From positions 5,213,703 to 5,277,702 of the forward strand of contig NZ_CP014870.1 in assembly GCF_001661075.1 (NCBI RefSeq): 64,000 bases of DNA, written 5' to 3'. Source of the stretch: Pseudomonas silesiensis. GTDB lineage: Bacteria; Pseudomonadota; Gammaproteobacteria; Pseudomonadales; Pseudomonadaceae. Positions 1 through 64,000 of the stretch are shown here, in pieces (positions within the stretch are counted from its first letter, which is position 1; every line of letters begins with the position of its first letter). The notes beneath the pieces are model-generated. The model saw only the letters and a list, made by a program, of their open reading frames with translations, was not told where the DNA came from and made no database searches. The translations under genes and the position numbers were made by a program.

Positions 1-656
1 GGAACGAACCGGGCGTGGTGCCTGAAGTCACCCTTGGCAAACGCTGCGCGCGTCTGGACCTGCAGGTCAAGGCCGATCGCGAGCTGTTCGAAGGCCTGCT
101 CAAGGACGCCGACATCCTGCTGCACGGTTATCGCGCCGATGCATTGGAGCGCCTGGGTTATGGCCTCGCCGAACGCCAGCTATTGGCCCCCGGACTGATC
201 GACGTCTGCCTGAACGCCTACGGCTGGAGCGGCCCGTGGCAGAACCGCCGCGGCTTCGACAGCCTGGTGCAGATGAGCAGCGGCATTGCCGAAGCCGGCA
301 TGCACTGGCAGCACGCGGACAAACCGACGCCCCTGCCCTTGCAAGCGCTGGATCATGCCACCGGGTATTTGATGGCGGCCAGCGCGATCAAGTTGCTGGT
401 GCAACGGTTGAGTGACGGACTCGGCGGCTCGGCGCGATTGTCGCTGGCGCGGACGGCGAAGTTGTTGATCGAGGCTGGCGCCGGGACGGATGAGCCGTTG
501 AGAGCGGAGGAAGAAAGCGATCAGGGGTTGTTGGTTGAGCAGACGCCCTGGGGGCCGGCGCATCGGTTGCAGGTTCCTTTGAGAATTACCGGGACGCCAC
601 TGCAGTGGGCGATTCCGGCTGGGGAACTGGGTTCACATCGACCGTTGTGGTGGTGA
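1..656 (+). CDS. CoA-transferase family III (CaiB/BaiF), 3' part only
   Basis: The frame is open from the first bases of the window and ends at TGA 654-656, so only about 217 C-terminal residues are present and the true start lies upstream. The segment DADILLHGYRADALERLG followed by an AYGWSGPW-like stretch matches the central part of family III CoA-transferases, which move CoA between carboxylic acids through an enzyme-bound anhydride. The catalytic Asp normally lies N-terminal to this segment, so it cannot be checked. Substrate unknown. A REP cluster follows the stop codon. Confidence 0.8.
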   Translation, partial: NEPGVVPEVTLGKRCARLDLQVKADRELFEGLLKDADILLHGYRADALERLGYGLAERQLLAPGLIDVCLNAYGWSGPWQNRRGFDSLVQMSSGIAEAGMHWQHADKPTPLPLQALDHATGYLMAASAIKLLVQRLSDGLGGSARLSLARTAKLLIEAGAGTDEPLRAEEESDQGLLVEQTPWGPAHRLQVPLRITGTPLQWAIPAGELGSHRPLWW

Positions 657-667
657 CGATACCGGCC

Positions 668-816
668 CCTTCGCGAGCAAGCCCGCTCCCACATTAGTAC
701 GCGTTCGTCCAGGTAAACTCGATCTCCTGTGGGCGGGCTTGCTCGCGAAGGCGGCGGCCCAGTCAATATCGATATCGCCTGACACACCGTTTTCCGAGCA
801 AGCCCGCTCCCACAGG
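668..816. repeat. REPIN plus one extra REP
   Basis: Two inverted REP copies (668-692 and 728-751; core GCGAGCAAGCCCGCTCCCAC and its complement) form a REPIN, and a third single copy lies at 792-816. The second copy lacks two bases of the usual GTGGGAGCGGGC. These are non-autonomous elements normally moved by RAYT transposases encoded elsewhere. Confidence 0.85.
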
Positions 817-916
817 TCCAGCGCTCTCCACCCTTAAGTCCTGCGCAGGATTTCATCATTGGTCCGCGCCAAGGCATACTTGCCACCCTCCGCACGCCAG
901 AACCAAAAACCGCCCC

Positions 917-2425
917 ATGCGTATCCACGTCAGCTTTATCGACCGCGTCGGCATTACCCAGGAAGTCCTGGCCTTGCTCGGCGGGCGCAATCTCAACCTG
1001 GATGCGGTGGAAATGGTGCCGCCCAACGTCTACATCGATGCCCCGACCCTGAGCCCGCAAGTTCTCGAAGAGCTGCGCGATGCCTTGTTCAATGTACGTG
1101 GCGTGCAAGCGGTGACGGTGGTCGACATCCTACCCGGGCAGCGTCGGCATTTGCAGCTCGATGCATTGCTTGCGGCAATGACCGACCCGGTGCTGGCGCT
1201 GGACAGCGCCGGCAAGGTGCTGCTGGCCAACCCGGCGTTGATCGCCCTGTACGGTCGGGAACCGGCCGGTGAAAGCGTCGCCGACCTGTTCGCCGACGCG
1301 GCACTGCTGGATGCCTTGCTGGAAAACGGCTTTCGTTTGCCGCTGCGCGAGGTCACTGTCAACGGCCAGACCCTGTTGCTGGACGCCACCCCCATCACCG
1401 ACGCCGGCGCCCTGCTCACGCTGTATCAACCGAACCGCATCGGCGAACGCCTCTCGGCGCTGCACCACGACCATGCCGAGGGCTTCGATGCGTTGCTGGG
1501 CGAGTCGCCGACGATTCGCACGCTCAAGGCCCGCGCCCAACGGGTCGCGGCGCTCGATGCGCCCTTGTTGATCCAGGGCGAAACCGGCACCGGCAAAGAA
1601 CTGGTGGCCCGTGCCTGTCACGCCATCAGTGCCCGGTACAGTTCACCGTTCCTGGCGCTGAACTGCGCGGCATTGCCGGAGAACCTCGCCGAAAGCGAGC
1701 TGTTCGGCTACGCCCCCGGCGCGTTCACCGGCGCGCAGCGGGGCGGCAAGCCGGGGCTGATGGAGCTGGCCAACCAGGGCACGGTATTTCTCGATGAGAT
1801 CGGCGAGATGTCACCTTACTTGCAGGCGAAACTATTGCGCTTCCTCAATGACGGCAGCTTCCGCCGTGTGGGGGGTGATCGTGAGGTCAAGGTCAACGTG
1901 CGGATTCTCAGCGCGACCCATCGGGACCTGGAAAAGATGGTCAGCGAAGGTTCCTTCCGCGAAGATCTGTTCTATCGCCTCAACGTCCTGAACGTCGAAG
2001 TCCCGCCGCTACGCGAACGCGGCCAGGACATCCTGCTGCTGGCGCGCTATTTCATGCAGCAGGCCTGCGCGCAGATCCAGCGCCCGGTCTGTCGCCTGGC
2101 GCCGGGCACCTACCCGGCACTGCTGGGTAACCGCTGGCCGGGCAATGTGCGGCAACTGCAGAACGTGATTTTCCGCGCCGCAGCGATTTGCGAAAGCAGT
2201 GTGGTGGACATTGGCGACCTCGACATTGCCGGCACCTCCGTGGCGCGTCAGAGCGACAGTGAAGTCGATAGCCTCGAGCAAGCCATGGAAGAGTTCGAGA
2301 AGACGCTGCTGGAAAAACTCTACGTCAGTTATCCCTCGACTCGGCAGCTGGCCAGCCGTCTGCAGACGTCCCACACCGCGATTGCCCATCGGTTGCGCAA
2401 GTACGGGATTCCCAACAAGCCGTAA
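917..2425 (+). CDS. gcsR: TyrR-like sigma-54 activator of the glycine cleavage operon
   Basis: A 502-residue enhancer-binding protein. Order: N-terminal ACT domain (about 1-70), PAS-like region (about 80-190), AAA+ domain with Walker A GETGTGKE at about 221-228 and the sigma-54 contact loop GAFTGA at 268-273, and a C-terminal TyrR-type HTH ending in HRLRKYGIPNKP. This is the TyrR/PhhR architecture. Because the next genes are gcvH-gcvP-sdaA-gcvT, I assign it to GcsR, described in P. aeruginosa as the glycine-responsive activator of the same operon. PhhR is the main alternative, but no phhA is present. ATG at 917 fits the family N-terminus. Target sites are visible 175-290 bp downstream of the gene. 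Confidence 0.88.
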   Translation: MRIHVSFIDRVGITQEVLALLGGRNLNLDAVEMVPPNVYIDAPTLSPQVLEELRDALFNVRGVQAVTVVDILPGQRRHLQLDALLAAMTDPVLALDSAGKVLLANPALIALYGREPAGESVADLFADAALLDALLENGFRLPLREVTVNGQTLLLDATPITDAGALLTLYQPNRIGERLSALHHDHAEGFDALLGESPTIRTLKARAQRVAALDAPLLIQGETGTGKELVARACHAISARYSSPFLALNCAALPENLAESELFGYAPGAFTGAQRGGKPGLMELANQGTVFLDEIGEMSPYLQAKLLRFLNDGSFRRVGGDREVKVNVRILSATHRDLEKMVSEGSFREDLFYRLNVLNVEVPPLRERGQDILLLARYFMQQACAQIQRPVCRLAPGTYPALLGNRWPGNVRQLQNVIFRAAAICESSVVDIGDLDIAGTSVARQSDSEVDSLEQAMEEFEKTLLEKLYVSYPSTRQLASRLQTSHTAIAHRLRKYGIPNKP

Positions 2426-2461
2426 GGCTGAGAATACGACTTAACTACCCATACAAATCCC

Positions 2462-2555
2462 CCTGTGGGAGCGAGCTTGCTCGCGATAGCGGTCCTTCAG
2501 TCGACAACTATGGTGAATGTCAGACCGCTATCGCGAGCAAGCCCGCTCCCACAGG
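2462..2555. repeat. REPIN
   Basis: Inverted pair of REPs. CCTGTGGGAGCGAGCTTGCTCGCGATAGC at the left pairs with GCTATCGCGAGCAAGCCCGCTCCCACAGG at the right around a loop of about 35 bases. It lies between the gcsR stop codon and the gcvH control region. Confidence 0.9.
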
Positions 2556-2599
2556 TTTTTGTGTCCAGTCTGCAAACCGCTTCAAAAGCGACCTCCACC

Positions 2600-2636
2600 T
2601 GTACGGAAAGCGCTACAGCGGAACGATATCGCTACA
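2600..2636. promoter_or_regulatory. Two tandem GcsR/TyrR-type operators
   Basis: Two 18-bp sites one base apart: TGTACGG-AAAG-CGCTACA (2600-2617) and CGGAACG-ATAT-CGCTACA (2619-2636). Both are imperfect palindromes of TGTAGCG-N4-CGCTACA. From memory, the P. aeruginosa GcsR site is TGTAACG-N4-CGTTCCG, whose half-sites resemble these. They lie about 170-210 bp upstream of the predicted sigma-54 start, a usual enhancer distance. Confidence 0.75.
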
Positions 2637-2699
2637 CCCTCCTCTGATCGCCGCTGTGCAAGGCTTTGATCCACCTAGGCTTTTTTCTTCGCCTCCAGC

Positions 2700-2717
2700 T
2701 GTAGCGATTTCGCTACA
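2700..2717. promoter_or_regulatory. Third GcsR/TyrR-type operator, perfect palindrome
   Basis: TGTAGCG-ATTT-CGCTACA is a perfect 7-bp inverted repeat with a 4-base spacer, the same design as the two sites at 2600-2636. It lies about 80 bp upstream of the sigma-54 -24 element. Confidence 0.78.
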
Positions 2718-2781
2718 GCCATAGGATGCCTTCGCCTCAAAAAACAACATAACTATTTGATTTATAAGGAATAAACGACAT

Positions 2782-2798
2782 TGGCAGCAAACTTGCTT
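2782..2798 (+). promoter_or_regulatory. Sigma-54 promoter of the gcv operon
   Basis: TGGCAGCAAACTTGCTT has GG at 2783-2784 and GC at 2795-2796 with exactly 10 bases between them, the invariant -24/-12 spacing of RpoN promoters. Transcription would start near 2808, about 70 bases ahead of the gcvH ATG. The upstream enhancer palindromes and an adjacent sigma-54 activator gene support it. Confidence 0.85.
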
Positions 2799-2879
2799 AG
2801 TAACCACTCATAAAACAGGGCATTGCCCCAGCATTCCAACCGCGTCCACCAGACGAGTCTGGCCCCCTTAGGAGTTTCC

Positions 2880-3260
2880 ATGAGCGAATTGCGTTTTACT
2901 GAAGATCACGAATGGCTGCGCACCGAAGCTGACGGTAGCGTCACAGTTGGCATCACCGCTTTCGCACAGAACGCCCTGGGCGACGTGGTTTTCGTACAAC
3001 TGCCTGAGCTGCAGTCCTACGCCAAAGGCGCTGAAGCCGCCACCGTGGAATCGGTGAAAGCCGCCAGCGGTGTGTACATGCCACTCGACGGTGAAGTGTT
3101 GGAAGTGAACCCGGCACTCGACAGCAGCCCGGAACTGGTCAACGAAGATCCCCTGGGCGAAGGCTGGTTCTTCCGCTTCAAGCCAACCGACGCCTCGGCT
3201 GTCGGCCAACTGCTGGATCAAGACGCCTACGACCGCCTGATCATAGCCGCCGAAGCCTGA
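2880..3260 (+). CDS. gcvH: Glycine cleavage system H protein
   Basis: A 126-residue lipoyl carrier that shuttles the aminomethyl group between the P, T and L proteins of the glycine cleavage complex. The lipoylation motif ESVKAASG is present, with the acceptor lysine at residue 60. The start is the ATG at 2880, preceded by AGGAG, and gives the normal family length; the longer open frame upstream is leader. It is the first gene of gcvH-gcvP-sdaA-gcvT, downstream of the sigma-54 promoter near 2790. P. aeruginosa carries two gcvH copies; this one corresponds to the amino-acid-catabolic copy (gcvH2). Confidence 0.96.
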
Positions 3261-3271
3261 GGAGCGCTGAC

Positions 3272-6133
3272 ATGACTCAAGTACCTTCTGTCAATGTGAC
3301 AACCGCCAACGAATTCATCGCCCGCCACATCGGCCCGCGCGCAGGCGACGAGCAAGCCATGCTCAACAGCCTCGGTTTCGATTCCCTGGAAGCCCTGAGC
3401 GCCAGCGTCATTCCGGACAGCATCAAAGGCACCAGCGTCCTGGGCCTCGAAGACGGCCTGAGCGAAGCCGATGCACTGGCCTTGATCAAATCCATCGCCA
3501 GCAAGAACCAGCTGTTCAAGACCTACATCGGCCAGGGCTACTACGGCACCCACACGCCGTCGCCGATCCTGCGCAACCTGCTGGAAAACCCGGCCTGGTA
3601 CACCGCCTACACCCCGTACCAGCCGGAGATTTCCCAGGGCCGTCTCGAAGCGCTGCTGAACTTCCAGACCCTGATCAGCGACCTGACCGGCCTGCCGATC
3701 GCCAACGCCTCGCTGCTGGATGAAGCCACCGCCGCCGCCGAAGCCATGACCTTCTGCAAACGCCTGAGCAAGAACAAGGGCAGCCACGCGTTCTTCGCGT
3801 CGGTGCATTGCCACCCGCAAACCCTCGACGTGCTGCGCACCCGTGCCGAGCCGCTGGGCATCGACGTGGTGGTCGGCGACGAGCAGGAACTGACTGACGT
3901 GACGCCGTTCTTCGGCGCCCTGCTGCAATACCCGGCGAGCAACGGTGATGTGTTCGACTACCGCGAACTGACCGAGCGCTTCCACGCCGCCAACGCCTTG
4001 GTCGCGGTCGCCGCCGACCTGCTGGCCCTGACCCTGCTGACCCCGCCGGGCGAATTCGGTGCCGACGTGGCCATCGGCAGTGCGCAACGCTTCGGCGTGC
4101 CGCTGGGCTTCGGTGGCCCGCACGCGGCGTACTTCTCCACCAAGGATGCGTTCAAGCGCGACATGCCGGGCCGTCTGGTCGGCGTCTCCGTGGACCGTTT
4201 CGGCAAGCCGGCCCTGCGCCTGGCGATGCAGACCCGCGAGCAACATATCCGTCGCGAGAAAGCCACCAGCAACATCTGCACCGCCCAGGTGCTGTTGGCC
4301 AACATTGCCAGCATGTACGCCGTCTACCACGGCCCGAAAGGCCTGACGCAGATCGCCCGGCGCGTGCATCACCTGACCGCGATCCTTGCCAACGGCTTGA
4401 GCGAATTAGGTCTGACTGTCGAGCAAGCCAGCTTCTTCGACACCCTGACGGTCAAGACCGGCGCGCAAACCGCTGCCTTGCACGACAAGGCCCGCGCCCA
4501 GCGCATCAACCTGCGCGTGGTAGATGGCGAGCGTCTGGGTCTGTCCCTGGATGAAACCACCAGCCAGGCCGACGTTGAAACCCTGTGGAGCGTGCTGGCC
4601 GACGGTAAGGCGCTGCCGGACTTCGCTGCCCTCGCCGCCTCGGTCGACAGCACCCTCCCAGCCGCGCTGGTTCGCCAGTCGCCGATCCTCAGCCACCCGG
4701 TGTTCAACCGTTACCACTCGGAAACCGAGTTGATGCGCTACCTGCGCAAGCTCGCCGACAAGGACCTGGCACTGGATCGCACCATGATCCCGCTGGGTTC
4801 CTGCACCATGAAACTCAACGCCGCCAGCGAAATGATCCCGGTGACCTGGGCCGAATTCGGCGCCCTGCACCCGTTCGCCCCGGCCGAGCAAAGCGCCGGT
4901 TACCAGCAATTGACCGACGAGCTGGAAGCGATGCTCTGCGCCGCCACCGGTTACGACTCGATCTCGCTGCAACCAAACGCCGGTTCCCAAGGTGAATACG
5001 CCGGTCTGCTGGCGATTCGTGCCTATCACCAGAGCCGTGGCGAAGACCGTCGCGACATCTGCCTGATCCCGTCGTCCGCCCACGGCACCAACCCGGCCAC
5101 CGCCAACATGGCCGGCATGCGCGTGGTCGTCACCGCTTGCGATGCCCGCGGCAACGTCGACATCGAAGACCTGCGCGCCAAGGCCATCGAGCACCGCGAG
5201 CATCTCGCGGCATTGATGATCACCTACCCTTCGACCCACGGCGTGTTCGAAGAAGGCATCCGTGAAATCTGCGGCATCATTCATGACAACGGCGGCCAGG
5301 TGTACATCGACGGCGCCAACATGAACGCCATGGTCGGCCTCTGCGCACCAGGCAAGTTCGGCGGCGACGTGTCGCACCTGAACCTACACAAGACCTTCTG
5401 CATTCCCCATGGCGGTGGCGGCCCGGGCGTCGGCCCGATCGGCGTCAAGTCGCACCTGACCCCGTTCCTGCCGGGCCACGCCCAGATGGAACGCAAAGAA
5501 GGCGCGGTCTGCGCCGCACCGTTCGGCAGCGCGAGCATTCTGCCAATCACCTGGATGTACATCCGGATGATGGGTGGCGCGGGTCTCAAGCGTGCTTCGC
5601 AACTGGCGATCCTCAACGCCAACTACATTTCCCGTCGTCTCGAAGAGCATTACCCAGTGCTCTACACCGGCAGCAACGGTCTGGTGGCGCACGAATGCAT
5701 CCTCGACCTGCGTCCGTTGAAAGACAGCAGCGGCATCAGTGTCGATGACGTCGCCAAGCGCCTGATCGACTTCGGATTCCATGCCCCGACCATGTCGTTC
5801 CCGGTCGCCGGCACGCTGATGATCGAGCCGACCGAAAGCGAATCCAAGGAAGAACTGGATCGCTTCTGCGACGCCATGATCCGCATCCGCGAAGAAATCC
5901 GCGCGGTGGAAAACGGCACCCTGGACAAAGACGACAACCCGCTGAAAAACGCCCCGCACACCGCGGCGGAGCTGGTGGGCGAGTGGACGCACCCGTACAG
6001 CCGCGAGCAAGCGGTATACCCGGTCGCGTCGCTGATCGAAGGCAAGTACTGGCCACCGGTCGGCCGGGTCGACAACGTGTTTGGCGATCGCAACCTGGTT
6101 TGCGCCTGCCCGTCGATCGAAAGCTACGCTTAA
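3272..6133 (+). CDS. gcvP: Glycine dehydrogenase (decarboxylating), P protein
   Basis: A 953-residue PLP enzyme, full length for the single-chain GcvP type. It decarboxylates glycine and loads the aminomethyl group onto lipoyl-GcvH. The PLP lysine is in [17 protein letters not shown] at about residue 707. It starts 11 bases after gcvH with GAGGAGCG as ribosome binding site, so the two are co-transcribed. Unlike the P. aeruginosa operon, no glyA follows; a REPIN occupies the gap before sdaA. Confidence 0.97.
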
Positions 6134-6185
6134 ACGAATAAGGGGGCGGGTTCGCTCGCCCCCCATTTCAAGAACACCACAAAAC

Positions 6186-6279
6186 CCTGTGGGAGCTGGC
6201 TTGCCTGCGATGGCGGTGGATCAGCCAACCGAGATGCTGACTGACCCACCGCCATCGCAGGCAAGCCAGCTCCCACAGG
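6186..6279. repeat. REPIN, GTGGGAGCTGGCTTGC subtype
   Basis: Inverted pair CCTGTGGGAGCTGGCTTGCC and GGCAAGCCAGCTCCCACAGG with long arms extending through GCGATGGCGGTGG. This is a different REP subtype from most in the window (CTGG instead of CGGG in the core). It is inside the gcv operon, between gcvP and sdaA. Confidence 0.9.
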
Positions 6280-6338
6280 ATCGGATTTAGTCAAAAGATT
6301 TTCGCCAATTCCCATAACAAGAAAACCGGAGAACAACC

Positions 6339-7715
<1,377 letters not shown>

Positions 7716-7753
7716 TGCCCACGCGCATCCGCACACTTTTTCAGGAGCTGAAT

Positions 7754-8878
7754 ATGTCCACCGAACCATTGCTGAAAACCCCGCTGCACGCCCTGCACAT
7801 CGAACTCGGCGCGCGCATGGTGCCGTTCGCCGGCTATGACATGCCGGTGCAATATCCGCTGGGCGTGATGAAAGAACACCAGCACACCCGTGAGCAGGCC
7901 GGGCTGTTCGATGTCTCGCACATGGGCCAGATCCGCCTGACCGGCGCCAATGCCGCCAAGGCTTTGGAAACCCTGGTTCCGGTGGACATCATCGACCTGC
8001 CGGTGGGCATGCAGCGCTACGCCATGTTCACCAACGAGACCGGGGGCATTCTCGACGACCTGATGGTCGCCAACCTGGGTGACGACGAACTGTTCCTGGT
8101 GGTCAACGCGGCCTGCAAGGATCAGGACCTGGCGCACCTGCAACAGCAGATCGGCGACCAGTGCACGATCGAGCCACTGTTCGAAGAGCGTGCCCTGCTC
8201 GCCCTGCAGGGCCCGGCTGCCGTCACCGTGCTCGCACGCCTGGCGCCTGAAGTTGCGAAAATGACATTCATGCAGTTCGCCCGCGTGAAGCTGCTGGGAG
8301 TGAATTGCTTTGTCAGCCGTTCGGGCTACACCGGCGAAGACGGGTTCGAAATTTCCGTGCCGGCTGCCAGTGCCGAAACCCTGGCTCGCGCCCTGCTTGC
8401 CGAACCTGAAGTGGCAGCCATCGGTCTTGGCGCCCGCGACTCCCTGCGCCTGGAGGCCGGCCTGTGCCTCTACGGCCACGACATGAACACCGAGACCACC
8501 CCGATCGAGGCGAGCCTGTTGTGGGCGATCTCCAAGCCTCGCCGTGCCGATGGCGCGCGGGCCGGTGGTTTCCCTGGCGCTGAAAACGTATTCGCCCACC
8601 AGCAAGCCGGTGTCAGCCGCAAGCGCGTGGGTCTGCTGCCGCAGGAACGTACGCCCGTGCGCGAAGGCGCAGAGATCGTCAACGAGGCAGGTGACATTAT
8701 CGGTACCGTTTGCAGCGGCGGTTTCGGGCCGACCCTGGGTGGCCCGCTGGCCATGGGTTACCTCGACCAGGCTTATACCGCTCTCGATACTCCGGTATGG
8801 GCGATTGTGCGTGGGAAAAAGGTGCCTTTGCTTGTAAGCAAAATGCCATTTGTTCCACAACGCTACTACCGCGGCTGA
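7754..8878 (+). CDS. gcvT: Aminomethyltransferase, glycine cleavage T protein
   Basis: A 374-residue GcvT. It transfers the methylene group from aminomethyl-lipoyl-GcvH to tetrahydrofolate and releases ammonia. Family motifs include FDVSHMGQI near residue 55 and YTGEDGFEI in the middle. The ATG at 7754 follows CAGGAGC by 7 bases; longer in-frame extension upstream runs back into sdaA and is rejected. It lies 38 bases after sdaA and is the last operon gene. The GcvL (dihydrolipoamide dehydrogenase) subunit is not encoded here. Confidence 0.96.
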
Positions 8879-8899
8879 TTGACTGTTTCTATAAGTAAC

Positions 8900-8939
8900 G
8901 CGGTTGCGTTAATAGTGCACTAATGTGTAACGCAACCGC
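8900..8939. repeat. Perfect 12-bp inverted repeat after gcvT
   Basis: GCGGTTGCGTTA (8900-8911) and TAACGCAACCGC (8928-8939) pair perfectly around a 16-base loop. No T-tract follows, so it is not a standard intrinsic terminator. It could stabilise the end of the gcv message or be a protein-binding palindrome. Confidence 0.6.
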
Positions 8940-9281
8940 CATAAAACAGTGCACCTGCGCTGCTCTAAGCTTCGTTTATGAACCTTGCTTATAACGTTTG
9001 AAAACAACTGAACACCTCTAACGCATAAGCCAGCACTAGTTGCGCCCCATACGGGTCGACGCTAGCAAATCCGGGCCCTTCACAGGGCTTGTTTTTTCTC
9101 CCGTAGTTGGCGTAGAGTTTGTTCACTGTGTTTGCATGGGTCGCTTGGAATCGTGACCTGGGCAGTAGCCTACAAGTTAGCTACATCCCGTTCGACGTCT
9201 TCTTACTCTCCTGCAACCAGCCCCAGTACTCTTTCATGAGAAGGAGACTGTCATTAATTTTTTGCGTCAAGGAAATAAGAA
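8940..9281 (+). other. Non-coding leader of the cold-shock gene
   Basis: No plausible gene is seen between gcvT and the cold-shock gene. The stretch holds a short GC hairpin (9075-9088) followed by TTGTTTTTT, which may end the gcv transcript or an unrecognised small RNA. The remainder is a probable long 5' leader ending in AAGGAA before the ATG. Long structured leaders are usual for cspA-family mRNAs, which refold in the cold. The promoter could not be placed. Confidence 0.5.
9075..9096 (+). terminator. Possible weak intrinsic terminator
   Basis: GCCCT-TCAC-AGGGC makes a 5-bp stem with a tetraloop, followed directly by TTGTTTTTT. The stem is short, so efficiency is uncertain. Its place between gcvT and the cold-shock gene fits separation of the two transcripts. 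Confidence 0.45.
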
Positions 9282-9494
9282 ATGTCCCAACGTCAGAGCG
9301 GTACCGTCAAGTGGTTTAACGACGAGAAAGGTTTTGGTTTTATCACTCCTGAAAGCGGTCCGGATCTGTTCGTGCATTTCCGCGCCATCCAGGGCAACGG
9401 CTTCAAGAGCCTGAAAGAAGGCCAGAAAGTGACTTTCGTTGCTGTGCAAGGCCAGAAAGGCATGCAGGCTGACGAGGTACAGGCAGAAGCCTGA
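9282..9494 (+). CDS. Cold-shock protein, CspA family
   Basis: A 70-residue single cold-shock domain, the normal size for CspA-type RNA chaperones. The RNP1 motif KGFGFI and the RNP2-like motif DLFVHF are both intact. It binds single-stranded nucleic acid and melts mRNA secondary structure. AAGGAA precedes the ATG and a strong terminator follows the stop codon by 14 bases, so it is a monocistronic unit. Its domain is close in sequence to the cold-shock domain of the membrane protein at 25220. Which Csp paralogue it is cannot be told from the sequence alone. Confidence 0.95.
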
Positions 9495-9507
9495 TCTTCT
9501 GTAACGA

Positions 9508-9542
9508 AAAAGCCCCTGATGGTGACATCAGGGGCTTTTTTG
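9508..9542 (+). terminator. Intrinsic terminator of the cold-shock gene
   Basis: GCCCCTGATG-GTGA-CATCAGGGGC followed by TTTTTT: a 10-bp perfect stem with a four-base loop and a T-tract. Confidence 0.95.
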
Positions 9543-9591
9543 TGCGCATAAATCCGTAAAATGGCTTCTTTTTTCCGCCGAGAGCCCTGTC

Positions 9592-10080
9592 ATGTCGAAA
9601 CACCTGCTCAAACCCCAAGGCGAGTTTCCCGCCGCTGGCCTGGGGCGTCGCCTGGCAGCGATGTTCTATGATTTCCTGCTGTGTACCGCCCTGCTCATCG
9701 TCACCAGCGGCGTTTACAAGATCATTCAGATGGCAATTATCGGCGAAGACAGAATGCGCGCCTTGACCGAAGCGGGCGCACTGGACGGTGACCCGCTGCT
9801 GTCGACGGTGCTGCTGTTCGTGCTGTTCGGCTTCTTCGCCAAGTTCTGGACCTGGTCCGGCCAGACCCTGGGCATGCAGGTCTGGGGCATCCGCGTGCAG
9901 AACGTCGACGGCACATCCATCAGCCTGTGGCAGGCGCTGTTGCGCTTTGTGGTGTCGATTGCATCCTTGCTATGCGTCGGGCTGGGGTTCTTCTGGTCGC
10001 TGTTTGACAAGCGCAAGCGCAGCTGGCATGACATGTATTCCGACACGCAGCTCGTTCGTATCCCGAAGAAGACCAAGTAA
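9592..10080 (+). CDS. RDD-family membrane protein
   Basis: A 162-residue protein with the RDD-family layout: LGRRLAAMFYDFLL at the start (RDD-type Arg...Asp signature in the first helix), a second hydrophobic segment around 70-90 with GQTLGMQVWGIRV, and a third around 115-135 before SWHDMYSDTQLV. Three predicted inner-membrane helices. RDD proteins are poorly understood; some have been linked to ion transport. It has its own ATG 50 bases after the Csp terminator. A second, larger RDD protein lies at 52241. Function unknown. Confidence 0.85.
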   Translation: MSKHLLKPQGEFPAAGLGRRLAAMFYDFLLCTALLIVTSGVYKIIQMAIIGEDRMRALTEAGALDGDPLLSTVLLFVLFGFFAKFWTWSGQTLGMQVWGIRVQNVDGTSISLWQALLRFVVSIASLLCVGLGFFWSLFDKRKRSWHDMYSDTQLVRIPKKTK

Positions 10081-10100
10081 TTCAGCCATACAAAAACCAC

Positions 10101-10192
10101 TGTGGGAGCGGGCTTGCTCGCGAAAGCGGTGTGTCAGTCGACTTTGAAGTTGTCTGACACACCGCTTTCGCGAGCAAGCCCGCTCCCACAGG
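10101..10192. repeat. REPIN
   Basis: TGTGGGAGCGGGCTTGCTCGCGAAAGCGGTGTGTCAG at the left pairs with its near-perfect complement at the right, giving arms over 30 bp. It lies between the convergent RDD gene and nadA. Confidence 0.92.
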
Positions 10193-10215
10193 TTCTGTGA
10201 CTTGTCTGACAGATC

Positions 10216-11274
10216 TCAGGCGTTACCGGCCAACTTCATCCGCGCAGCCTGGGTAAAGTCGAGCATCCGCTTCAACGGCCGAATCGCCTGGGGAATCAAC
10301 GCCGGATCGACAAAGATCTCGTTCGTCCCCTCCTTCAAGCTCTTCAGCGTGCGCTCAAGGGTGTTCATCGCCATCCACGGACAATGTGCGCAACTGCGGC
10401 ACGCTGCGCCGTTACCGGCCGTTGGCGCTTCGATAAAGACCTTGTCCGGGCACAGCTGCTGCATCTTGTAGAAGATGCCGCGGTCGGTGGCGACGATGAG
10501 GGTCTTGTTCGGCAGGCTTTGCGCCGCCGCGATCAGCTGACTGGTGGAACCGACGGCATCCGCCAGTTCGATCACCGCGGTCGGCGATTCCGGATGCACC
10601 AGGATCGCAGCATCCGGGTACAGCGCCTTCATGTCTTCCAGCTGCTTGGATTTGAACTCCTCGTGAACGATGCAGGCACCGTCCCACAGCAACATGTCCG
10701 CACCGGTCTGGCGCTGGATGTAGGTGCCCAGATGCTTGTCCGGGCCCCAGATGATGGTTTCGCCGTTATCCATCAGGCTTTCGACGATCTCCAGGGCGCA
10801 GCTGGACGTCACCACCCAGTCCGCCCGCGCCTTGACCGCCGCCGAGGTGTTGGCATACACCACCACAGTGCGTTCAGGGTGCTGATCGCAGAACGCCGAG
10901 AACTCGTCCACCGGGCATCCCAGGTCCAGGGAGCAGGTGGCTTCCAGGGTCGGCATCAGGATGCGTTTTTCAGGATTGAGGATCTTGGCCGTCTCGCCCA
11001 TGAACTTGACACCGGCGACCACCACGGTCTTGGCCGGATGAGCATTGCCGAAGCGGGCCATCTCCAGCGAGTCGGAGACACAGCCACCGGTTTCTTCGGC
11101 CAGGGCCTGAATCACCGGATCGCAATAGAAATGCGCAACCAGCACCGCGTCCTGAGCCTTGAGCTCGGCAGCAATGGCAGTGCGATAGTAGGCCTCTTCC
11201 TCGGCCGTCAGCGGCTTGGGCTGCTTGGCATCGAGGTGGGCTTGAACCAGAAGGCGTTCGGAAATCTGCGTCAT
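10216..11274 (-). CDS. nadA: Quinolinate synthase A
   Basis: A 352-residue NadA. It condenses iminoaspartate with dihydroxyacetone phosphate to quinolinate in de novo NAD synthesis and needs a [4Fe-4S] cluster. Recognisable elements are [17 protein letters not shown], the cysteine region CSLDLGCP and the C-terminal [15 protein letters not shown] with several cysteines. Length is normal. It reads toward a REPIN. A sequence resembling a -10 box (TATACT on the minus strand, 11312-11317) sits about 40 bases upstream, without a convincing -35. No L-aspartate oxidase gene is next to it. Confidence 0.97.
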
Positions 11275-11545
11275 GTTCGCAAGACCTGCAGGCGCTTTCG
11301 CGCGAAAGTCGAGTATACACCCGGCTCCGGACCCTTCAGGGTACCGCCGGGAGAGTGAGTGTCATCAGGCATGGACAACGTAGAAGCTGCGCAAGGCTAC
11401 AGAATATCCCGTGGATGCAAAAGATGATTCTGACATGTGTTACACGGTGCAGCCCGGACCGAGCCGAACTCAAATCGCGGGCAAAAAAAAATCCGGAAAT
11501 CCTCACTTGCGTGGGCCTTCCAGACTTTTAAAACTGCTACAAAAA

Positions 11546-11621
11546 TGGTGGGTCGTGTGGGATTCGAACCTACGACCAATTGGTTAAAAGCCAACTGCTC
11601 TACCAACTGAGCTAACGACCC
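11546..11621 (-). tRNA. tRNA-Lys (anticodon TTT)
   Basis: The minus strand reads GGGTCGTTAGCTCAGTTGG..., folds as a 76-base cloverleaf with an acceptor stem closing on ACGACCC, carries CTTTTAA in the anticodon loop (TTT, lysine), has the GGTTCGAATCC T-arm and ends with encoded CCA. It stands between nadA and queC. Confidence 0.97.
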
Positions 11622-11684
11622 GCTGTGTGGTGGCGCGTATAATACTGATTTTTAAGGACTATTCAACACCTAATTTAAAATAAA

Positions 11685-12377
11685 TCAAAAATAAGGGGTT
11701 GGGTCGCTGATACCGGCCGCCGCGAAGCCTTCTGCACGCAGGCGGCAGCTGTCGCATTTGCCGCAGGCACGGCCATTATCGTCGGCCTGATAGCAGGAAA
11801 CCGTCAGGCCATAATCGACACCCAACTTCACGCCAGCCTTGACGATCTGTGCCTTGCTCAAGTTCTGCAGGGGTGCCTGGATACGGAAACCGTTCCCTTC
11901 TACACCGGCCTTGGTCGCCAGATTAGCCATGCGCTCGAAGGACTCGATGAACTCGGGACGGCAATCCGGATAGCCGGAGTAATCCACGGCGTTCACACCG
12001 ATAAAGATGTCACGCGCGCCGAGCACTTCAGCCCAACCCAGTGCAAGGGACAGAAACACCGTGTTGCGCGCCGGCACGTACGTTACCGGGATGCCCTCGC
12101 CCGCCACTTCCGGCACGTCGATGCTGCTGTCGGTCAGTGCAGAACCGCCGATACCGTTCAGGTTCAGGCCGATCACCTTGTGTTCGACCACACCCAGGTC
12201 GCGAGCCACACGCTCTGCGGCATAGAGCTCTGCATGGGACCGCTGGCCGTAGTCGAAGCTCATGGTGTAGCAGCTGTAGCCTTCAGCACGCGCCATCGCT
12301 ACGACAGTGGCCGAGTCCAGGCCGCCGGACAGCAGGATGACCGCACGTTTTTCCGTAGTGTTCAGTTGCTCAGTCAT
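11685..12377 (-). CDS. queC: 7-cyano-7-deazaguanine synthase
   Basis: A 230-residue QueC. It converts 7-carboxy-7-deazaguanine to preQ0 with ATP and ammonia in queuosine synthesis. The PP-loop ATPase motif [10 protein letters not shown] is near the N-terminus, and a zinc-binding cysteine cluster (CGKCDSC plus an upstream Cys) is near the C-terminus. I take the ATG at 12377, one base after the queE stop codon, rather than an upstream in-frame start that would run into queE. The tight junction implies coupled translation with queE. Confidence 0.96.
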
Positions 12378-12378
12378 T

Positions 12379-13026
12379 TCAGCGCCCCGGCTCGTCATTC
12401 CAAAGATATTTATGCAGCTGCAATTGCAGGCGCACTGGCAGGTTGTCCGCCACCACCCAGTCCGCCAGGTCCCTGGCGTTCAGGTCATGATGGCTTGGTG
12501 AGAACAGCACTTCGCCGGCACGCTGATCCAGACCGTACTGAATCAGCTTGGACACGGCCCAGTCATAGTCTTCCCGCGAGCAGATGACAAACTTCACCTG
12601 ATCGTTGCGAGTAAGCAGTTCGATGTTCTCGTAGCGGTTGCGGTGTGCTTCTTTCGAACCCGGGGTTTTCAGATCGACGACGCGACTGACCCGCGGATCG
12701 ACCGCCGAGATATCCAGGGCGCCGCTGGTTTCCAGCGACACCTCGTAACCGGCGTCACACAACTGCTTGAGCAAAGGGATGGCATTGGGCTGTGCCAACG
12801 GCTCGCCACCGGTGACACACACGTAGCGCGGCCGAAAACCGGCCACTTGCTCGAGGATGTCATCGAGCGGGCGAACGGTGCCGCCCGTGAACGCGTAGGC
12901 GCTGTCGCAGTATTGGCAACGCAATGGGCAACCGGTCAGGCGCACAAAAACAGTGGGCAGCCCGGCAGTCCGCGTTTCACCCTGCAACGAGTAGAAAACT
13001 TCGGTGATTCTCAATGTGTCTTGCAT
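12379..13026 (-). CDS. queE: 7-carboxy-7-deazaguanine synthase, radical SAM
   Basis: A 215-residue radical SAM enzyme that contracts 6-carboxy-tetrahydropterin to 7-carboxy-7-deazaguanine in queuosine synthesis. The cluster motif [14 protein letters not shown] (C-x3-C-x2-C) is intact. I chose the ATG giving [17 protein letters not shown]; an ATG five codons upstream (13041) is possible, and neither has a strong ribosome binding site. It is followed by queC with one base between. The supply enzyme QueD is not in the window. A terminator separates it from cpoB upstream. Confidence 0.95.
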
Positions 13027-13144
13027 AGTCGCCACGGGCATGACAGCTAAACAGGCTGTCCGCCTCCGTCAGGCACTTCAAGGAACCCCGCCAACGCGCA
13101 GATCCCAAAAAGCGTGTTTCATAAAAAGGGCGTGAATTCTAACG

Positions 13145-13170
13145 AAAAAACCCGCGGCAAGCGCGGGTTT
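13145..13170 (-). terminator. Intrinsic terminator after cpoB
   Basis: On the minus strand AAACCCGCG-CTTGC-CGCGGGTTT is followed by a T-tract (A-run 13145-13150 on the plus strand). It lies 22 bases after the cpoB stop codon, ending the tol-pal transcript before queE. Confidence 0.85.
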
Positions 13171-13192
13171 CTTCGAAACAGGTCAAGCAGCC

Positions 13193-14029
13193 TTACATTT
13201 TCTGCAGATCGCGCTGGGCCAGCTGAGCAGCGGAAGTGCCCGGAAACTGCGACACAACCTGTTGCAAAATGCCTTTGACCTTGTCGGGATGACCAAGGCG
13301 ACGTTCCACATCAGCGAGCTTGTACAGCGAATCAGGCACTTTGTTGTGCTTTGGGTACAGCTGCGAAACCTTGGCAAATGCCTGGCCAGCGCCTTGCAGA
13401 TCGCCTTTGGCCAGGTTCACTTCGCCCAACCAGTACTGGGCGTTGCCCGCGTACTGGCTGTTCGGGTATTTGCGCAGGAATGCGGCAAAAGCCTGGCTGG
13501 CCTTGTCGAAATCCTTGGCCTTGATCAGGTCGAAGGCTGCATCGTAATACAGTTTTTCCTTCGCCGGATCCGCCGGTTCGCTGCCCGCCGCTGGCGCTTG
13601 AGCAGCCGCTCCCGCACCTGCGCCGGCTGCTGCACCGGGGGCGTTCAAATCGCCACCGGTGGAAGAATTATCAGGAGTCGCGGCTGGTGCAACGCCGGAT
13701 CCTATGCGCCGATCAAGATCCTGATATCGCTCCAGGCTTTCTTGCTTCATGCGCGCTACATCATTTTGCAGAACTTCGATGACGCCTTGTTGGCGCGAGA
13801 TCTGCTCCTGCATCGATTGCAGTTGGTTGAACAGCTCGCCCTGTGCCGAGACAGGGGCCGAAACCCCTCCCCCGGCATAGGCGCCGTTCGTACCGTAACC
13901 TGCAGGCGGATAACTGCTCCCGCTATTGTTATAGCCGGAGTTGTCCTCGACCACAGGAACCGCAGCCCACACCGCAAGCGGGGCGAGGCTGAGAGCCAAG
14001 ACAGTTACAGCACGACGGCACGTTCGCAT
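13193..14029 (-). CDS. cpoB: Cell division coordinator CpoB
   Basis: A 278-residue periplasmic protein (formerly YbgF). Residues 1-22 form a signal peptide ending AVWA. Next comes a coiled-coil segment (about 65-105, rich in Q, E and heptad-like L/V), a low-complexity Ala/Gly/Pro linker (about 115-150) and a C-terminal TPR domain beginning near LYYDAAFDLIKAKDFDKA. In E. coli CpoB links peptidoglycan synthesis by PBP1B with Tol-driven outer-membrane constriction. It is the last gene of the tol-pal operon, 6 bases after pal, and is followed by a terminator. Confidence 0.94.
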   Translation of the reverse strand: MRTCRRAVTVLALSLAPLAVWAAVPVVEDNSGYNNSGSSYPPAGYGTNGAYAGGGVSAPVSAQGELFNQLQSMQEQISRQQGVIEVLQNDVARMKQESLERYQDLDRRIGSGVAPAATPDNSSTGGDLNAPGAAAGAGAGAAAQAPAAGSEPADPAKEKLYYDAAFDLIKAKDFDKASQAFAAFLRKYPNSQYAGNAQYWLGEVNLAKGDLQGAGQAFAKVSQLYPKHNKVPDSLYKLADVERRLGHPDKVKGILQQVVSQFPGTSAAQLAQRDLQKM

Positions 14030-14035
14030 GGCGAA

Positions 14036-14539
14036 TTACTTACGCAGTTCGACGCGACGGTTTTGAGCCCAGGACTGCTCGTCGTTGCCGGTAGCAACTG
14101 GACGCTCTTCGCCGTAGGAAACCAGTTCCAGCTGAGCTGGGGAAACGCCTTGCAGTACCAGGTAACGCTGAACGGCTTTCGCACGACGCTCGCCCAGTGC
14201 CATGTTGTACTCACGAGTACCACGTTCGTCGGTGTTGCCTTCCAGAACAACGCGAGCGCCGTTTGCTTTCAGGTCCTTGGCGTGAACGTCCAGAGCGCGC
14301 ATGGCTTCTGGCTTCAGGTCCGAACTGTCGTATTCGAAGTAGAAAGTGGTGATGGCGCGCAGAGCAGCTTCTTCGCTCAGGGAACCATCAACGGCACCGG
14401 TGTTTGCGCCGTAACCAGCGTTTGGATCAACAGCCACTGCGCCTTCACCGGCATTGTCGCCGCCTTTGGACGAGCAACCAACGGCTACGGACAAAGCCAG
14501 TGCCAGAGCAGCAAACTTACCAAACTTCAGCATTTCCAT
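14036..14539 (-). CDS. pal: Peptidoglycan-associated lipoprotein Pal (OprL)
   Basis: A 167-residue outer-membrane lipoprotein. A lipoprotein signal ends at SVAVGC, so the mature protein starts at that Cys. The C-terminal OmpA-like domain includes [15 protein letters not shown] and [16 protein letters not shown], which bind peptidoglycan. It is nearly identical to my recollection of P. aeruginosa OprL. The ATG at 14539, after GGAGTTTCACG, is chosen over an upstream in-frame codon. It binds TolB and works with TolA in outer-membrane constriction at division. Confidence 0.97.
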
Positions 14540-14591
14540 CGTGAAACTCCTAATGAACCCCAATGTGTTAAGTACAACGTGTAGCGCCGCG

Positions 14592-15893
14592 TCAGTTCAG
14601 GTAAGGGGACCAGGACGGTTCTCTGACTTCGCCTTGTGCGGTAGGAAGCGGGAGCCTCACGCGTCCATTAATGGACACGAGCATCAAGACTCCCCGGCCC
14701 TGCTGGCGGGTGGCGTAGATTACCATGGTGCCGTTGGGCGCAACAGTAGGCGACTCGTCCAGAGTGCTATCAGTGAGTATCTTTACACTGCCGCGCTGCA
14801 AATCCTGGGCCGCCACCTTGAAATTGGTGAAGCCTTCCTGGCGATGGATCATGACCAGGGTCTTTTCGTCTGCCGACAGTTTAGGGTTGGCGTTGTAGTT
14901 ACCGATGAAGGTCACACGCTCCGCACCACCGCCACCGGCGCTGGTCTTGTAGATCTGCGGCTTGCCGCCACGGTCGGAGGTGAAGTAGATGGTCGAACCA
15001 TCCTTGCCCCAGAACGGCTCGGTGTTGATGCCCGGACCATTGGTGACACGGGTGATCTGGCGCGAACCCAGGTTCATCACGTAGATGTCCGGGTTACCGT
15101 CCTTGGACAGTACGAACGCCAGGCGATTGCCATCCGGCGACCAGGCTGGCGCACCGTTCAGGCCTTCGAAGTTGGTGATCTGCTCACGGCGACCGGTGTC
15201 GATGTTCTGCATGAAAATGCGCGGACGCTTCTGCTCGAACGAGACATAGGCGATGCGCTTGCCATCCGGTGCGAAACGCGGCGACAGGATCGGCTCGCGC
15301 GACTGCAGCAGGGTCACGGCGCGTGCACCGTCATAGTCCGAACGTTGCAGGGTGTAGCGCGTGTTCTTCTCGGAGAAGCGCTCGGCGGTCACGTACAGCA
15401 GACGCGTCGAGAACGCACCTTTGATACCGGTGAGTTTTTCGAACGACTGGTCGGCGATGTAGTGCGACATGTCGCGCAGTTGATCGACGCTGCCCGAGAC
15501 GCTGCCGGTCAACACTTGCTGTTCGGTGGCGACGTTGAACAGTGCGTATTGAACCTGCAGGCGACCGCCCGCCGGTGCAACGCTGCCGACCATGACGTAC
15601 TGGGCACCCAGCGCCTTGAAGTCACGGAAGATGATTTCGCTGGCCTGGCTCGGCTGGCTGATCATGTTCTGCTTTGGAATCGGCGAGTAATACCCCGAGT
15701 TGCGCAGGTCGTTACCGATGATTTCAGCCATGTCGTCCGGCAGCAAGCTGCCGCCCTGGTTGCCGAATGGAACGACGGCGATCGGAGTAGCCCGATCGCT
15801 GCCGCTGGTAACCAGAATGTTTTTTTCATCTGCTGTCGCCATACCTGCCAGGCAGCAGATAACGACAAGCATTCCTCGAAGAAGGTTTCTCAC
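14592..15893 (-). CDS. tolB: Tol-Pal system periplasmic protein TolB
   Basis: A 433-residue protein with a signal peptide cleaved after about residue 21 (AGMATA). It has an N-terminal alpha/beta domain and a C-terminal six-bladed beta-propeller, seen as repeated SPDG/APDG/SADE-type turns ([23 protein letters not shown] and others). TolB shuttles between Pal and TolA. The start overlaps the tolA stop by four bases, so translation is coupled. Length is normal. Confidence 0.97.
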
Positions 15894-16990
15894 AAGGCTA
15901 GATCCTCAGGTGTGAATGTCATCTTGAATGAACGATAGGGAGCGAAATCGCTCGGTTTCATTCCCTGCATTTCTGTCAAACGTCCAATATTCTTGACCGC
16001 TGCAACCGCCGAAGCGTCGAACGGACCATCGCCGCTGGACCTGGCCACGCTGACCGTCGCCAATGTGCCGTCCGGCAACATGCCGATTTGCAACACGACC
16101 GTCATGCCTTTGCGCGCCGAAGGTGGACGAGCCCAGCCTTCCGCTGCACGAGCACGAATCAGGTCATCGAAACTGCCGGCGACTTCGTCACCCTGCTCAT
16201 CCGCCAAGGCCTGCTGACGCTGCGGCGTGTCGGAAAGCAAATCTGCCAAGGCCTGGGCCTTTTTGTCTTCGGCGGACTTGCGCGCCGCTTCCTGCGACTT
16301 TTTCTTCGCCGCATCGGCAGCAGCAGCTTTCTTCTTCGCGTCTTCGGCGACTTTCTTCTTCGCCTCTTCAGCTTCGGATTTTTTCTTGGCGTCTTCCGCG
16401 GCTTTCTTCTTCGCGTCTTCGACGATCTTTTTCTTGGCTTCTTCAGCGGCCGCTTTCTTGGCCTCTTCTTCAGCCGCTTTCTTGGCTTCTTCTTCAGACT
16501 TCTTCTTGGCTATATCAGCCAATTGTTTCTCTTCGGCCTTTTTGGCTTCGGCGGTCTTCTTCGCTTCATCGGCTTTCTTGGCTTCATCGGCTTTCTTGGC
16601 CTCATCAGCCTTTTTTGCCTCTTCCGCTTTCTTCGTCTCGTCGGCCTTCTTGGATTCTTCGGCTTTTTGAGCGGTGTCTTCCTTCTTTTGTTCCGCGGCC
16701 TTGATCGCTTCCTGCTCGATCTTTTTCTGTTCCATCTGTTCGACTTCGGTCTGGCGCGCGGCGGATTTCTTCGCCTCACCCGCAATCTTCTGATTGGTCT
16801 GGGTGGTCGCCTGACTTTTCGATTTCAATTGGTACAGGGTCGCCTGGACAATAGGCTTGGCCGGCGGCAGTTCCGGTGTGAAGGCAAAACTGACGAACAG
16901 CATGCCAAAAACCAGCACGTGCAAGACCAGCGCCCAGACACTAGGCCAGAAATAGCTTTCCGAGGCGGACGGCTCTCGCATTTGCTGCAT
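15890..16990 (-). CDS. tolA: Cell envelope protein TolA
   Basis: A 366-residue inner-membrane protein. One transmembrane helix lies at about 16-38, followed by a long Lys/Ala/Glu helical domain II (about 60-250) built from AKKADE-like repeats, then a globular domain III (about 265-366) that contacts TolB/Pal and is used by group A colicins, pyocins and filamentous phage. The repeat section (16551-16625) has near-identical 15-18 base units and could vary in length between strains. It overlaps tolR by one base and tolB by four. It converts TolQR proton-motive energy into force on Pal. Confidence 0.95.
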
Positions 16991-17451
16991 CAGGGTGCCT
17001 CGGTAATCAAGCCAACATTACCGACCCCGGCTTTCTGCAGCCCGCCCATGGCACCCATGACGGCACCGTAATCGACAGTCTTGTCGCCACGAATGAACAC
17101 CTGGGTACGCTTGCCGTTACTGTTGCCGGCGCTGATGATCTTGGTCACCGCGCTGGTCATCTGCGGCAAGGTCATGGCCTTGTCCTGCTGCTTTTCGGTG
17201 TCGACTTCGCTGCCAAGGTTCCAGTAATAGGTCTTGTCAGCCTTGATCGAAATGGTCAGGACCTGGGTGTTGTTGTCCTGCGGCAAGGCTTCGCTGGAAA
17301 CCTTGGGCAGATCAACTTTCACGCCCTGATTGAGCATCGGCGCGGTCACCATGAAGATGACCAGCAGTACCAACATCACGTCGATGTAGGGCACCACGTT
17401 CATCTCGGCGACCGGCTTGCGCTTTTTGCGAGCTCGAGCGATTAAAGCCAT
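16990..17451 (-). CDS. tolR: Tol-Pal proton channel subunit TolR
   Basis: A 153-residue ExbD/TolR-family protein with one N-terminal membrane helix, VPYIDVMLVLLVIFMV, holding the conserved protonatable Asp. The rest is a periplasmic domain thought to interact with peptidoglycan. With TolQ it forms the proton-driven motor that energises TolA. The start is 14 bases after tolQ and the stop overlaps the tolA start by one base. Confidence 0.97.
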   Translation of the reverse strand: MALIARARKKRKPVAEMNVVPYIDVMLVLLVIFMVTAPMLNQGVKVDLPKVSSEALPQDNNTQVLTISIKADKTYYWNLGSEVDTEKQQDKAMTLPQMTSAVTKIISAGNSNGKRTQVFIRGDKTVDYGAVMGAMGGLQKAGVGNVGLITEAP

Positions 17452-17465
17452 TGGAAATTACCTGC

Positions 17466-18161
17466 TTATTCTTCGCTGGTGTGCACTTTGCGGTGCAGGA
17501 TCGCCTGGAATTCATCGGCGAAGGTGTAGTAACGGCCCAGCAGGGTTTCGCTGCGGGCAGCAAAACGGTTGTAAGCGATAACGGCCGGGATCGCGGCGAA
17601 CAGACCGATCGCGGTGGCGATCAGTGCTTCGGCGATGCCTGGCGCGACAGTTGCCAGGGTCGCTTGCTGGGCAGTGGCCAGGCCACGGAAGGAGTTCATG
17701 ATGCCCCAGACCGTACCGAACAGACCGATGTACGGGCTGACGGAGCCGACGGTGGCGAGGAACGGCAGGCTCTGCTCGAGCTTTTCTTCTTCACGGGAAA
17801 TGGCGACGCGCATGGCACGGGCCACGCCTTCCATGACCGCTTCCGGATCGACGCCAGCCTGTTGGCGCAGACGGGAGAACTCCTTGAAACCGGCGCGGAA
17901 GATCTGCTCGACGCCCGAATCCGGGTCAGGGTTGCTGCCCGCCTGGCGGTAGAGTTTGGACAAGTCGATGCCCGACCAGAAACGCTCCTCGAAGCTCTCC
18001 AGGGCACGTCGACCGGCGCGCAGCAAGTTGCTGCGCTGAAAGATCATGATCCATGAAGTCACCGATGCGGCTACCAGGATCAGCATTACCAGTTGCACCA
18101 CGATACTGGCATTGCTGACCAGGCTCCACATGGAGGAATGGTCGACGACGTTAGCTTCCAC
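17466..18161 (-). CDS. tolQ: Tol-Pal motor subunit TolQ
   Basis: A 231-residue MotA/TolQ/ExbB-type protein with three predicted membrane helices (about 17-38, 135-157 and 170-192) and a cytoplasmic loop between the first two. Motifs include [18 protein letters not shown] and [19 protein letters not shown], lining the proton path. It overlaps the upstream ybgC by 11 bases, so the operon is ybgC-tolQ-tolR-tolA-tolB-pal-cpoB. The five N-terminal residues before DHSS are from the annotated ATG and could be trimmed. Confidence 0.96.
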
Positions 18162-18618
18162 GCTTTATCTCCTGCTTTGAGTGTGTACCCGCGCCGCTCA
18201 CGACGGCAAAGGCCGTACGTAGAGCTTCGGGAATGGCCCGGGGTTTTAAACTGTCAGTGCGCACACAGGCCACCAGAAACTGCCCTTCGCAGAGCAGCAC
18301 ATTATCCGTAGCCCGCCTGACCTGCTGCTTGAAGCGCAAGCTGGCACGGTTCAATTCGATTACCTCGGCGCTTACCAGCAGTTCGTCGTCCAGTCGCGCC
18401 GGCGCGTGGTAACGCGCTTCGCTGGAATGCACGACAAACAACAGGTCCTCACCTGCCAGCGCCGACTGGGCAAAGCCCAGCTCCCGGAGCCGCTCGGTTC
18501 GAGCCCGTTCCATAAACTTGAGGTAATTGACGTAATACACGATGCCGCCCGCATCGGTGTCCTCGTAATAAACGCGACAACGAAATGCGAAAGGCCCAAG
18601 CCCGTTTTGCGCGCGCAT
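18151..18618 (-). CDS. ybgC: Tol-pal-associated acyl-CoA thioesterase YbgC
   Basis: A 155-residue hotdog-fold 4-hydroxybenzoyl-CoA thioesterase family protein. The active-site segment [25 protein letters not shown] contains the catalytic Asp in YEDTDAGG (positions near 21). In E. coli YbgC hydrolyses short acyl-CoAs and associates with phospholipid-synthesis proteins. It is the first gene of the tol-pal operon and overlaps tolQ. The 127-base gap to ruvB should hold the operon promoter; I could not assign one confidently. Confidence 0.93.
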
Positions 18619-18745
18619 ACTCTAGTGCTTACTCCTCAGGTTGCCAATCCGGCCAGGCAACTGTTTTTCATTGTTCTGCGGCTTTCTCGCGAAAGTACGG
18701 TCCTAGGACAGCACAATGCCCGAAAATTCAGCGCGCAAAAGTTAA

Positions 18746-19807
18746 TTAATCGTCCACGGCATCGAGGAATTCGTCTACCACGGGCATCTCGCCCAATCGT
18801 GACGGAATGTTTAAGCCGAAATGCAGGTATGCATGCCGCGTCACCACCCGCCCCCGCGGTGTGCGCATGATGTAGCCCTGCTGGATCAGGTAGGGCTCCA
18901 GCACGTCTTCGATGGTGTGGCGCTCTTCGCTGATCGCCGCGGCGAGGCTATCGACCCCGACCGGGCCACCGTCGAACTTCTCGATCATGGTCAACAGCAG
19001 ACGCCGGTCCTGGTGATCGAAGCCACGTTCGTCGACATCCAGCAGGTTCAACGCCAGGTCGGCGATCGGCTTGGTGATGTGGCCCTTGGCGCGAACCTCG
19101 GCAAAGTCCCGCACCCGGCGCAGCAGGCGATTGGCGATCCGCGGGGTGCCGCGGGCACGGCGGGCGATTTCAAAGGCGCCTTCCGGGTCCAGCGGCAAGC
19201 CGAGGATGGTCGCCGAGCGGCTGACAATCGTTGCCAGGTCGGCCGTGTTGTAGAACTCCAGGCGCTGGACGATACCGAAACGGTCACGCAACGGATTGGT
19301 CAGCATCCCGGCCCGCGTCGTCGCACCGACCAGGGTGAACGGCGGCAGATCGAGCTTGATCGAACGCGCGGCCGGCCCTTCGCCGATCATGATGTCGAGC
19401 TGGAAATCTTCCATTGCCGGGTACAGCACTTCTTCGACGATCGGCGAGAGCCGATGGATTTCGTCGATGAACAACACATCGTGAGGCTCAAGGTTGGTCA
19501 GTAGCGCGGCCAGGTCACCCGGGCGTTCAAGCACGGGCCCCGAAGTGCTTTTGATCGACACCCCCATTTCCTGGGCGATGATGTTGGCCAGGGTGGTTTT
19601 ACCCAGGCCCGGCGGGCCGAAAATCAGCGTGTGGTCCAGGGACTCCTTACGTCCACGGGCCGCCTGGATGAACAACTCCATCTGCTCGCGAACAGTCGGC
19701 TGGCCAATGTATTCGGCCAGGCTGACGGGGCGAATGGCCCGGTCCTGGACTTCCTCGCGGTCACGGGGAACACCCGTGGCGGCGATCAGACGATCGGCTT
19801 CAATCAC
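18746..19807 (-). CDS. ruvB: Holliday junction branch migration ATPase RuvB
   Basis: A 353-residue AAA+ motor with Walker A GPPGLGKT near residue 65, Walker B LFIDEIHR, sensor motif GATTRAGML and a C-terminal winged helix ([16 protein letters not shown]). It forms hexamers on RuvA-bound junctions. The start is GTG directly after the ruvA TAA, with AAGGGA upstream, so translation is probably coupled. The short tail past the winged helix is normal for Pseudomonas. Confidence 0.97.
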
Positions 19808-20422
19808 TTAAATCATTCCCTTCAGGGCACGACGAATCATGTCTTCACTGCTCAAACCTTTCTCCTTGATCGCAGAAATCGCCTTGCTGGCTTCCTGCGG
19901 CTTGTAGCCCAGGGAAATCAGCGCGCTGACCGCGTCATTTTCGGCGGTGGCGACCGGAGCCGCGTCTGGCCCGCCCGGCTGGTTTGGCACCAGGGCGAAC
20001 ATCGCCGGTACCGTTTCCCAGGCCTTGAAGCGGTCCTTGAGTTCCACCAGCAAGCGCTCGGCGGTCTTCTTGCCCACGCCAGGCACCTTGGTCAGGGCCG
20101 AGGTGTCCTGGGACTGCACGCAACGCACCAGCTCGTCGACTTCCAGACTCGACATCAAGGCCAGGGCCAGCTTCGGGCCTACACCATTGAGACGAATCAA
20201 CTCGCGAAAAAAGTCTCGCTCACGCTTGCCGAAGAAGCCATAGAGTAACTGCGCGTCTTCGCGTACGACTAAATGGGTGTGCAAGGTCAGCGGTTCACCG
20301 ACCGACGGCAAGCGATACAGCGTGGTCATGGGCACTTCCAGCTCATACCCCAGACCATTTACATCCAGAATCAGGTGCGGCGGCTGTTTCTCAGCCAGTG
20401 TGCCGCGCAAGCGTCCAATCAC
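19808..20422 (-). CDS. ruvA: Holliday junction DNA-binding protein RuvA
   Basis: A 204-residue RuvA. Domain I (1-62) is an OB fold beginning [12 protein letters not shown]. Domain II (about 65-140) has two helix-hairpin-helix motifs, including [14 protein letters not shown] and [18 protein letters not shown]. Domain III (about 155-204) contacts RuvB. It holds the Holliday junction in a square-planar form for branch migration. It lies between ruvC, 114 bases upstream, and ruvB, which follows with no gap. Confidence 0.97.
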
Positions 20423-20536
20423 GTTTCAGATCCTTGAGCGTTGGCCAGATCAGTGCTGGCGACTGACAGAACAAGGGGTTTGCGCCGACGACCCAGGCGC
20501 AAAACCCTCACTCCATAAAAATGATTGCTGATGCTA

Positions 20537-21061
20537 TCAGAGACGCAGGCGCCCGCCACGACTGCGTGCGGCGCCCAGGCCATGGGGTAACAGGCTGGAA
20601 CGGGTGTGAGCATGGCAAATGGCAATGGCCAGGGCGTCCGAGGCATCGATTTGCGGCTTGCTGGTCAACTTCAGCATGTGCATGACCATCATCTGCACCT
20701 GCTCTTTATTCGCAGCGCCGGTGCCGGTCACGGCCTGTTTGACCTGGGTGGCGGTGTATTCGGCGATCTCCAGGTTTTCTTCGGCGCCGGCAACGATAGC
20801 TGCGCCGCGGGCCTGGCCGAGCTTTAACGCCGAGTCGGCGTTGCGGGCCATGAACACCTTTTCGATGCCCATGGTCACCGGGCCGTAGGTCTGGATGACT
20901 TCGCGCACGCTGCGATAGACGATTTGCAGGCGCTCGTGCAACTCGCCAGAACCGGTGCGGATGCAACCCGACGCCACGTATACGCAGCCACGGCCGGTAT
21001 CGGATACCACGCCATACCCGGTAATGCGCGAACCGGGGTCGATACCAAGAATTAAAGTCAT
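20537..21061 (-). CDS. ruvC: Crossover junction endodeoxyribonuclease RuvC
   Basis: A 174-residue resolvase with an RNase H-like fold. Acidic catalytic residues are visible in [14 protein letters not shown] (Asp7), [14 protein letters not shown] and [14 protein letters not shown]. The ATG at 21061 gives the family N-terminus MTLILGID; the longer upstream frame is non-homologous. It cleaves Holliday junctions with RuvAB. A REPIN separates it from yebC. Confidence 0.97.
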
Positions 21062-21109
21062 AACGCCTGCGGGTTCAGAAAAAACACGGTATTCAATACA
21101 CGAATAACA

Positions 21110-21203
21110 AATGTGGGAGCGGGCTTGCTCGCGAATACGGTTCCACATTCAGCAACAATGTTGCCTGAAAATCCGCATTCGCGAGCAAGCCCGCTCCCAC
21201 ATT
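21110..21203. repeat. REPIN
   Basis: AATGTGGGAGCGGGCTTGCTCGCGAATACGG and the inverted copy CGCATTCGCGAGCAAGCCCGCTCCCACATT flank a loop of about 35 bases in the ruvC-yebC gap. Confidence 0.92.
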
Positions 21204-21218
21204 GAATAATAGTTGCCC

Positions 21219-21965
21219 TTATCCGAGCTGTGCGGCCACTGACTCTGGAATGTCGGCATTGGAATAGACGTTCTGCACATCATCCAGGTCTTCAAGCATG
21301 TCGATCAGCTTGAGCACCTTCTCGGCGCCCTCCAGGTCCAGTTCGGCACTGGTGGTCGGCAGCATGACGATTTCCGCGTCATCACCTTTGAACCCGGCGG
21401 CTTCCAGGGCGTTACGCACCGAGTAGAAACCGGCGAACGAGGTGAACACGTCGATGGACCCGTCTTCGTGGGTAACCACGTCATCGGCGTCGGCCTCCAT
21501 GGCCGCTTCCATCAGCGCGTCTTCATCGACGCCCGGCGCGAAGGAGATCTGGCCCTTGCGCTCGAACAGGTAAGCCACCGAACCGTCGGTACCAAGGTTG
21601 CCGCCGCACTTGCTGAACGCATGGCGAACAGCGGCTGCGGTGCGGTTGCGATTGTCGGTCATGCACTCGACCATCACCGCCACGCCACCCGGGCCGTAGC
21701 CTTCGTAGGTCAGTTCGACCATGTCGTCGGTGTCGGCAGCACCGGCGCCGCGAGCCACCGCACGGTCGATGATGTCCCGGCTCATGTTCGCGCCAAGGGC
21801 CTTGTCCAGCGCCAGTCGCAAACGCGGGTTGGAACCCGGATCGCCGCCACCCTGACGGGCGGCGACAGTCAGTTCACGAATCCACTTGGTGAAAATCTTG
21901 CCTTTCTTGGCATCCTGACGTTCTTTGCGGTGCTTGATGTTCGCCCACTTGGAATGACCCGCCAT
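21219..21965 (-). CDS. yebC: YebC/PmpR-family regulator
   Basis: A 248-residue YebC/TACO1-family protein beginning [18 protein letters not shown]. Three-domain family, often called transcriptional regulators; recent work on relatives points to a role in translation of proline-rich stretches. The P. aeruginosa orthologue PmpR was reported to repress the PQS regulator gene pqsR, but this window carries no quorum-sensing genes. The ATG at 21965 follows GGAGCG. It lies after aspS with a terminator between, so it may have its own promoter. Confidence 0.95.
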
Positions 21966-22052
21966 AACTCGCTCCGAATTCTCTTTGAAACATTGCCCGC
22001 CGCGCCATGATGCGCCAGCCGGCAAACAAAAATCTCGACCTGTCTAAAAAGA

Positions 22053-22078
22053 AAGGGCGCATCCGAAGAGGCGCCCTT
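22053..22078 (-). terminator. Intrinsic terminator of aspS
   Basis: On the minus strand AAGGGCGC and GCGCCCTT form an 8-bp perfect stem around a 10-base loop, followed by TCTTTTT. It begins 10 bases after the aspS stop codon. Confidence 0.88.
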
Positions 22079-22088
22079 CAGGTCAGCC

Positions 22089-23864
22089 TTACTCAGCTTT
22101 TGGCGTTTCGCGCAGACGAATGTGCAATTCGCGCAATGCCTTGGCATCCACCAGACCCGGAGCCTGAGTCATGACGCAAGCCGCGCTCTGGGTTTTCGGG
22201 AAGGCGATCACTTCACGGATCGACTGGGCGCCGGTCATCAGCATCACCAGACGGTCCAGACCGAAGGCCAGGCCACCGTGCGGCGGCGCGCCGTATTTCA
22301 GGGCGTCGAGCAGGAAGCCGAACTTCTCTTCCTGTTCCGCTTCGCTGATACCCAGCAGACGGAACACCGACTGTTGCATTTCCTTGCGGTGGATACGGAT
22401 CGAACCGCCACCCAGTTCGGTGCCGTTCAGCACCATGTCGTAGGCACGGGACAGCGCGGTCGCCGGGTTGGCTTCCAGTTCTTCCGGCGTGCACTTCGGC
22501 GCGGTGAACGGGTGGTGCAATGCAGTGAAGCTGCCGTCGTCGTTCTCTTCGAACATCGGGAAGTCGACCACCCACATCGGGGCCCACTCGCAGGTCAGCA
22601 GGTTCAGGTCGTTACCGACCTTGATCCGCAGCGCGCCCAGGGCTTCGCTGACGATCTTGGCTTTGTCGGCACCGAAGAACACGATGTCGCCGTCAACCGC
22701 GCCAACGCGATCCAGGATCACATTGAGGTTGGCTTCAGGGATATTTTTGACAATCGGCGATTGCAGCCCCTCGACGCCCTTCGCGCGCTCGTTGACCTTG
22801 ATGTACGCCAGGCCCTTGGCACCGTAGATGCCGATGAACTTGGTGTAGTCGTCGATCTTGCTGCGCGGCATGCTTGCCGCACCTGGAACGCGCAGAGCGG
22901 CAACGCGGCATTTCGGGTCGTTGGCAGGGCCGCTGAACACCTTGAAGTCGACTTCTTTCAGTTGATCGGCAACGTCAACCAGTTCCAGCGGGTTACGCAG
23001 GTCCGGCTTGTCGGAACCGTAACGACGCATAGCCTCTTCGAAGGTCATGTGCGGGAAGTCGCCGAACTCCAGGTCCAGCACTTCCTTGAACAGGTTGCGG
23101 ATCATTTGTTCGGTGATGCCCATGATCTCTTTTTCATCGAGGAAGCTGGTCTCGATGTCGATCTGGGTGAATTCCGGCTGACGGTCGGCGCGCAGGTCTT
23201 CGTCGCGGAAGCACTTGGCGATCTGGTAGTAACGATCGAAACCGGCAACCATCAGCAGCTGCTTGAACAGCTGTGGCGATTGCGGCAGGGCGAAGAAGCT
23301 ACCGGCGTGAGTACGGCTCGGCACCAGGTAGTCGCGAGCGCCTTCTGGCGTGGCACGGGTCAGAATCGGCGTCTCGACATCGAGGAAGCCGTTCTCGTCC
23401 AGGAAGCGACGGATGCTGGTGGTCATGCGCGAGCGCAGACGCAGTTTCTCGAGCATTTCCGGGCGACGCAGGTCGAGGAAGCGATAACGCAGGCGGGTTT
23501 CTTCGCCGACGTCGGAGAACTCGTTGAGCGGGAACGGCGGGGTTTCCGCTTCGTTCAATACTTCCAGCTCGTAGCCCAGCACTTCAATCATGCCCGACGC
23601 CATGTTGGCGTTGGTGGCACCGGCCGGACGCAGGCGAACCTTGCCGGTGATCTTGACCACGTATTCGCTGCGCACGCGATCGGCGGCGGCGAAGGATTCG
23701 GCGCGGTCCGGGTCGAACACCACCTGGGCCAGACCGTCACGATCACGGATATCGAGGAAAATCACCCCACCGTGGTCACGGCGTCGGTGAACCCATCCGC
23801 AAAGGGTAATTTCCTGGCCTTCCAGGCTTTCGTTCAGTTGGCCGCAATAATGGCTGCGCATCAT
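22089..23864 (-). CDS. aspS: Aspartyl-tRNA synthetase
   Basis: A 591-residue class IIb synthetase of bacterial type. It has an N-terminal OB anticodon-binding domain ([21 protein letters not shown]), class II motif 2 near [18 protein letters not shown], a GAD insertion domain (about 290-420) and class II motif 3 in [13 protein letters not shown]. It charges tRNA-Asp. Pseudomonas AspRS is known to be non-discriminating, also making Asp-tRNA-Asn for GatCAB; that cannot be read directly here. It may start at either of two adjacent Met codons. Confidence 0.97.
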
Positions 23865-23986
23865 GGTAGTGGTTTCGCTTCTCGTAATTCGAAATTCGTT
23901 TGGAGACCTTGCTCATATCCGCCCTTGTGAAAGGTGCCAGAGGGTGCAAGAGCTCACGCGTAGTCGTTCAACTCAGGTCTTGAACC

Positions 23987-24208
23987 CTAGTCAGCTTTGT
24001 CGCCGCCGGCCAGGTTCTTCTTCGAACCGGTCTTGAAATCGGTTTCGTACCAGCCGGTGCCGCTGAGGCGGAAGCCCGGCATGGACAGCATCTTCTTGAG
24101 CTCTGGCGCCTGGCAGGCAGGGCAGTCGACCAGCGGTGCTGCGCTGATCTTTTGAATGGCTTCCAACTGATGACCACAGGAAGCACATTGATAGTCGTAC
24201 ATCGGCAT
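23987..24208 (-). CDS. FmdB-type zinc ribbon protein
   Basis: A 73-residue small protein beginning MPMYDYQCASCGHQLEA. Two CxxC pairs (CASC and CPAC) make a single FmdB-family zinc ribbon (residues 1-42). The basic and Gly-rich tail GSKKNLAGGDKAD is also typical. The ATG at 24208 gives the family N-terminus; longer frames upstream are non-homologous. It precedes aspS on the same strand by 122 bases, a conserved pairing in Pseudomonas. The biochemical role of this family is unknown. Confidence 0.88.
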   Translation of the reverse strand: MPMYDYQCASCGHQLEAIQKISAAPLVDCPACQAPELKKMLSMPGFRLSGTGWYETDFKTGSKKNLAGGDKAD

Positions 24209-24344
24209 GGGGGTTGTCTCGGCGATCAGATTGCTACCGCACACGCTGGGTTTTGCGGCAAAGAGCGGGATTATATCCATTAAATGCAGCCTGTGCAGCC
24301 GTAAGACTGCACAGATCGACACTCGACGCGTTCCACCGCCACCG

Positions 24345-24686
24345 TCAGGCCGTAACCGGGCAATTCCCCTCCTTCAAGCTGTGTACCACACAGACAACCC
24401 GCACCAGCGCGCTGAAATTCTTCACCCCGCCGTGCCGCAAATGCACTTGACGGTCCACGTGAGACAGCAGCGCACTGACCGAACAGCGATTGACCTTGGC
24501 CATTTCGCCTAAAATATCCCAATAAACCTGTTCAAGCCGCAAACAGGTCGCAAAACCATTCAAACGCACTGACCGGGATAATGGCTGGGCCAGCCCCATG
24601 TCAAACTCGCTGACAAACGGATCGATCCTTATATCCTTGGATGGAGGACCATCCCTTACCTCGCTTTGCCTGCCTTCATTAACCAT
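24345..24686 (-). CDS. Ribbon-helix-helix domain protein
   Basis: A 113-residue protein. Residues about 37-105 fit the RHH_4 type (PF13467): RSVRLNGFATCLRLEQVYWDI provides the beta strand and helix 1, and NRCSVSALLSHVDRQV the turn and helix 2. The N-terminal 35 residues look disordered. RHH folds dimerise to bind DNA in many regulators, but this subfamily has no known target. The exact start is uncertain, because several in-frame Met/Val codons lie near the N-terminus. It is 136 bases upstream of the zinc ribbon gene. Confidence 0.72.
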   Translation of the reverse strand: MVNEGRQSEVRDGPPSKDIRIDPFVSEFDMGLAQPLSRSVRLNGFATCLRLEQVYWDILGEMAKVNRCSVSALLSHVDRQVHLRHGGVKNFSALVRVVCVVHSLKEGNCPVTA

Positions 24687-25219
24687 ACCGTTGACACTCC
24701 TTTGCCATGCCGGGTTTTTTTAAGAGCCCTGTTGCGATTCTTATAAAAACGCAGGTGCAAAGTTATCTCCAGATGACTTTATGACCATCGACGTAGGATA
24801 AGCCAACAGATGAAGACAGATCATGGAGTTTGTCTTGGTCAGAACCTTTTCCCACACAACCTGGTGCCGAATCATTCAAGCGCGAACGACACCTGCCCGA
24901 TATCGATTGCCATGCGAGCCCCTATAAGGTGGTGAAATCCATCCGACAGCTGCAGCATCACGCTCAAGCCCGTCGCCACGCCGCAGCCCTGGATGTCCCG
25001 GCGATCTGCGACAAATCGTCCCCGATCGACCACCGGACTCCTTGATTTGAGTAGCCTGCAGCTTTGCTGTTAAATAGGCAGTGTGTCGTCGGCCTCTATT
25101 TTTCCGGGTGCTGCGCATAGGCTGATAGCGGGTACGTGTCCAACGCCTCTTATTGTTCTGAAGCGAACCGTGCTTCGTCAGCTCTTCCTTGTGATCCGTC
25201 TTAACGTGAGTTAATCAAA
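24687..25219. other. 533-bp gap with no convincing gene
   Basis: I recognise no protein, RNA gene or repeat family here. A 71-codon open frame at 24830-25045 (plus) has Pseudomonas-like codons in its 3' half but no good ribosome binding site or known homology, so it may be a gene remnant. In P. aeruginosa I recall a Dps-like gene near this position, between aspS and the cold-shock gene; nothing in the gap resembles it. Confidence 0.5.
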
Positions 25220-25822
25220 ATGTTGAAAATCGTCCACCTGCTAATGGGCGCAGCGGCCCTGCTGCTGTCCTTCATCCCTAGCCTGCAACCCGAAGCTGTT
25301 CCTTACCTGCAACAACCCGATGCGCTGTACCTGGCCTTTTTCGGCCTGCTCAACCTCACCCTCGCACCTGTCATTCCTTACTGGAACAAAGGTGCGCGTC
25401 ATCAGTTGCAAAACCTGGTCAGCGCCCTGTTGGTGCTGGCTGTCGTCTTGCAAACCCTGACGCTGATCGCGAAGATGCCTGTCATCGCCGGTCAACCTGC
25501 CGTTCTGTTCAGCCTGATCGCTGCCCTGATCGCCGTTCTTCTGCACCTGGCCATCAGCTTTTACAAATCGTCACCGGCCGCCGCGACGCCAAGCTATGAC
25601 ATGAGCAACCGCGATACGGGTACCGTCAAGTGGTTCAACACTTCCAAAGGCTTCGGCTTTATCTCCCGTGACTCCGGCGATGATATTTTCGTGCATTTCC
25701 GGGCTATTCGGGGTGAAGGCCATCGTGTCCTGGTCGAAGGCCAGCGCGTTGAGTTTTCTGTCATGAATCGTGACAAGGGCCTGCAAGCCGAAGATGTGAT
25801 CGCCGCTTTGCCGCGACGCTGA
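25220..25822 (+). CDS. Membrane-anchored cold-shock domain protein
   Basis: A 200-residue fusion. Residues 1-115 hold about four hydrophobic helices (about 5-18, 33-52, 63-83, 90-113). After a short linker ([14 protein letters not shown]), residues about 131-200 form a complete cold-shock domain with [14 protein letters not shown] (RNP1) and DDIFVHFR (RNP2). The domain therefore appears tethered to the inner membrane. A homologous gene annotated as a probable cold-shock protein occurs at this locus in P. aeruginosa, as far as I recall. The function of the membrane part is unknown. A strong terminator follows. Confidence 0.88.
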
Positions 25823-25832
25823 TCCAAGGCTG

Positions 25833-25870
25833 AAAAAAACCGCGAACAGCCAGGCTGTTCGCGGTTTTTT
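25833..25870. terminator. Bidirectional intrinsic terminator
   Basis: AAAAAACCGCGAACAGCC-A-GGCTGTTCGCGGTTTTTT is an almost perfect palindrome with T-tracts on both strands. It serves the convergent cold-shock-domain gene (plus) and slyX (minus). Confidence 0.95.
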
Positions 25871-25897
25871 ATTGCGCACCCATTGGGCCCCGCGGGT

Positions 25898-26104
25898 TCA
25901 ATAGTGCGGTGGTGGCGCTTCTTCTTCGAAGGATTCGAACTGGCCGACCATTTCCTCCTGGCGCTTGAGCAACGCCTCCATCTGCAATTGCAGGCGCTCA
26001 ACAACCCGCTGCTGTGCCGCCAGCACATCATTCAATGCCTGGATGGTGTCATCCTGAAACGCCATTTGGCTCTCCAGATCGGTAACGCGTGCTTCCAGGC
26101 TCAT
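25898..26104 (-). CDS. slyX: SlyX family protein
   Basis: A 68-residue SlyX-type protein. Nearly the whole chain (about 4-55) is a predicted coiled coil with heptad-spaced hydrophobics ([18 protein letters not shown]), ending in the typical Pro-rich PPPHY tail. SlyX is a small protein of unknown function. It starts three bases after the stop of the HIT gene, so the two form an operon. It ends at a shared bidirectional terminator. Confidence 0.9.
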
Positions 26105-26107
26105 GAT

Positions 26108-26533
26108 TCAGCCCTCCAAAAACGTGAAATCATCGGTTAAAACCAGACGCAGCCGTTCACGTATCACCGCGATCTGCTCTGCACTGTAAGGCAACGCCGG
26201 GTGCTTGCCCCAGACTGGAGCTGGCCACGCGGCGTCCTCACGCTTGCGCACGATCACATGCATGTGCAGCTGACTGACGACGTTACCCAGGGCCGCGACG
26301 TTCAATTTGTCCGCGTCGAACGAGTCCTTGAGCGTTTCCGCCAGCGCAGTCGTTTCCTGCCACAGCTGCTGTTGATCTGCGACATCCAACTGAAATATCT
26401 CGCTGATATCCTCGCGGCGTGGCACCAGGATGAACCAGGGATAGTTCGAATCGTTGGACAACAGCAGCCGGCAGAGAGGGAAATCCCCGATCGGTAGCGT
26501 GTCTTGTTGAAGTCGTGGATCTAAAGCGAACAT
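26108..26533 (-). CDS. HIT-family hydrolase
   Basis: A 141-residue histidine-triad protein. The motif is QLHMHVIVR, that is Q-x-H-x-H rather than the usual H-x-H-x-H, keeping the two C-terminal histidines including the probable nucleophile. Upstream are the nucleotide-binding segments NDSNYPWFILVPRR and LGNVVSQLHMH. I chose the ATG at 26533 because GGGAG lies 8 bases ahead of it; an upstream ATG at 26560 is possible. HIT enzymes hydrolyse nucleotidyl amidates or dinucleotides; the substrate here is unknown. Operon with slyX. Confidence 0.85.
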   Translation of the reverse strand: MFALDPRLQQDTLPIGDFPLCRLLLSNDSNYPWFILVPRREDISEIFQLDVADQQQLWQETTALAETLKDSFDADKLNVAALGNVVSQLHMHVIVRKREDAAWPAPVWGKHPALPYSAEQIAVIRERLRLVLTDDFTFLEG

Positions 26534-27432
26534 CGCGCGCACTCCCGCCTGGTCATTCATTTTCAGCTTAGCGCCCGCCCCGTGAGACGGCGCACCAAGC
26601 GACAGGACGGCAGCATACCTGCGATCGGCGCGGGCTTCACGCCGAACCCCGCCAAGCGAGCCAGAACATGAACAAGAGACCCATCTTGGAACATTTTTCA
26701 TCGAGCCGCACCAACACAGAACCAGCTTGAATGAAAAAACGCCGAAATGACTGATTAACAAGAATGTGTTCAAATTTTCCCGAGGGCGGCACTGTGTGAA
26801 ATCAGTACAGCTAGAAGATTTTTTGCACCAAAACCGCACAGTGCGTCTACGCTGAGTGCGACGGGCATCCGCCGTTTACTCAACGGCGGGGTGAACCGGT
26901 AACGTTTTTGGTTTCACGCAGTCGGCCAGGGTGACGCAACACCATGCGTACCATGGCGTCAAGGCCTCACAAAACAGGCTTGAACCCCAGGTTTCATGAG
27001 GTTTTTATTGCGACAGGCTGGTTTTCAGAAAAAAACCGCAACAGATTTCTGATTTGTGCACGCTTGTTGCATTCACACCCACATCGCCTCTGAAGCGTCC
27101 GCTGGAAGCGGAAGCCTTCAAGGCACATAAAAACAGTGGCAGGGTTGCCCGATGGAGATTCAAACGTTTCACCAGGGACTCTTTTTACCGATACTCAAGC
27201 CCGGAAAAACGACGCTGAAGTTGTCATTCCACTTGCGTCGGGGCTGTAAATTTGCGACATCTACCAAGCCATTTGCGACAGGGCCGTAAAGAAGCTGAAA
27301 GGTGGGGTACGCAAGTATCGCCAACATGGTCGGCGTGATATAAGTTTGCGCCGACACAAAAAGAAAGAGCCGCCCAGATAATAAAACAGGTGGGACGGCA
27401 GTACTCTTCTAAAACCAAAGGAGCAAATCACG
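26534..27432 (+). other. Long control region upstream of oprD
   Basis: About 900 bases between the divergent HIT gene and oprD with no convincing gene on either strand. The distal half is featureless to my eye. The proximal part holds two TTTGCGACA repeats 21 bases apart (ArgR-like), two near-copies of GGGCTGTAAA/GGGCCGTAAA (27241-27250, 27281-27290) and a ribosome binding site CAAAGGAGC before the ATG. P. aeruginosa oprD also has a long regulated upstream region. Confidence 0.55.
27251..27280 (-). promoter_or_regulatory. ArgR-like operator of oprD
   Basis: On the minus strand TGTCGCAAAT occurs twice as a direct repeat with a 21-base period (27254-27259 and 27275-27280 for the core). The P. 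aeruginosa ArgR half-site as I recall it is TGTCGC-N8-AA arranged as direct repeats with a similar period, and ArgR activates oprD in response to arginine there. It lies about 155-180 bases upstream of the oprD start codon. Confidence 0.65.
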
Positions 27433-28761
27433 ATGCGCGTGATGAAGTGGAGCATGATCGCACTGGCAGTTGCAGCAGCAGCCAGTACTCAATTGGCAAC
27501 AGCCGCACCTTTCGTAGGCGACCAGGCCGAAGCCAAAGGTTTTGTTGAAGACGCAAAATTCGACTTGCTGCTTCGCAACTACTATTTCAACCGTAACAAG
27601 AAAGATGGCGCAGTCGACGATAAAGACTGGACCCAGGGTTTCCACGGTGTATTCAGCTCCGGTTACACCCAAGGCCCAGTAGGTTTTGGCGTTGACGCCT
27701 TCGGTTACCTGTCGGTCAAACTGGACGGTACCGACGAGCACTCCGGTTCGGGCAACCTGAGCACTAACGCTGCTGGCGAAAACAATGACAGCCAGGGCAA
27801 GGCAGGCGGCGCAGTCAAGGCTCGCATTTCCAAAACCGAACTGAAATTCGGTGAAATGCAGCCGAGCACCGCACCAGTATTCGCTGTTGGCGGCTCCCGT
27901 ATCCTTCCGCAAACTGCTACCGGTTTCCAACTGCAGAGCAGCGAAATCAAAGACCTTGACCTCGAAGCCGGTCACTTCTACTCGGCAAGCAGCCAGGACA
28001 AAAACTCCAGCAAAGGTGGCTTGTACGCCAACTACGCAGGCGTTGAAGCCAACAATATCGATTATTTCGGCGGCAAGTACGGCATCACTGAAAACCTGAG
28101 CGCATCGCTGTACGGCGCCCAGCTGCAAGACATCTGGGACCAGTACTACGCCAACCTGAACTACACCATCCCGATGGGTGAAGATCAGTCGATCAACCTG
28201 GACGGTAACATCTACCGCACTGACGATTCCGGCGACGCTGAAGCGGGCGACATCAGCAACACCACGTTCTCGCTGGCAGCCGCTTACTCCTTCCTGAAAG
28301 CGCACACCCTCACCGTCGGCTTCCAGAAAGTCAACGGCGACACTCCGTTCGACTACATCGGCGTGGGCAAGAACAACCGCGGCGGCGACTCGATCTTCCT
28401 CGCCAACTCCATCCAGTACTCCGACTTCAACGGTCCGAACGAAAAATCTGCACAAGTTCGTTATGACCTGAAAATGGCCGAGTACGGCGTTCCGGGCCTG
28501 AGCTTCATGACCCGCTACGTGAAAGGCTGGGATATCGACGGCTCCAGCACTTCGACCAACAGCGCCTACGCGGGTCTGTATGGTGAAGATGGCAAGCACC
28601 ACGAAACCAACTTTGAAGCCAAATACGTAGTGCAGACTGGCCCGGCCAAAGATCTGTCCTTCCGTATCCGTCAAGCATGGCACCGCGCCAACACTGACCA
28701 GGGCGAAGGCGATATCGACGAGTTCCGTCTGATCGTCGACTACCCGATTTCGGTCTTGTAA
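27433..28761 (+). CDS. oprD: Outer-membrane porin OprD
   Basis: A 442-residue OprD-family porin with an 18-stranded barrel expected. The signal peptide is cleaved near ATAA (about residue 25). Recognisable family segments are FVGDQAEAKGFVEDAKFDLL, LLRNYYFNR, GGSRILPQTATGFQLQSSE, and the C-terminus ending in DYPISVL with a final aliphatic residue. It resembles P. aeruginosa OprD, which takes up basic amino acids and admits carbapenems, more than OprE/OprQ as far as I can judge. The neighbours aspS/slyX/csp match the oprD locus. Loop differences mean substrate range should not be assumed. Confidence 0.9.
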   Translation: MRVMKWSMIALAVAAAASTQLATAAPFVGDQAEAKGFVEDAKFDLLLRNYYFNRNKKDGAVDDKDWTQGFHGVFSSGYTQGPVGFGVDAFGYLSVKLDGTDEHSGSGNLSTNAAGENNDSQGKAGGAVKARISKTELKFGEMQPSTAPVFAVGGSRILPQTATGFQLQSSEIKDLDLEAGHFYSASSQDKNSSKGGLYANYAGVEANNIDYFGGKYGITENLSASLYGAQLQDIWDQYYANLNYTIPMGEDQSINLDGNIYRTDDSGDAEAGDISNTTFSLAAAYSFLKAHTLTVGFQKVNGDTPFDYIGVGKNNRGGDSIFLANSIQYSDFNGPNEKSAQVRYDLKMAEYGVPGLSFMTRYVKGWDIDGSSTSTNSAYAGLYGEDGKHHETNFEAKYVVQTGPAKDLSFRIRQAWHRANTDQGEGDIDEFRLIVDYPISVL

Positions 28762-28786
28762 TCGAAAGCAGTTAGTTTGCGCTAAT

Positions 28787-28817
28787 AAAAAGGCCCATCT
28801 TCGGATGGGCCTTTTTT
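28787..28817. terminator. Intrinsic terminator of oprD
   Basis: AGGCCCATC-TTCG-GATGGGCCT, a 9-bp stem capped by a UUCG tetraloop, flanked by an A-run and TTTTTT. It can act for oprD and, on the other strand, for mscS. Confidence 0.95.
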
Positions 28818-28899
28818 ATTGCCACTGCAGTGTGCTTAACGAACCGGGTTCTCGTGTACACCCCTGACCGAAGGGTCAAACATGAACTGAACCGTTCAT

Positions 28900-29742
28900 T
28901 TACGCCGTTGCGGAGTCCTGAACGACTCGAATAACCCGCTGTGGAAACGGAATATCGATCCCCGCTGTTTTCAGACGATCACGGGATTGTTCATTGAACA
29001 TGAACATCACACTCCAATAATCGGCAGTTTTCACCCATACGCGCAGGGAAACAGTGATCGAACTGTCGCCCAAGGTGGAAATGACGGCTTCCGGAGCAGG
29101 CTCGGTCAATACACGCGGGTCCTTCGCCAGTTCCAACAGTACTTCACGGGCTTTCTGCAAGTCCGCTTCGTAATCCACACCCACATCAAACACAACCTTG
29201 CGGGTCGGCTGACGGTTAGTGTTGGTGATGATGCCGTTCGACAGATTGCCGTTAGGGACGATAATGGTTTTGTTATCGCCGGTGCGCAGCACGGTATGGA
29301 AAATCTGGATGCTGTCGACGGTGCCGGCCACACCCTGGGCCTCGATCCAGTCGCCAATGCGGAACGGACGGAACAACAGAATCAGCACGCCGCCGGCGAA
29401 GTTCGCCAGGCTGCCCTGCAACGCCAGGCCGATGGCCAGACCGGCCGCACCGATGGCGGCAACGAACGAGGTAGTTTCCACACCGATCATCGAGGCCACG
29501 CTGACAATCAGCAGCACCTTGAGAATGATGTTCGCCAGGCTGCTGATGAAGCCTTGCAGCGCCAGGTCGGCGTTACGCAGCGCCAGCAGTCCGCCGAGCT
29601 TTTGCGTCACCTTGTTGATCAGCCACCAGCCGATGGCCAGGGTGATGATCGCCAGCAGCACACGACTGCCATATTCCATGATCATCGGAATCCAGGCTTG
29701 GGATGCCTTGACCAGATTGTCCACTTCAGCATTCAAATCCAT
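28900..29742 (-). CDS. mscS: Small-conductance mechanosensitive channel MscS
   Basis: A 280-residue MscS-type channel, close to E. coli MscS (286). Three N-terminal membrane helices (about 20-45, 60-85, 90-125) are present. TM3 is the Gly/Ala-rich AAIGAAGLAIGLALQGSLANFAGG pore helix. The beta domain FRIGDWIEAQGVAGTV follows, and then the C-terminal alpha/beta vestibule. It releases osmolytes on hypo-osmotic shock. It is monocistronic, convergent with oprD; yajQ follows upstream on the same strand 132 bases away. Confidence 0.95.
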   Translation of the reverse strand: MDLNAEVDNLVKASQAWIPMIMEYGSRVLLAIITLAIGWWLINKVTQKLGGLLALRNADLALQGFISSLANIILKVLLIVSVASMIGVETTSFVAAIGAAGLAIGLALQGSLANFAGGVLILLFRPFRIGDWIEAQGVAGTVDSIQIFHTVLRTGDNKTIIVPNGNLSNGIITNTNRQPTRKVVFDVGVDYEADLQKAREVLLELAKDPRVLTEPAPEAVISTLGDSSITVSLRVWVKTADYWSVMFMFNEQSRDRLKTAGIDIPFPQRVIRVVQDSATA

Positions 29743-29874
29743 CTTCTTTCTCCTGATTCCCGGCTACCCGGCACGCGAAAAATGAGCGGCAGAAAAGACG
29801 CGCCCGATGCGGGCTCACCGTTTCTGCCATCGGGCCTCGGACGCCGAAAACGCCGATAGGTTCCCGCTTGAAAG

Positions 29875-30360
29875 TCAGTCGCGGAAGTTGTTGAACTGCA
29901 GCGGCATGTCGAAAGTTTTAGCGCGCAAGGCGGCAATGGCTTCTTGCAGGTCGTCACGCTTCTTGCCGGTGATGCGCACCTGCTCGCCCTGAATCGCAGC
30001 CTGGACCTTGAGCTTGGCGTCCTTGACGTGAGCGACAATCTTCTTTGCCAGCTCTTTGTCGATGCCTTCCTTGAGGACCGCTTCCTGCTTCATCAGCTTG
30101 CCGGAGGCATAGGCATCCTTGACTTCAAGGCACTGCACGTCGATTTTGCGCTTGACCAGGGCCAGTTTGAGGATCTCAATCATCGCTTCAAGCTGGAAAT
30201 CGGCCTCAGCGGTCAGGTTGACCGTCAGCTCCTTTTCCTTGAACTCGAAGCTGCCTTTGCCTTTCAGGTCATAACGACGATCGAGTTCCTTGACGGCGTT
30301 CTCGACCGCGTTGGTGACTTCGTGTTTGTCCAGTTCGGATACCACGTCGAACGACGGCAT
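29875..30360 (-). CDS. yajQ: YajQ-family nucleotide-binding protein
   Basis: A 161-residue YajQ protein ([22 protein letters not shown] at the start). It has two ferredoxin-like domains. In Xanthomonas and Pseudomonas relatives, YajQ was reported to bind cyclic di-GMP and affect transcription; older data describe nucleotide/RNA binding. The length is exact for the family. AGGAG-like sequence is weak (GGAGAGATTAC before the ATG). It is divergent from panE, with about 140 bases between. Confidence 0.93.
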
Positions 30361-30390
30361 GTAATCTCTCCAATAAAAGGGCGCGCTTGA

Positions 30391-31419
<1,029 letters not shown>

Positions 31420-31455
31420 GCAGCGGCTACGCTGGCCACTTGTTCCTGATCAGCG

Positions 31456-33501
31456 ATGAACCTGATGCCATTGCGCCAGCGCCTCGAAAACCTTCCCGTC
31501 GGCCAGAAATTGCTGGCCGCCCTGCTGGTGCTGTTGACCACAGTCCTGCTGGTCGCCAACCTGACGTTTATCAGCGCCGCGTACTACATTTCCCAGGAAA
31601 GCATGGCCCCCCAGGCCTTGCAGACCATCGGCCGCCTGGTGTCCAACCCGAGCCTGGTGTCCGACGCCCTGAAGTCGCCGCAAAGCGCCGAACGCCTGCT
31701 CAACGAACTCAACAGCTATTCCCCCCTGCGCGCAGCGGCCCTTTATGACGGCAAGGGCGAGCGACTGGCGCAGCTGCAGCATGGTGAAAATCTGAAGCTG
31801 CCAGAGCGCTACCGGCACATCGAATCCTGGCAGGCCACCGAGTTTCGCAGCAATCAAGTGATCACCCTGCCCCGCCCGGGCACTGCGCCAGGGCACCTGC
31901 TGCTGGTGGCCAGCAGCGAATTGCCGATGGCGTTCTACACCGGCACCCTGACCGCCAGCCTCGGGATCCTGATCTTCAGTGTGCTCTTGTGGCTGGTGAT
32001 TGCCCGGCAGATCAAACGGTTGATCACCCGGCCGATCCATCAACTCGAAGAATTGTCCCGGCAAGTGACCCGGGAGGAGAACTACGCCCTGCGCGCCTCT
32101 CGCGGCAACCATGATGAAATCGGTAGCCTTGCCGAGGCGTTCAACACCATGCTCTCGCGCATCGAGGCCAGGGAACAGCAACTCAAACGGGCTCGGGACG
32201 ATTCCCAGGCCGCGTACGACCAGGCCCAGGGCCTGGCCGAAGAAACCCGTCATACCAATCGCAAGCTGGAACTGGAAGTCCAGGTGCGCAGCAAGATCGA
32301 AAAGAAGCTCACCGGATTCCAGAACTACCTCAACAGCATTATCGACTCCATGCCCTCGGCATTGATTGCTCTCGATGAACAACTCTATGTCACCCAGTGG
32401 AATCAGGAGGCCAGCGCCCTGTCCGGCACGCGCCTGGACGAGGCCTTGAACCAGCCGATCTTCCTCGCCTTCGAACCGCTCAAGCCGTTTTTGCCACAGC
32501 TCAAGCTAACCGTCGAACAGCATACGGTGGCCAAGATCGAGCGCGTGACCTGGTTCAAGGACGAAGAACCCAGGCACTACGCCCTGACGTTCTATCCGCT
32601 GATGGGCGGCGCCGGGCGTGGCGTGGTGATCCGGATCGACGACATCACCCAGCGCCTGTCCCTGGAAGAAATGATGGTGCAGTCGGAAAAAATGCTGTCG
32701 GTTGGCGGTCTCGCCGCCGGCATGGCCCACGAGATCAACAACCCGTTGGGGGCGATCCTGCACAACGTGCAAAACATTCGTCGACGCCTGTCCCCCGACC
32801 TGCCGAAAAACCTTGAACAGGCCGAGCAAATCGGCGTTCAACTGGAAACGGTCAACCGGTACCTGCAAGCGCGGGAAGTGCCGCAGTTGCTCGATGGCAT
32901 TCAACAGGCGGGGGCCCGGGCGGCGAAGATCGTTACCCACATGCTCAGCTTCAGCCGCCGCAGCACCCGGCAGATGGCGCCGTGCGACCTGCCGGCGTTG
33001 ATCGATCAAGCGGTGGAAATTGCCGGAAACGACTTCGACCTGGCGATCGGTTTCGATTTCAAGGGCCAGGCGATCATCCGCCAGTTCGATCCGCAACTCG
33101 GCCCGGTACCCGGCACCGCCAACGAACTGGAGCAAGTGTTGCTCAACCTGTTGAAAAACGCCGCCCAAGCGATTCACCAACGCGAAGACGACCGGGAACC
33201 GGGGCGGATCATTTTGCGCACCCGGCTGAATCCTCCCTGGGCGGAAATCCAGGTCGAGGACAATGGCATCGGCATGAGCGAGAGCGTTCGCAAGCGTACC
33301 TTCGAGCCATTCTTTACCACCAAGGAAATCGGCCAGGGCACCGGCCTTGGCTTGTCGGTTTCATATTTCATCATCACCAATAACCACAAGGGCCAGATGG
33401 AAGTGCAATCGACCCTGGGCCAAGGCACCTGCTTTACCTTGCGCCTGCCCTTGGCGGGCACCCCGCTCGTCTCTCAAGAACTCAATCAGCTATCGAGGTA
33501 A
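31456..33501 (+). CDS. Membrane sensor histidine kinase, orphan
   Basis: A 681-residue kinase. TM1 is at about 19-41, a periplasmic sensor domain at about 45-155, TM2 at about 157-180, HAMP at about 181-235, a coiled coil to about 285 and a PAS domain at about 290-400. HisKA carries the phosphorylated His at about 425 in MAHEINNPLG. The HATPase has NELEQVLLNLLKNA, DNGIGMS and GQGTGLGLS. No response regulator gene is adjacent. The P. aeruginosa gene at the syntenic place (PA4398 as I recall) affects swarming and biofilm. It stops 2 bases before the adenosyltransferase gene. Confidence 0.92.
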   Translation: MNLMPLRQRLENLPVGQKLLAALLVLLTTVLLVANLTFISAAYYISQESMAPQALQTIGRLVSNPSLVSDALKSPQSAERLLNELNSYSPLRAAALYDGKGERLAQLQHGENLKLPERYRHIESWQATEFRSNQVITLPRPGTAPGHLLLVASSELPMAFYTGTLTASLGILIFSVLLWLVIARQIKRLITRPIHQLEELSRQVTREENYALRASRGNHDEIGSLAEAFNTMLSRIEAREQQLKRARDDSQAAYDQAQGLAEETRHTNRKLELEVQVRSKIEKKLTGFQNYLNSIIDSMPSALIALDEQLYVTQWNQEASALSGTRLDEALNQPIFLAFEPLKPFLPQLKLTVEQHTVAKIERVTWFKDEEPRHYALTFYPLMGGAGRGVVIRIDDITQRLSLEEMMVQSEKMLSVGGLAAGMAHEINNPLGAILHNVQNIRRRLSPDLPKNLEQAEQIGVQLETVNRYLQAREVPQLLDGIQQAGARAAKIVTHMLSFSRRSTRQMAPCDLPALIDQAVEIAGNDFDLAIGFDFKGQAIIRQFDPQLGPVPGTANELEQVLLNLLKNAAQAIHQREDDREPGRIILRTRLNPPWAEIQVEDNGIGMSESVRKRTFEPFFTTKEIGQGTGLGLSVSYFIITNNHKGQMEVQSTLGQGTCFTLRLPLAGTPLVSQELNQLSR

Positions 33502-33503
33502 CC

Positions 33504-34097
33504 ATGGGCTTTCGCTTGTCGAAGATTTACACCCGCACCGGCGACAAAGGCGAAACCGGACTGGGCGACGGTCGCCGCGTGCCCAAGGACCATCCGCGGA
33601 TCGAGGCCATTGGCGAAGTCGATACGCTGAACAGTCAGGTCGGCGTGCTGTTGGCCGGGTTGGCGGCGGAAAGTGACGTATATCCTGGGTTGAACGAGGT
33701 CATCGAGGTCTTGGCGCCTTGCCAGCATCGCTTGTTCGACTTGGGTGGCGAACTGGCGATGCCGGTGTATCAGGCATTGAATCTGGCGGAGATCGAGCGG
33801 CTGGAAACGGCGATCGACCTGTGGAATGAAGAGCTCGGGCCGCTGGAGAACTTCATCTTGCCAGGTGGCTCGGCGTTGATAGCCCAGGCCCATGTCTGCC
33901 GCAGCCTGGCGCGCACGGCCGAGCGGCGGTGTCAGCAGTTGAATGCGGTCGAGCCGTTGGCCGGCGTCGGGCTGGCCTATATCAATCGGTTGTCGGATTT
34001 GTTGTTTGTGGTGGCGAGGTTGATTGCGAAGCGGCAGGGGGTGGCGGAAATCCTTTGGCAGCCCGCGGCGAAACCAGGGGGTTTAGTCGACGCCTGA
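33504..34097 (+). CDS. Cob(I)alamin adenosyltransferase, PduO type
   Basis: A 197-residue PduO-type ATP:corrinoid adenosyltransferase. The ATP-binding N-terminus KIYTRTGDKGETGLGDGRRV is diagnostic, and the C-terminal helices include ARTAERRCQQL and INRLSDLLFVVARL, the conserved cobalamin-side motifs. It makes adenosylcobalamin from cob(I)alamin and ATP. It starts two bases after the sensor kinase stop, so it is co-transcribed with panE and the kinase, an odd functional mix that is nevertheless conserved in Pseudomonas as far as I recall. Confidence 0.93.
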   Translation: MGFRLSKIYTRTGDKGETGLGDGRRVPKDHPRIEAIGEVDTLNSQVGVLLAGLAAESDVYPGLNEVIEVLAPCQHRLFDLGGELAMPVYQALNLAEIERLETAIDLWNEELGPLENFILPGGSALIAQAHVCRSLARTAERRCQQLNAVEPLAGVGLAYINRLSDLLFVVARLIAKRQGVAEILWQPAAKPGGLVDA

Positions 34098-34103
34098 CAG
34101 GCC

Positions 34104-34195
34104 GCCATCGCGAGCAAGCTCGCTCCCACAGTGGATCGCATTTCTTCAGGAAGAACTCGGTCCACTGTGGGAGCGAGCTTGCTCGCGATGAGGCC
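34104..34195. repeat. REPIN, GAGCGAGCTTGCTC subtype
   Basis: GCCATCGCGAGCAAGCTCGCTCCCACAGTGGA at the left and TCCACTGTGGGAGCGAGCTTGCTCGCGATGAGGC at the right form an inverted pair. The core is CGAGCTTGCTCG rather than CGGGCTTGC. It separates convergent genes. Confidence 0.92.
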
Positions 34196-34213
34196 GGCAG
34201 CCTCACAGCAGGA

Positions 34214-35158
34214 TCAAGCCCCAGGCCAGAACGCCCGAATCCCCGCCACACCCTGCGCCCCGGCTTCCCAGGCTTTCTGTTGCTCCGCGGGGCCAACACC
34301 ACCGAGCAAGAACACCGGCCTGCTGAAACCTTCGATCAACGCCGAGGCCTGTTCCCAACCCAACGGCAGTGCATCCGGATGGGTCATGGTCGGCTGCACC
34401 GGCGACAGGGTCACAAAGTCCACCCCCATCTGTTCGGCCAACGCCAGTTCTTCAGCGTCATGGCATGACGCCGCCAACCAGCGCGATGCCGGTAGCGGGC
34501 GGCCCGCCGCCGCGTACTTGCGCAGTTGCTTTGAGGTGATGTGCCAGCCGGCAGACGGAAAATCGCCCAGCCATTCGAACGGCCCCTTGATCATCAACTG
34601 CGCCTTGCCGGCACAGAGCCCTGCAGCATCTACCGCCAGATCGCGGTACTTCGGATCGTAGCCGTTGGGTGCCCGCAGCTGGATCAGCTTGATGCCGCTC
34701 GCAATGGCTTTCTGGATGCCCCGCAGCAGCGCCGGCGTTTCCAGGTTTTCAGGGGTGATCAGGTACTGCGCCGGAAGCCGTGCCGCGGCAACGATTGGCT
34801 GGTTGGCCGCCGGGAACTCGTAGTTCGGCAGGTCGCGGGGCGCTACCCATTCCAAGGGCTGGCCTTCGGCGCCGTGAGGCTCCCCGGAAAAGCCCGAGAC
34901 TTCCCAGACATCCAGCAACACCTGCTTGTCGGGGTAATCGTGCCGCACCTTGATCAACGGGCGCGCCACGCTGACCACGATGCCCAACTCTTCATGGAGT
35001 TCGCGGGCCAGGGCAATTTCAACGGATTCGTCGTCCTCGACCTTGCCACCTGGAAACTCCCACAGCCCACCCTGATGCTGGGTATCGGCACGGCGGGCGA
35101 TGAGGATCTTGCCGCTGCTATCGCGGATGACGGCGGCGGCTACGTGCACTCGCTTCAC
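34214..35158 (-). CDS. mutT: Nudix hydrolase fused to ThiE-like domain
   Basis: A 314-residue two-domain protein. Residues 1-130 are a MutT-type Nudix domain with a complete box (GGKVEDDESVEIALARELHE, then ELGI), expected to sanitise 8-oxo-dGTP. Residues about 140-314 resemble thiamine-phosphate synthase/TenI, but key ThiE residues look degenerate: the region matching the Asn-Asp-Arg and GVHLGQ motifs reads KGPFEWLGD and GWHITSKQL. So ThiE activity is doubtful. The start is GTG at 35158, overlapping the gst stop codon in GTGA and preceded by GGAGGAGGTC. The fusion is typical of gammaproteobacteria. Confidence 0.9.
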   Translation of the reverse strand: MKRVHVAAAVIRDSSGKILIARRADTQHQGGLWEFPGGKVEDDESVEIALARELHEELGIVVSVARPLIKVRHDYPDKQVLLDVWEVSGFSGEPHGAEGQPLEWVAPRDLPNYEFPAANQPIVAAARLPAQYLITPENLETPALLRGIQKAIASGIKLIQLRAPNGYDPKYRDLAVDAAGLCAGKAQLMIKGPFEWLGDFPSAGWHITSKQLRKYAAAGRPLPASRWLAASCHDAEELALAEQMGVDFVTLSPVQPTMTHPDALPLGWEQASALIEGFSRPVFLLGGVGPAEQQKAWEAGAQGVAGIRAFWPGA

Positions 35159-35787
35159 TGACCGACCTCCTCCAGACCTGCTTTCTGCCACGCCTTGAAG
35201 GCTGGCCATTGGTAGATCGTGTTGATGTAGGTTTCATCCGCGGGGGGCAGCTTCACCCGATAAGTGCGCAGGCGTACCGCGATCGGCGCAAAAAACGCGT
35301 CGGCCAGGGTCGCGCCGCCAAACAGGAATGGACCGGTTTCGGCCGCGACGGCGCGGCATTCGGCCCACAACGCCAGCATGCGTTCGATGTCTGCCTGCAC
35401 GTCCACCGGCATCGGCGATAGCGGGGCGTCGTGGCTCAGGTCGAATGGCATATGGTTGCGCATGGCGAAGAACCCGGAATGCATCTGCGCACACGCCGAA
35501 CGCGCCTGGGCGCGGGCGGCGGTGTCTTTGGGCCAGAGCCCGGCGTCGGGGAACTGTTCGGCCAGGTATTCGGCAATCGCCAGGGAATCGGCGATGGTGC
35601 CGTGCTCGGTTTTCAGCAGCGGCACTTTCGCGGTGGGCGAATGCTTGAGCAGGCGTTCACGGGTGTCTGGTTGGTTGAGCTTGATCAGTTCTTCGGTGTA
35701 GGGGGCGCCGGCCAGGTCGAGGGCCAAGGCGCCGCGCAGGGACCAGGAGGAATGCAGTTTGTCGCCGATGATCAGGTGGAGGCTCAT
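35155..35787 (-). CDS. Glutathione S-transferase family protein
   Basis: A 210-residue GST. The N-terminal thioredoxin-like domain has HSSWSLRGALAL (catalytic Ser candidate in SSWS), the cis-Pro segment AKVPLL and the glutathione-binding ADSLAIAEYLAE. The all-helical C-terminal domain has GGATLADAFFAPIA, the usual N-capping box. Substrate is unknown; maleylacetoacetate isomerase-like members share this layout. It overlaps the mutT-like gene by four bases (GTGA), forming a two-gene operon. Confidence 0.9.
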   Translation of the reverse strand: MSLHLIIGDKLHSSWSLRGALALDLAGAPYTEELIKLNQPDTRERLLKHSPTAKVPLLKTEHGTIADSLAIAEYLAEQFPDAGLWPKDTAARAQARSACAQMHSGFFAMRNHMPFDLSHDAPLSPMPVDVQADIERMLALWAECRAVAAETGPFLFGGATLADAFFAPIAVRLRTYRVKLPPADETYINTIYQWPAFKAWQKAGLEEVGQ

Positions 35788-35841
35788 GTTCGGGACCTTT
35801 TGATGAGGGGTACGGGCCAGAAACTTTGTGTCTGGTCGTCC

Positions 35842-35931
35842 GCCTTCGCGAGCAAGCCCGCTCCCACATTTTGACCGAGTTCCTCCAGAAGAAATGCGAT
35901 CGAATGTGGGAACGGGCTTGCTCGCGAATGG
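35842..35931. repeat. REPIN
   Basis: CCTTCGCGAGCAAGCCCGCTCCCACATT and the inverted copy AATGTGGGAACGGGCTTGCTCGCGAATGG, which carries one substitution (GGGAACGGG). It lies between argJ (stop codon side) and gst (start codon side). Confidence 0.9.
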
Positions 35932-35952
35932 AGCGACTCGGTCTAGAGAGTA

Positions 35953-37170
35953 TTAAGTGCGGTACTCAGCGTTGATCTTGACGTACTCGTGGGACAAATC
36001 AGTGGTCCAGATGGTTTCGCTGCAATCGCCGCGACCCAGTTCGATGCGGATGGTGATTTCTTCCTGCTGCATCACCGCCGCGCCCTGGGCTTCGGTGTAG
36101 GTCGATGCGCGGGCGCCATGGCTGGCAATGCACACTTCGCCGAGGAACACGTCGATCTTGCTCACGTCCAGGTCCGGAACCCCGGCACGGCCGACGGCGG
36201 CCAGGATACGGCCCCAGTTAGGGTCGGAGGCGAACAGCGCGGTCTTGATCAACGGCGAGTGAGCCACGGTATAACCGACATCCAGGCATTCCTGGTGATT
36301 GCCGCCGCCGTTGACTTCAACGGTCACGAACTTGGTCGCACCTTCGCCGTCGCGGACGATGGCCTGGGCGACGTCCATGCACACTTCGAACACCGCCTGT
36401 TTCAGCTTGGCGAACAATTCTCCGCTGGCCTCAGTGATTTCCGGCAGCGCAGCCTGACCAGTGGCAATCAGCATGCAGCAGTCGTTGGTCGAGGTGTCGC
36501 CATCGATGGTGATGCGGTTGAACGACTTGTTGGCGCCGTCCAGCATCAGGTTTTGCAGGACCTCACGCGCGACTTTGGCGTCGGTGGCGATGTAGCCGAG
36601 CATGGTCGCCATGTTCGGACGGATCATCCCCGCGCCTTTGCTGATGCCTGTGACGGTGATGGTCACGCCGCCATGCTCGAACTGGCGGCTTGCGCCTTTT
36701 GGCAACGTATCGGTGGTCATGATGCCGATGGCGGCAGCTTCCCAGTTGTTGACCGACAGATCATCCAGCGCAGCCTGCAAGGCGCCTTCGATCTTCTCGA
36801 CCGGAAGCGGCTCGCCGATCACGCCGGTGGAGTACGGCAGCACCTGGCTGGCATCGACGCCGGTCAGCTCAGCCAGTTTGGCGCAGGTGCGCTCGGCGGC
36901 GGCCAGACCGGGCTCACCGGTACCGGCGTTGGCATTGCCGGTGTTGGTCAGCAGATAACGCACCGGACCTTGCACTCGCTGCCTGGCCAGGATCACGGGC
37001 GCCGCGCAAAACGCGTTCAGGGTGAACACGCCTGCCACGGTGGAGCCTTCGGCACAGCGCATGACCACGACATCCTTGCGCCCGGGGCGCTTGATGCCGG
37101 CCGAAGCGATACCGAGTTCAAAACCGGCAACCGGGTGCAACGTTGGCAAAGGACCAAGACCAACAGCCAT
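35953..37170 (-). CDS. argJ: Glutamate N-acetyltransferase / N-acetyltransferase ArgJ
   Basis: A 405-residue ArgJ. It transfers acetyl from N-acetylornithine to glutamate (arginine synthesis recycling step) and in bifunctional forms also uses acetyl-CoA. The autocleavage site is in KGAGMIRPNMATML, between Ala and the nucleophile Thr, giving alpha and beta chains; TNTGNANAGTG is the oxyanion/substrate region. The ATG at 37170 after AAGGAGCG gives the family start MAVGLGPLPTL; the upstream extension is rejected. It is downstream of secA on the same strand with a terminator between. Confidence 0.96.
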   Translation of the reverse strand: MAVGLGPLPTLHPVAGFELGIASAGIKRPGRKDVVVMRCAEGSTVAGVFTLNAFCAAPVILARQRVQGPVRYLLTNTGNANAGTGEPGLAAAERTCAKLAELTGVDASQVLPYSTGVIGEPLPVEKIEGALQAALDDLSVNNWEAAAIGIMTTDTLPKGASRQFEHGGVTITVTGISKGAGMIRPNMATMLGYIATDAKVAREVLQNLMLDGANKSFNRITIDGDTSTNDCCMLIATGQAALPEITEASGELFAKLKQAVFEVCMDVAQAIVRDGEGATKFVTVEVNGGGNHQECLDVGYTVAHSPLIKTALFASDPNWGRILAAVGRAGVPDLDVSKIDVFLGEVCIASHGARASTYTEAQGAAVMQQEEITIRIELGRGDCSETIWTTDLSHEYVKINAEYRT

Positions 37171-37231
37171 GAAAGCGCTCCTTAAAAATGATGTCTTCAC
37201 CGCTTTCAGGAAGACGGTGGTGTTAAATGGC

Positions 37232-37264
37232 AAAACGCCGCGACGGCTGAAGCCGGTCGCGGCG
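37232..37264 (-). terminator. Intrinsic terminator of secA
   Basis: On the minus strand CGCCGCGACCGGCT-TC-AGCCGTCGCGGCG (one bulged base) is followed by TTTT. It lies 27 bases after the secA stop codon and 62 bases before argJ. Confidence 0.8.
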
Positions 37265-37290
37265 CGGGTATTTCAGCGTACAAACGGGTG

Positions 37291-40026
<2,736 letters not shown>

Positions 40027-40333
40027 ATCGGCAGGATCTTCCACACTAAAGGGATGGAGGGCGGCCCCGTGAGTCGCCCGTGCAGCCCTCATGGCCGCAT
40101 GCGAACGAGCATTCTACCCGGAAACGATGGTGAGGAAAGTGGCGTTATTCCACGATGCCGGCACAGCGCTGTGACGGGGCTCCCTTAAAATAAGGGCTTT
40201 TTGCTGAACTTCAAGCCGTTCACCACATAAGTTACTCGTTGATTTAATGGGTAAAGCGCTCGCAACGCAATGGCTCGGGCGCATGCGGCGCTTTCTGCTA
40301 CCATGGCCGCTCTGTTACTTCAGGTGTCTGATC
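40027..40333. other. Divergent promoter region between secA and dciA
   Basis: 307 bases with no gene. It must hold the secA promoter and leader (minus) and the dciA promoter (plus), neither of which I can place firmly. A hairpin with a T-tract at 40182-40202 is the only clear element. E. coli secA is translationally controlled by an upstream secM; no secM-like frame is seen here. Confidence 0.55.
40182..40202 (+). terminator. Terminator-like hairpin upstream of dciA
   Basis: CCCTTA-AAA-TAAGGG followed by CTTTTT: a 6-bp stem, triloop and T-run on the plus strand, about 130 bases before dciA. With no gene ending on the plus strand nearby, it may be a leader attenuator or a leftover terminator. 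Confidence 0.45.
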
Positions 40334-40789
40334 ATGGCATTTCGCCCTCTTACGGCCAGAGCACCCGCCGTTCTGCTTCGCGAAGCCAAACCGCTCAAAG
40401 CCATCTTCGGCCACGCTCAACGCCTGGGTCATTTGCAACGCCTGGTGGAAAGCCAGTTGCAGCCCGCGGCTCGCGAACACTGCCATGTGGCGTCGTGGCG
40501 CGAAGGCAGTTTGTTGCTGATTGTCACCGACGGTCACTGGGCCACTCGTTTGCGTTACCAGCAAAAGCGTCTGCAACGGCAATTGCAGCTGTTCGATGAG
40601 TTCGCCAGCCTGACGCGGATTCTGTTCAAGGTGCAGCCGCCCACGACTCAGCAAGGCGCGGCCGGCCATACCATCAGCTTGTCAACCGATGCGGGCGCGA
40701 CCATCCAGGCCACGGCCGACGGGATCACTGATCCGAATTTGCGGGCAGCGCTGGAGCGCCTTGCGGCCCACGCCAAACCAAAAACCTGA
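40334..40789 (+). CDS. dciA: DciA-type replicative helicase operator (DUF721)
   Basis: A 151-residue DUF721 protein beginning MAFRPLTARAPAVLLREAKP. The middle carries the domain core: a helix of LGHLQRLVESQLQPAAREHC, the strand VASWREGSLLLIVTDGHWATRLRYQQ, and the following helix. DUF721 proteins were renamed DciA and load or operate DnaB in bacteria lacking DnaC/DnaI, with P. aeruginosa DciA studied directly. The C-terminal 50 residues look disordered. ATG at 40334 is preceded by AGGTG; a longer frame upstream lacks homology. Divergent from secA, as in relatives. Confidence 0.88.
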   Translation: MAFRPLTARAPAVLLREAKPLKAIFGHAQRLGHLQRLVESQLQPAAREHCHVASWREGSLLLIVTDGHWATRLRYQQKRLQRQLQLFDEFASLTRILFKVQPPTTQQGAAGHTISLSTDAGATIQATADGITDPNLRAALERLAAHAKPKT

Positions 40790-40805
40790 AATCGACCCCC
40801 TCTAT

Positions 40806-40894
40806 GCAGGAGCGAGGCTTGCCCGCGAAGATGGCAGCGCGGTTTAACTGAATGACCTCGTTATCGTTCTTCGCGGGCAAGCCTCGCTCCTACA
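40806..40894. repeat. REPIN, GCGAGGCTTGCCCGCG subtype
   Basis: CAGGAGCGAGGCTTGCCCGCGAAGA and the inverted copy TCTTCGCGGGCAAGCCTCGCTCCTAC. This subtype (GAGCGAGGCTTGCCCGCG) differs from the main family in both core and tip. Confidence 0.88.
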
Positions 40895-40914
40895 AGGGGG
40901 GGTATCCAATGATT

Positions 40915-42402
40915 TTATCGGCGTTTGCTGCCGCCGAGCAATGAGCCCATCAACCCGCGTACCAATTGTCGGCCCAGCTGATTCGCCGCCTGTCGCATCG
41001 CCGATTTCAGTGCCTGCCCTGCCGCCGTGCCGAGGAATTCCCCGGCCTTGTCGGTGAAGCTCGGCTCCTCGGGCACGGGTTTGCCGGGTGCCGCGTCCGG
41101 CTCTGGCGCCAGCCCCTTACGCCCCATCAATACTTCATACGCCGATTCGCGATCGATCGGTTTGTCGTAGCGCCCCTTGAACGGAGAACCGGCGATCAGC
41201 AGCGTGCGTTCGGCCTCGGTAAGCGGTCCGATCCGCGATTGCGGCGGTGCAACCAGGACACGCTGGACCATTCCCGGCGTGCCCTTGTCTTGCAGGGTAC
41301 CGACCAGCGCCTCGCCGATGCCCAACTCCGTCAACACCGACAAGGCGTCGAATGCCGGGTTCGGCCGGAAGCCATCGGCCACCGCGCGCAGGGATTTCTG
41401 CTCCTTGGCCGTGAACGCGCGCAAGCCATGCTGGATGCGCAGGCCCAACTGAGCCAGGACGTTATCCGGCAAGTCGCCCGGCGATTGGGTGACGAAATAC
41501 ACCCCGACACCTTTGGAGCGAATCAGCCGCACGACCTGCTCCAGTCGGTCCTGCAAAGCCTTGGGCGTACCGGCGAACAACAGATGCGCCTCATCGAAAA
41601 ACAGCGCCAACAGGGGTTTGTCAGCATCCCCGCGCTCCGGCAGTTGCTCGAACAGTTCCGCCAGCAGCCACAACAGGAACGTTGCATAGACCTTCGGCGC
41701 TTCGTGGACCAGACGACTGGCATCGAGCAGGTGAATACGCCCGCGACCATCGGCGCCCGGCTGCAGGATATCTTCGAGTTGCAGCCCCGGCTCGCCAAAC
41801 AACGCTTCCGCCCCCTGTTGCTCCAGGGTCGCCAGACGCCGCAACAGGGCCTGGCTGGAACCGGTGGTCATCAGCGCGGCGTCGTCGCCCAGCAATTGAG
41901 GTTGATCACGCAGGTGATTGAGCAGCGCCTTCAAATCCTTCAGGTCCAGCAGCAACAGCCCTTCGCGGTCCGCGACCTTGAAGGCGGCATACAGCGCCGA
42001 CTGCTGGCTGTCGGTCAATTCCAGCAGGCTGCCCAGCAGCAACGGCCCCATTTCACTCAAGGTGGTGCGCAAGGGATGCCCGGACTCACCGTGAATATCC
42101 CACAGGGTCACCGGATACGCCTGGGGCCTGTGGTTCAGCCAGGGCATCCCGGCGATCCGCTCGGCGACCTTGCCCTGAGGGGTTCCGGCAGCGCCAAGGC
42201 CGCACAGGTCGCCTTTGATATCGGCCGCAAACACCGCCACGCCGGCATCGCTGAAGGCTTCGGCCAGGCGTTGCAAGGTGACGGTCTTGCCGGTGCCGGT
42301 GGCGCCCGCCACCAGGCCATGACGGTTGGCCAGGCGCATGGCCTGGGCGATCGGCTGTCCCGTGAGATCGGCACCGATAACGAGTTGCAGTGAATCAGGC
42401 AT
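40915..42402 (-). CDS. HerA-like ATPase (DUF853)
   Basis: A 495-residue HerA/FtsK-superfamily ATPase of the DUF853 (YjgR) type. Walker A is GATGTGKTVTLQ near residue 35; Walker B is ALFFDEAHLLF near 255; and the arginine-finger region is near the C-terminal part. The C-terminal 60 residues are Pro/Glu-rich then Gly/Arg-rich. DUF853 proteins are widely conserved, but their role is unsettled; HerA relatives pump DNA in end-resection. In P. aeruginosa, as I recall, a homologue sits among the pctA/B/C chemoreceptor genes, as it does next to a Pct-like receptor here. Confidence 0.88.
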   Translation of the reverse strand: MPDSLQLVIGADLTGQPIAQAMRLANRHGLVAGATGTGKTVTLQRLAEAFSDAGVAVFAADIKGDLCGLGAAGTPQGKVAERIAGMPWLNHRPQAYPVTLWDIHGESGHPLRTTLSEMGPLLLGSLLELTDSQQSALYAAFKVADREGLLLLDLKDLKALLNHLRDQPQLLGDDAALMTTGSSQALLRRLATLEQQGAEALFGEPGLQLEDILQPGADGRGRIHLLDASRLVHEAPKVYATFLLWLLAELFEQLPERGDADKPLLALFFDEAHLLFAGTPKALQDRLEQVVRLIRSKGVGVYFVTQSPGDLPDNVLAQLGLRIQHGLRAFTAKEQKSLRAVADGFRPNPAFDALSVLTELGIGEALVGTLQDKGTPGMVQRVLVAPPQSRIGPLTEAERTLLIAGSPFKGRYDKPIDRESAYEVLMGRKGLAPEPDAAPGKPVPEEPSFTDKAGEFLGTAAGQALKSAMRQAANQLGRQLVRGLMGSLLGGSKRR

Positions 42403-42418
42403 TTTGTCACCCCATGAT

Positions 42419-42445
42419 TAATCTTTGATCCTTCACGGCCGATAT
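42419..42445 (+). promoter_or_regulatory. Sigma-28 (FliA) promoter of the chemoreceptor
   Basis: TAATCTTT (42419-42426), 11 bases, then GCCGATAT (42438-42445). The FliA consensus is TAAAGTTT-N11-GCCGATAA: six of eight -35 bases and seven of eight -10 bases match with exact spacing. It faces the chemoreceptor gene, giving a leader of about 125 bases. Confidence 0.8.
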
Positions 42446-42576
42446 AAAAGACTGAAAAGCGTCGGTAATTCCCTAAGGAGAGTACGGAAATATCAGCTTG
42501 TTTTCACTGCCGCCCATTGTGCGCTCCTTAATAAAAGCACGCCTTTGGCACCAAGACCTAAGCGGAACCCCAAGCC

Positions 42577-44466
42577 ATGAACAAAAACCTGCGTTTCAGC
42601 CATAAAATCCTGCTTGCCGCCGCCCTCATCGTCATGGCCGCCTTCGCCTCGTTCACGCTGTACAACGACTATTTACAGCGCAACGCCATCCGCGAAGACC
42701 TGGACAACTATCTCAATGAGATGGGGGATGTAACCGCCAACAATATCCAGACCTGGCTGACCGGTCGGATCTTGTTGATCGACAATCTCGCGCAGAACAT
42801 CGCGATCAATCCTGAACAGTCCACCGTCGCCAGCCTGCTCGAGCAGAAAGCCCTGACGTCGACCTTCATGGCGTCTTACCTGGGCGACGCCACCGGCAGC
42901 TTCACCATTCGTCCCGACGCCAAAATGCCCGCCGGTTTCGACCCACGGGTGCGCCCTTGGTACAAAGGCGCCGAAAGCAGCAGCACCGCGACCCTGACCG
43001 AACCTTATATCGATGCGGCCACGGGCCAGACCATCATTTCCATCGCCAGCGCCTCGAAAAAAGCCGGGCAAAGCGTCGGCGTGGTGGGTGGCGACCTGAG
43101 CCTGCAAACCTTGATCGATACCCTTGGCGCCCGCAACTTCGACGGTATGGGGTACGCCTTCCTGGTCAGTTCCGACGGCAAGATCCTGGTTCACCCGGAC
43201 AAAGCCCTGGTGATGAAGACCCTGAGCGAGGCGTTTCCGGACAGCACCCCGCGGATCAGCGGCGACTTCAGTGAAGTACAGGTCAACGGCCAGACCCGCA
43301 TCGTCACGTTCACCCAAATCAAGGGCCTGCCCTCGGTCAACTGGTACATCGGCCTGTCCGTGGACAAGGACAAGGCCTTCTCGATGCTGACCGAGTTCCG
43401 CGCCTCGGCGGTCATCGCGACCCTCATCGCCGTGGCCATCATCATCGCCCTGTTGGGCATGCTGATCCGGATCCTGATTCAACCGTTGCATGTCATGACC
43501 CGCGCCATGGCTGACATCGCCGACGGTGAAGGTGACCTGACCAAACGCCTGACCATCCAGAGCAACGACGAATTCGGCGTTCTCGGCACCGCATTCAACC
43601 GCTTCGTCGAGCGTATCCATGGCTCGATCCGCGAAGTGTCCTCCGCCACCGGGCAAGTCAACGAAGTGGCGTTGCGCGTGGTAGCAGCCTCGAACTCGTC
43701 GATGTTCAACTCCGACCAACAGGCTTCCCGTACCAACAGCGTCGCCGCGGCCATCAACCAGCTCGGCGCCGCCGCCCAGGAAATCGCCCGCAACGCCGCG
43801 CAAGCGTCGAGTCAGGCCAGCGATGCCCGCAGCCTGGCTGAAGATGGCCAGCAAGTGGTGGAGCGCAGCATTGCCGCGATGAACAAGCTGTCGAGCATGC
43901 TCAGCGCCTCGAGCACCAACATCGAATCGCTCAACAGCAAGACCGTGAACATCGGGCAGATTCTGGAAGTGATCACCAGCATTTCCCAGCAAACCAATCT
44001 GCTGGCGCTCAACGCCGCCATCGAAGCGGCGCGCGCCGGTGAGGCCGGTCGTGGTTTTGCGGTGGTGGCCGATGAGGTCCGCAACCTCGCCCACCGTACG
44101 CAGGAGTCGGCGCAGCAGGTGCAGACCATGATCGAGGAACTGCAAGTCGGCGCCCGCGAATCCGTCAGCACCATGAGCGACAGCCAGCGTCACAGCCAGG
44201 ACAGCGTGGAAATCGCCAACCTGGCGGGCGAGCGCCTGAACAGCGTGACCTTGCGCATTGGCGAAATTGACGGCATGAACCAGTCGGTGGCGACGGCGAC
44301 CGAGGAACAGACGGCGGTTGTGGAATCGATCAACGTCGACATCACCGAGATCAATACGCTGAACCAGGAAGGCGTGGAAAACCTGCAATCGACCTTGCGT
44401 GCGTGCGCCGACCTGGAACAGCAGGCGGTGCGCTTGAAGCAGTTGGTGGGCAACTTCCGGATTTAG
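42577..44466 (+). CDS. Methyl-accepting chemotaxis protein, Pct/Cta type (dCache_1)
   Basis: A 629-residue chemoreceptor, the same length as P. aeruginosa PctA. TM1 is at about 9-30, a periplasmic dCache_1 sensor at about 35-278, TM2 at about 280-305, HAMP at about 306-360 and a signalling domain to the end with the hairpin tip [23 protein letters not shown]. The amino-acid-binding residues R126, W128, Y129, Y144 and D173 match the known motif in position, but the residue at 121 is Phe where PctA has Tyr. No CheR-docking pentapeptide is present at the C-terminus. Likely an amino acid or related-ligand receptor; which one is undetermined. Transcribed from a FliA promoter. Confidence 0.93.
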
Positions 44467-45206
44467 TGACGGTAACGACGCCTTCGCGAGGCTCGCAGAT
44501 ACAGCTGGCAGGCAGTATGCCAGCCAACATCTCGAGCCGGTTTTTTGGCCTGTCGGCAGCTTTCACGCTCGCGGACGCTCACGAATGGAAAATGAGCGTC
44601 CCTCCGGCAGGATCGTTGCCTTCGCCAAGGCTTCAATTCGACACCCGTCAAAAAAAGGGGCAAACAACCAATGCCAGTCAGTTAATAGAATGCGGCACCT
44701 GTAGGAGCGAGCTTGCTCCTACAATTTCCTTAACTGACTGGCATTAGGCAAACAACGCATTTGCGGTACCGCTACAGGGCGTAAAGCTCGGTATCGCAAC
44801 ATGTAGTATAGGTTCCAGGAACAACGCCCAAGCCCCCGGGATCAGTGCGTAAATGAGGCGAAAAATTTCTTGTAACGCTACTGCAGTCGATCTAAAAACA
44901 ATACTTGCTTAACATGACCACCGGATAACGGCACCCAACACCTGGCGTCAGACGAACAAGTGCACTCCATCTCCAACCCCTCTGATACGCCTGACTTATT
45001 GATCATTGGCAGTGACGTTACGATACAAAGCAACATTGGCAAACAAAAATTGTTCAACGCGCATTTAGCTTGAATGCGGCAGCACGACCTGACCGCTCTA
45101 TTTATGAATCGCACGCCCAATAACCGAAACAGCCTGATGATATTGATGGGTATTTCATTACCTGTTCGCTCACCGTGAAGGCCACGCCACTCGCCAGGAG
45201 GTCATA
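44467..45206. other. 740-bp gene-free region with hairpins and a small element
   Basis: No convincing gene. It holds two perfect hairpins (GCTGGCA/TGCCAGC 44504-44524 and GACGCTCA/TGAGCGTC 44574-44600), the MITE-like element at 44659-44756, and an AT-richer stretch (44870-45200) that likely includes the cytochrome b561 promoter. Short open frames are out of register with typical codon use. Confidence 0.5.
44659..44756. mobile_element. MITE-like element with direct repeats
   Basis: A 16-bp perfect terminal inverted repeat (AATGCCAGTCAGTTAA at 44670-44685; its exact complement at 44730-44745) encloses 44 bases that contain a single REP palindrome (TGTAGGAGCGAGCTTGCTCCTACA). The whole is flanked by 10-bp direct repeats GGCAAACAAC (44659-44668 and 44747-44756), as expected of a target-site duplication. 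Too short to encode a transposase, so non-autonomous. A 10-bp duplication is within the range of some IS4-group transposases; the source family is a guess. Confidence 0.7.
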
Positions 45207-45761
45207 ATGAAGGAAATCTCTGGAGTATCCGAACACCCCTACCGCTACGACTCTGTCAGCCGGGGCCTGCATTGGTTGATGGCACTGATGTTTGCCTGGA
45301 TTTATTGCTCGGCTGCTGCCCATTACCTGCTTTCTGACTCAGTGCTGGATAAAACCCTGTGGCCTTATCACAAACCCGTGGGGTTGTTATTGCTGGGGCT
45401 GTTTGCGCTGCGTGCCAGCTGGAGCTTGCTGAACCGGCAACACCGTCCGCCGAGCATGAATGTGGCCGCCAGCGTAGGACATGGGACGCTCTATGGGTTG
45501 ATGTTACTGATTCCCCTGATCGGTTTGTTACGTCAGTACGGCTCCGGTCGGGCCTTTTCGGCGTTTGGTGTACCGGTAATGGATGGGTTCGAAGGGGAGA
45601 AGATCCAGTGGATGATTGACCTGGGTAGTAACTTTCATAGTTTGCTGGGCTGGACGATGCTGGTGTTGATCGTGGGCCATATCGGAGCGGTAGTCTTGCA
45701 TCATCGACAGGGCAATTCGCAAGTGTTGCGACGCATGACTGGAAGAACCCACAAGGTTTAA
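45207..45761 (+). CDS. Cytochrome b561
   Basis: A 184-residue four-helix membrane cytochrome of the CybB/YodB type. It starts YRYDSVSRGLHWLMALM (His22 as one haem ligand), has PYHKPVGLLLL in helix 2 and two His in LGSNFHSLLGWTMLVLIVGHIGAVV in helix 4, giving the expected bis-His coordination. Family members shuttle electrons between ubiquinol and periplasmic partners; E. coli CybB oxidises superoxide. AGGAGG at about 45197 precedes the ATG. Partner protein not identified. Confidence 0.92.
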   Translation: MKEISGVSEHPYRYDSVSRGLHWLMALMFAWIYCSAAAHYLLSDSVLDKTLWPYHKPVGLLLLGLFALRASWSLLNRQHRPPSMNVAASVGHGTLYGLMLLIPLIGLLRQYGSGRAFSAFGVPVMDGFEGEKIQWMIDLGSNFHSLLGWTMLVLIVGHIGAVVLHHRQGNSQVLRRMTGRTHKV

Positions 45762-45851
45762 AGACCGCCAACGGGCCACAAAACCCAGCCGAACATCTAT
45801 CCTTCATAAAGGTCAACCAAGGGAGAACAAACGACCGGAGGGATGTTCATC

Positions 45852-46964
45852 GTGCATATCGCTGACATAACCATGTTCTACGCCCCTGCCAGCGGTGGCG
45901 TGCGCACTTATCTGGACGCCAAGCACCGTCGCCTGGGCAACAAGCCGGGCATTCGCCACAGTTTACTGATCCCCGGCTCCTCCTTGAGTGAGCAGGATGG
46001 CGTTTACACGGTTCCAGCACCTGCCCTGCCCTTCGGCAAAGGCTATCGTTTCCCCCTCCGCCTCGCGCCCTGGCGCAATGTCCTGCAGGATCTACAGCCC
46101 GACCTGATCGAAGTCGGCGACCCCTACCTCACGGCCTGGGCCGCGCTGGATGCCCGCAGGCAACTCGATGTTCCGGTCATCGGCTTTTATCATTCCGACC
46201 TTCCGCTGCTGGTCAGCAATCGTATGGGCAACTGGGTCACGACCAATGTCGAAGCCTATGTCCGCAAGCTCTATGGCAACTTCGACCGGGTCCTTGCGCC
46301 GAGCCGGGTGATGGCCGACAAGCTGATCGGGCTCGGGGTCAGAAACGTTTTCGTGCAACCCCTGGGCGTCGACTTGCAAACCTTCCATCCCTCGGCGCGG
46401 GACCCGGGTCTGCGGGCTGAACTGGGGATCGATGAAAACACTCACTTGCTGATCTTCGCCGGTCGCGGTTCCAAGGAAAAAAACCTGCCGGTCCTGCTCG
46501 ACTGCATGAAACGACTTGGTCGGCGTTATCACCTGCTGCTGGTGGGTTCGTCGATGCCGGCCCTGGTGCCGGATAACGTCACCGTGGTCGATGAGTTCTG
46601 CCCGGCGCCGCAAGTCGCCCGGCTGATGGCCAGCGCCGATGCGCTGCTGCATGCCGGCGATCAGGAAACCTTCGGCCTGGTGATTCTTGAAGCCATGGCC
46701 AGCGGCATTCCGGTGGTGGCCGTGGCGGCCGGGGCCTTTCAGGAAATCGTCACCGAGCAATGTGGCCTGTTGTGCCCGCCGAACAACTCAATGGCGATGG
46801 CCAACGCCGTACGCGAACTGTTCGGTTCGGGAAGCGCCGTCCTGGGCAGACAGGCCCGCCGCCATGTCGAGCAGCATTACTCCTGGGATACCGTGGTCAA
46901 CAGCTTGCTGGGGCACTATCACGCCGTGCTCGGCAGCCATTGGCCGCTGACGGCCAATGGCTGA
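45852..46964 (+). CDS. GT4-family glycosyltransferase
   Basis: A 370-residue GT-B enzyme of family 4. The N-terminus reads HIADITMFYAPASGGVRTYL (acceptor-binding glycine loop). The C-terminal nucleotide-sugar site has VFVQPLGVDLQTF, LIFAGRGSKEKNL and the E-x7-E motif in QETFGLVILEAMASG. I chose GTG at 45852 because GGAGG lies 10 bases ahead; an ATG nine bases upstream is too close to it. It overlaps the following deacetylase gene by eight bases. The family includes lipid glycosyltransferases such as PimB and MgtA. Donor and acceptor unknown. Confidence 0.88.
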   Translation: MHIADITMFYAPASGGVRTYLDAKHRRLGNKPGIRHSLLIPGSSLSEQDGVYTVPAPALPFGKGYRFPLRLAPWRNVLQDLQPDLIEVGDPYLTAWAALDARRQLDVPVIGFYHSDLPLLVSNRMGNWVTTNVEAYVRKLYGNFDRVLAPSRVMADKLIGLGVRNVFVQPLGVDLQTFHPSARDPGLRAELGIDENTHLLIFAGRGSKEKNLPVLLDCMKRLGRRYHLLLVGSSMPALVPDNVTVVDEFCPAPQVARLMASADALLHAGDQETFGLVILEAMASGIPVVAVAAGAFQEIVTEQCGLLCPPNNSMAMANAVRELFGSGSAVLGRQARRHVEQHYSWDTVVNSLLGHYHAVLGSHWPLTANG

Positions 46965-47733
46965 GCCCATGAACCGGCCCAGCCTGTTACTGGTGCTGCA
47001 CGACGTGGCGCCACAAACCTGGGCCGACTACCAACCCTTTGTCGCCGCCGTCGACGCCTTGGGCGTGGTGCCGATGACCTGGCTGGTGGTGCCCGATTTT
47101 CATAAACACAATAATCTGGACGCCCATCCGGAATTTCGACGTATGCTCGCCGGCCGGGTCATCCGTGGCGACGAACTGGCGCTGCACGGCTACTTTCACT
47201 GCGATGAAGGCCCTATGCCCAGCACGCCACGAGACTGGTTCATGCGCCGGATCTACACCCACGAAGGCGAGTTCTACAGCCTGTCCCAAGATGCCGCCCT
47301 CGCCCGACTTCGCGCCGGCATCGAGGTGTTTCGCCGTTACGACTGGCCACTGGCAGGTTTCGTCGCCCCGGCCTGGCTGATGAGCGAGGGCACGCGCCAG
47401 GCCTTGCGCCAACTGCCGCTGAGTTACACCAGCGATCCGCAACATTTGTACCGACTGCCTGATTTCGCTGCGGTCGACGCCCCCGGGCTGGTCTGGAGTG
47501 CACGCAGTGCGTGGCGTCGGGGCTTGTCGAAACTGCTCAGCGAGCAACGCGAACGACGCTGGCGGCAGGCACCCGTGATTCGCCTCGGCCTGCACCCGGT
47601 GGACATGCGCCATGAGTTTTCCCGTCATTACTGGCTGCAGACGCTCAAGCGCCTGCTCGACGAGGGGCGCATACCGATGACCAAGGCGCATTGGCTGTCG
47701 TTGCGCGCCGACCGTGTCGGATGCGCCGCATGA
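46957..47733 (+). CDS. DUF2334 polysaccharide deacetylase-like protein
   Basis: A 258-residue NodB-like carbohydrate esterase relative (DUF2334). The first strand SLLLVLHDVAPQTW supplies the metal-binding HD motif. ELALHGYFHCDE corresponds to the H-x3-H motif of CE4 enzymes, and LGLHPVDMRH is the C-terminal catalytic His segment. A deacetylase acting on an N-acetylated sugar is likely. No signal peptide, so it would act in the cytoplasm. It overlaps the glycosyltransferase upstream by eight bases and the membrane gene downstream in ATGA. Start may be at the ATG 12 bases in (MNRPSLL). Confidence 0.83.
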   Translation: MAEPMNRPSLLLVLHDVAPQTWADYQPFVAAVDALGVVPMTWLVVPDFHKHNNLDAHPEFRRMLAGRVIRGDELALHGYFHCDEGPMPSTPRDWFMRRIYTHEGEFYSLSQDAALARLRAGIEVFRRYDWPLAGFVAPAWLMSEGTRQALRQLPLSYTSDPQHLYRLPDFAAVDAPGLVWSARSAWRRGLSKLLSEQRERRWRQAPVIRLGLHPVDMRHEFSRHYWLQTLKRLLDEGRIPMTKAHWLSLRADRVGCAA

Positions 47734-48725
47734 GTCGCGGGATACTGCTGCTCCTCGCACTGCTCGCGGCGGTGTTGATTCCGTCACTGCTGGGCGGCAA
47801 CGAAACCTGGTCTCGACTGCAAAAATTTCCGCTGCAATGGCTGCTGATCATGTTCGGCATGATCCTGCTGTGCTGGGTGCTGAATACGATGCGCTTGCGA
47901 CTGTTGCTGGGGGATCAGCGCGACAAGGTCGGCCGGGTCAAAAGCCTCGGAGTGGTCATGGCCGCCGAGTTCGCTTACTGCGCCACGCCCGGCGGCAGCG
48001 GGGGGCCGCTGACCATCATGGCGTTGCTGGCGCGCCATGGCGTGCGTCCGGCCAGGGGCAGTGCCGTGTTCGCCATGGACCAACTGAGCGATCTGCTGTT
48101 TTTCCTCTGCGCACTGAGCGGGATTCTGATTTATGCCCTGTTCCAGCACTTGAGCGAACGCATGGAGTGGCTGCTGACCGTCAGCGCGGTGTCGATGTTT
48201 GGCGGCTTGCTGACCTGTGTGGTGGTGGCACGCTATCACCGTTTACTGATTCGTCTGAGCGGTCGCCTGCTCGTGCGTCTCAATGTCAAAGGCGCCACAC
48301 GCGTGCGCTGGGCGCGAAAACTCCTGCACTTCCTGGCAGCCTTCACTGACACCTTGAAGTTGCCTTTTCAGACATTGATCACGGTGTTTGCCCTGACTTG
48401 CCTGCATTGGCTCCTGCGCTATAGCGTGCTGTACCTGGCGTTGCGCGGGCTCGGAGCGGATTTGCAGTGGGCCTGGAGTTTTCTGATCCAGATGCTTTCA
48501 TTGAGTGCCGGGCAATTCAGCCTGTTGCCCGGTGGTGCCGGGGCGGCGGAGCTGACCTCGGCGGCGTTGCTGGCGCCGATGGTGGGTAAATCCACGGCGG
48601 CGGCGGCGATTCTGATCTGGCGGGCGGTGACTTATTACTTCTATTTGCTGGTCGGCGGGCCAGTGTTTCTGTTGATGCTTGGGCGACCGTTGTTGAAGAA
48701 GTTATTGAATTTCAGGCAGGCGTGA
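47730..48725 (+). CDS. UPF0104/LPG-synthase-type membrane protein
   Basis: A 331-residue integral membrane protein with about eight hydrophobic helices. It matches the lysylphosphatidylglycerol synthase transmembrane (UPF0104, AglD) fold: CATPGGSGGPLTIMALLARHG in the centre and LSLSAGQFSLLPGGAGAAELTSAALL near the end are the two family signatures. No soluble aminoacyltransferase domain is present, so it is not MprF itself; the flippase-like part is. It starts at an ATG overlapping the deacetylase stop (ATGA), making a translationally coupled three-gene set. Confidence 0.87.
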   Translation: MSRGILLLLALLAAVLIPSLLGGNETWSRLQKFPLQWLLIMFGMILLCWVLNTMRLRLLLGDQRDKVGRVKSLGVVMAAEFAYCATPGGSGGPLTIMALLARHGVRPARGSAVFAMDQLSDLLFFLCALSGILIYALFQHLSERMEWLLTVSAVSMFGGLLTCVVVARYHRLLIRLSGRLLVRLNVKGATRVRWARKLLHFLAAFTDTLKLPFQTLITVFALTCLHWLLRYSVLYLALRGLGADLQWAWSFLIQMLSLSAGQFSLLPGGAGAAELTSAALLAPMVGKSTAAAAILIWRAVTYYFYLLVGGPVFLLMLGRPLLKKLLNFRQA

Positions 48726-48739
48726 AGGCTGAGGCCCTG

Positions 48740-48835
48740 TGCAAGATTTGACGGCCCCTTCGCCGGCAAGCCGGGCTCCTACAGGAGGTGCAAGATTTGA
48801 CGGCCCCTTCGCCGGCAAGCCGGGCTCCTACAGGA
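48740..48835 (+). repeat. Tandem duplication of a REP
   Basis: A 47-base unit (TGCAAGATTTGACGGCCCCT... ending CTCCTACAGGA) occurs twice without any mismatch, with a 49-base period (48740-48786 and 48789-48835). Each copy contains a GCCGGCAAGCCGGGCTCCTAC REP. Head-to-tail, unlike the head-to-head REPINs elsewhere. Confidence 0.95.
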
Positions 48836-48961
48836 ATCTTCAGCGTGCCGCCCATTCAGGTCCGCCCCCGATCGATTGGATCTCCTCAGGTCAGAAGCGG
48901 CGAAGGGCCTGAAGCGCTTGAACGCCCAGGCCCTTCGGATTTCAACCGCGCACTATCGCTG

Positions 48962-49810
48962 TCAGAACACAACGGTCTTGTTGCCGTGCACCAACACCCG
49001 ATCTTCCAGGTGATAACGCAGGCCCCGGGCCAATACCATCTTCTCGACGTCGCGGCCGAAACGCACCATGTCTTCGATGCTGTCGCTGTGGCTGACGCGC
49101 ACCACGTCTTGTTCGATGATCGGACCGGCGTCCAGCTCTTCGGTCACGTAATGGCAAGTGGCGCCGATCAACTTCACGCCACGCAAGGATGCCTGGTGAT
49201 ACGGCTTGGCACCGACAAACGACGGCAGGAAGCTATGGTGAATGTTGATGACCTTATGGGCATATTCGCTGCACAACGCGGGCGGCAGGATCTGCATGTA
49301 TCGGGCGAGCACCACCACTTCGGCGTCGTGCTGTTTGACCAGGCGCGAGACTTCGGCGAATGCCGGTTCTTTATCCTGCGCATTGACCGGTACATGGTAG
49401 TAAGGAATACCGTGCCACTCGACCATGCTGCGCAAGTCGTCATGGTTGGAAATCACACAGGAAATTTCGCAATCCAGTTCGTCGCTGTGCCAGCGATGCA
49501 GCAAATCAGCCAGGCAGTGAGATTCGCGACTGGCCATCAACACCACGCGCTTCTTCTGTTCGGTATCAGTGATGCGCCAGTCCATCGAGAACTCTTCGGC
49601 AATAGGGGCAAACGCTTCGCGAAAGGCCTCGATACCGAAAGGCAGTGAATCGGCACGAATTTCGTGACGCATGAAGAACCAGCCACTGAGATTGTCCGAG
49701 TGGTGGCTCGCTTCAGTGATCCAGCCATTGTGTGACGCCAGAAAGTTACTGACTTTAGCAACGATGCCGACGCGGTCCGGGCAAGCAATCACCAGCCGAT
49801 ATGTGCGCAT
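48962..49810 (-). CDS. purU: Formyltetrahydrofolate deformylase
   Basis: A 282-residue PurU. It hydrolyses 10-formyl-THF to formate and THF, balancing one-carbon pools. The N-terminal ACT domain (about 3-80, YRLVIACPDRVGIVAKVSNF) and the C-terminal formyltransferase domain with INIHHSFLPSFVGAKPY (catalytic Asn/His) and LDAGPIIEQDVVRV (Asp) are complete. The ATG at 49810 follows GGAGTTTGACCCTC. It fits functionally with the glycine cleavage genes at the start of the window, though far from them. P. aeruginosa has more than one purU copy. Confidence 0.95.
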   Translation of the reverse strand: MRTYRLVIACPDRVGIVAKVSNFLASHNGWITEASHHSDNLSGWFFMRHEIRADSLPFGIEAFREAFAPIAEEFSMDWRITDTEQKKRVVLMASRESHCLADLLHRWHSDELDCEISCVISNHDDLRSMVEWHGIPYYHVPVNAQDKEPAFAEVSRLVKQHDAEVVVLARYMQILPPALCSEYAHKVINIHHSFLPSFVGAKPYHQASLRGVKLIGATCHYVTEELDAGPIIEQDVVRVSHSDSIEDMVRFGRDVEKMVLARGLRYHLEDRVLVHGNKTVVF

Positions 49811-50146
49811 GAGGGTCAAACTCCAGAACTTCGCAAAGGCCGCCATTCTAGCGATTGCGCAGCAAAACTGCAGTATTGATGACGCCCTGCGTTGCGCGAA
49901 GGTAGCGAATACGATTCTCGCGGCAACCGCTTCCCGCGCGATGGTGATCTTATAGCCATTCTTCAAGTGCCAAAATGTGACTGTCTGTGATGCCCGGTTG
50001 ACGATCATTACACTGCGCCTCCAATCCGGCCCCGTTCAACGCAACTAAATTAAATAAACTCCGGTTAAATGTTTACTTGATGAAACAGCCTGACTATTAT
50101 TGCCGCACTGTCACCTGCACCCCGCGTCCAACATAAGGTAGTCCTC
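49811..50146. other. Divergent purU/mvaT control region
   Basis: 336 bases with no gene. The mvaT-proximal third is noticeably AT-rich (50041-50105), unlike the rest of the window, and holds the mvaT promoter. AT-richness would suit binding by MvaT itself, but autoregulation is inference. Nothing further is recognised. Confidence 0.55.
50072..50100 (+). promoter_or_regulatory. Sigma-70 promoter of mvaT
   Basis: TTTACT (50072-50077) and TATTAT (50095-50100) are 17 bases apart and match the -35 and -10 consensus in four and five of six positions. Transcription would start near 50107, about 40 bases before the ATG. Confidence 0.68.
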
Positions 50147-50524
50147 ATGTCCTTGATCAACGAATATCGTGCCACCGAAGAAGCTATCAAAGAGCTGCAA
50201 GCCCGTTTGAAGAATCTGTCCCAAGACGACAAACTGCAAACCGAGCTGGAATTCGAAGGCAAACTGCGCACCCTGATGGGCGAGTACTCCAAGTCCCTGC
50301 GTGACATCATCGCGCTGCTGGATCCTGAGTCCAAAACCAAAGCCCCACGCGCTGGCGCAGTAAAAACTACCGGCACCAAACGTGCTCGCAAAGTTAAACA
50401 ATACAAAAACCCGCACAACGGCGAAGTCATCGAAACCAAAGGTGGCAACCACAAAACTCTGAAAGAGTGGAAAGCCAAGTGGGGCGGCGACGTGGTTGAG
50501 GGTTGGGCTACCCTGCTGGGCTAA
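50147..50524 (+). CDS. mvaT: H-NS-like global silencer MvaT
   Basis: A 125-residue MvaT-family nucleoid protein. The N-terminal coiled coil (about 1-60, EAIKELQARLKNLSQDD) mediates oligomerisation, a Lys/Ala/Thr linker follows (61-85), and the C-terminal DNA-binding domain has KGGNHKTLKEWKAKWGG. Residues around Arg79-Arg81 and Gly99-Asn101 match the AT-pincer residues of P. aeruginosa MvaT. It silences AT-rich, often horizontally acquired, DNA. It is monocistronic with its own promoter and terminator. A paralogue MvaU usually exists elsewhere. Confidence 0.96.
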   Translation: MSLINEYRATEEAIKELQARLKNLSQDDKLQTELEFEGKLRTLMGEYSKSLRDIIALLDPESKTKAPRAGAVKTTGTKRARKVKQYKNPHNGEVIETKGGNHKTLKEWKAKWGGDVVEGWATLLG

Positions 50525-50564
50525 GCCGCAGCGTTTTGTCAAAGACTCGTCCGCGACAAAAGAT

Positions 50565-50590
50565 AACGCCAGCAAATGCTGGCGTTTTTT
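50565..50590. terminator. Intrinsic terminator of mvaT
   Basis: AACGCCAGC-AAAT-GCTGGCGTT followed by TTTT: a 9-bp stem, four-base loop and T-tract, 40 bases past the mvaT stop. It may also help end sbcB transcripts from the other strand. Confidence 0.93.
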
Positions 50591-50624
50591 ATGCCCGACT
50601 TTCAGGCTAAAGATATTTTCGTTT

Positions 50625-52055
50625 TCAAAGATTCAAACGTTGGCGTAATTCCTGAACATAATTATGCCAATCATTCAACACCCCTCGCTGAAAGGATGTA
50701 GCAGTAGCGCTCAATTGGGCTGCGGCTTCTACGAAAGTTTCCAGGGTATTGGGCGCCCCCCACTCGGGGGCTGACAGACGTTTCTGACAGAATATTCTCC
50801 ACCGCTGTTGCTCTTCGGAACTCAACGTATCGGGGAAGTTACGTGCGCGATAACGAAACAATAATTCTGGCAAGCGTTCATCATCGAAAGGCCACTGTGC
50901 TTGTGCCAATTGTGCCGGGTCCGACGCCCGGACTTGCTCACAAAGACGCCGATCGCGATCACCGATAAAACCATCGTATAACTGTTGCTCGGGATCCTGG
51001 CTCGGCGTGAATTCCTCGCTGGCATAAATGGCCTGAACTTTATCTCGCCAGACTGATTGTGCGTCACTGAGTCGCAGCGCGCGCGCCTGGTAGAGCGCCA
51101 TGTCCAGTCCCAGGCGTTGCTGATCTTCGGGACGCAGCACCGACAGCGGCGCCACCACGGGACATTTATTGATGTGGATGAGCTTGAGCGGTGCAGGCAA
51201 CTCGCCATCGGCCAGCTCATCGCGACGGGTATACAACCGCTGGCGCAAGGCTTCGGCACTCAGGTCAAGCAAGCCCTGGGGATCCATGTGCAAGTCGCAG
51301 ACAATCAGGGCGTTCTTGTTGCGCGGATGCCATGCCAGGGGCAGCACCACCCCGACATAGTTGCGCGCGGCCGAAAAGCGTCCGGAGATATGTACGATCG
51401 GCTGCAACAGTCGAATCTGATCCATCACCTTCTGTTTACCGCGCAATTGAAACAGCCAGTCGTATAACTTCGGCTGCTTCTCGCGGATCAGCCGCGCAAG
51501 GGCGATCGTGGCGCGAACGTCCGACAGCGCTTCATGGGCATGGCCGTGATCGATTCCGTTGGCGGCGCTCAGGCGCTCCAGCTTGAGCGTCACCCGGCCC
51601 TCGTCGTCCGTCGGCCAAACGAGGCCATCGGGGCGCAAGGCGTAAGCCGCACGCACCACATCGATCAGGTCCCAGCGGCTGTTGCCGCCTTGCCACTCAC
51701 GCGCGTAGGGGTCGAAAAAATTGCGGTACAAGCTGTAACGGGTCATCTCGTCGTCGAAACGCAAGGTGTTGTAGCCGGCCCCGCAGGTGCCGGGCGCAGC
51801 CAGCTGGGCGTGCACCCGGGTCATGAAATCGGCTTCGCTCAAGCCCTGCCCGGCCAGTTGGCTCGGCGTGATCCCGGTGATCGCGCAGGCGGCGGGGTGA
51901 GGCAGGATGTCATCACTGGGCTGACAGTAAAGATTGACTGGCTCGTCTATTTCATTGAGTTCAAAGTCAGTGCGAATGCCCGCCACTTGCAGCGGACGGT
52001 CGCAACGGGGGTTGATGCCAGTGGTTTCATAGTCGTACCAGAAGATGGAGGTCAC
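50625..52055 (-). CDS. sbcB: Exodeoxyribonuclease I
   Basis: A 476-residue ExoI (E. coli 475). It degrades single-stranded DNA 3' to 5' and acts in recombination and mismatch repair. The DEDDh catalytic residues are in FWYDYETTG (D, E), the second acidic residue near LRFDDEMTR, and GHAHEALSDVRAT (H, D). The start is GTG at 52055, giving the family N-terminus and with AGGA eight bases upstream; the longer frame to 52130 adds a non-homologous tail. Divergent from the RDD gene at 52241. Confidence 0.95.
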   Translation of the reverse strand: MTSIFWYDYETTGINPRCDRPLQVAGIRTDFELNEIDEPVNLYCQPSDDILPHPAACAITGITPSQLAGQGLSEADFMTRVHAQLAAPGTCGAGYNTLRFDDEMTRYSLYRNFFDPYAREWQGGNSRWDLIDVVRAAYALRPDGLVWPTDDEGRVTLKLERLSAANGIDHGHAHEALSDVRATIALARLIREKQPKLYDWLFQLRGKQKVMDQIRLLQPIVHISGRFSAARNYVGVVLPLAWHPRNKNALIVCDLHMDPQGLLDLSAEALRQRLYTRRDELADGELPAPLKLIHINKCPVVAPLSVLRPEDQQRLGLDMALYQARALRLSDAQSVWRDKVQAIYASEEFTPSQDPEQQLYDGFIGDRDRRLCEQVRASDPAQLAQAQWPFDDERLPELLFRYRARNFPDTLSSEEQQRWRIFCQKRLSAPEWGAPNTLETFVEAAAQLSATATSFQRGVLNDWHNYVQELRQRLNL

Positions 52056-52240
52056 GGGCTGTTCCTGAACTGAAGATCGGCGAAGTCCAGGCGTTCGCAT
52101 CCCGCCCGGCCCCATCATCTTGCCATTCAATCACCTCGGCTGCTTAATCGTGCCATACATAGTTATGTCGTATTCCCCCGGGAGGCTGCTAGCATCACAC
52201 GGACAGAGACTCCCGATCAGGCCACATCATCAGGTTGCCC

Positions 52241-52966
52241 ATGCTCGAGACCACAGCACGGCCACGGAACGCGACGCTGTCCCCGCCACTGGATACGCGG
52301 TACCCGATCGAAACGCCGGAAGGCATCGACTTGCCAGTGCGCCCGGCCGGGTTGATGGTGCGGGCGCTGGCGTTCTCCATCGACCTTGGCCTGCGCGGAC
52401 TGATCCTTGGCCTTCTGTTTATGGTCCTGGCATTTCTCGGCAAGCTCGGCGCCGGTCTTGGCTCGATCCTGCTGTTCGTGGTGAGCTGGTGGTACATGGT
52501 GCTGTTCGAGGTGCTCAATCAGGGCCGCTCGCCAGGCAAGCAGTGGATGGGGCTGCGGGTGGTCCATGACGATGGCACGTCCGTCGGCTGGTCTGCTTCG
52601 TTGCTGCGTAACCTGCTGCGAGTTGTCGACATGTTGCCGTTTGGCTATTTCCTGGGGGCCATCAGTTGCCTGCAGCATCCCAACTTCAAGCGTCTCGGCG
52701 ACCTGGCCGCCGGCACGCTGGTGATCTACCGCGAACAACCGCTCTCCCGCCCCCAGTTACCCGCCGCCGAGCCGCGGCGCCCGGCTTTTGCCCTGGCGCT
52801 GGCCGAGCAACGCGCCATCCTCGGGTTTGCCGAACGCCAGGGTGAACTCTCCGAGGCGCGGGTGGCTGAACTGGCGGCCATTCTCGCGCAACCCTTGCAG
52901 CTTTCAGCGCCTCAGGCGGTCGCCGAGCTCAACGGGATTGCCCGCGGCTTATTGGGCCCCGCATGA
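52241..52966 (+). CDS. RDD-family membrane protein, first gene of MoxR operon
   Basis: A 241-residue RDD protein. After an N-terminal soluble segment (PLDTRYPIETPEGIDLPVRP), RALAFSIDLGLRGLILGLLF starts the first helix (Arg/Asp signature), with further helices near 65-85 and 110-135; GRSPGKQWMGLRVVHDDG is the second RDD signature. The 70-residue C-terminal tail is soluble and helical. It overlaps the following SpoIIM-like gene by four bases. Start ATG 52241 chosen over a TTG two codons earlier. Role unknown; it opens a six-gene operon. Confidence 0.85.
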   Translation: MLETTARPRNATLSPPLDTRYPIETPEGIDLPVRPAGLMVRALAFSIDLGLRGLILGLLFMVLAFLGKLGAGLGSILLFVVSWWYMVLFEVLNQGRSPGKQWMGLRVVHDDGTSVGWSASLLRNLLRVVDMLPFGYFLGAISCLQHPNFKRLGDLAAGTLVIYREQPLSRPQLPAAEPRRPAFALALAEQRAILGFAERQGELSEARVAELAAILAQPLQLSAPQAVAELNGIARGLLGPA

Positions 52967-53940
52967 AGCAAAGTCTTTTCGAGAGTCGCCACAAGGCCGA
53001 ATGGGCGCAGTTTTCCCTCCTGCTTGAAAGACTGGAACGAAACAGAGAAGCCTCGCGTGCCGCCAGTTTCCCCGGTGATTATCGACGTCTTTGTCATCAC
53101 CTGGCCTTGGCCCGGGAGCGCGGTTACAGCAGCTTCCTGATCGACTCATTACAGCAACATGTCCTGCGCGGGCACCAACAGCTTTATCGGCATCGCAGCC
53201 GACCGGGTGCCGGGGCATTGAGTTTCATCCTCGCGGACTTCCCCCGACTGGTGCGAGAACAGTGGCGCTTCGTGCTCGCGGCCGGCCTGATGTTTTTTGG
53301 CAGCCTGATCGGCATCGCCCTGCTGGTGATGCTGTTTCCGGACCTGGTCTACAACCTGATCCCGGCCGAGCAGGTCAGCGAAATGCAGAGCATGTACGAC
53401 CCCAACGCCGGTCACCTGGGGCGCTCGGCGGAACGGGCGGCCAGTGAAGACTGGGTCATGTTCGGCTACTACATCATGCACAACATCGGCATTGCCTTTC
53501 AGACCTTCGCCAGCGGCCTGCTGTTTGGCCTGGGCAGTGCGTTTTACCTGTTCTACAACGGCTTGATGATTGGCGCGGTGGCCGGACACCTGACGCAAAT
53601 CGGCTACGGCCAGACCTTCTGGTCGTTCGTGATCGGCCATGGTGCCTTCGAACTCAGTGCCATTGCCCTGGCGGGTGCCGCCGGCCTGCAACTGGGCTGG
53701 GCATTGATCGCGCCGGGGCGCCTGCGGCGCGCCGAGGCCTTGCGATTGGCGGCGCGTAAAAGTGTGCTGCTGATTTGTGGAGTGATGGTGTTTCTGCTGA
53801 TTGCAGCGTTTATCGAAGCCTATTGGTCGTCAATGACCGGGGTCGCGCCGATGACCAAATACCTGGTCGGCGCAGCGCTCTGGTTACTGGTGGCGGTGTA
53901 CCTGCTGTTTGCCGGACGGACCCGCCATGCGCCTGAGTGA
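52963..53940 (+). CDS. SpoIIM-like (DUF95) membrane protein
   Basis: A 325-residue integral membrane protein of the stage II sporulation M family. A soluble N-terminus (about 1-95, starting ESRHKAEWAQFSLLLERLE) is followed by about six helices: 105-128, 160-185 (MFGYYIMHNIGIAFQTFASG), 190-210, 220-245 (FWSFVIGHGAFELSAIALAG), 265-285 and 300-318. The HGAFELSAI segment is the family hallmark. Pseudomonas does not sporulate, so the role differs from engulfment and is unknown. Overlaps its neighbours on both sides by 4 and 14 bases. Confidence 0.85.
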   Translation: MKQSLFESRHKAEWAQFSLLLERLERNREASRAASFPGDYRRLCHHLALARERGYSSFLIDSLQQHVLRGHQQLYRHRSRPGAGALSFILADFPRLVREQWRFVLAAGLMFFGSLIGIALLVMLFPDLVYNLIPAEQVSEMQSMYDPNAGHLGRSAERAASEDWVMFGYYIMHNIGIAFQTFASGLLFGLGSAFYLFYNGLMIGAVAGHLTQIGYGQTFWSFVIGHGAFELSAIALAGAAGLQLGWALIAPGRLRRAEALRLAARKSVLLICGVMVFLLIAAFIEAYWSSMTGVAPMTKYLVGAALWLLVAVYLLFAGRTRHAPE

Positions 53941-55447
53941 CGCCTGTGTGGCGATTCGCCCGCGCCTCGGTTGGGAAGCCATGGACATGGGCGTTCTGCT
54001 GAGTCAGCGCCACCGACGCCTGCTGATGACCAGTTGGGCCATCGTGACCCTGCCGGTCTTCGCCCTGCTCAGCCTGCTGCTATGGGATTCACCCTCCCTC
54101 GCCGTGTTTATTTTCTGGTGGCTGAAGCCGGCGTTCGAACGCCTGCCGCTGTTCATTCTGTCCAAAGCCATGTTCGGCGAAACACCGACTTTGCAACAGG
54201 CGTTGCGCCAATGGCCGCGCTTGCTCAAGCCGCAACTGCTGGCCAGCCTGACCTGGCGACGCCTGAGCCTGAGCCGCAGCTTCCTGATGCCGGTCATGCA
54301 ACTTGAAGGCCTCGAGGGCGACGCGCGGGAGCAGCGTTTGCAGGTGCTGTTGCAGCGTAACGCCGGCGCCGCGAAATGGCTGACGATCATTGGCGTGCAT
54401 CTGGAGGTCGCCCTGTGGATCGGCCTGATGGTGCTGTTCTACCTGTTCCTGCCGCAACAGGTAGAACTCGACTGGAGCTGGCAGACACTGATCACCGCTG
54501 CCACACAGGACTGGCGCTGGCTGGAACACCTGACCAACCTGTTTTATGCACTGGTGCTGGTGATCTGGGAACCGGTCTATGTGGCTTGCGGTTTCAGCCT
54601 TTACCTGAACCGGCGCACCGTGCTGGAGGCCTGGGATATCGAGCTGGCGTTCCGCCGCCTGCGCCAACGCCTGGGCAGCGCCGCGGTCACGCTGATATTG
54701 GCGGCGTTCCTGCTGGCACCCACCGCACAAACTGCCTGGGCTGCGGAGCCGATGGCCTCACCCGAAAGCCCGCGTCTGCTGGATCAGTCCCTGACCAGCC
54801 AGGCGTCCCGGGACAGCATCAAGGCGATCCTCGACCAGCCTCCATTCAAGAACAGGGAAACGGTCACGCGCTATCGTTTTGGCGAAGACACGCCGAGTGC
54901 CGTCGACCCGCGCAGTGACCGAACACCTGAATGGCTGATGGCGTTGCTCAACCTGTCGACCTGGCTGATCGAGGGGGTGTTGTGGGGGATAGTGATCGGC
55001 GCCATCGGTTTTTTGATCTGGCATTACCGGGACTGGCTGCAGGCCTTCGTCAGTCGTCGCCCGCGGTTGAACAGTAAAGTCCCGCGACCGTTACCACGGC
55101 AGGCGTTCGGCCTGGACCTCGACTGCGAAACCCTGCCCGCCGACATCGCCGCCAGCGCCGAACGCCTCTGGCAGACCCATCCTCGCGAAGCCCTAGGCTT
55201 GCTCTATCGCGCCCTGCTCAGCCACTTGCTGCATGACTTCAACATGGCATTGAAACCCGCGGACACCGAAGGTCAGGTACTGGAACGCGTCGAACGATTG
55301 CAACGGCCCGAGTTGCTGGCCTTCAGTAAAAAGCTGACCGGACACTGGCAAAACATGGCCTACGGACATCGCCTGCCCCCCGCGCCCGCGCAACAGGAAC
55401 TCTGTGACGGCTGGCGTGCCTTGTTCGACCAGGGAGCGGTCCATTGA
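53927..55447 (+). CDS. DUF4129-domain membrane protein
   Basis: A 506-residue protein. The N-terminal half has about five hydrophobic segments (about 35-60, 65-80, 155-175, 195-220, 255-280). A further one is at about 345-370 (LIEGVLWGIVIGAIGFLIWHY). The C-terminal cytoplasmic domain (about 395-490) has HPREALGLLYRALLSHL and is the DUF4129 unit. That domain is found mostly in MoxR/DUF58 operons and fused to transglutaminase-like proteins. ATG at 53927 overlaps the SpoIIM-like gene by 14 bases. Function unknown. Confidence 0.82.
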   Translation: MRLSDACVAIRPRLGWEAMDMGVLLSQRHRRLLMTSWAIVTLPVFALLSLLLWDSPSLAVFIFWWLKPAFERLPLFILSKAMFGETPTLQQALRQWPRLLKPQLLASLTWRRLSLSRSFLMPVMQLEGLEGDAREQRLQVLLQRNAGAAKWLTIIGVHLEVALWIGLMVLFYLFLPQQVELDWSWQTLITAATQDWRWLEHLTNLFYALVLVIWEPVYVACGFSLYLNRRTVLEAWDIELAFRRLRQRLGSAAVTLILAAFLLAPTAQTAWAAEPMASPESPRLLDQSLTSQASRDSIKAILDQPPFKNRETVTRYRFGEDTPSAVDPRSDRTPEWLMALLNLSTWLIEGVLWGIVIGAIGFLIWHYRDWLQAFVSRRPRLNSKVPRPLPRQAFGLDLDCETLPADIAASAERLWQTHPREALGLLYRALLSHLLHDFNMALKPADTEGQVLERVERLQRPELLAFSKKLTGHWQNMAYGHRLPPAPAQQELCDGWRALFDQGAVH

Positions 55448-56607
55448 ACCGACGGTACTGGCTTGCGGCCAGTGTCTTGTGCGCGGTGCTACTGGGCGCG
55501 CTGAGTATTTATCTGTACCTGAAGGCGACGCCCTATCAGCAAGTGATCGACCACGGCCCCGCGCCCGAGGTCCAGGCCAATCCTTATCTGGCCGCCGAGC
55601 ATTTCCTGCGCAAACAGGGCCTGACCGTCAGGCATGCCAACGGTCTGGACGTCTTGCCGTCGATCGAGCCGCGCCAGCACAGCCTGTTATTGCTCGGTGA
55701 CCGGTCCGACATGACACCACGCCAGATCGATCAAGTGATGAACTGGACCCGGGCCGGCGGGCGCCTGTTGTTCGTGGCCCAGTCGCTGTGGGATGAAAAA
55801 CTAGGTCAGAGCAGTGACCTGCTGCTCGACCGGGTCCAGCTGCATCAGTTGCTGAGCAAAAATCTCAAGGGCCCGCCACCCGACAGCAGGGCCGACTCCT
55901 ACCCCAGGTTGACCAAGCTGTACCTGGAAGACGAAGACGCGCCAGCCTACGCCGGCTTCGACACCGCTTTCCATCTGGAAGACCCGAATAACCTCGCCCA
56001 GGCCTGGGCCAACAGCGCCAAGGCCACCCACATGATGCAGCTCAATCACGGGCTCGGTTCGATCATCGTGGTCACCGACGCCGACCTGTGGAAAACCCCG
56101 GCCATCGACCAGTACGACAACGCCTGGCTGCTCTGGTACCTGACTGCGGATACCCACGTGACCCTGTTGTTCAACACCGATCACGACAACCTGCTGACCT
56201 TGCTGCTGCGCTATTTCCCCCAGGCGCTGGTAGCGCTGATCGCCCTGATCGGTGCCTGGTTCTGGCAGGTTGGCGTGCGCCATGGCCCGGCGCTGGAACC
56301 GGTGCCGCGAGCCCGTCGGCAACTCCAGGAACACCTGCGCGCCAGTGCCGATTTCCTGTTTCGGCGCAAGGGTCGGGACCACCTGCTGCACGTCTTGCAA
56401 CTGGACATACTGCGCCGCGTGCGGCGCCGTCATCCCGGCTTTGAACAACTCGGCATCGCCGAACAATGGCAGGTGCTCGCACGCCTGACCGGCCAATCCA
56501 CACGCGCTATCAGCCAGGTCATGAGCCCGCGACCGAAGCAACGGCTTTCCAGCGGTGAATTCAGCCGTCAGGTCGCCCACCTGCAAATCTTGAGGAACAC
56601 CTTATGA
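55444..56607 (+). CDS. DUF4350-domain membrane protein
   Basis: A 387-residue protein with one N-terminal helix (about 7-27), a periplasmic alpha/beta domain (about 45-250, with LLLLGDRSDMTPRQIDQVMNW and GRLLFVAQS) of the DUF4350/GATase-like fold, a second helix (about 258-278, FPQALVALIALIGAWFW) and a cytoplasmic Arg-rich tail. The start appears to be TTG at 55444, overlapping the previous TGA (TTGA) with AGGGAG ahead of it. The stop overlaps the moxR ATG. The function is unknown. Confidence 0.8.
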   Translation: MNRRYWLAASVLCAVLLGALSIYLYLKATPYQQVIDHGPAPEVQANPYLAAEHFLRKQGLTVRHANGLDVLPSIEPRQHSLLLLGDRSDMTPRQIDQVMNWTRAGGRLLFVAQSLWDEKLGQSSDLLLDRVQLHQLLSKNLKGPPPDSRADSYPRLTKLYLEDEDAPAYAGFDTAFHLEDPNNLAQAWANSAKATHMMQLNHGLGSIIVVTDADLWKTPAIDQYDNAWLLWYLTADTHVTLLFNTDHDNLLTLLLRYFPQALVALIALIGAWFWQVGVRHGPALEPVPRARRQLQEHLRASADFLFRRKGRDHLLHVLQLDILRRVRRRHPGFEQLGIAEQWQVLARLTGQSTRAISQVMSPRPKQRLSSGEFSRQVAHLQILRNTL

Positions 56608-57605
56608 GTGAACAGATCGAGCCCGACGCCGCCAGCCACGCCGACCAGCAACGCCAGCGCGCCAGTCGGTTGGCCCAGGCGGTGCGTAGCGAATTGCAGA
56701 AGGCGGTCATCGGCCAGGACGCGGTGATCGACGACGTGCTCACGGCCCTGATCGCCGGTGGCCATGTGCTGCTCGAAGGCGTGCCGGGGCTGGGCAAGAC
56801 CTTGCTGGTGCGGGCGCTGGCGCGCTGCTTCGGCGGCGAGTTCGCGCGCATCCAGTTCACCCCGGACCTGATGCCCAGCGATGTCACCGGGCACGCGGTG
56901 TACGACTTGCAGACCGAGCAATTCAAGCTGCGCAAGGGGCCGTTGTTCACCAACCTGTTGCTCGCCGACGAAATCAACCGCGCCCCGGCGAAAACCCAGG
57001 CGGCGCTGCTCGAAGCCATGCAGGAACGGCAAGTGACCCTCGAAGGCCGCGCCCTGCCCATCGCGCAGCCATTCATGGTGCTTGCCACGCAAAACCCCAT
57101 CGAACAGGAAGGCACCTACCCGCTGCCGGAAGCCGAACTGGATCGCTTCATGCTCAAGGTCCGCATGGATTACCCCGACGACGACCAGGAGCTGGACATG
57201 GTCCGCCAGGTCACTCGCTCGACCCGGGCCGACATGCTCGACGTGCAACCGCTGCGCACGGTGTTGCAGGCCAAGGACGTGCTGGCCTTGCAACGCATCG
57301 CCAGCGATTTGCCGCTGGACAATCAGGTCCTCGACTATGCCGTGCGCCTGGCCCGCACCACTCGCAACTGGCCCGGGCTGACCCTCGGCGCCGGGCCCCG
57401 GGCCTCGATCGCGCTGGTGCGTTGCGCCCGGGCGCGGGCGCTGTTGCGCGGTGGCGCGTTCGTGATTCCGGATGACATCAAAGGGTGTGCCCTGGCGGTG
57501 TTGCGTCATCGCGTACGCCTGGCGCCGGAGCTGGACATCGAAGGGCTCGAGGTCGATCACGTGCTGCGCCAACTGCTCGATCAAGTGCCGGCGCCGCGGT
57601 TGTGA
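56604..57605 (+). CDS. MoxR-family AAA+ ATPase
   Basis: A 333-residue MoxR ATPase. Walker A GVPGLGKT is near residues 57-64, Walker B LLLADEINRAPAKTQAAL near 120, sensor 1 region LATQNPIEQEGTYPLPEAE near 155-173, and the helical lid follows to the C-terminus. MoxR proteins are thought to act as chaperone-like remodelers of vWA-domain partners, which matches the DUF58 gene downstream. It overlaps the preceding gene in ATGA and the following gene in GTGA. The substrate is not known in this type of operon. Confidence 0.93.
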   Translation: MSEQIEPDAASHADQQRQRASRLAQAVRSELQKAVIGQDAVIDDVLTALIAGGHVLLEGVPGLGKTLLVRALARCFGGEFARIQFTPDLMPSDVTGHAVYDLQTEQFKLRKGPLFTNLLLADEINRAPAKTQAALLEAMQERQVTLEGRALPIAQPFMVLATQNPIEQEGTYPLPEAELDRFMLKVRMDYPDDDQELDMVRQVTRSTRADMLDVQPLRTVLQAKDVLALQRIASDLPLDNQVLDYAVRLARTTRNWPGLTLGAGPRASIALVRCARARALLRGGAFVIPDDIKGCALAVLRHRVRLAPELDIEGLEVDHVLRQLLDQVPAPRL

Positions 57606-58933
57606 AACCCTCGCGCCTGCTGTTGATCTGGCTCGCGATCCTGCTGGCCATCGGCATCGTCCTGGGCTCTTTGCGGGCGCTGGGCATCGCGATGCCAGCG
57701 AGTCTGCCGTCGATCACCTGGGGTTTACTCCTGGCACTGCCGGTCCTGGCGATAATCGACGCCATTCGTCTCAAACGCCTGCCCTCGCCCCGCCTGCAAC
57801 GACAAATGCCCGGCAGCCTGGCGCTGGGCCGTTGGGGCGATGTGCGATTGGAGGTCGAGCATGACTTTGCCCAACCCCTGACCATTCAGCTGTTCGATCA
57901 CGTCCCCCACGGCCTGAGCTTCGACAACCTGCCCCTGTCGGTCGAACTGCAACCCGGCCTGCGCAGCCAGATCGGCTACCGCCTGCGCCCGCTCAAGCGC
58001 GGCCACTTCAGTTTCGAACGCTGCGAAATCAACCTCCCCAGCCCCTTTGGCCTGTGGTCCGACAAACGCCTGCTAAGCGTGACCGACGCGACCCGCGTCT
58101 ACCCCGACTTCGCCCGCCTCTACGGCGGCCAGCTGCTGGCGGTGGACAACTGGCTCAGCCAACTCGGCGTACGCCAGCGCCAGCGACGCGGCCTGGGCCT
58201 GGAGTTTCATCAGCTACGAGAATTTCGCGAAGGCGACAGCCTGCGCCAGATCGACTGGAAAGCCACCGCCCGCCAGCGCACGCCGATTGCGCGGGAGTAT
58301 CAGGACGAGCGAGACCAGCAGATCGTTTTCATGCTCGATTGCGGCCGGCGCATGCGCAGTCAGGACGATGAACTGTCGCACTTCGACCATGCGCTCAATG
58401 CCTGCCTGTTGCTGAGCTATGTCGCCCTGCGCCAGGGGGATGCCGTAGGCCTTTGCACCTTTGCGCACGAGCAGCCGCGCTACCTCGCCCCGGTCAAAGG
58501 CGCCGGGCAACTCAACCGACTGCTCAACCAGGTCTATGACCTCGACAGCGGCCAACGCAGTGCCGACTACCAGGGCGCTGCAACCGAGCTCTTGGCTCGA
58601 CAGAAACGCCGGGCACTGGTGGTCGTGGTCACCAATCTGCGGGACGAAGACGACGAAGAACTGCTCACCGCCGTCAAACGCCTGGGCAAGTCACATCGGG
58701 TGTTGGTCGCCAGCCTGCGCGAAGACGTGCTCGACCGCTTGCGTCAGGCACCGGTGCAGACCTTTGCCGAGGCGCTGAACTATTGCGGCACCGTGGACTT
58801 CCTCAATGCCCGGGCCGAACTTCATGAGCGATTGAACGCCCATGGGGTGCCGGTGGTGGATACGACTGCTGTCGGGTTAGGTGCCGCATTGGTGACGCGC
58901 TATCTGGAATGGAAGAAGGCCGGGGTGTTTTAG
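57602..58933 (+). CDS. DUF58 (vWA-like) protein
   Basis: A 443-residue protein. Two N-terminal membrane helices (about 5-25 and 35-55) are followed by a beta-rich region and the DUF58 signature RQIDWKATARQRTPIAREY, then a vWA-like fold to the C-terminus. The position of the metal-site DxSxS reads D246-C-G-R-R, so the usual MIDAS serines are absent. The start is GTG at 57602 (GTGA overlap with moxR). It is the last gene of the six-gene operon and the presumed MoxR partner. Confidence 0.88.
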   Translation: MKPSRLLLIWLAILLAIGIVLGSLRALGIAMPASLPSITWGLLLALPVLAIIDAIRLKRLPSPRLQRQMPGSLALGRWGDVRLEVEHDFAQPLTIQLFDHVPHGLSFDNLPLSVELQPGLRSQIGYRLRPLKRGHFSFERCEINLPSPFGLWSDKRLLSVTDATRVYPDFARLYGGQLLAVDNWLSQLGVRQRQRRGLGLEFHQLREFREGDSLRQIDWKATARQRTPIAREYQDERDQQIVFMLDCGRRMRSQDDELSHFDHALNACLLLSYVALRQGDAVGLCTFAHEQPRYLAPVKGAGQLNRLLNQVYDLDSGQRSADYQGAATELLARQKRRALVVVVTNLRDEDDEELLTAVKRLGKSHRVLVASLREDVLDRLRQAPVQTFAEALNYCGTVDFLNARAELHERLNAHGVPVVDTTAVGLGAALVTRYLEWKKAGVF

Positions 58934-58990
58934 TGGCTGGATGCGCAGCACCCGCGTACAGCCTTTAATTATCAGTTGCTTGATCAGACG

Positions 58991-59088
58991 CTTTCGCGAG
59001 CAAGCTCGCTCCCACAGTGGATTTGCTGTGAACACACCATTTGTGATCACCACCAATCTACTGTGGGAGCGAGCTTGCTCGCGAAAAT
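58991..59088. repeat. REPIN, GAGCGAGCTTGCTC subtype
   Basis: CTTTCGCGAGCAAGCTCGCTCCCACAGT at the left and ACTGTGGGAGCGAGCTTGCTCGCGAAAA at the right, with the same CGAGCTTGCTCG core as the element at 34104. It lies between the convergent DUF58 and PilZ genes. Confidence 0.92.
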
Positions 59089-59110
59089 GATCGCCTGGGC
59101 GCCGCAGACT

Positions 59111-59470
59111 TCAGGCCGAAGCCGGCAACGGTTGAAAACTGAAGTATTGCTTCAACGCATCGACCAATTGCCCATACTCCGGCGGTGCCCGTTGCAGGCA
59201 AAACCCGGCGTCGTAATGGTGGGGGGTGGTGTCTTCATGGCACCACAGGCAGCAGGCATTGAGGTCGATCACCTGGTGGCAGCCACCGGCCATAGGGATT
59301 TTCAGGCGCAAATCGAAATCGGCACCGATCATCATCGGCAACTGGCTGATGAGCATCAGCCCGTCTTCGGAGACGTTACCCAGAAAGCCAATGGGTTTGT
59401 CGGTAACGCTGTTGAACACTCGAAGAAAATACGGCAGTTGATGCCGCTCGATACGGCGGACGGTGAACAT
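59111..59470 (-). CDS. PilZ-domain protein
   Basis: A 119-residue single PilZ domain. The cyclic di-GMP-binding R-x3-R motif is at residues 5-9 (RRIER) and the N-x-S-x2-G motif in GNVSEDG is intact, so binding is expected. Cysteines in CCLWCHED and a HEDTTPHHYDAGFCL segment form the second half. I used the ATG at 59470, the first Met before the motif; an in-frame GTG at 59509 would add 13 residues and neither has a good ribosome binding site. The partner it controls is unknown. Confidence 0.87.
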   Translation of the reverse strand: MFTVRRIERHQLPYFLRVFNSVTDKPIGFLGNVSEDGLMLISQLPMMIGADFDLRLKIPMAGGCHQVIDLNACCLWCHEDTTPHHYDAGFCLQRAPPEYGQLVDALKQYFSFQPLPASA

Positions 59471-59706
59471 GTTGAATTCGCTACGCAAGGCCCTTAAGCA
59501 GAGCCGCACTAATGCTTCGGAACGGGCCTCCCACTATAAAGAAAGACACGCTCTCCCTGATCCTGGTGCGACAGTCTTTGAACCGCTGCCGCTTACTCCT
59601 GCCGATCACAGGTGTTTCCCCGGTTTAGAGGCACGGCTCTAAAACCGATCCATTCGACTATAGCTCACCACCGCCGCTGATCCAGTCTTCAATATAGCGA
59701 CCGCCA

Positions 59707-60081
59707 TCAGAACCGGGTCGGGCGAACGACCTCGGCACTGCGCAGCGGATAATGACCCAGCGATTGCAAGGTTTCCAGCCGGGCGCTCGCGCGAAAGGCG
59801 TATTCACTCTGCGGGTACGACGCGATGATGAACTGATAAGTCTGAGCGGCATCAACGAACAGTTTCTGACGTTCAAGACACAAACCGCGCATCATCGACA
59901 CTTCCGGCCACACATAGGGCCGCGCCCTGCTTGCGCGTTCGACTTTGGACAGTTCGAGCATCACCTGCTCGCAATTGCCGCGATCATAGGCGCTGTAGGC
60001 GTTATTCAAATGATGGTTCATCGACCAACGGGTGCAGCCCGTGACACTGAGGGCAAGGGCGGCCATGAGCACGAATCGCAT
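59707..60081 (-). CDS. Small TPR lipoprotein
   Basis: A 124-residue predicted lipoprotein. The signal MRFVLMAALALSVTGC ends in a lipobox (LSVTGC) with the lipidated Cys at residue 16. The rest contains about two TPR-like helical pairs: NNAYSAYDRGNCEQVMLELS and FVDAAQTYQFIIASYPQSEYA, the latter resembling BamD/YfiO-type repeats. Ser at +2 and Arg at +3-4 do not indicate inner-membrane retention strictly, so location is uncertain. It stands alone, divergent from pykA. Function unknown. Confidence 0.78.
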   Translation of the reverse strand: MRFVLMAALALSVTGCTRWSMNHHLNNAYSAYDRGNCEQVMLELSKVERASRARPYVWPEVSMMRGLCLERQKLFVDAAQTYQFIIASYPQSEYAFRASARLETLQSLGHYPLRSAEVVRPTRF

Positions 60082-60257
60082 GAGGAGTCTCCTGTCTTGA
60101 GCCCTGTATCGACCCGCTGACGGAAATCTTCAGGAATGTTCGATTTAAAGAAACAAGCGAATCACAAAGTTCTTCACAAAAAGTAGTGCACACGAACAAT
60201 GACTACACCTGCAGAGCATAGTAGCCTCACTCAGCGCTTGAACTCAGGAGTCTTTGC

Positions 60258-61709
60258 ATGTCCGTCCGTCGTACCAAAATCGTCGCTACCCTTGGCCCGG
60301 CCAGTAACTCGCCGGAAGTTCTCGAACAGCTGATTCTGGCTGGCCTGGACGTCGCCCGTCTGAACTTCTCCCACGGCACCCCCGACGAGCACAAGGCTCG
60401 CGCGAAGCTGGTGCGTGACCTGGCAGCCAAGCACGGCCGTTTCGTCGCCCTGCTGGGTGACTTGCAAGGCCCGAAAATCCGTATCGCCAAATTCACCAAC
60501 AAGAAGATCGAGCTGAAGATCGGTGATCAGTTCACCTTCTCCACCAGCCATCCCCTGACCGAAGGCACCCAGACCGTGGTCGGCATCGACTACCCGGACC
60601 TGGTCAAGGATTGCGGTGTGGGCGACGAGCTGCTGCTCGATGACGGTCGCGTGGTCATGCGCGTCGACACCGCCACGGCAACCGAATTGCACTGCTCAGT
60701 ACTGATCGGTGGCCCGCTGTCGGACCACAAAGGCATCAACCGTCGCGGCGGTGGCCTGACGGCACCGGCGCTGACCGAAAAAGACAAGGCCGACATCAAG
60801 CTCGCCGCAGAAATGCAGGTGGACTACCTCGCCGTGTCCTTCCCCCGTGACGCCGCCGACATGGAATACGCCCGTCAACTGCGCGACGAAGCCGGCGGCA
60901 CTGCCTGGCTGGTGGCGAAGATCGAACGCGCCGAAGCCGTGGCCGATGACGAAACCCTCGACGGCCTGATCCAGGCTTCCGATGCGGTCATGGTTGCCCG
61001 GGGTGACCTGGGTGTGGAAATCGGCGACGCCGAGCTGGTGGGCATTCAGAAGAAGATCATTCTGCACGCGCGCCGCCACAACAAGGCCGTGATCGTGGCG
61101 ACCCAGATGATGGAGTCGATGATCCAGAACCCGATGCCGACCCGCGCCGAAGTGTCCGATGTGGCCAACGCCGTGCTCGACTACACCGACGCCGTGATGC
61201 TGTCGGCCGAAAGTGCCGCCGGTCTGTATCCGCTGGAAGCTGTGCAGGCCATGGCCCGCATCTGCATCGGCGCTGAAAAGCACCCGACCGGCAAGACCTC
61301 CAGCCACCGCATCGGCAAGGAATTCACCCGCTGCGACGAGAGCATTGCGCTGGCAACCATGTACACCGCCAACCACTTCCCTGGCGTGAAAGCGATCATC
61401 GCATTGACCGAAAGCGGCTATACCCCGCTGATCATGTCGCGCATCCGTTCTTCGGTGCCGATCTATGCGTTTTCGCCGCACCGTGAAACCCAGGCGCGCG
61501 CAGCGATGTTCCGTGGCGTGTACACCGTTCCGTTCGACCCGGCCTCGCTGGAGCCACACGAAGTCAGCCAGAAGGCGATCGACGAGCTGGTCAAGCGCGG
61601 CGTCGTGGAGAAAGGCGACTGGGTCATCCTGACCAAGGGCGACAGCTACCACACCACCGGCGGCACCAACGGCATGAAGATTCTGCACGTGGGCGACCCG
61701 CAGGTCTGA
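60258..61709 (+). CDS. pykA: Pyruvate kinase
   Basis: A 483-residue pyruvate kinase, of PykA-like length. N-terminal RRTKIVATLGPAS, the active-site stretch DAVMVARGDLGVEIG with the catalytic Lys in AKIERAEAV upstream, and DAVMLSAESAAGLYP are all intact. The C-terminal regulatory domain spans from about residue 350. It transfers phosphate from PEP to ADP as the last step of lower glycolysis/Entner-Doudoroff flux. TCAGGAG precedes the ATG and a strong terminator follows. P. aeruginosa also has PykF; the sequence and locus fit PykA. Confidence 0.95.
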   Translation: MSVRRTKIVATLGPASNSPEVLEQLILAGLDVARLNFSHGTPDEHKARAKLVRDLAAKHGRFVALLGDLQGPKIRIAKFTNKKIELKIGDQFTFSTSHPLTEGTQTVVGIDYPDLVKDCGVGDELLLDDGRVVMRVDTATATELHCSVLIGGPLSDHKGINRRGGGLTAPALTEKDKADIKLAAEMQVDYLAVSFPRDAADMEYARQLRDEAGGTAWLVAKIERAEAVADDETLDGLIQASDAVMVARGDLGVEIGDAELVGIQKKIILHARRHNKAVIVATQMMESMIQNPMPTRAEVSDVANAVLDYTDAVMLSAESAAGLYPLEAVQAMARICIGAEKHPTGKTSSHRIGKEFTRCDESIALATMYTANHFPGVKAIIALTESGYTPLIMSRIRSSVPIYAFSPHRETQARAAMFRGVYTVPFDPASLEPHEVSQKAIDELVKRGVVEKGDWVILTKGDSYHTTGGTNGMKILHVGDPQV

Positions 61710-61730
61710 GTGATCGGCTGTTGAAAAACA

Positions 61731-61762
61731 AAAGCCCTGCCATGTGAATGGCGGGGCTTTTT
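61731..61762 (+). terminator. Intrinsic terminator of pykA
   Basis: AAAGCCCTGCCAT-GTGA-ATGGCGGGGCTTT with a single wobble pair, followed by TTTT. It starts 22 bases after the stop codon. Confidence 0.93.
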
Positions 61763-61809
61763 GGTTTCTGGTCCGGTAGATGTATTGGCTGGGCGGACGC
61801 CTTCGCTGC

Positions 61810-61900
61810 GGTGCGGCGATCCGACAAGCCAGCTCCTAAATTGGTCGGAGTCGTTCACAGATCCCCTGTAGGAGCTGGCTTGCCAGCGATGAGGCCGGAC
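61810..61900. repeat. Degenerate REPIN, CTGGCTTGCC subtype
   Basis: Two REPs in inverted orientation: CGATCCGACAAGCCAGCTCCTA (61818-61839), which has diverged (CCGACAAG), and CCTGTAGGAGCTGGCTTGCCAGCGAT (61865-61890). It lies between convergent pykA and the hydratase gene. Confidence 0.8.
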
Positions 61901-61914
61901 GATTCAGCGAAGAT

Positions 61915-62664
61915 TCAATGCCGGTTGATAAACCCCGACAACGCCGCAATCGCTTCCGGCGAACGCAAACGCTGAGTGAACAATGTGCCCTCTTCTTCTA
62001 TGGCCTTGCGCAATTGCTCCCGGTCCGGGGCTTTCATCAATTGCTTGCTGATCCGTACCGCTTCCGGTGGCAACTTTTCAAACCGCAACGCCATCTCCCG
62101 CGCCTTGGCCAACGCCGCTTCACCACTGTCCAGCGCTTCGGTCGCAATGCCCCATGCGGCCGCTTGCTCACCACTGAAACCTTCGCCCAGCAGCAACAAT
62201 TGCGCGGCTTTGGCCTGCCCCAGCAACCGCGGCAGGATCAGGCTGGAACCGAATTCCGGGCACAAACCGAGGTTGACGAACGGCATGCGCAAGCGCGCAT
62301 CCGCGCTGATGTACACCAAATCGCAATGCAGCAGCATGGTCGTGCCAATGCCCACCGCAGCACCGGCCACGGCGGCAATCACCGGTTTGCGGCATTCGAG
62401 CAGGCTGAGCATGAAATGAAACACCGGGCTGTCGAGACTGGTCGGCGGTTGCATCAGGAAATCGGCGATGTCGTTGCCGGCGGTGAAACACTCGGCAGAC
62501 CCGGTGATCAGCACGGCGTTGATTTCCGGGTCCCTGTCGGCCTGTTCCAGCGCTTCGGCCAGGTGGCTGTACATGGCGCGGGTCAGGGCGTTTTTCTTGT
62601 CGGGGCGGTTCAGACGCAGGGTCAGCAGGCCGCGTTCGCGCTCAAGTTGGATGGCATTGGTCAT
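61915..62664 (-). CDS. Enoyl-CoA hydratase/isomerase family protein
   Basis: A 249-residue crotonase-fold protein. SAECFTAGNDIADFL gives the first oxyanion-hole segment, AAVAGAAVGIGTTMLLHCDLVY the second, and FVNLGLCPEFGSSLILPRLLG contains Glu in the position of the catalytic acid (CPEFGSS). The substrate is unknown; members of this fold hydrate, isomerise or cleave acyl-CoAs. The ATG at 62664 (MTNAIQLERERGLL) is preferred. The start of the next gene's stop is 30 bases upstream, so it is probably co-transcribed with the ferredoxin-type reductase. Confidence 0.9.
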   Translation of the reverse strand: MTNAIQLERERGLLTLRLNRPDKKNALTRAMYSHLAEALEQADRDPEINAVLITGSAECFTAGNDIADFLMQPPTSLDSPVFHFMLSLLECRKPVIAAVAGAAVGIGTTMLLHCDLVYISADARLRMPFVNLGLCPEFGSSLILPRLLGQAKAAQLLLLGEGFSGEQAAAWGIATEALDSGEAALAKAREMALRFEKLPPEAVRISKQLMKAPDREQLRKAIEEEGTLFTQRLRSPEAIAALSGFINRH

Positions 62665-62693
62665 GGAGGTCTCGCGTCCGAAAAAATCAGCGC

Positions 62694-63629
62694 TCAACCG
62701 CGCGGCAGAAAAACATCGGCCAGCAGTTGATTGCGCGGCAGTCCCGCCAGGTACAGGCGCCTGGCAAAGGCGTCGACACTGTCGGGGGCCCCGCAGAGTA
62801 AAGCCTGGGTTTGCCGGGAAACAAGCCTCAGTTGCGCCAAAGCCGCGGGCAACTCGGCAGGGGTCCACAGTTCGACGCTGAGGTTCGCGCGATTGGCGGC
62901 CATGGCTTGCAGGGGTTTGGCCAGATAATGCTCATCGGCATCATGGGCCAGGTGAATGACACGGATCGCGCCCTGGTGGTCCTGACGCAACGCTTCACGC
63001 AAGATGCCGAACAACGGACCCAGCCCGGTACCGGCGGCCATCAGCCACAACGGCCGGGTGTTCCAGTCCACATCGTAATGCAAGGCCCCGCCGCGCAACT
63101 CGCCGAGACGGATCCCATCGCCGATCTTCAATAGACGGGCCGCATCGCTGAATTCCCCAGGCTGGCGACAGTCGAGGTGAAACTCCAGGAAGCGGTCCTC
63201 TTCCGGCAGGCTGGCGAGGGAATAGGGCCGCGCGACGTTGCCCGCCCACAACACCAGATGCTGCCCGGCGCTGTAGCGCAAAGGACGTTCGGGGGTCAGG
63301 CGCAAACGCAATACACTGTTGCTCAACCAATCAACGGCGGCCACCTGGGCCGGTCGTCCGTCCTGCTGCGGGTCGAAGGTGTGTACCTGCAAGTCCTCGA
63401 CCACCTGACACTGGCACGCCAGGCGCCAGCCTTGCTGACGCTGGTCCGCGGTCAAGGCGTCGGGACGGCTATCGCTCGGCAGCCCTTGTACACACTGCAC
63501 CAGGCAGGCATGACAGCTACCGGCGCGGCAGCTGTAGGGCACTGCCACACCGTTGCGATTCAAGGCATCGAGCAGATTGCTACCGGCCGCAACCGACCAT
63601 TGGCGCGCGCCGACTCGTAATTCAGGCAT
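62694..63629 (-). CDS. Ferredoxin-NAD(P)H reductase-like protein, [2Fe-2S]
   Basis: A 311-residue protein. Residues 1-85 are a plant-type [2Fe-2S] ferredoxin domain with CRAGSCHACLVQC and a later Cys in RLACQCQV. Residues about 90-190 form an FAD-binding barrel (RPYSLASLPEED), and 195-311 an NAD(P)H domain (MAAGTGLGPLFGILREAL). This layout matches oxygenase reductase components and CDP-6-deoxy-delta-3,4-glucoseen reductase-like proteins. The natural partner is not known. I chose the ATG at 63629, seven bases after AGGAG; an ATG six bases upstream is too close. It precedes the hydratase gene. Confidence 0.9.
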   Translation of the reverse strand: MPELRVGARQWSVAAGSNLLDALNRNGVAVPYSCRAGSCHACLVQCVQGLPSDSRPDALTADQRQQGWRLACQCQVVEDLQVHTFDPQQDGRPAQVAAVDWLSNSVLRLRLTPERPLRYSAGQHLVLWAGNVARPYSLASLPEEDRFLEFHLDCRQPGEFSDAARLLKIGDGIRLGELRGGALHYDVDWNTRPLWLMAAGTGLGPLFGILREALRQDHQGAIRVIHLAHDADEHYLAKPLQAMAANRANLSVELWTPAELPAALAQLRLVSRQTQALLCGAPDSVDAFARRLYLAGLPRNQLLADVFLPRG

Positions 63630-63732
63630 CCACATTCTCCTATGCCGTCGGCATCAATAACACATCCCTTACCCCGCTGTAGTGTACCTATGCGACCAAC
63701 GTTTGACCGAGCAGGCGTGTGCAGGGCATCGA

Positions 63733-63834
63733 GGCGCGGTATACTGCCGCGCCTTTTTAGCGTCGCGCCAGCTTGCCCGGCGTGCCTTGAAAGGTGCTTG
63801 CAACCGACCGATGCACCCAAGCTGCAAGCACCTT
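63733..63834 (+). promoter_or_regulatory. Structured leader upstream of the fumarase gene
   Basis: Two perfect inverted repeats: GGCGCGG-TATACTG-CCGCGCC followed by TTTTT (63733-63758), where the loop also resembles a -10 box, and AAGGTGCTTGCA / TGCAAGCACCTT (63791-63802 and 63823-63834, 12-bp stem, 20-base loop). The first could be a terminator or a promoter core; the second is a leader hairpin ending 36 bases ahead of the ATG. Confidence 0.55.
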
Positions 63835-63869
63835 ATTGAATGTTCCCGTCTTTTAGAGGAGCGCGACTC

Positions 63870-64000
63870 ATGACCGTGATCAAGCAAGACGACCTGATTC
63901 AGAGCGTTGCCGACGCCCTGCAGTTCATTTCCTATTACCACCCCGTCGACTTCATCCAGGCGATGCACGAAGCCTACCTGCGCGAAGAATCGCCAGCGGC
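63870..64000 (+). CDS. Class I fumarate hydratase, 5' end only
   Basis: The first 43 codons, running out of the window. The N-terminus MTVIKQDDLIQSVADALQF and ISYYHPVDFIQAMHEAYL matches the oxygen-labile [4Fe-4S] class I fumarase (FumA/FumB-type) of Pseudomonas as I remember it, at the same locus after pykA. GAGGAGCG precedes the ATG at 63870. The catalytic and cluster residues lie beyond the window. Confidence 0.85.
   Translation, partial: MTVIKQDDLIQSVADALQFISYYHPVDFIQAMHEAYLREESPA

What the first reader, a model, noticed from the sequence alone, without database searches (positions are those of the whole stretch)
52241..58933. Six-gene RDD / SpoIIM / DUF4129 / DUF4350 / MoxR / DUF58 operon of unknown function
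All six genes overlap by 4-14 bases, with GTG and TTG starts placed inside the stop codons. Five of six products are membrane proteins and the sixth is an AAA+ remodeler. The group looks like a membrane machine: MoxR with its DUF58 vWA-like partner on the cytoplasmic face, DUF4350 exposing a periplasmic domain, and the RDD and SpoIIM-like proteins as channel or scaffold. Pseudomonas does not sporulate, so the SpoIIM-like member must serve another envelope function. I know of no assigned role for this complete set.
Basis: partly seen in the sequence, partly recalled or inferred. Interest (0 to 1): 0.75.

Follow-up and report, generated by a model that had tools for sequence, protein, structure and literature searches.

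The report
Known anti-rival defence operon in Pseudomonas
The six overlapping genes are the Pseudomonas counterpart of a published gene cluster (arc2) that helps a bacterium survive toxins injected by rival bacteria, so the set already has a role although how it works is not known, and in some relatives the same operon is also a landing site for mobile DNA.

Summary
In detail: six + strand genes at 52241-58933 (RDD, SpoIIM, DUF4129, DUF4350, MoxR, DUF58) overlap by 4, 14, 4, 4 and 4 bases. The claim that the set has no assigned role is wrong: its counterpart in P. aeruginosa is arc2 (PA4317-PA4323), a Gac/Rsm-controlled cluster protecting against type VI attack and partly specific to a predicted pore-former, ColA (PMC8926400). 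Published primers match the gene order and the MoxR/DUF58 ATGA junction. The window lacks arc2A. The mechanism is not given in what I read; my best guess is a MoxR-DUF58 motor with four membrane proteins that disarms or clears membrane-inserted toxin. DUF58 has no canonical MIDAS; SpoIIM gave a good model without a clear solved relative. In relatives the DUF4350/moxR junction is an insertion hotspot: 8 of 71 named loci and, in a possibly overlapping sample, 15 of 141 pairs. Five of 23 inserts have a GInt-like four-gene block, some carry defence genes, and 17 of 23 right ends supply moxR with a new in-frame start. I found no report of this.

The parts
52241..52966 (+). RDD-family membrane protein, 241 aa (counterpart of PA4318 by order)
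   Evidence: ORF, PF06271 E 1.6e-18, hydropathy
52963..53940 (+). SpoIIM-family membrane protein, 325 aa (counterpart of PA4319 by order; the PA4320 upstream-flank primer encodes FGFYIMN, here FGYYIMH)
   Evidence: PF01944 E 1.7e-37; primer; P0114 named P. aeruginosa 64% identical; model m0817f36c4738 pLDDT 86.7
53927..55447 (+). polytopic protein with C-terminal DUF4129, 506 aa (counterpart of PA4320)
   Evidence: PF13559 E 1e-7; only DUF4129 match in the genome; primer peptide LTDAS vs LSDAC
55444..56607 (+). DUF4350 protein, 387 aa, TTG start (counterpart of PA4321 by order)
   Evidence: PF14258 E 4.8e-24
56604..57605 (+). MoxR AAA+ ATPase, 333 aa (counterpart of PA4322; primer peptide TQNPIE is present)
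   Evidence: PF07726 E 1.3e-64; closest solved chain 2r44_A
57602..58933 (+). DUF58 protein with VWA-like domain, 443 aa, GTG start (counterpart of PA4323)
   Evidence: PF01882 E 8.1e-30; MIDAS DxSxS replaced by DxGxx in 15 of 15 aligned; primer peptides MKPS and GVL*
56604..56607 (+). ATGA overlap of DUF4350 stop and moxR start; the site where relatives carry inserts (empty here)
52157..52168 (+). ACATAgtTATGT inverted repeat in the upstream region; ACATAnnTATGT in 49 of 71 loci; one exact TACATAGTTATGTC in the genome
   Evidence: function not tested
52187..52195 (+). TGCTAGCAT, extended -10-like element, in 66 of 71 loci
   Evidence: the sigma-70 consensus scan itself found no promoter
50625..52055 (-). 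flank: exodeoxyribonuclease I (sbcB); start codon not settled
   Evidence: NF008746 E 6.6e-207
59111..59509 (-). flank: PilZ-domain protein
   Evidence: PF07238 E 2.3e-6

Best explanation
This is the arc2 operon: an interbacterial-antagonism defence cluster whose six core products act together at the inner membrane. SHOWN in P. aeruginosa by others: arc2 is under Gac/Rsm control, protects against a rival's type VI attack, acts defensively, and part of the protection is specific to ColA, a predicted inner-membrane pore-former. SHOWN here: the window carries the same gene set and order without arc2A, and the close packing is conserved. INFERRED: RDD, SpoIIM, DUF4129 and DUF4350 proteins form an inner-membrane platform; the membrane-anchored DUF58 protein couples it to a MoxR ring, as NorD couples NorQ to its membrane target; ATP-driven remodelling disarms or clears membrane-inserted toxin or damaged complexes.
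For: Role: PMC8926400 sections 5-7 read in full: six Arc2 genes hit in the first screen, four of them beyond threefold for ColA; deleting a second Arc2 gene added nothing, so one pathway; survival of the Arc2-inactive strain was significantly restored when the attacker lacked colA. Counterpart: primer peptides TQNPIE, MKPS/GVL*, FGFYIMN and LTDAS correspond to the matching window proteins, and the PA4322/PA4323 junction is also ATGA; SpoIIM 64% identical to a protein named P. aeruginosa. Unit: of the 20 genomes listed without DUF4350 (43 lack it) and the 20 listed without DUF58 (45 lack it), 19 are the same. Motor: MoxR with AAA_3 and lid domains; NorQ/NorD precedent, passages of PMC9976466.
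Against: No defence test exists for this species that I know of. RsmA-type A.GGA motifs are not enriched in the leader: 20 of 72 against a shuffle mean of 15.7, maximum 25, so Gac/Rsm control is not supported by motif here, although three CsrA-family genes are present. Direct interaction of the six products is unshown. DUF58 lacks the canonical MIDAS that NorD needs for its target, so the analogy may fail at substrate binding. One Arc1 gene also met the ColA cut-off and Arc2 gives only 'a degree' of specific protection. SpoIIM has no informative fold match and the DUF4129 model is poor. Inserts split the operon in some relatives, so an unbroken six-gene unit is not kept everywhere.
Confidence: 0.6

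Rival explanations
1. Ion or proton-motive-force rescue: RDD and SpoIIM form or gate a transporter that restores the membrane potential after pore formation, and MoxR-DUF58 only assembles or activates it.
For: Protection is partly specific to a predicted pore-former; the set is rich in membrane proteins. Ion-transport activity reported for some RDD proteins is recalled, not read.
Against: No transporter fold found for SpoIIM (inconclusive); no solved relative of RDD by sequence; salt stress showed no phenotype in P. aeruginosa. An RDD paper surfaced by my search (SppI; title and start of abstract seen in the listing only) concerns inhibition of a membrane protease.
Confidence: 0.15
2. A general envelope assembly or secretion machine (as predicted for archaeal DUF4350-MoxR-vWA loci) whose loss only secondarily sensitises cells to toxins.
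For: Archaeal DUF4350, MoxR-type ATPase and vWA genes co-occur and were predicted to be a secretion or remodelling complex; SpoIIM relatives sit beside vWA and AAA+ genes in several bacteria (PMC5898192 sections 3.2 and 3.3). Mycobacterial neighbours listed in PMC8191103.
Against: Strains lacking Arc1-3 function were wild type under heat, H2O2, salt and detergent, and the paper reports very low basal and strongly inducible expression. DUF4350 is missing from 43 of 199 congeneric genomes, so it is dispensable.
Confidence: 0.2
3. Maturation chaperone: MoxR-DUF58 inserts a cofactor into, or assembles, one of the membrane subunits, which is the real effector of defence.
For: A MoxR/VWA pair acts this way in NorQ/NorD and the arc2 paper itself cites such functions.
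Against: Pfam and NCBIfam show no enzyme or metal-binding family in the four other membrane proteins.
Confidence: 0.2

Closest known systems
arc2A-G (PA4317-PA4323) of P. aeruginosa PAO1, Ting et al. 2022 eLife (PMC8926400)
   Same: Same gene order by primer peptides and the same ATGA coupling of moxR and DUF58. In a genus that I take, but did not show, to be that of P. aeruginosa, the six genes lie between sbcB and pyk as here (L139-L143).
   Different: The window has no arc2A: about 110-190 nt separate sbcB from RDD, whereas L139 and L140 of that genus have extra frames there and L141 does not.
Bat-type MoxR-DUF58-BatA/B/D operons, two in the same genome (L168, L169)
   Same: MoxR and DUF58 pair as the likely motor, with membrane proteins downstream.
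   Different: They carry VWA/TPR and BatD-like frames; SpoIIM and DUF4129 occur in the genome only in the arc2 operon (Bat names read by eye and recalled).
Mycobacterial cluster Rv3691-Rv3695
   Same: M. chelonae genes named DUF4350, MoxR, DUF58, SpoIIM and RDD are listed with the equivalents Rv3691-Rv3695 (PMC8191103, one passage); Rv3694c and Rv3695 both came down with Rv0954, described as a cell-division protein (PMC8093794, one passage).
   Different: Distant lineage; not compared here by sequence; no defence role known to me.
Archaeal DUF4350-MoxR-vWA loci
   Same: Motor pair plus DUF4350, predicted membrane remodelling or secretion.
   Different: Ig-like and S-layer partners are described there, not RDD and SpoIIM.
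NorQ/NorD (PMC9976466)
   Same: MoxR ring plus VWA protein remodelling a membrane complex.
   Different: NorD uses a MIDAS; the DUF58 here lacks the DxSxS part.

Membership tests
arc2 antagonism resistance cluster | Gene content and order RDD-SpoIIM-DUF4129-DUF4350-MoxR-DUF58 | tested here: met
   primer peptides tie SpoIIM/PA4320 and MoxR/PA4323; RDD and DUF4350 by order only
arc2 antagonism resistance cluster | Seventh gene arc2A between sbcB and RDD | tested here: not met
   too little space upstream here and close sbcB in the 71 named loci; extra frames in L139 and L140, none in L141. Whether arc2A is needed is unknown.
arc2 antagonism resistance cluster | Gac/Rsm control | tested here: inconclusive
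   CsrA-family genes present; leader motif not enriched
arc2 antagonism resistance cluster | Defence phenotype against type VI attack and ColA | not testable with these tools
   read for P. aeruginosa only
MoxR AAA+ ATPase | AAA_3 core with lid domain, Walker A GVPGLGKT and Walker B LLADE | tested here: met
   (PF07726, PF17863); sequence; motif names recalled
VWA domain with MIDAS | DxSxS metal site | tested here: not met
   DxGxx in 15 of 15 aligned DUF58
Bat operon | BatA/BatB/BatD genes | tested here: not met
   none among the six genes; such frames in the two paralogous loci (by eye)
SpoIIM of the sporulation DMP complex | Works with SpoIID and SpoIIP | not tested
   neither is in the operon; the genome was not searched for them
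GInt islands (inserts in relatives) | ginABCD: three integrases plus a fourth gene, site-specific insertion | tested here: inconclusive
   four-frame block of constant sizes in 5 of 23 inserts; Phage_integrase in the first gene of three tested, below cut-off in the third gene of one of two, none in the second gene of two; one fixed site; direct imperfect repeats not tested

The most novel reading that the evidence does not exclude
Arc2 is an ATP-driven inner-membrane machine that pulls out or disarms pore-forming toxins, built from a MIDAS-less DUF58 anchor, a MoxR ring and a SpoIIM fold without a clear solved relative, and spread far beyond pseudomonads; and its moxR start codon is the attachment site of a family of GInt-like islands that bring further defence genes and hand moxR a new start, so one locus gathers both anti-rival and anti-phage immunity.
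Probability: 0.2. Interest if true: 0.8.

Novelty: new member of a known kind. Interest (0 to 1): 0.42.

Why it matters
It removes a 'function unknown' label: the operon belongs to a published bacterial innate-defence pathway, and the open question is its mechanism. Two results make that question more testable: the DUF58 partner cannot use a classical MIDAS, and in some relatives inserts separate the four upstream genes from moxR and DUF58 while MoxR stays open through a new start (17 of 17 with the start motif) and the DUF58 matches show no stops. The insertion hotspot, if new, is a place to look for defence genes in Pseudomonas genomes.

Tried and rejected
Shared docking domains: I asked whether the cytosolic parts of RDD, SpoIIM, DUF4129 and DUF4350 (and a DUF4381-like neighbour of a Bat operon) are homologous; hhalign probabilities were 6.4% at most in 10 of 10 comparisons, so dropped.

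Rsm leader site: not enriched. Operator-like repeat as a regulon: 8 matches in the genome with up to two mismatches, one of them exact, against 11 for the reversed control.

Anti-phage system: PADLOC gave no strong match to the six proteins (MoxR best E 1.7e-5).

Finding P. aeruginosa itself by its primer: no exact match in 25 genomes of one genus, 8 of 25 with one mismatch.

Corrected while checking: I had taken the MoxR/DUF58 gaps of five loci for BLAST artefacts; four are real spacers of 205-398 nt and in L003 MoxR is in pieces.

Literature limits: nine answered searches of a library of openly licensed PMC papers; 'no report found' for the hotspot rests and on no 'MoxR' in the GInt paper's main text.
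Full report
OBSERVATION. Pfam places each family above its cut-off. NCBIfam gave no match for five of the six; MoxR matched 19 models, each far below its cut-off. sbcB lies upstream on the - strand; a PilZ protein, a small TPR-like protein (both -) and pyk (+) lie downstream (pyk read by eye).

CONSERVATION. A scan of species genomes with the DUF4350 protein gave 71 loci, all titled Pseudomonas, 63-92% identical. In 57 of 71 the six genes are in order with every gap under 200 nt; 8 carry large inserts; 4 have spacers of 205-398 nt between MoxR and DUF58; in L003 MoxR is in pieces; L027 ends at its contig edge. DUF4350 passes its cut-off in 156 of 199 genomes of the genus and 80 of 397 of the phylum (125 of 397 at E 0.001). 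Of 20 regions of about 16 kb that I chose from hits, 15 have all six families in order (L139-L147, L150-L153, L155, L156), L154 shows four, L148 and L149 only DUF4350 and MoxR, L157 MoxR-DUF58-SpoIIM-RDD, and L158, a second weak DUF4350 hit of one genome, none. In L148 the frame after MoxR looks like a shortened DUF58 and its MoxR has a changed Walker B stretch (read by eye). Named SpoIIM homologues among the 120 listed in each of two searches include Pseudomonas, Stutzerimonas, Xanthomonas, Stenotrophomonas and Thiothrix.

ASSIGNED ROLE. PMC8926400 (abstract, sections 5-7 in full and search passages read) names PA4317-PA4323 arc2A-G. It reports a Tn-seq hit under type VI attack by B. [quoted passage not shown] It says the genes co-occur in many Xanthomonadaceae and Pseudomonadaceae and that none of the proteins had been characterised. 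Its primers let me test the correspondence: the PA4323 upstream primer encodes TQNPIE (in MoxR here), the deletion join reads MKPS...GVL* (window DUF58 starts MKPS and ends GVF*), the PA4320 upstream primer encodes FGFYIMN (SpoIIM here: FGYYIMH), and PA4320 starts near LTDAS (here LSDAC). A SpoIIM named P. aeruginosa is 64% identical over the full length.

DIFFERENCES. The space between sbcB and RDD in the window is too small for arc2A. In a genus I take to be that of P. aeruginosa (no genome there matched the PAO1 primer exactly), L139 and L140 have extra frames there and L141 does not. The upstream region of the window's group has a conserved TGCTAGCAT (66 of 71) and ACATAnnTATGT (49 of 71), not found in nine loci L139-L147. 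RsmA-type A.GGA is not enriched (20 of 72; shuffles 15.7 on average, maximum 25). Three CsrA-family genes exist in the genome.

PARTS AND MECHANISM. The genome has three strong MoxR genes and five weak matches; the other two strong ones sit in Bat-like operons. SpoIIM and DUF4129 occur once each. DUF58: D246, G248 and M251 are invariant in 15 of 15 aligned, so the first MIDAS motif DxSxS is lost. In NorQ/NorD the MIDAS is needed for active target but not for ring binding (passages of PMC9976466), so the DUF58 here may still plug the ring but must hold its target otherwise; this is inference. SpoIIM: AlphaFold pLDDT 86.7, pTM 0.73, an N-terminal helical bundle followed by a helical membrane part; no PDB match at E 0.001 or better and no convincing second look. 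My reading is a MoxR-DUF58 motor acting on an inner-membrane platform to disarm or clear inserted toxin. The role is the better-supported half; the mechanism is a proposal.

INSERTION HOTSPOT IN RELATIVES. In 8 of 71 named loci the operon is interrupted (L002, L011, L018, L028, L042, L047, L049, L072). For L011 and L072 MoxR was not in the fetched stretch; DUF58 was found elsewhere in the same genomes, for L011 perhaps on another contig. To count in another way I compared DUF4350 and DUF58 places in 199 congeneric genomes, which may overlap the 71. The listings are truncated, so 149 and 150 places were used, one per genome; a second listed G556 copy was dropped. 143 genomes have both; 2 have them on different contigs or strands; of the 141 others 126 lie 1,450-1,785 nt apart and 15 lie 2,942-56,653 nt apart, that is inserts of about 1.4-55 kb. 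I fetched all 15 (the middle of the largest was not fetched). In each the insert begins at or within a few codons of the DUF4350 end and stops just before MoxR. The 23 left ends all differ from each other; 16 begin TGATC at the DUF4350 stop. Of 23 different right ends (25 listed, two duplicates of L002 and L049) 17 carry ATGGA[AC][GA]A[TG]AAA just before MoxR, against 0 of 63 loci without a large insert. In 17 of 17 this ATG is in frame with MoxR and open through the match, giving it a new N-terminus (mostly MEDK or MDDK); the other 6 right ends lack it. Five inserts (L011, L189, L191, L194, L196) have a block of four frames of 380-394, 556-560, 627-629 and 142 codons, the layout reported for GInts, genomic islands with three integrases and a fourth gene (PMC5385486: start of abstract and passages seen); the other 18 were not typed fully. 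Pfam finds Phage_integrase in the first gene of three tested (L011, L189, L196), just below cut-off in the third gene of L011 but not in that of L189, and nothing in the second gene of either. Cargo, from a choice of frames: Fic in two, Zeta-toxin-like, flavohaemoglobin-like with nitronate monooxygenase, NmrA-like, RND efflux, YadA-like adhesin, one without a match; Abi_C in L011; by PADLOC, SoFic, Avs2, AbiEii, AbiD, a NERD-helicase and an ATPase with partial Ppl/AriA matches, and no match for four of ten. The GInt paper's passages report insertion at 5' ends of some genes and an outward promoter in one element; its main text has no 'MoxR'. The window copy has no insert.

VERDICT. An ordinary, well-placed member of a known defence operon, misjudged as unassigned; its mechanism is open, and the hotspot in relatives is the part most likely to be new.

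Noticed in passing
window 56604-56607 (empty site); inserts in L002, L011, L018, L028, L042, L047, L049, L072 and L178-L196: The DUF4350/moxR junction is a site-specific insertion hotspot: 8 of 71 named loci and 15 of 141 pairs of a possibly overlapping sample, inserts about 1.4-55 kb, five of 23 with a GInt-like four-gene block, some with defence or toxin-antitoxin-like cargo, 17 of 23 right ends with a new in-frame moxR start.
   Followed up: yes
L006, L051, L058, L059 (and L003): Small spacers of 205-398 nt between MoxR and DUF58 in four loci; in L003 MoxR is in three pieces with about 300 nt between them.
   Followed up: no
L148, L149 (one Pseudomonadaceae genus): Between sbcB and PilZ only DUF4350 and MoxR were recognised; in L148 MoxR has an altered Walker B and is followed by a shortened DUF58-like frame: a reduced version of the operon at the same place.
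   Followed up: partly
window 52157-52168 and 52187-52195: Conserved inverted repeat and extended -10-like element upstream of the operon in the window's group, not found in L139-L147.
   Followed up: partly
L168 and L169 (same genome): Two paralogous Bat-type MoxR-DUF58 operons.
   Followed up: partly
L139 3183-5072: Two similar-looking adjacent frames in the arc2A position, which may be a duplication of arc2A (by eye).
   Followed up: no
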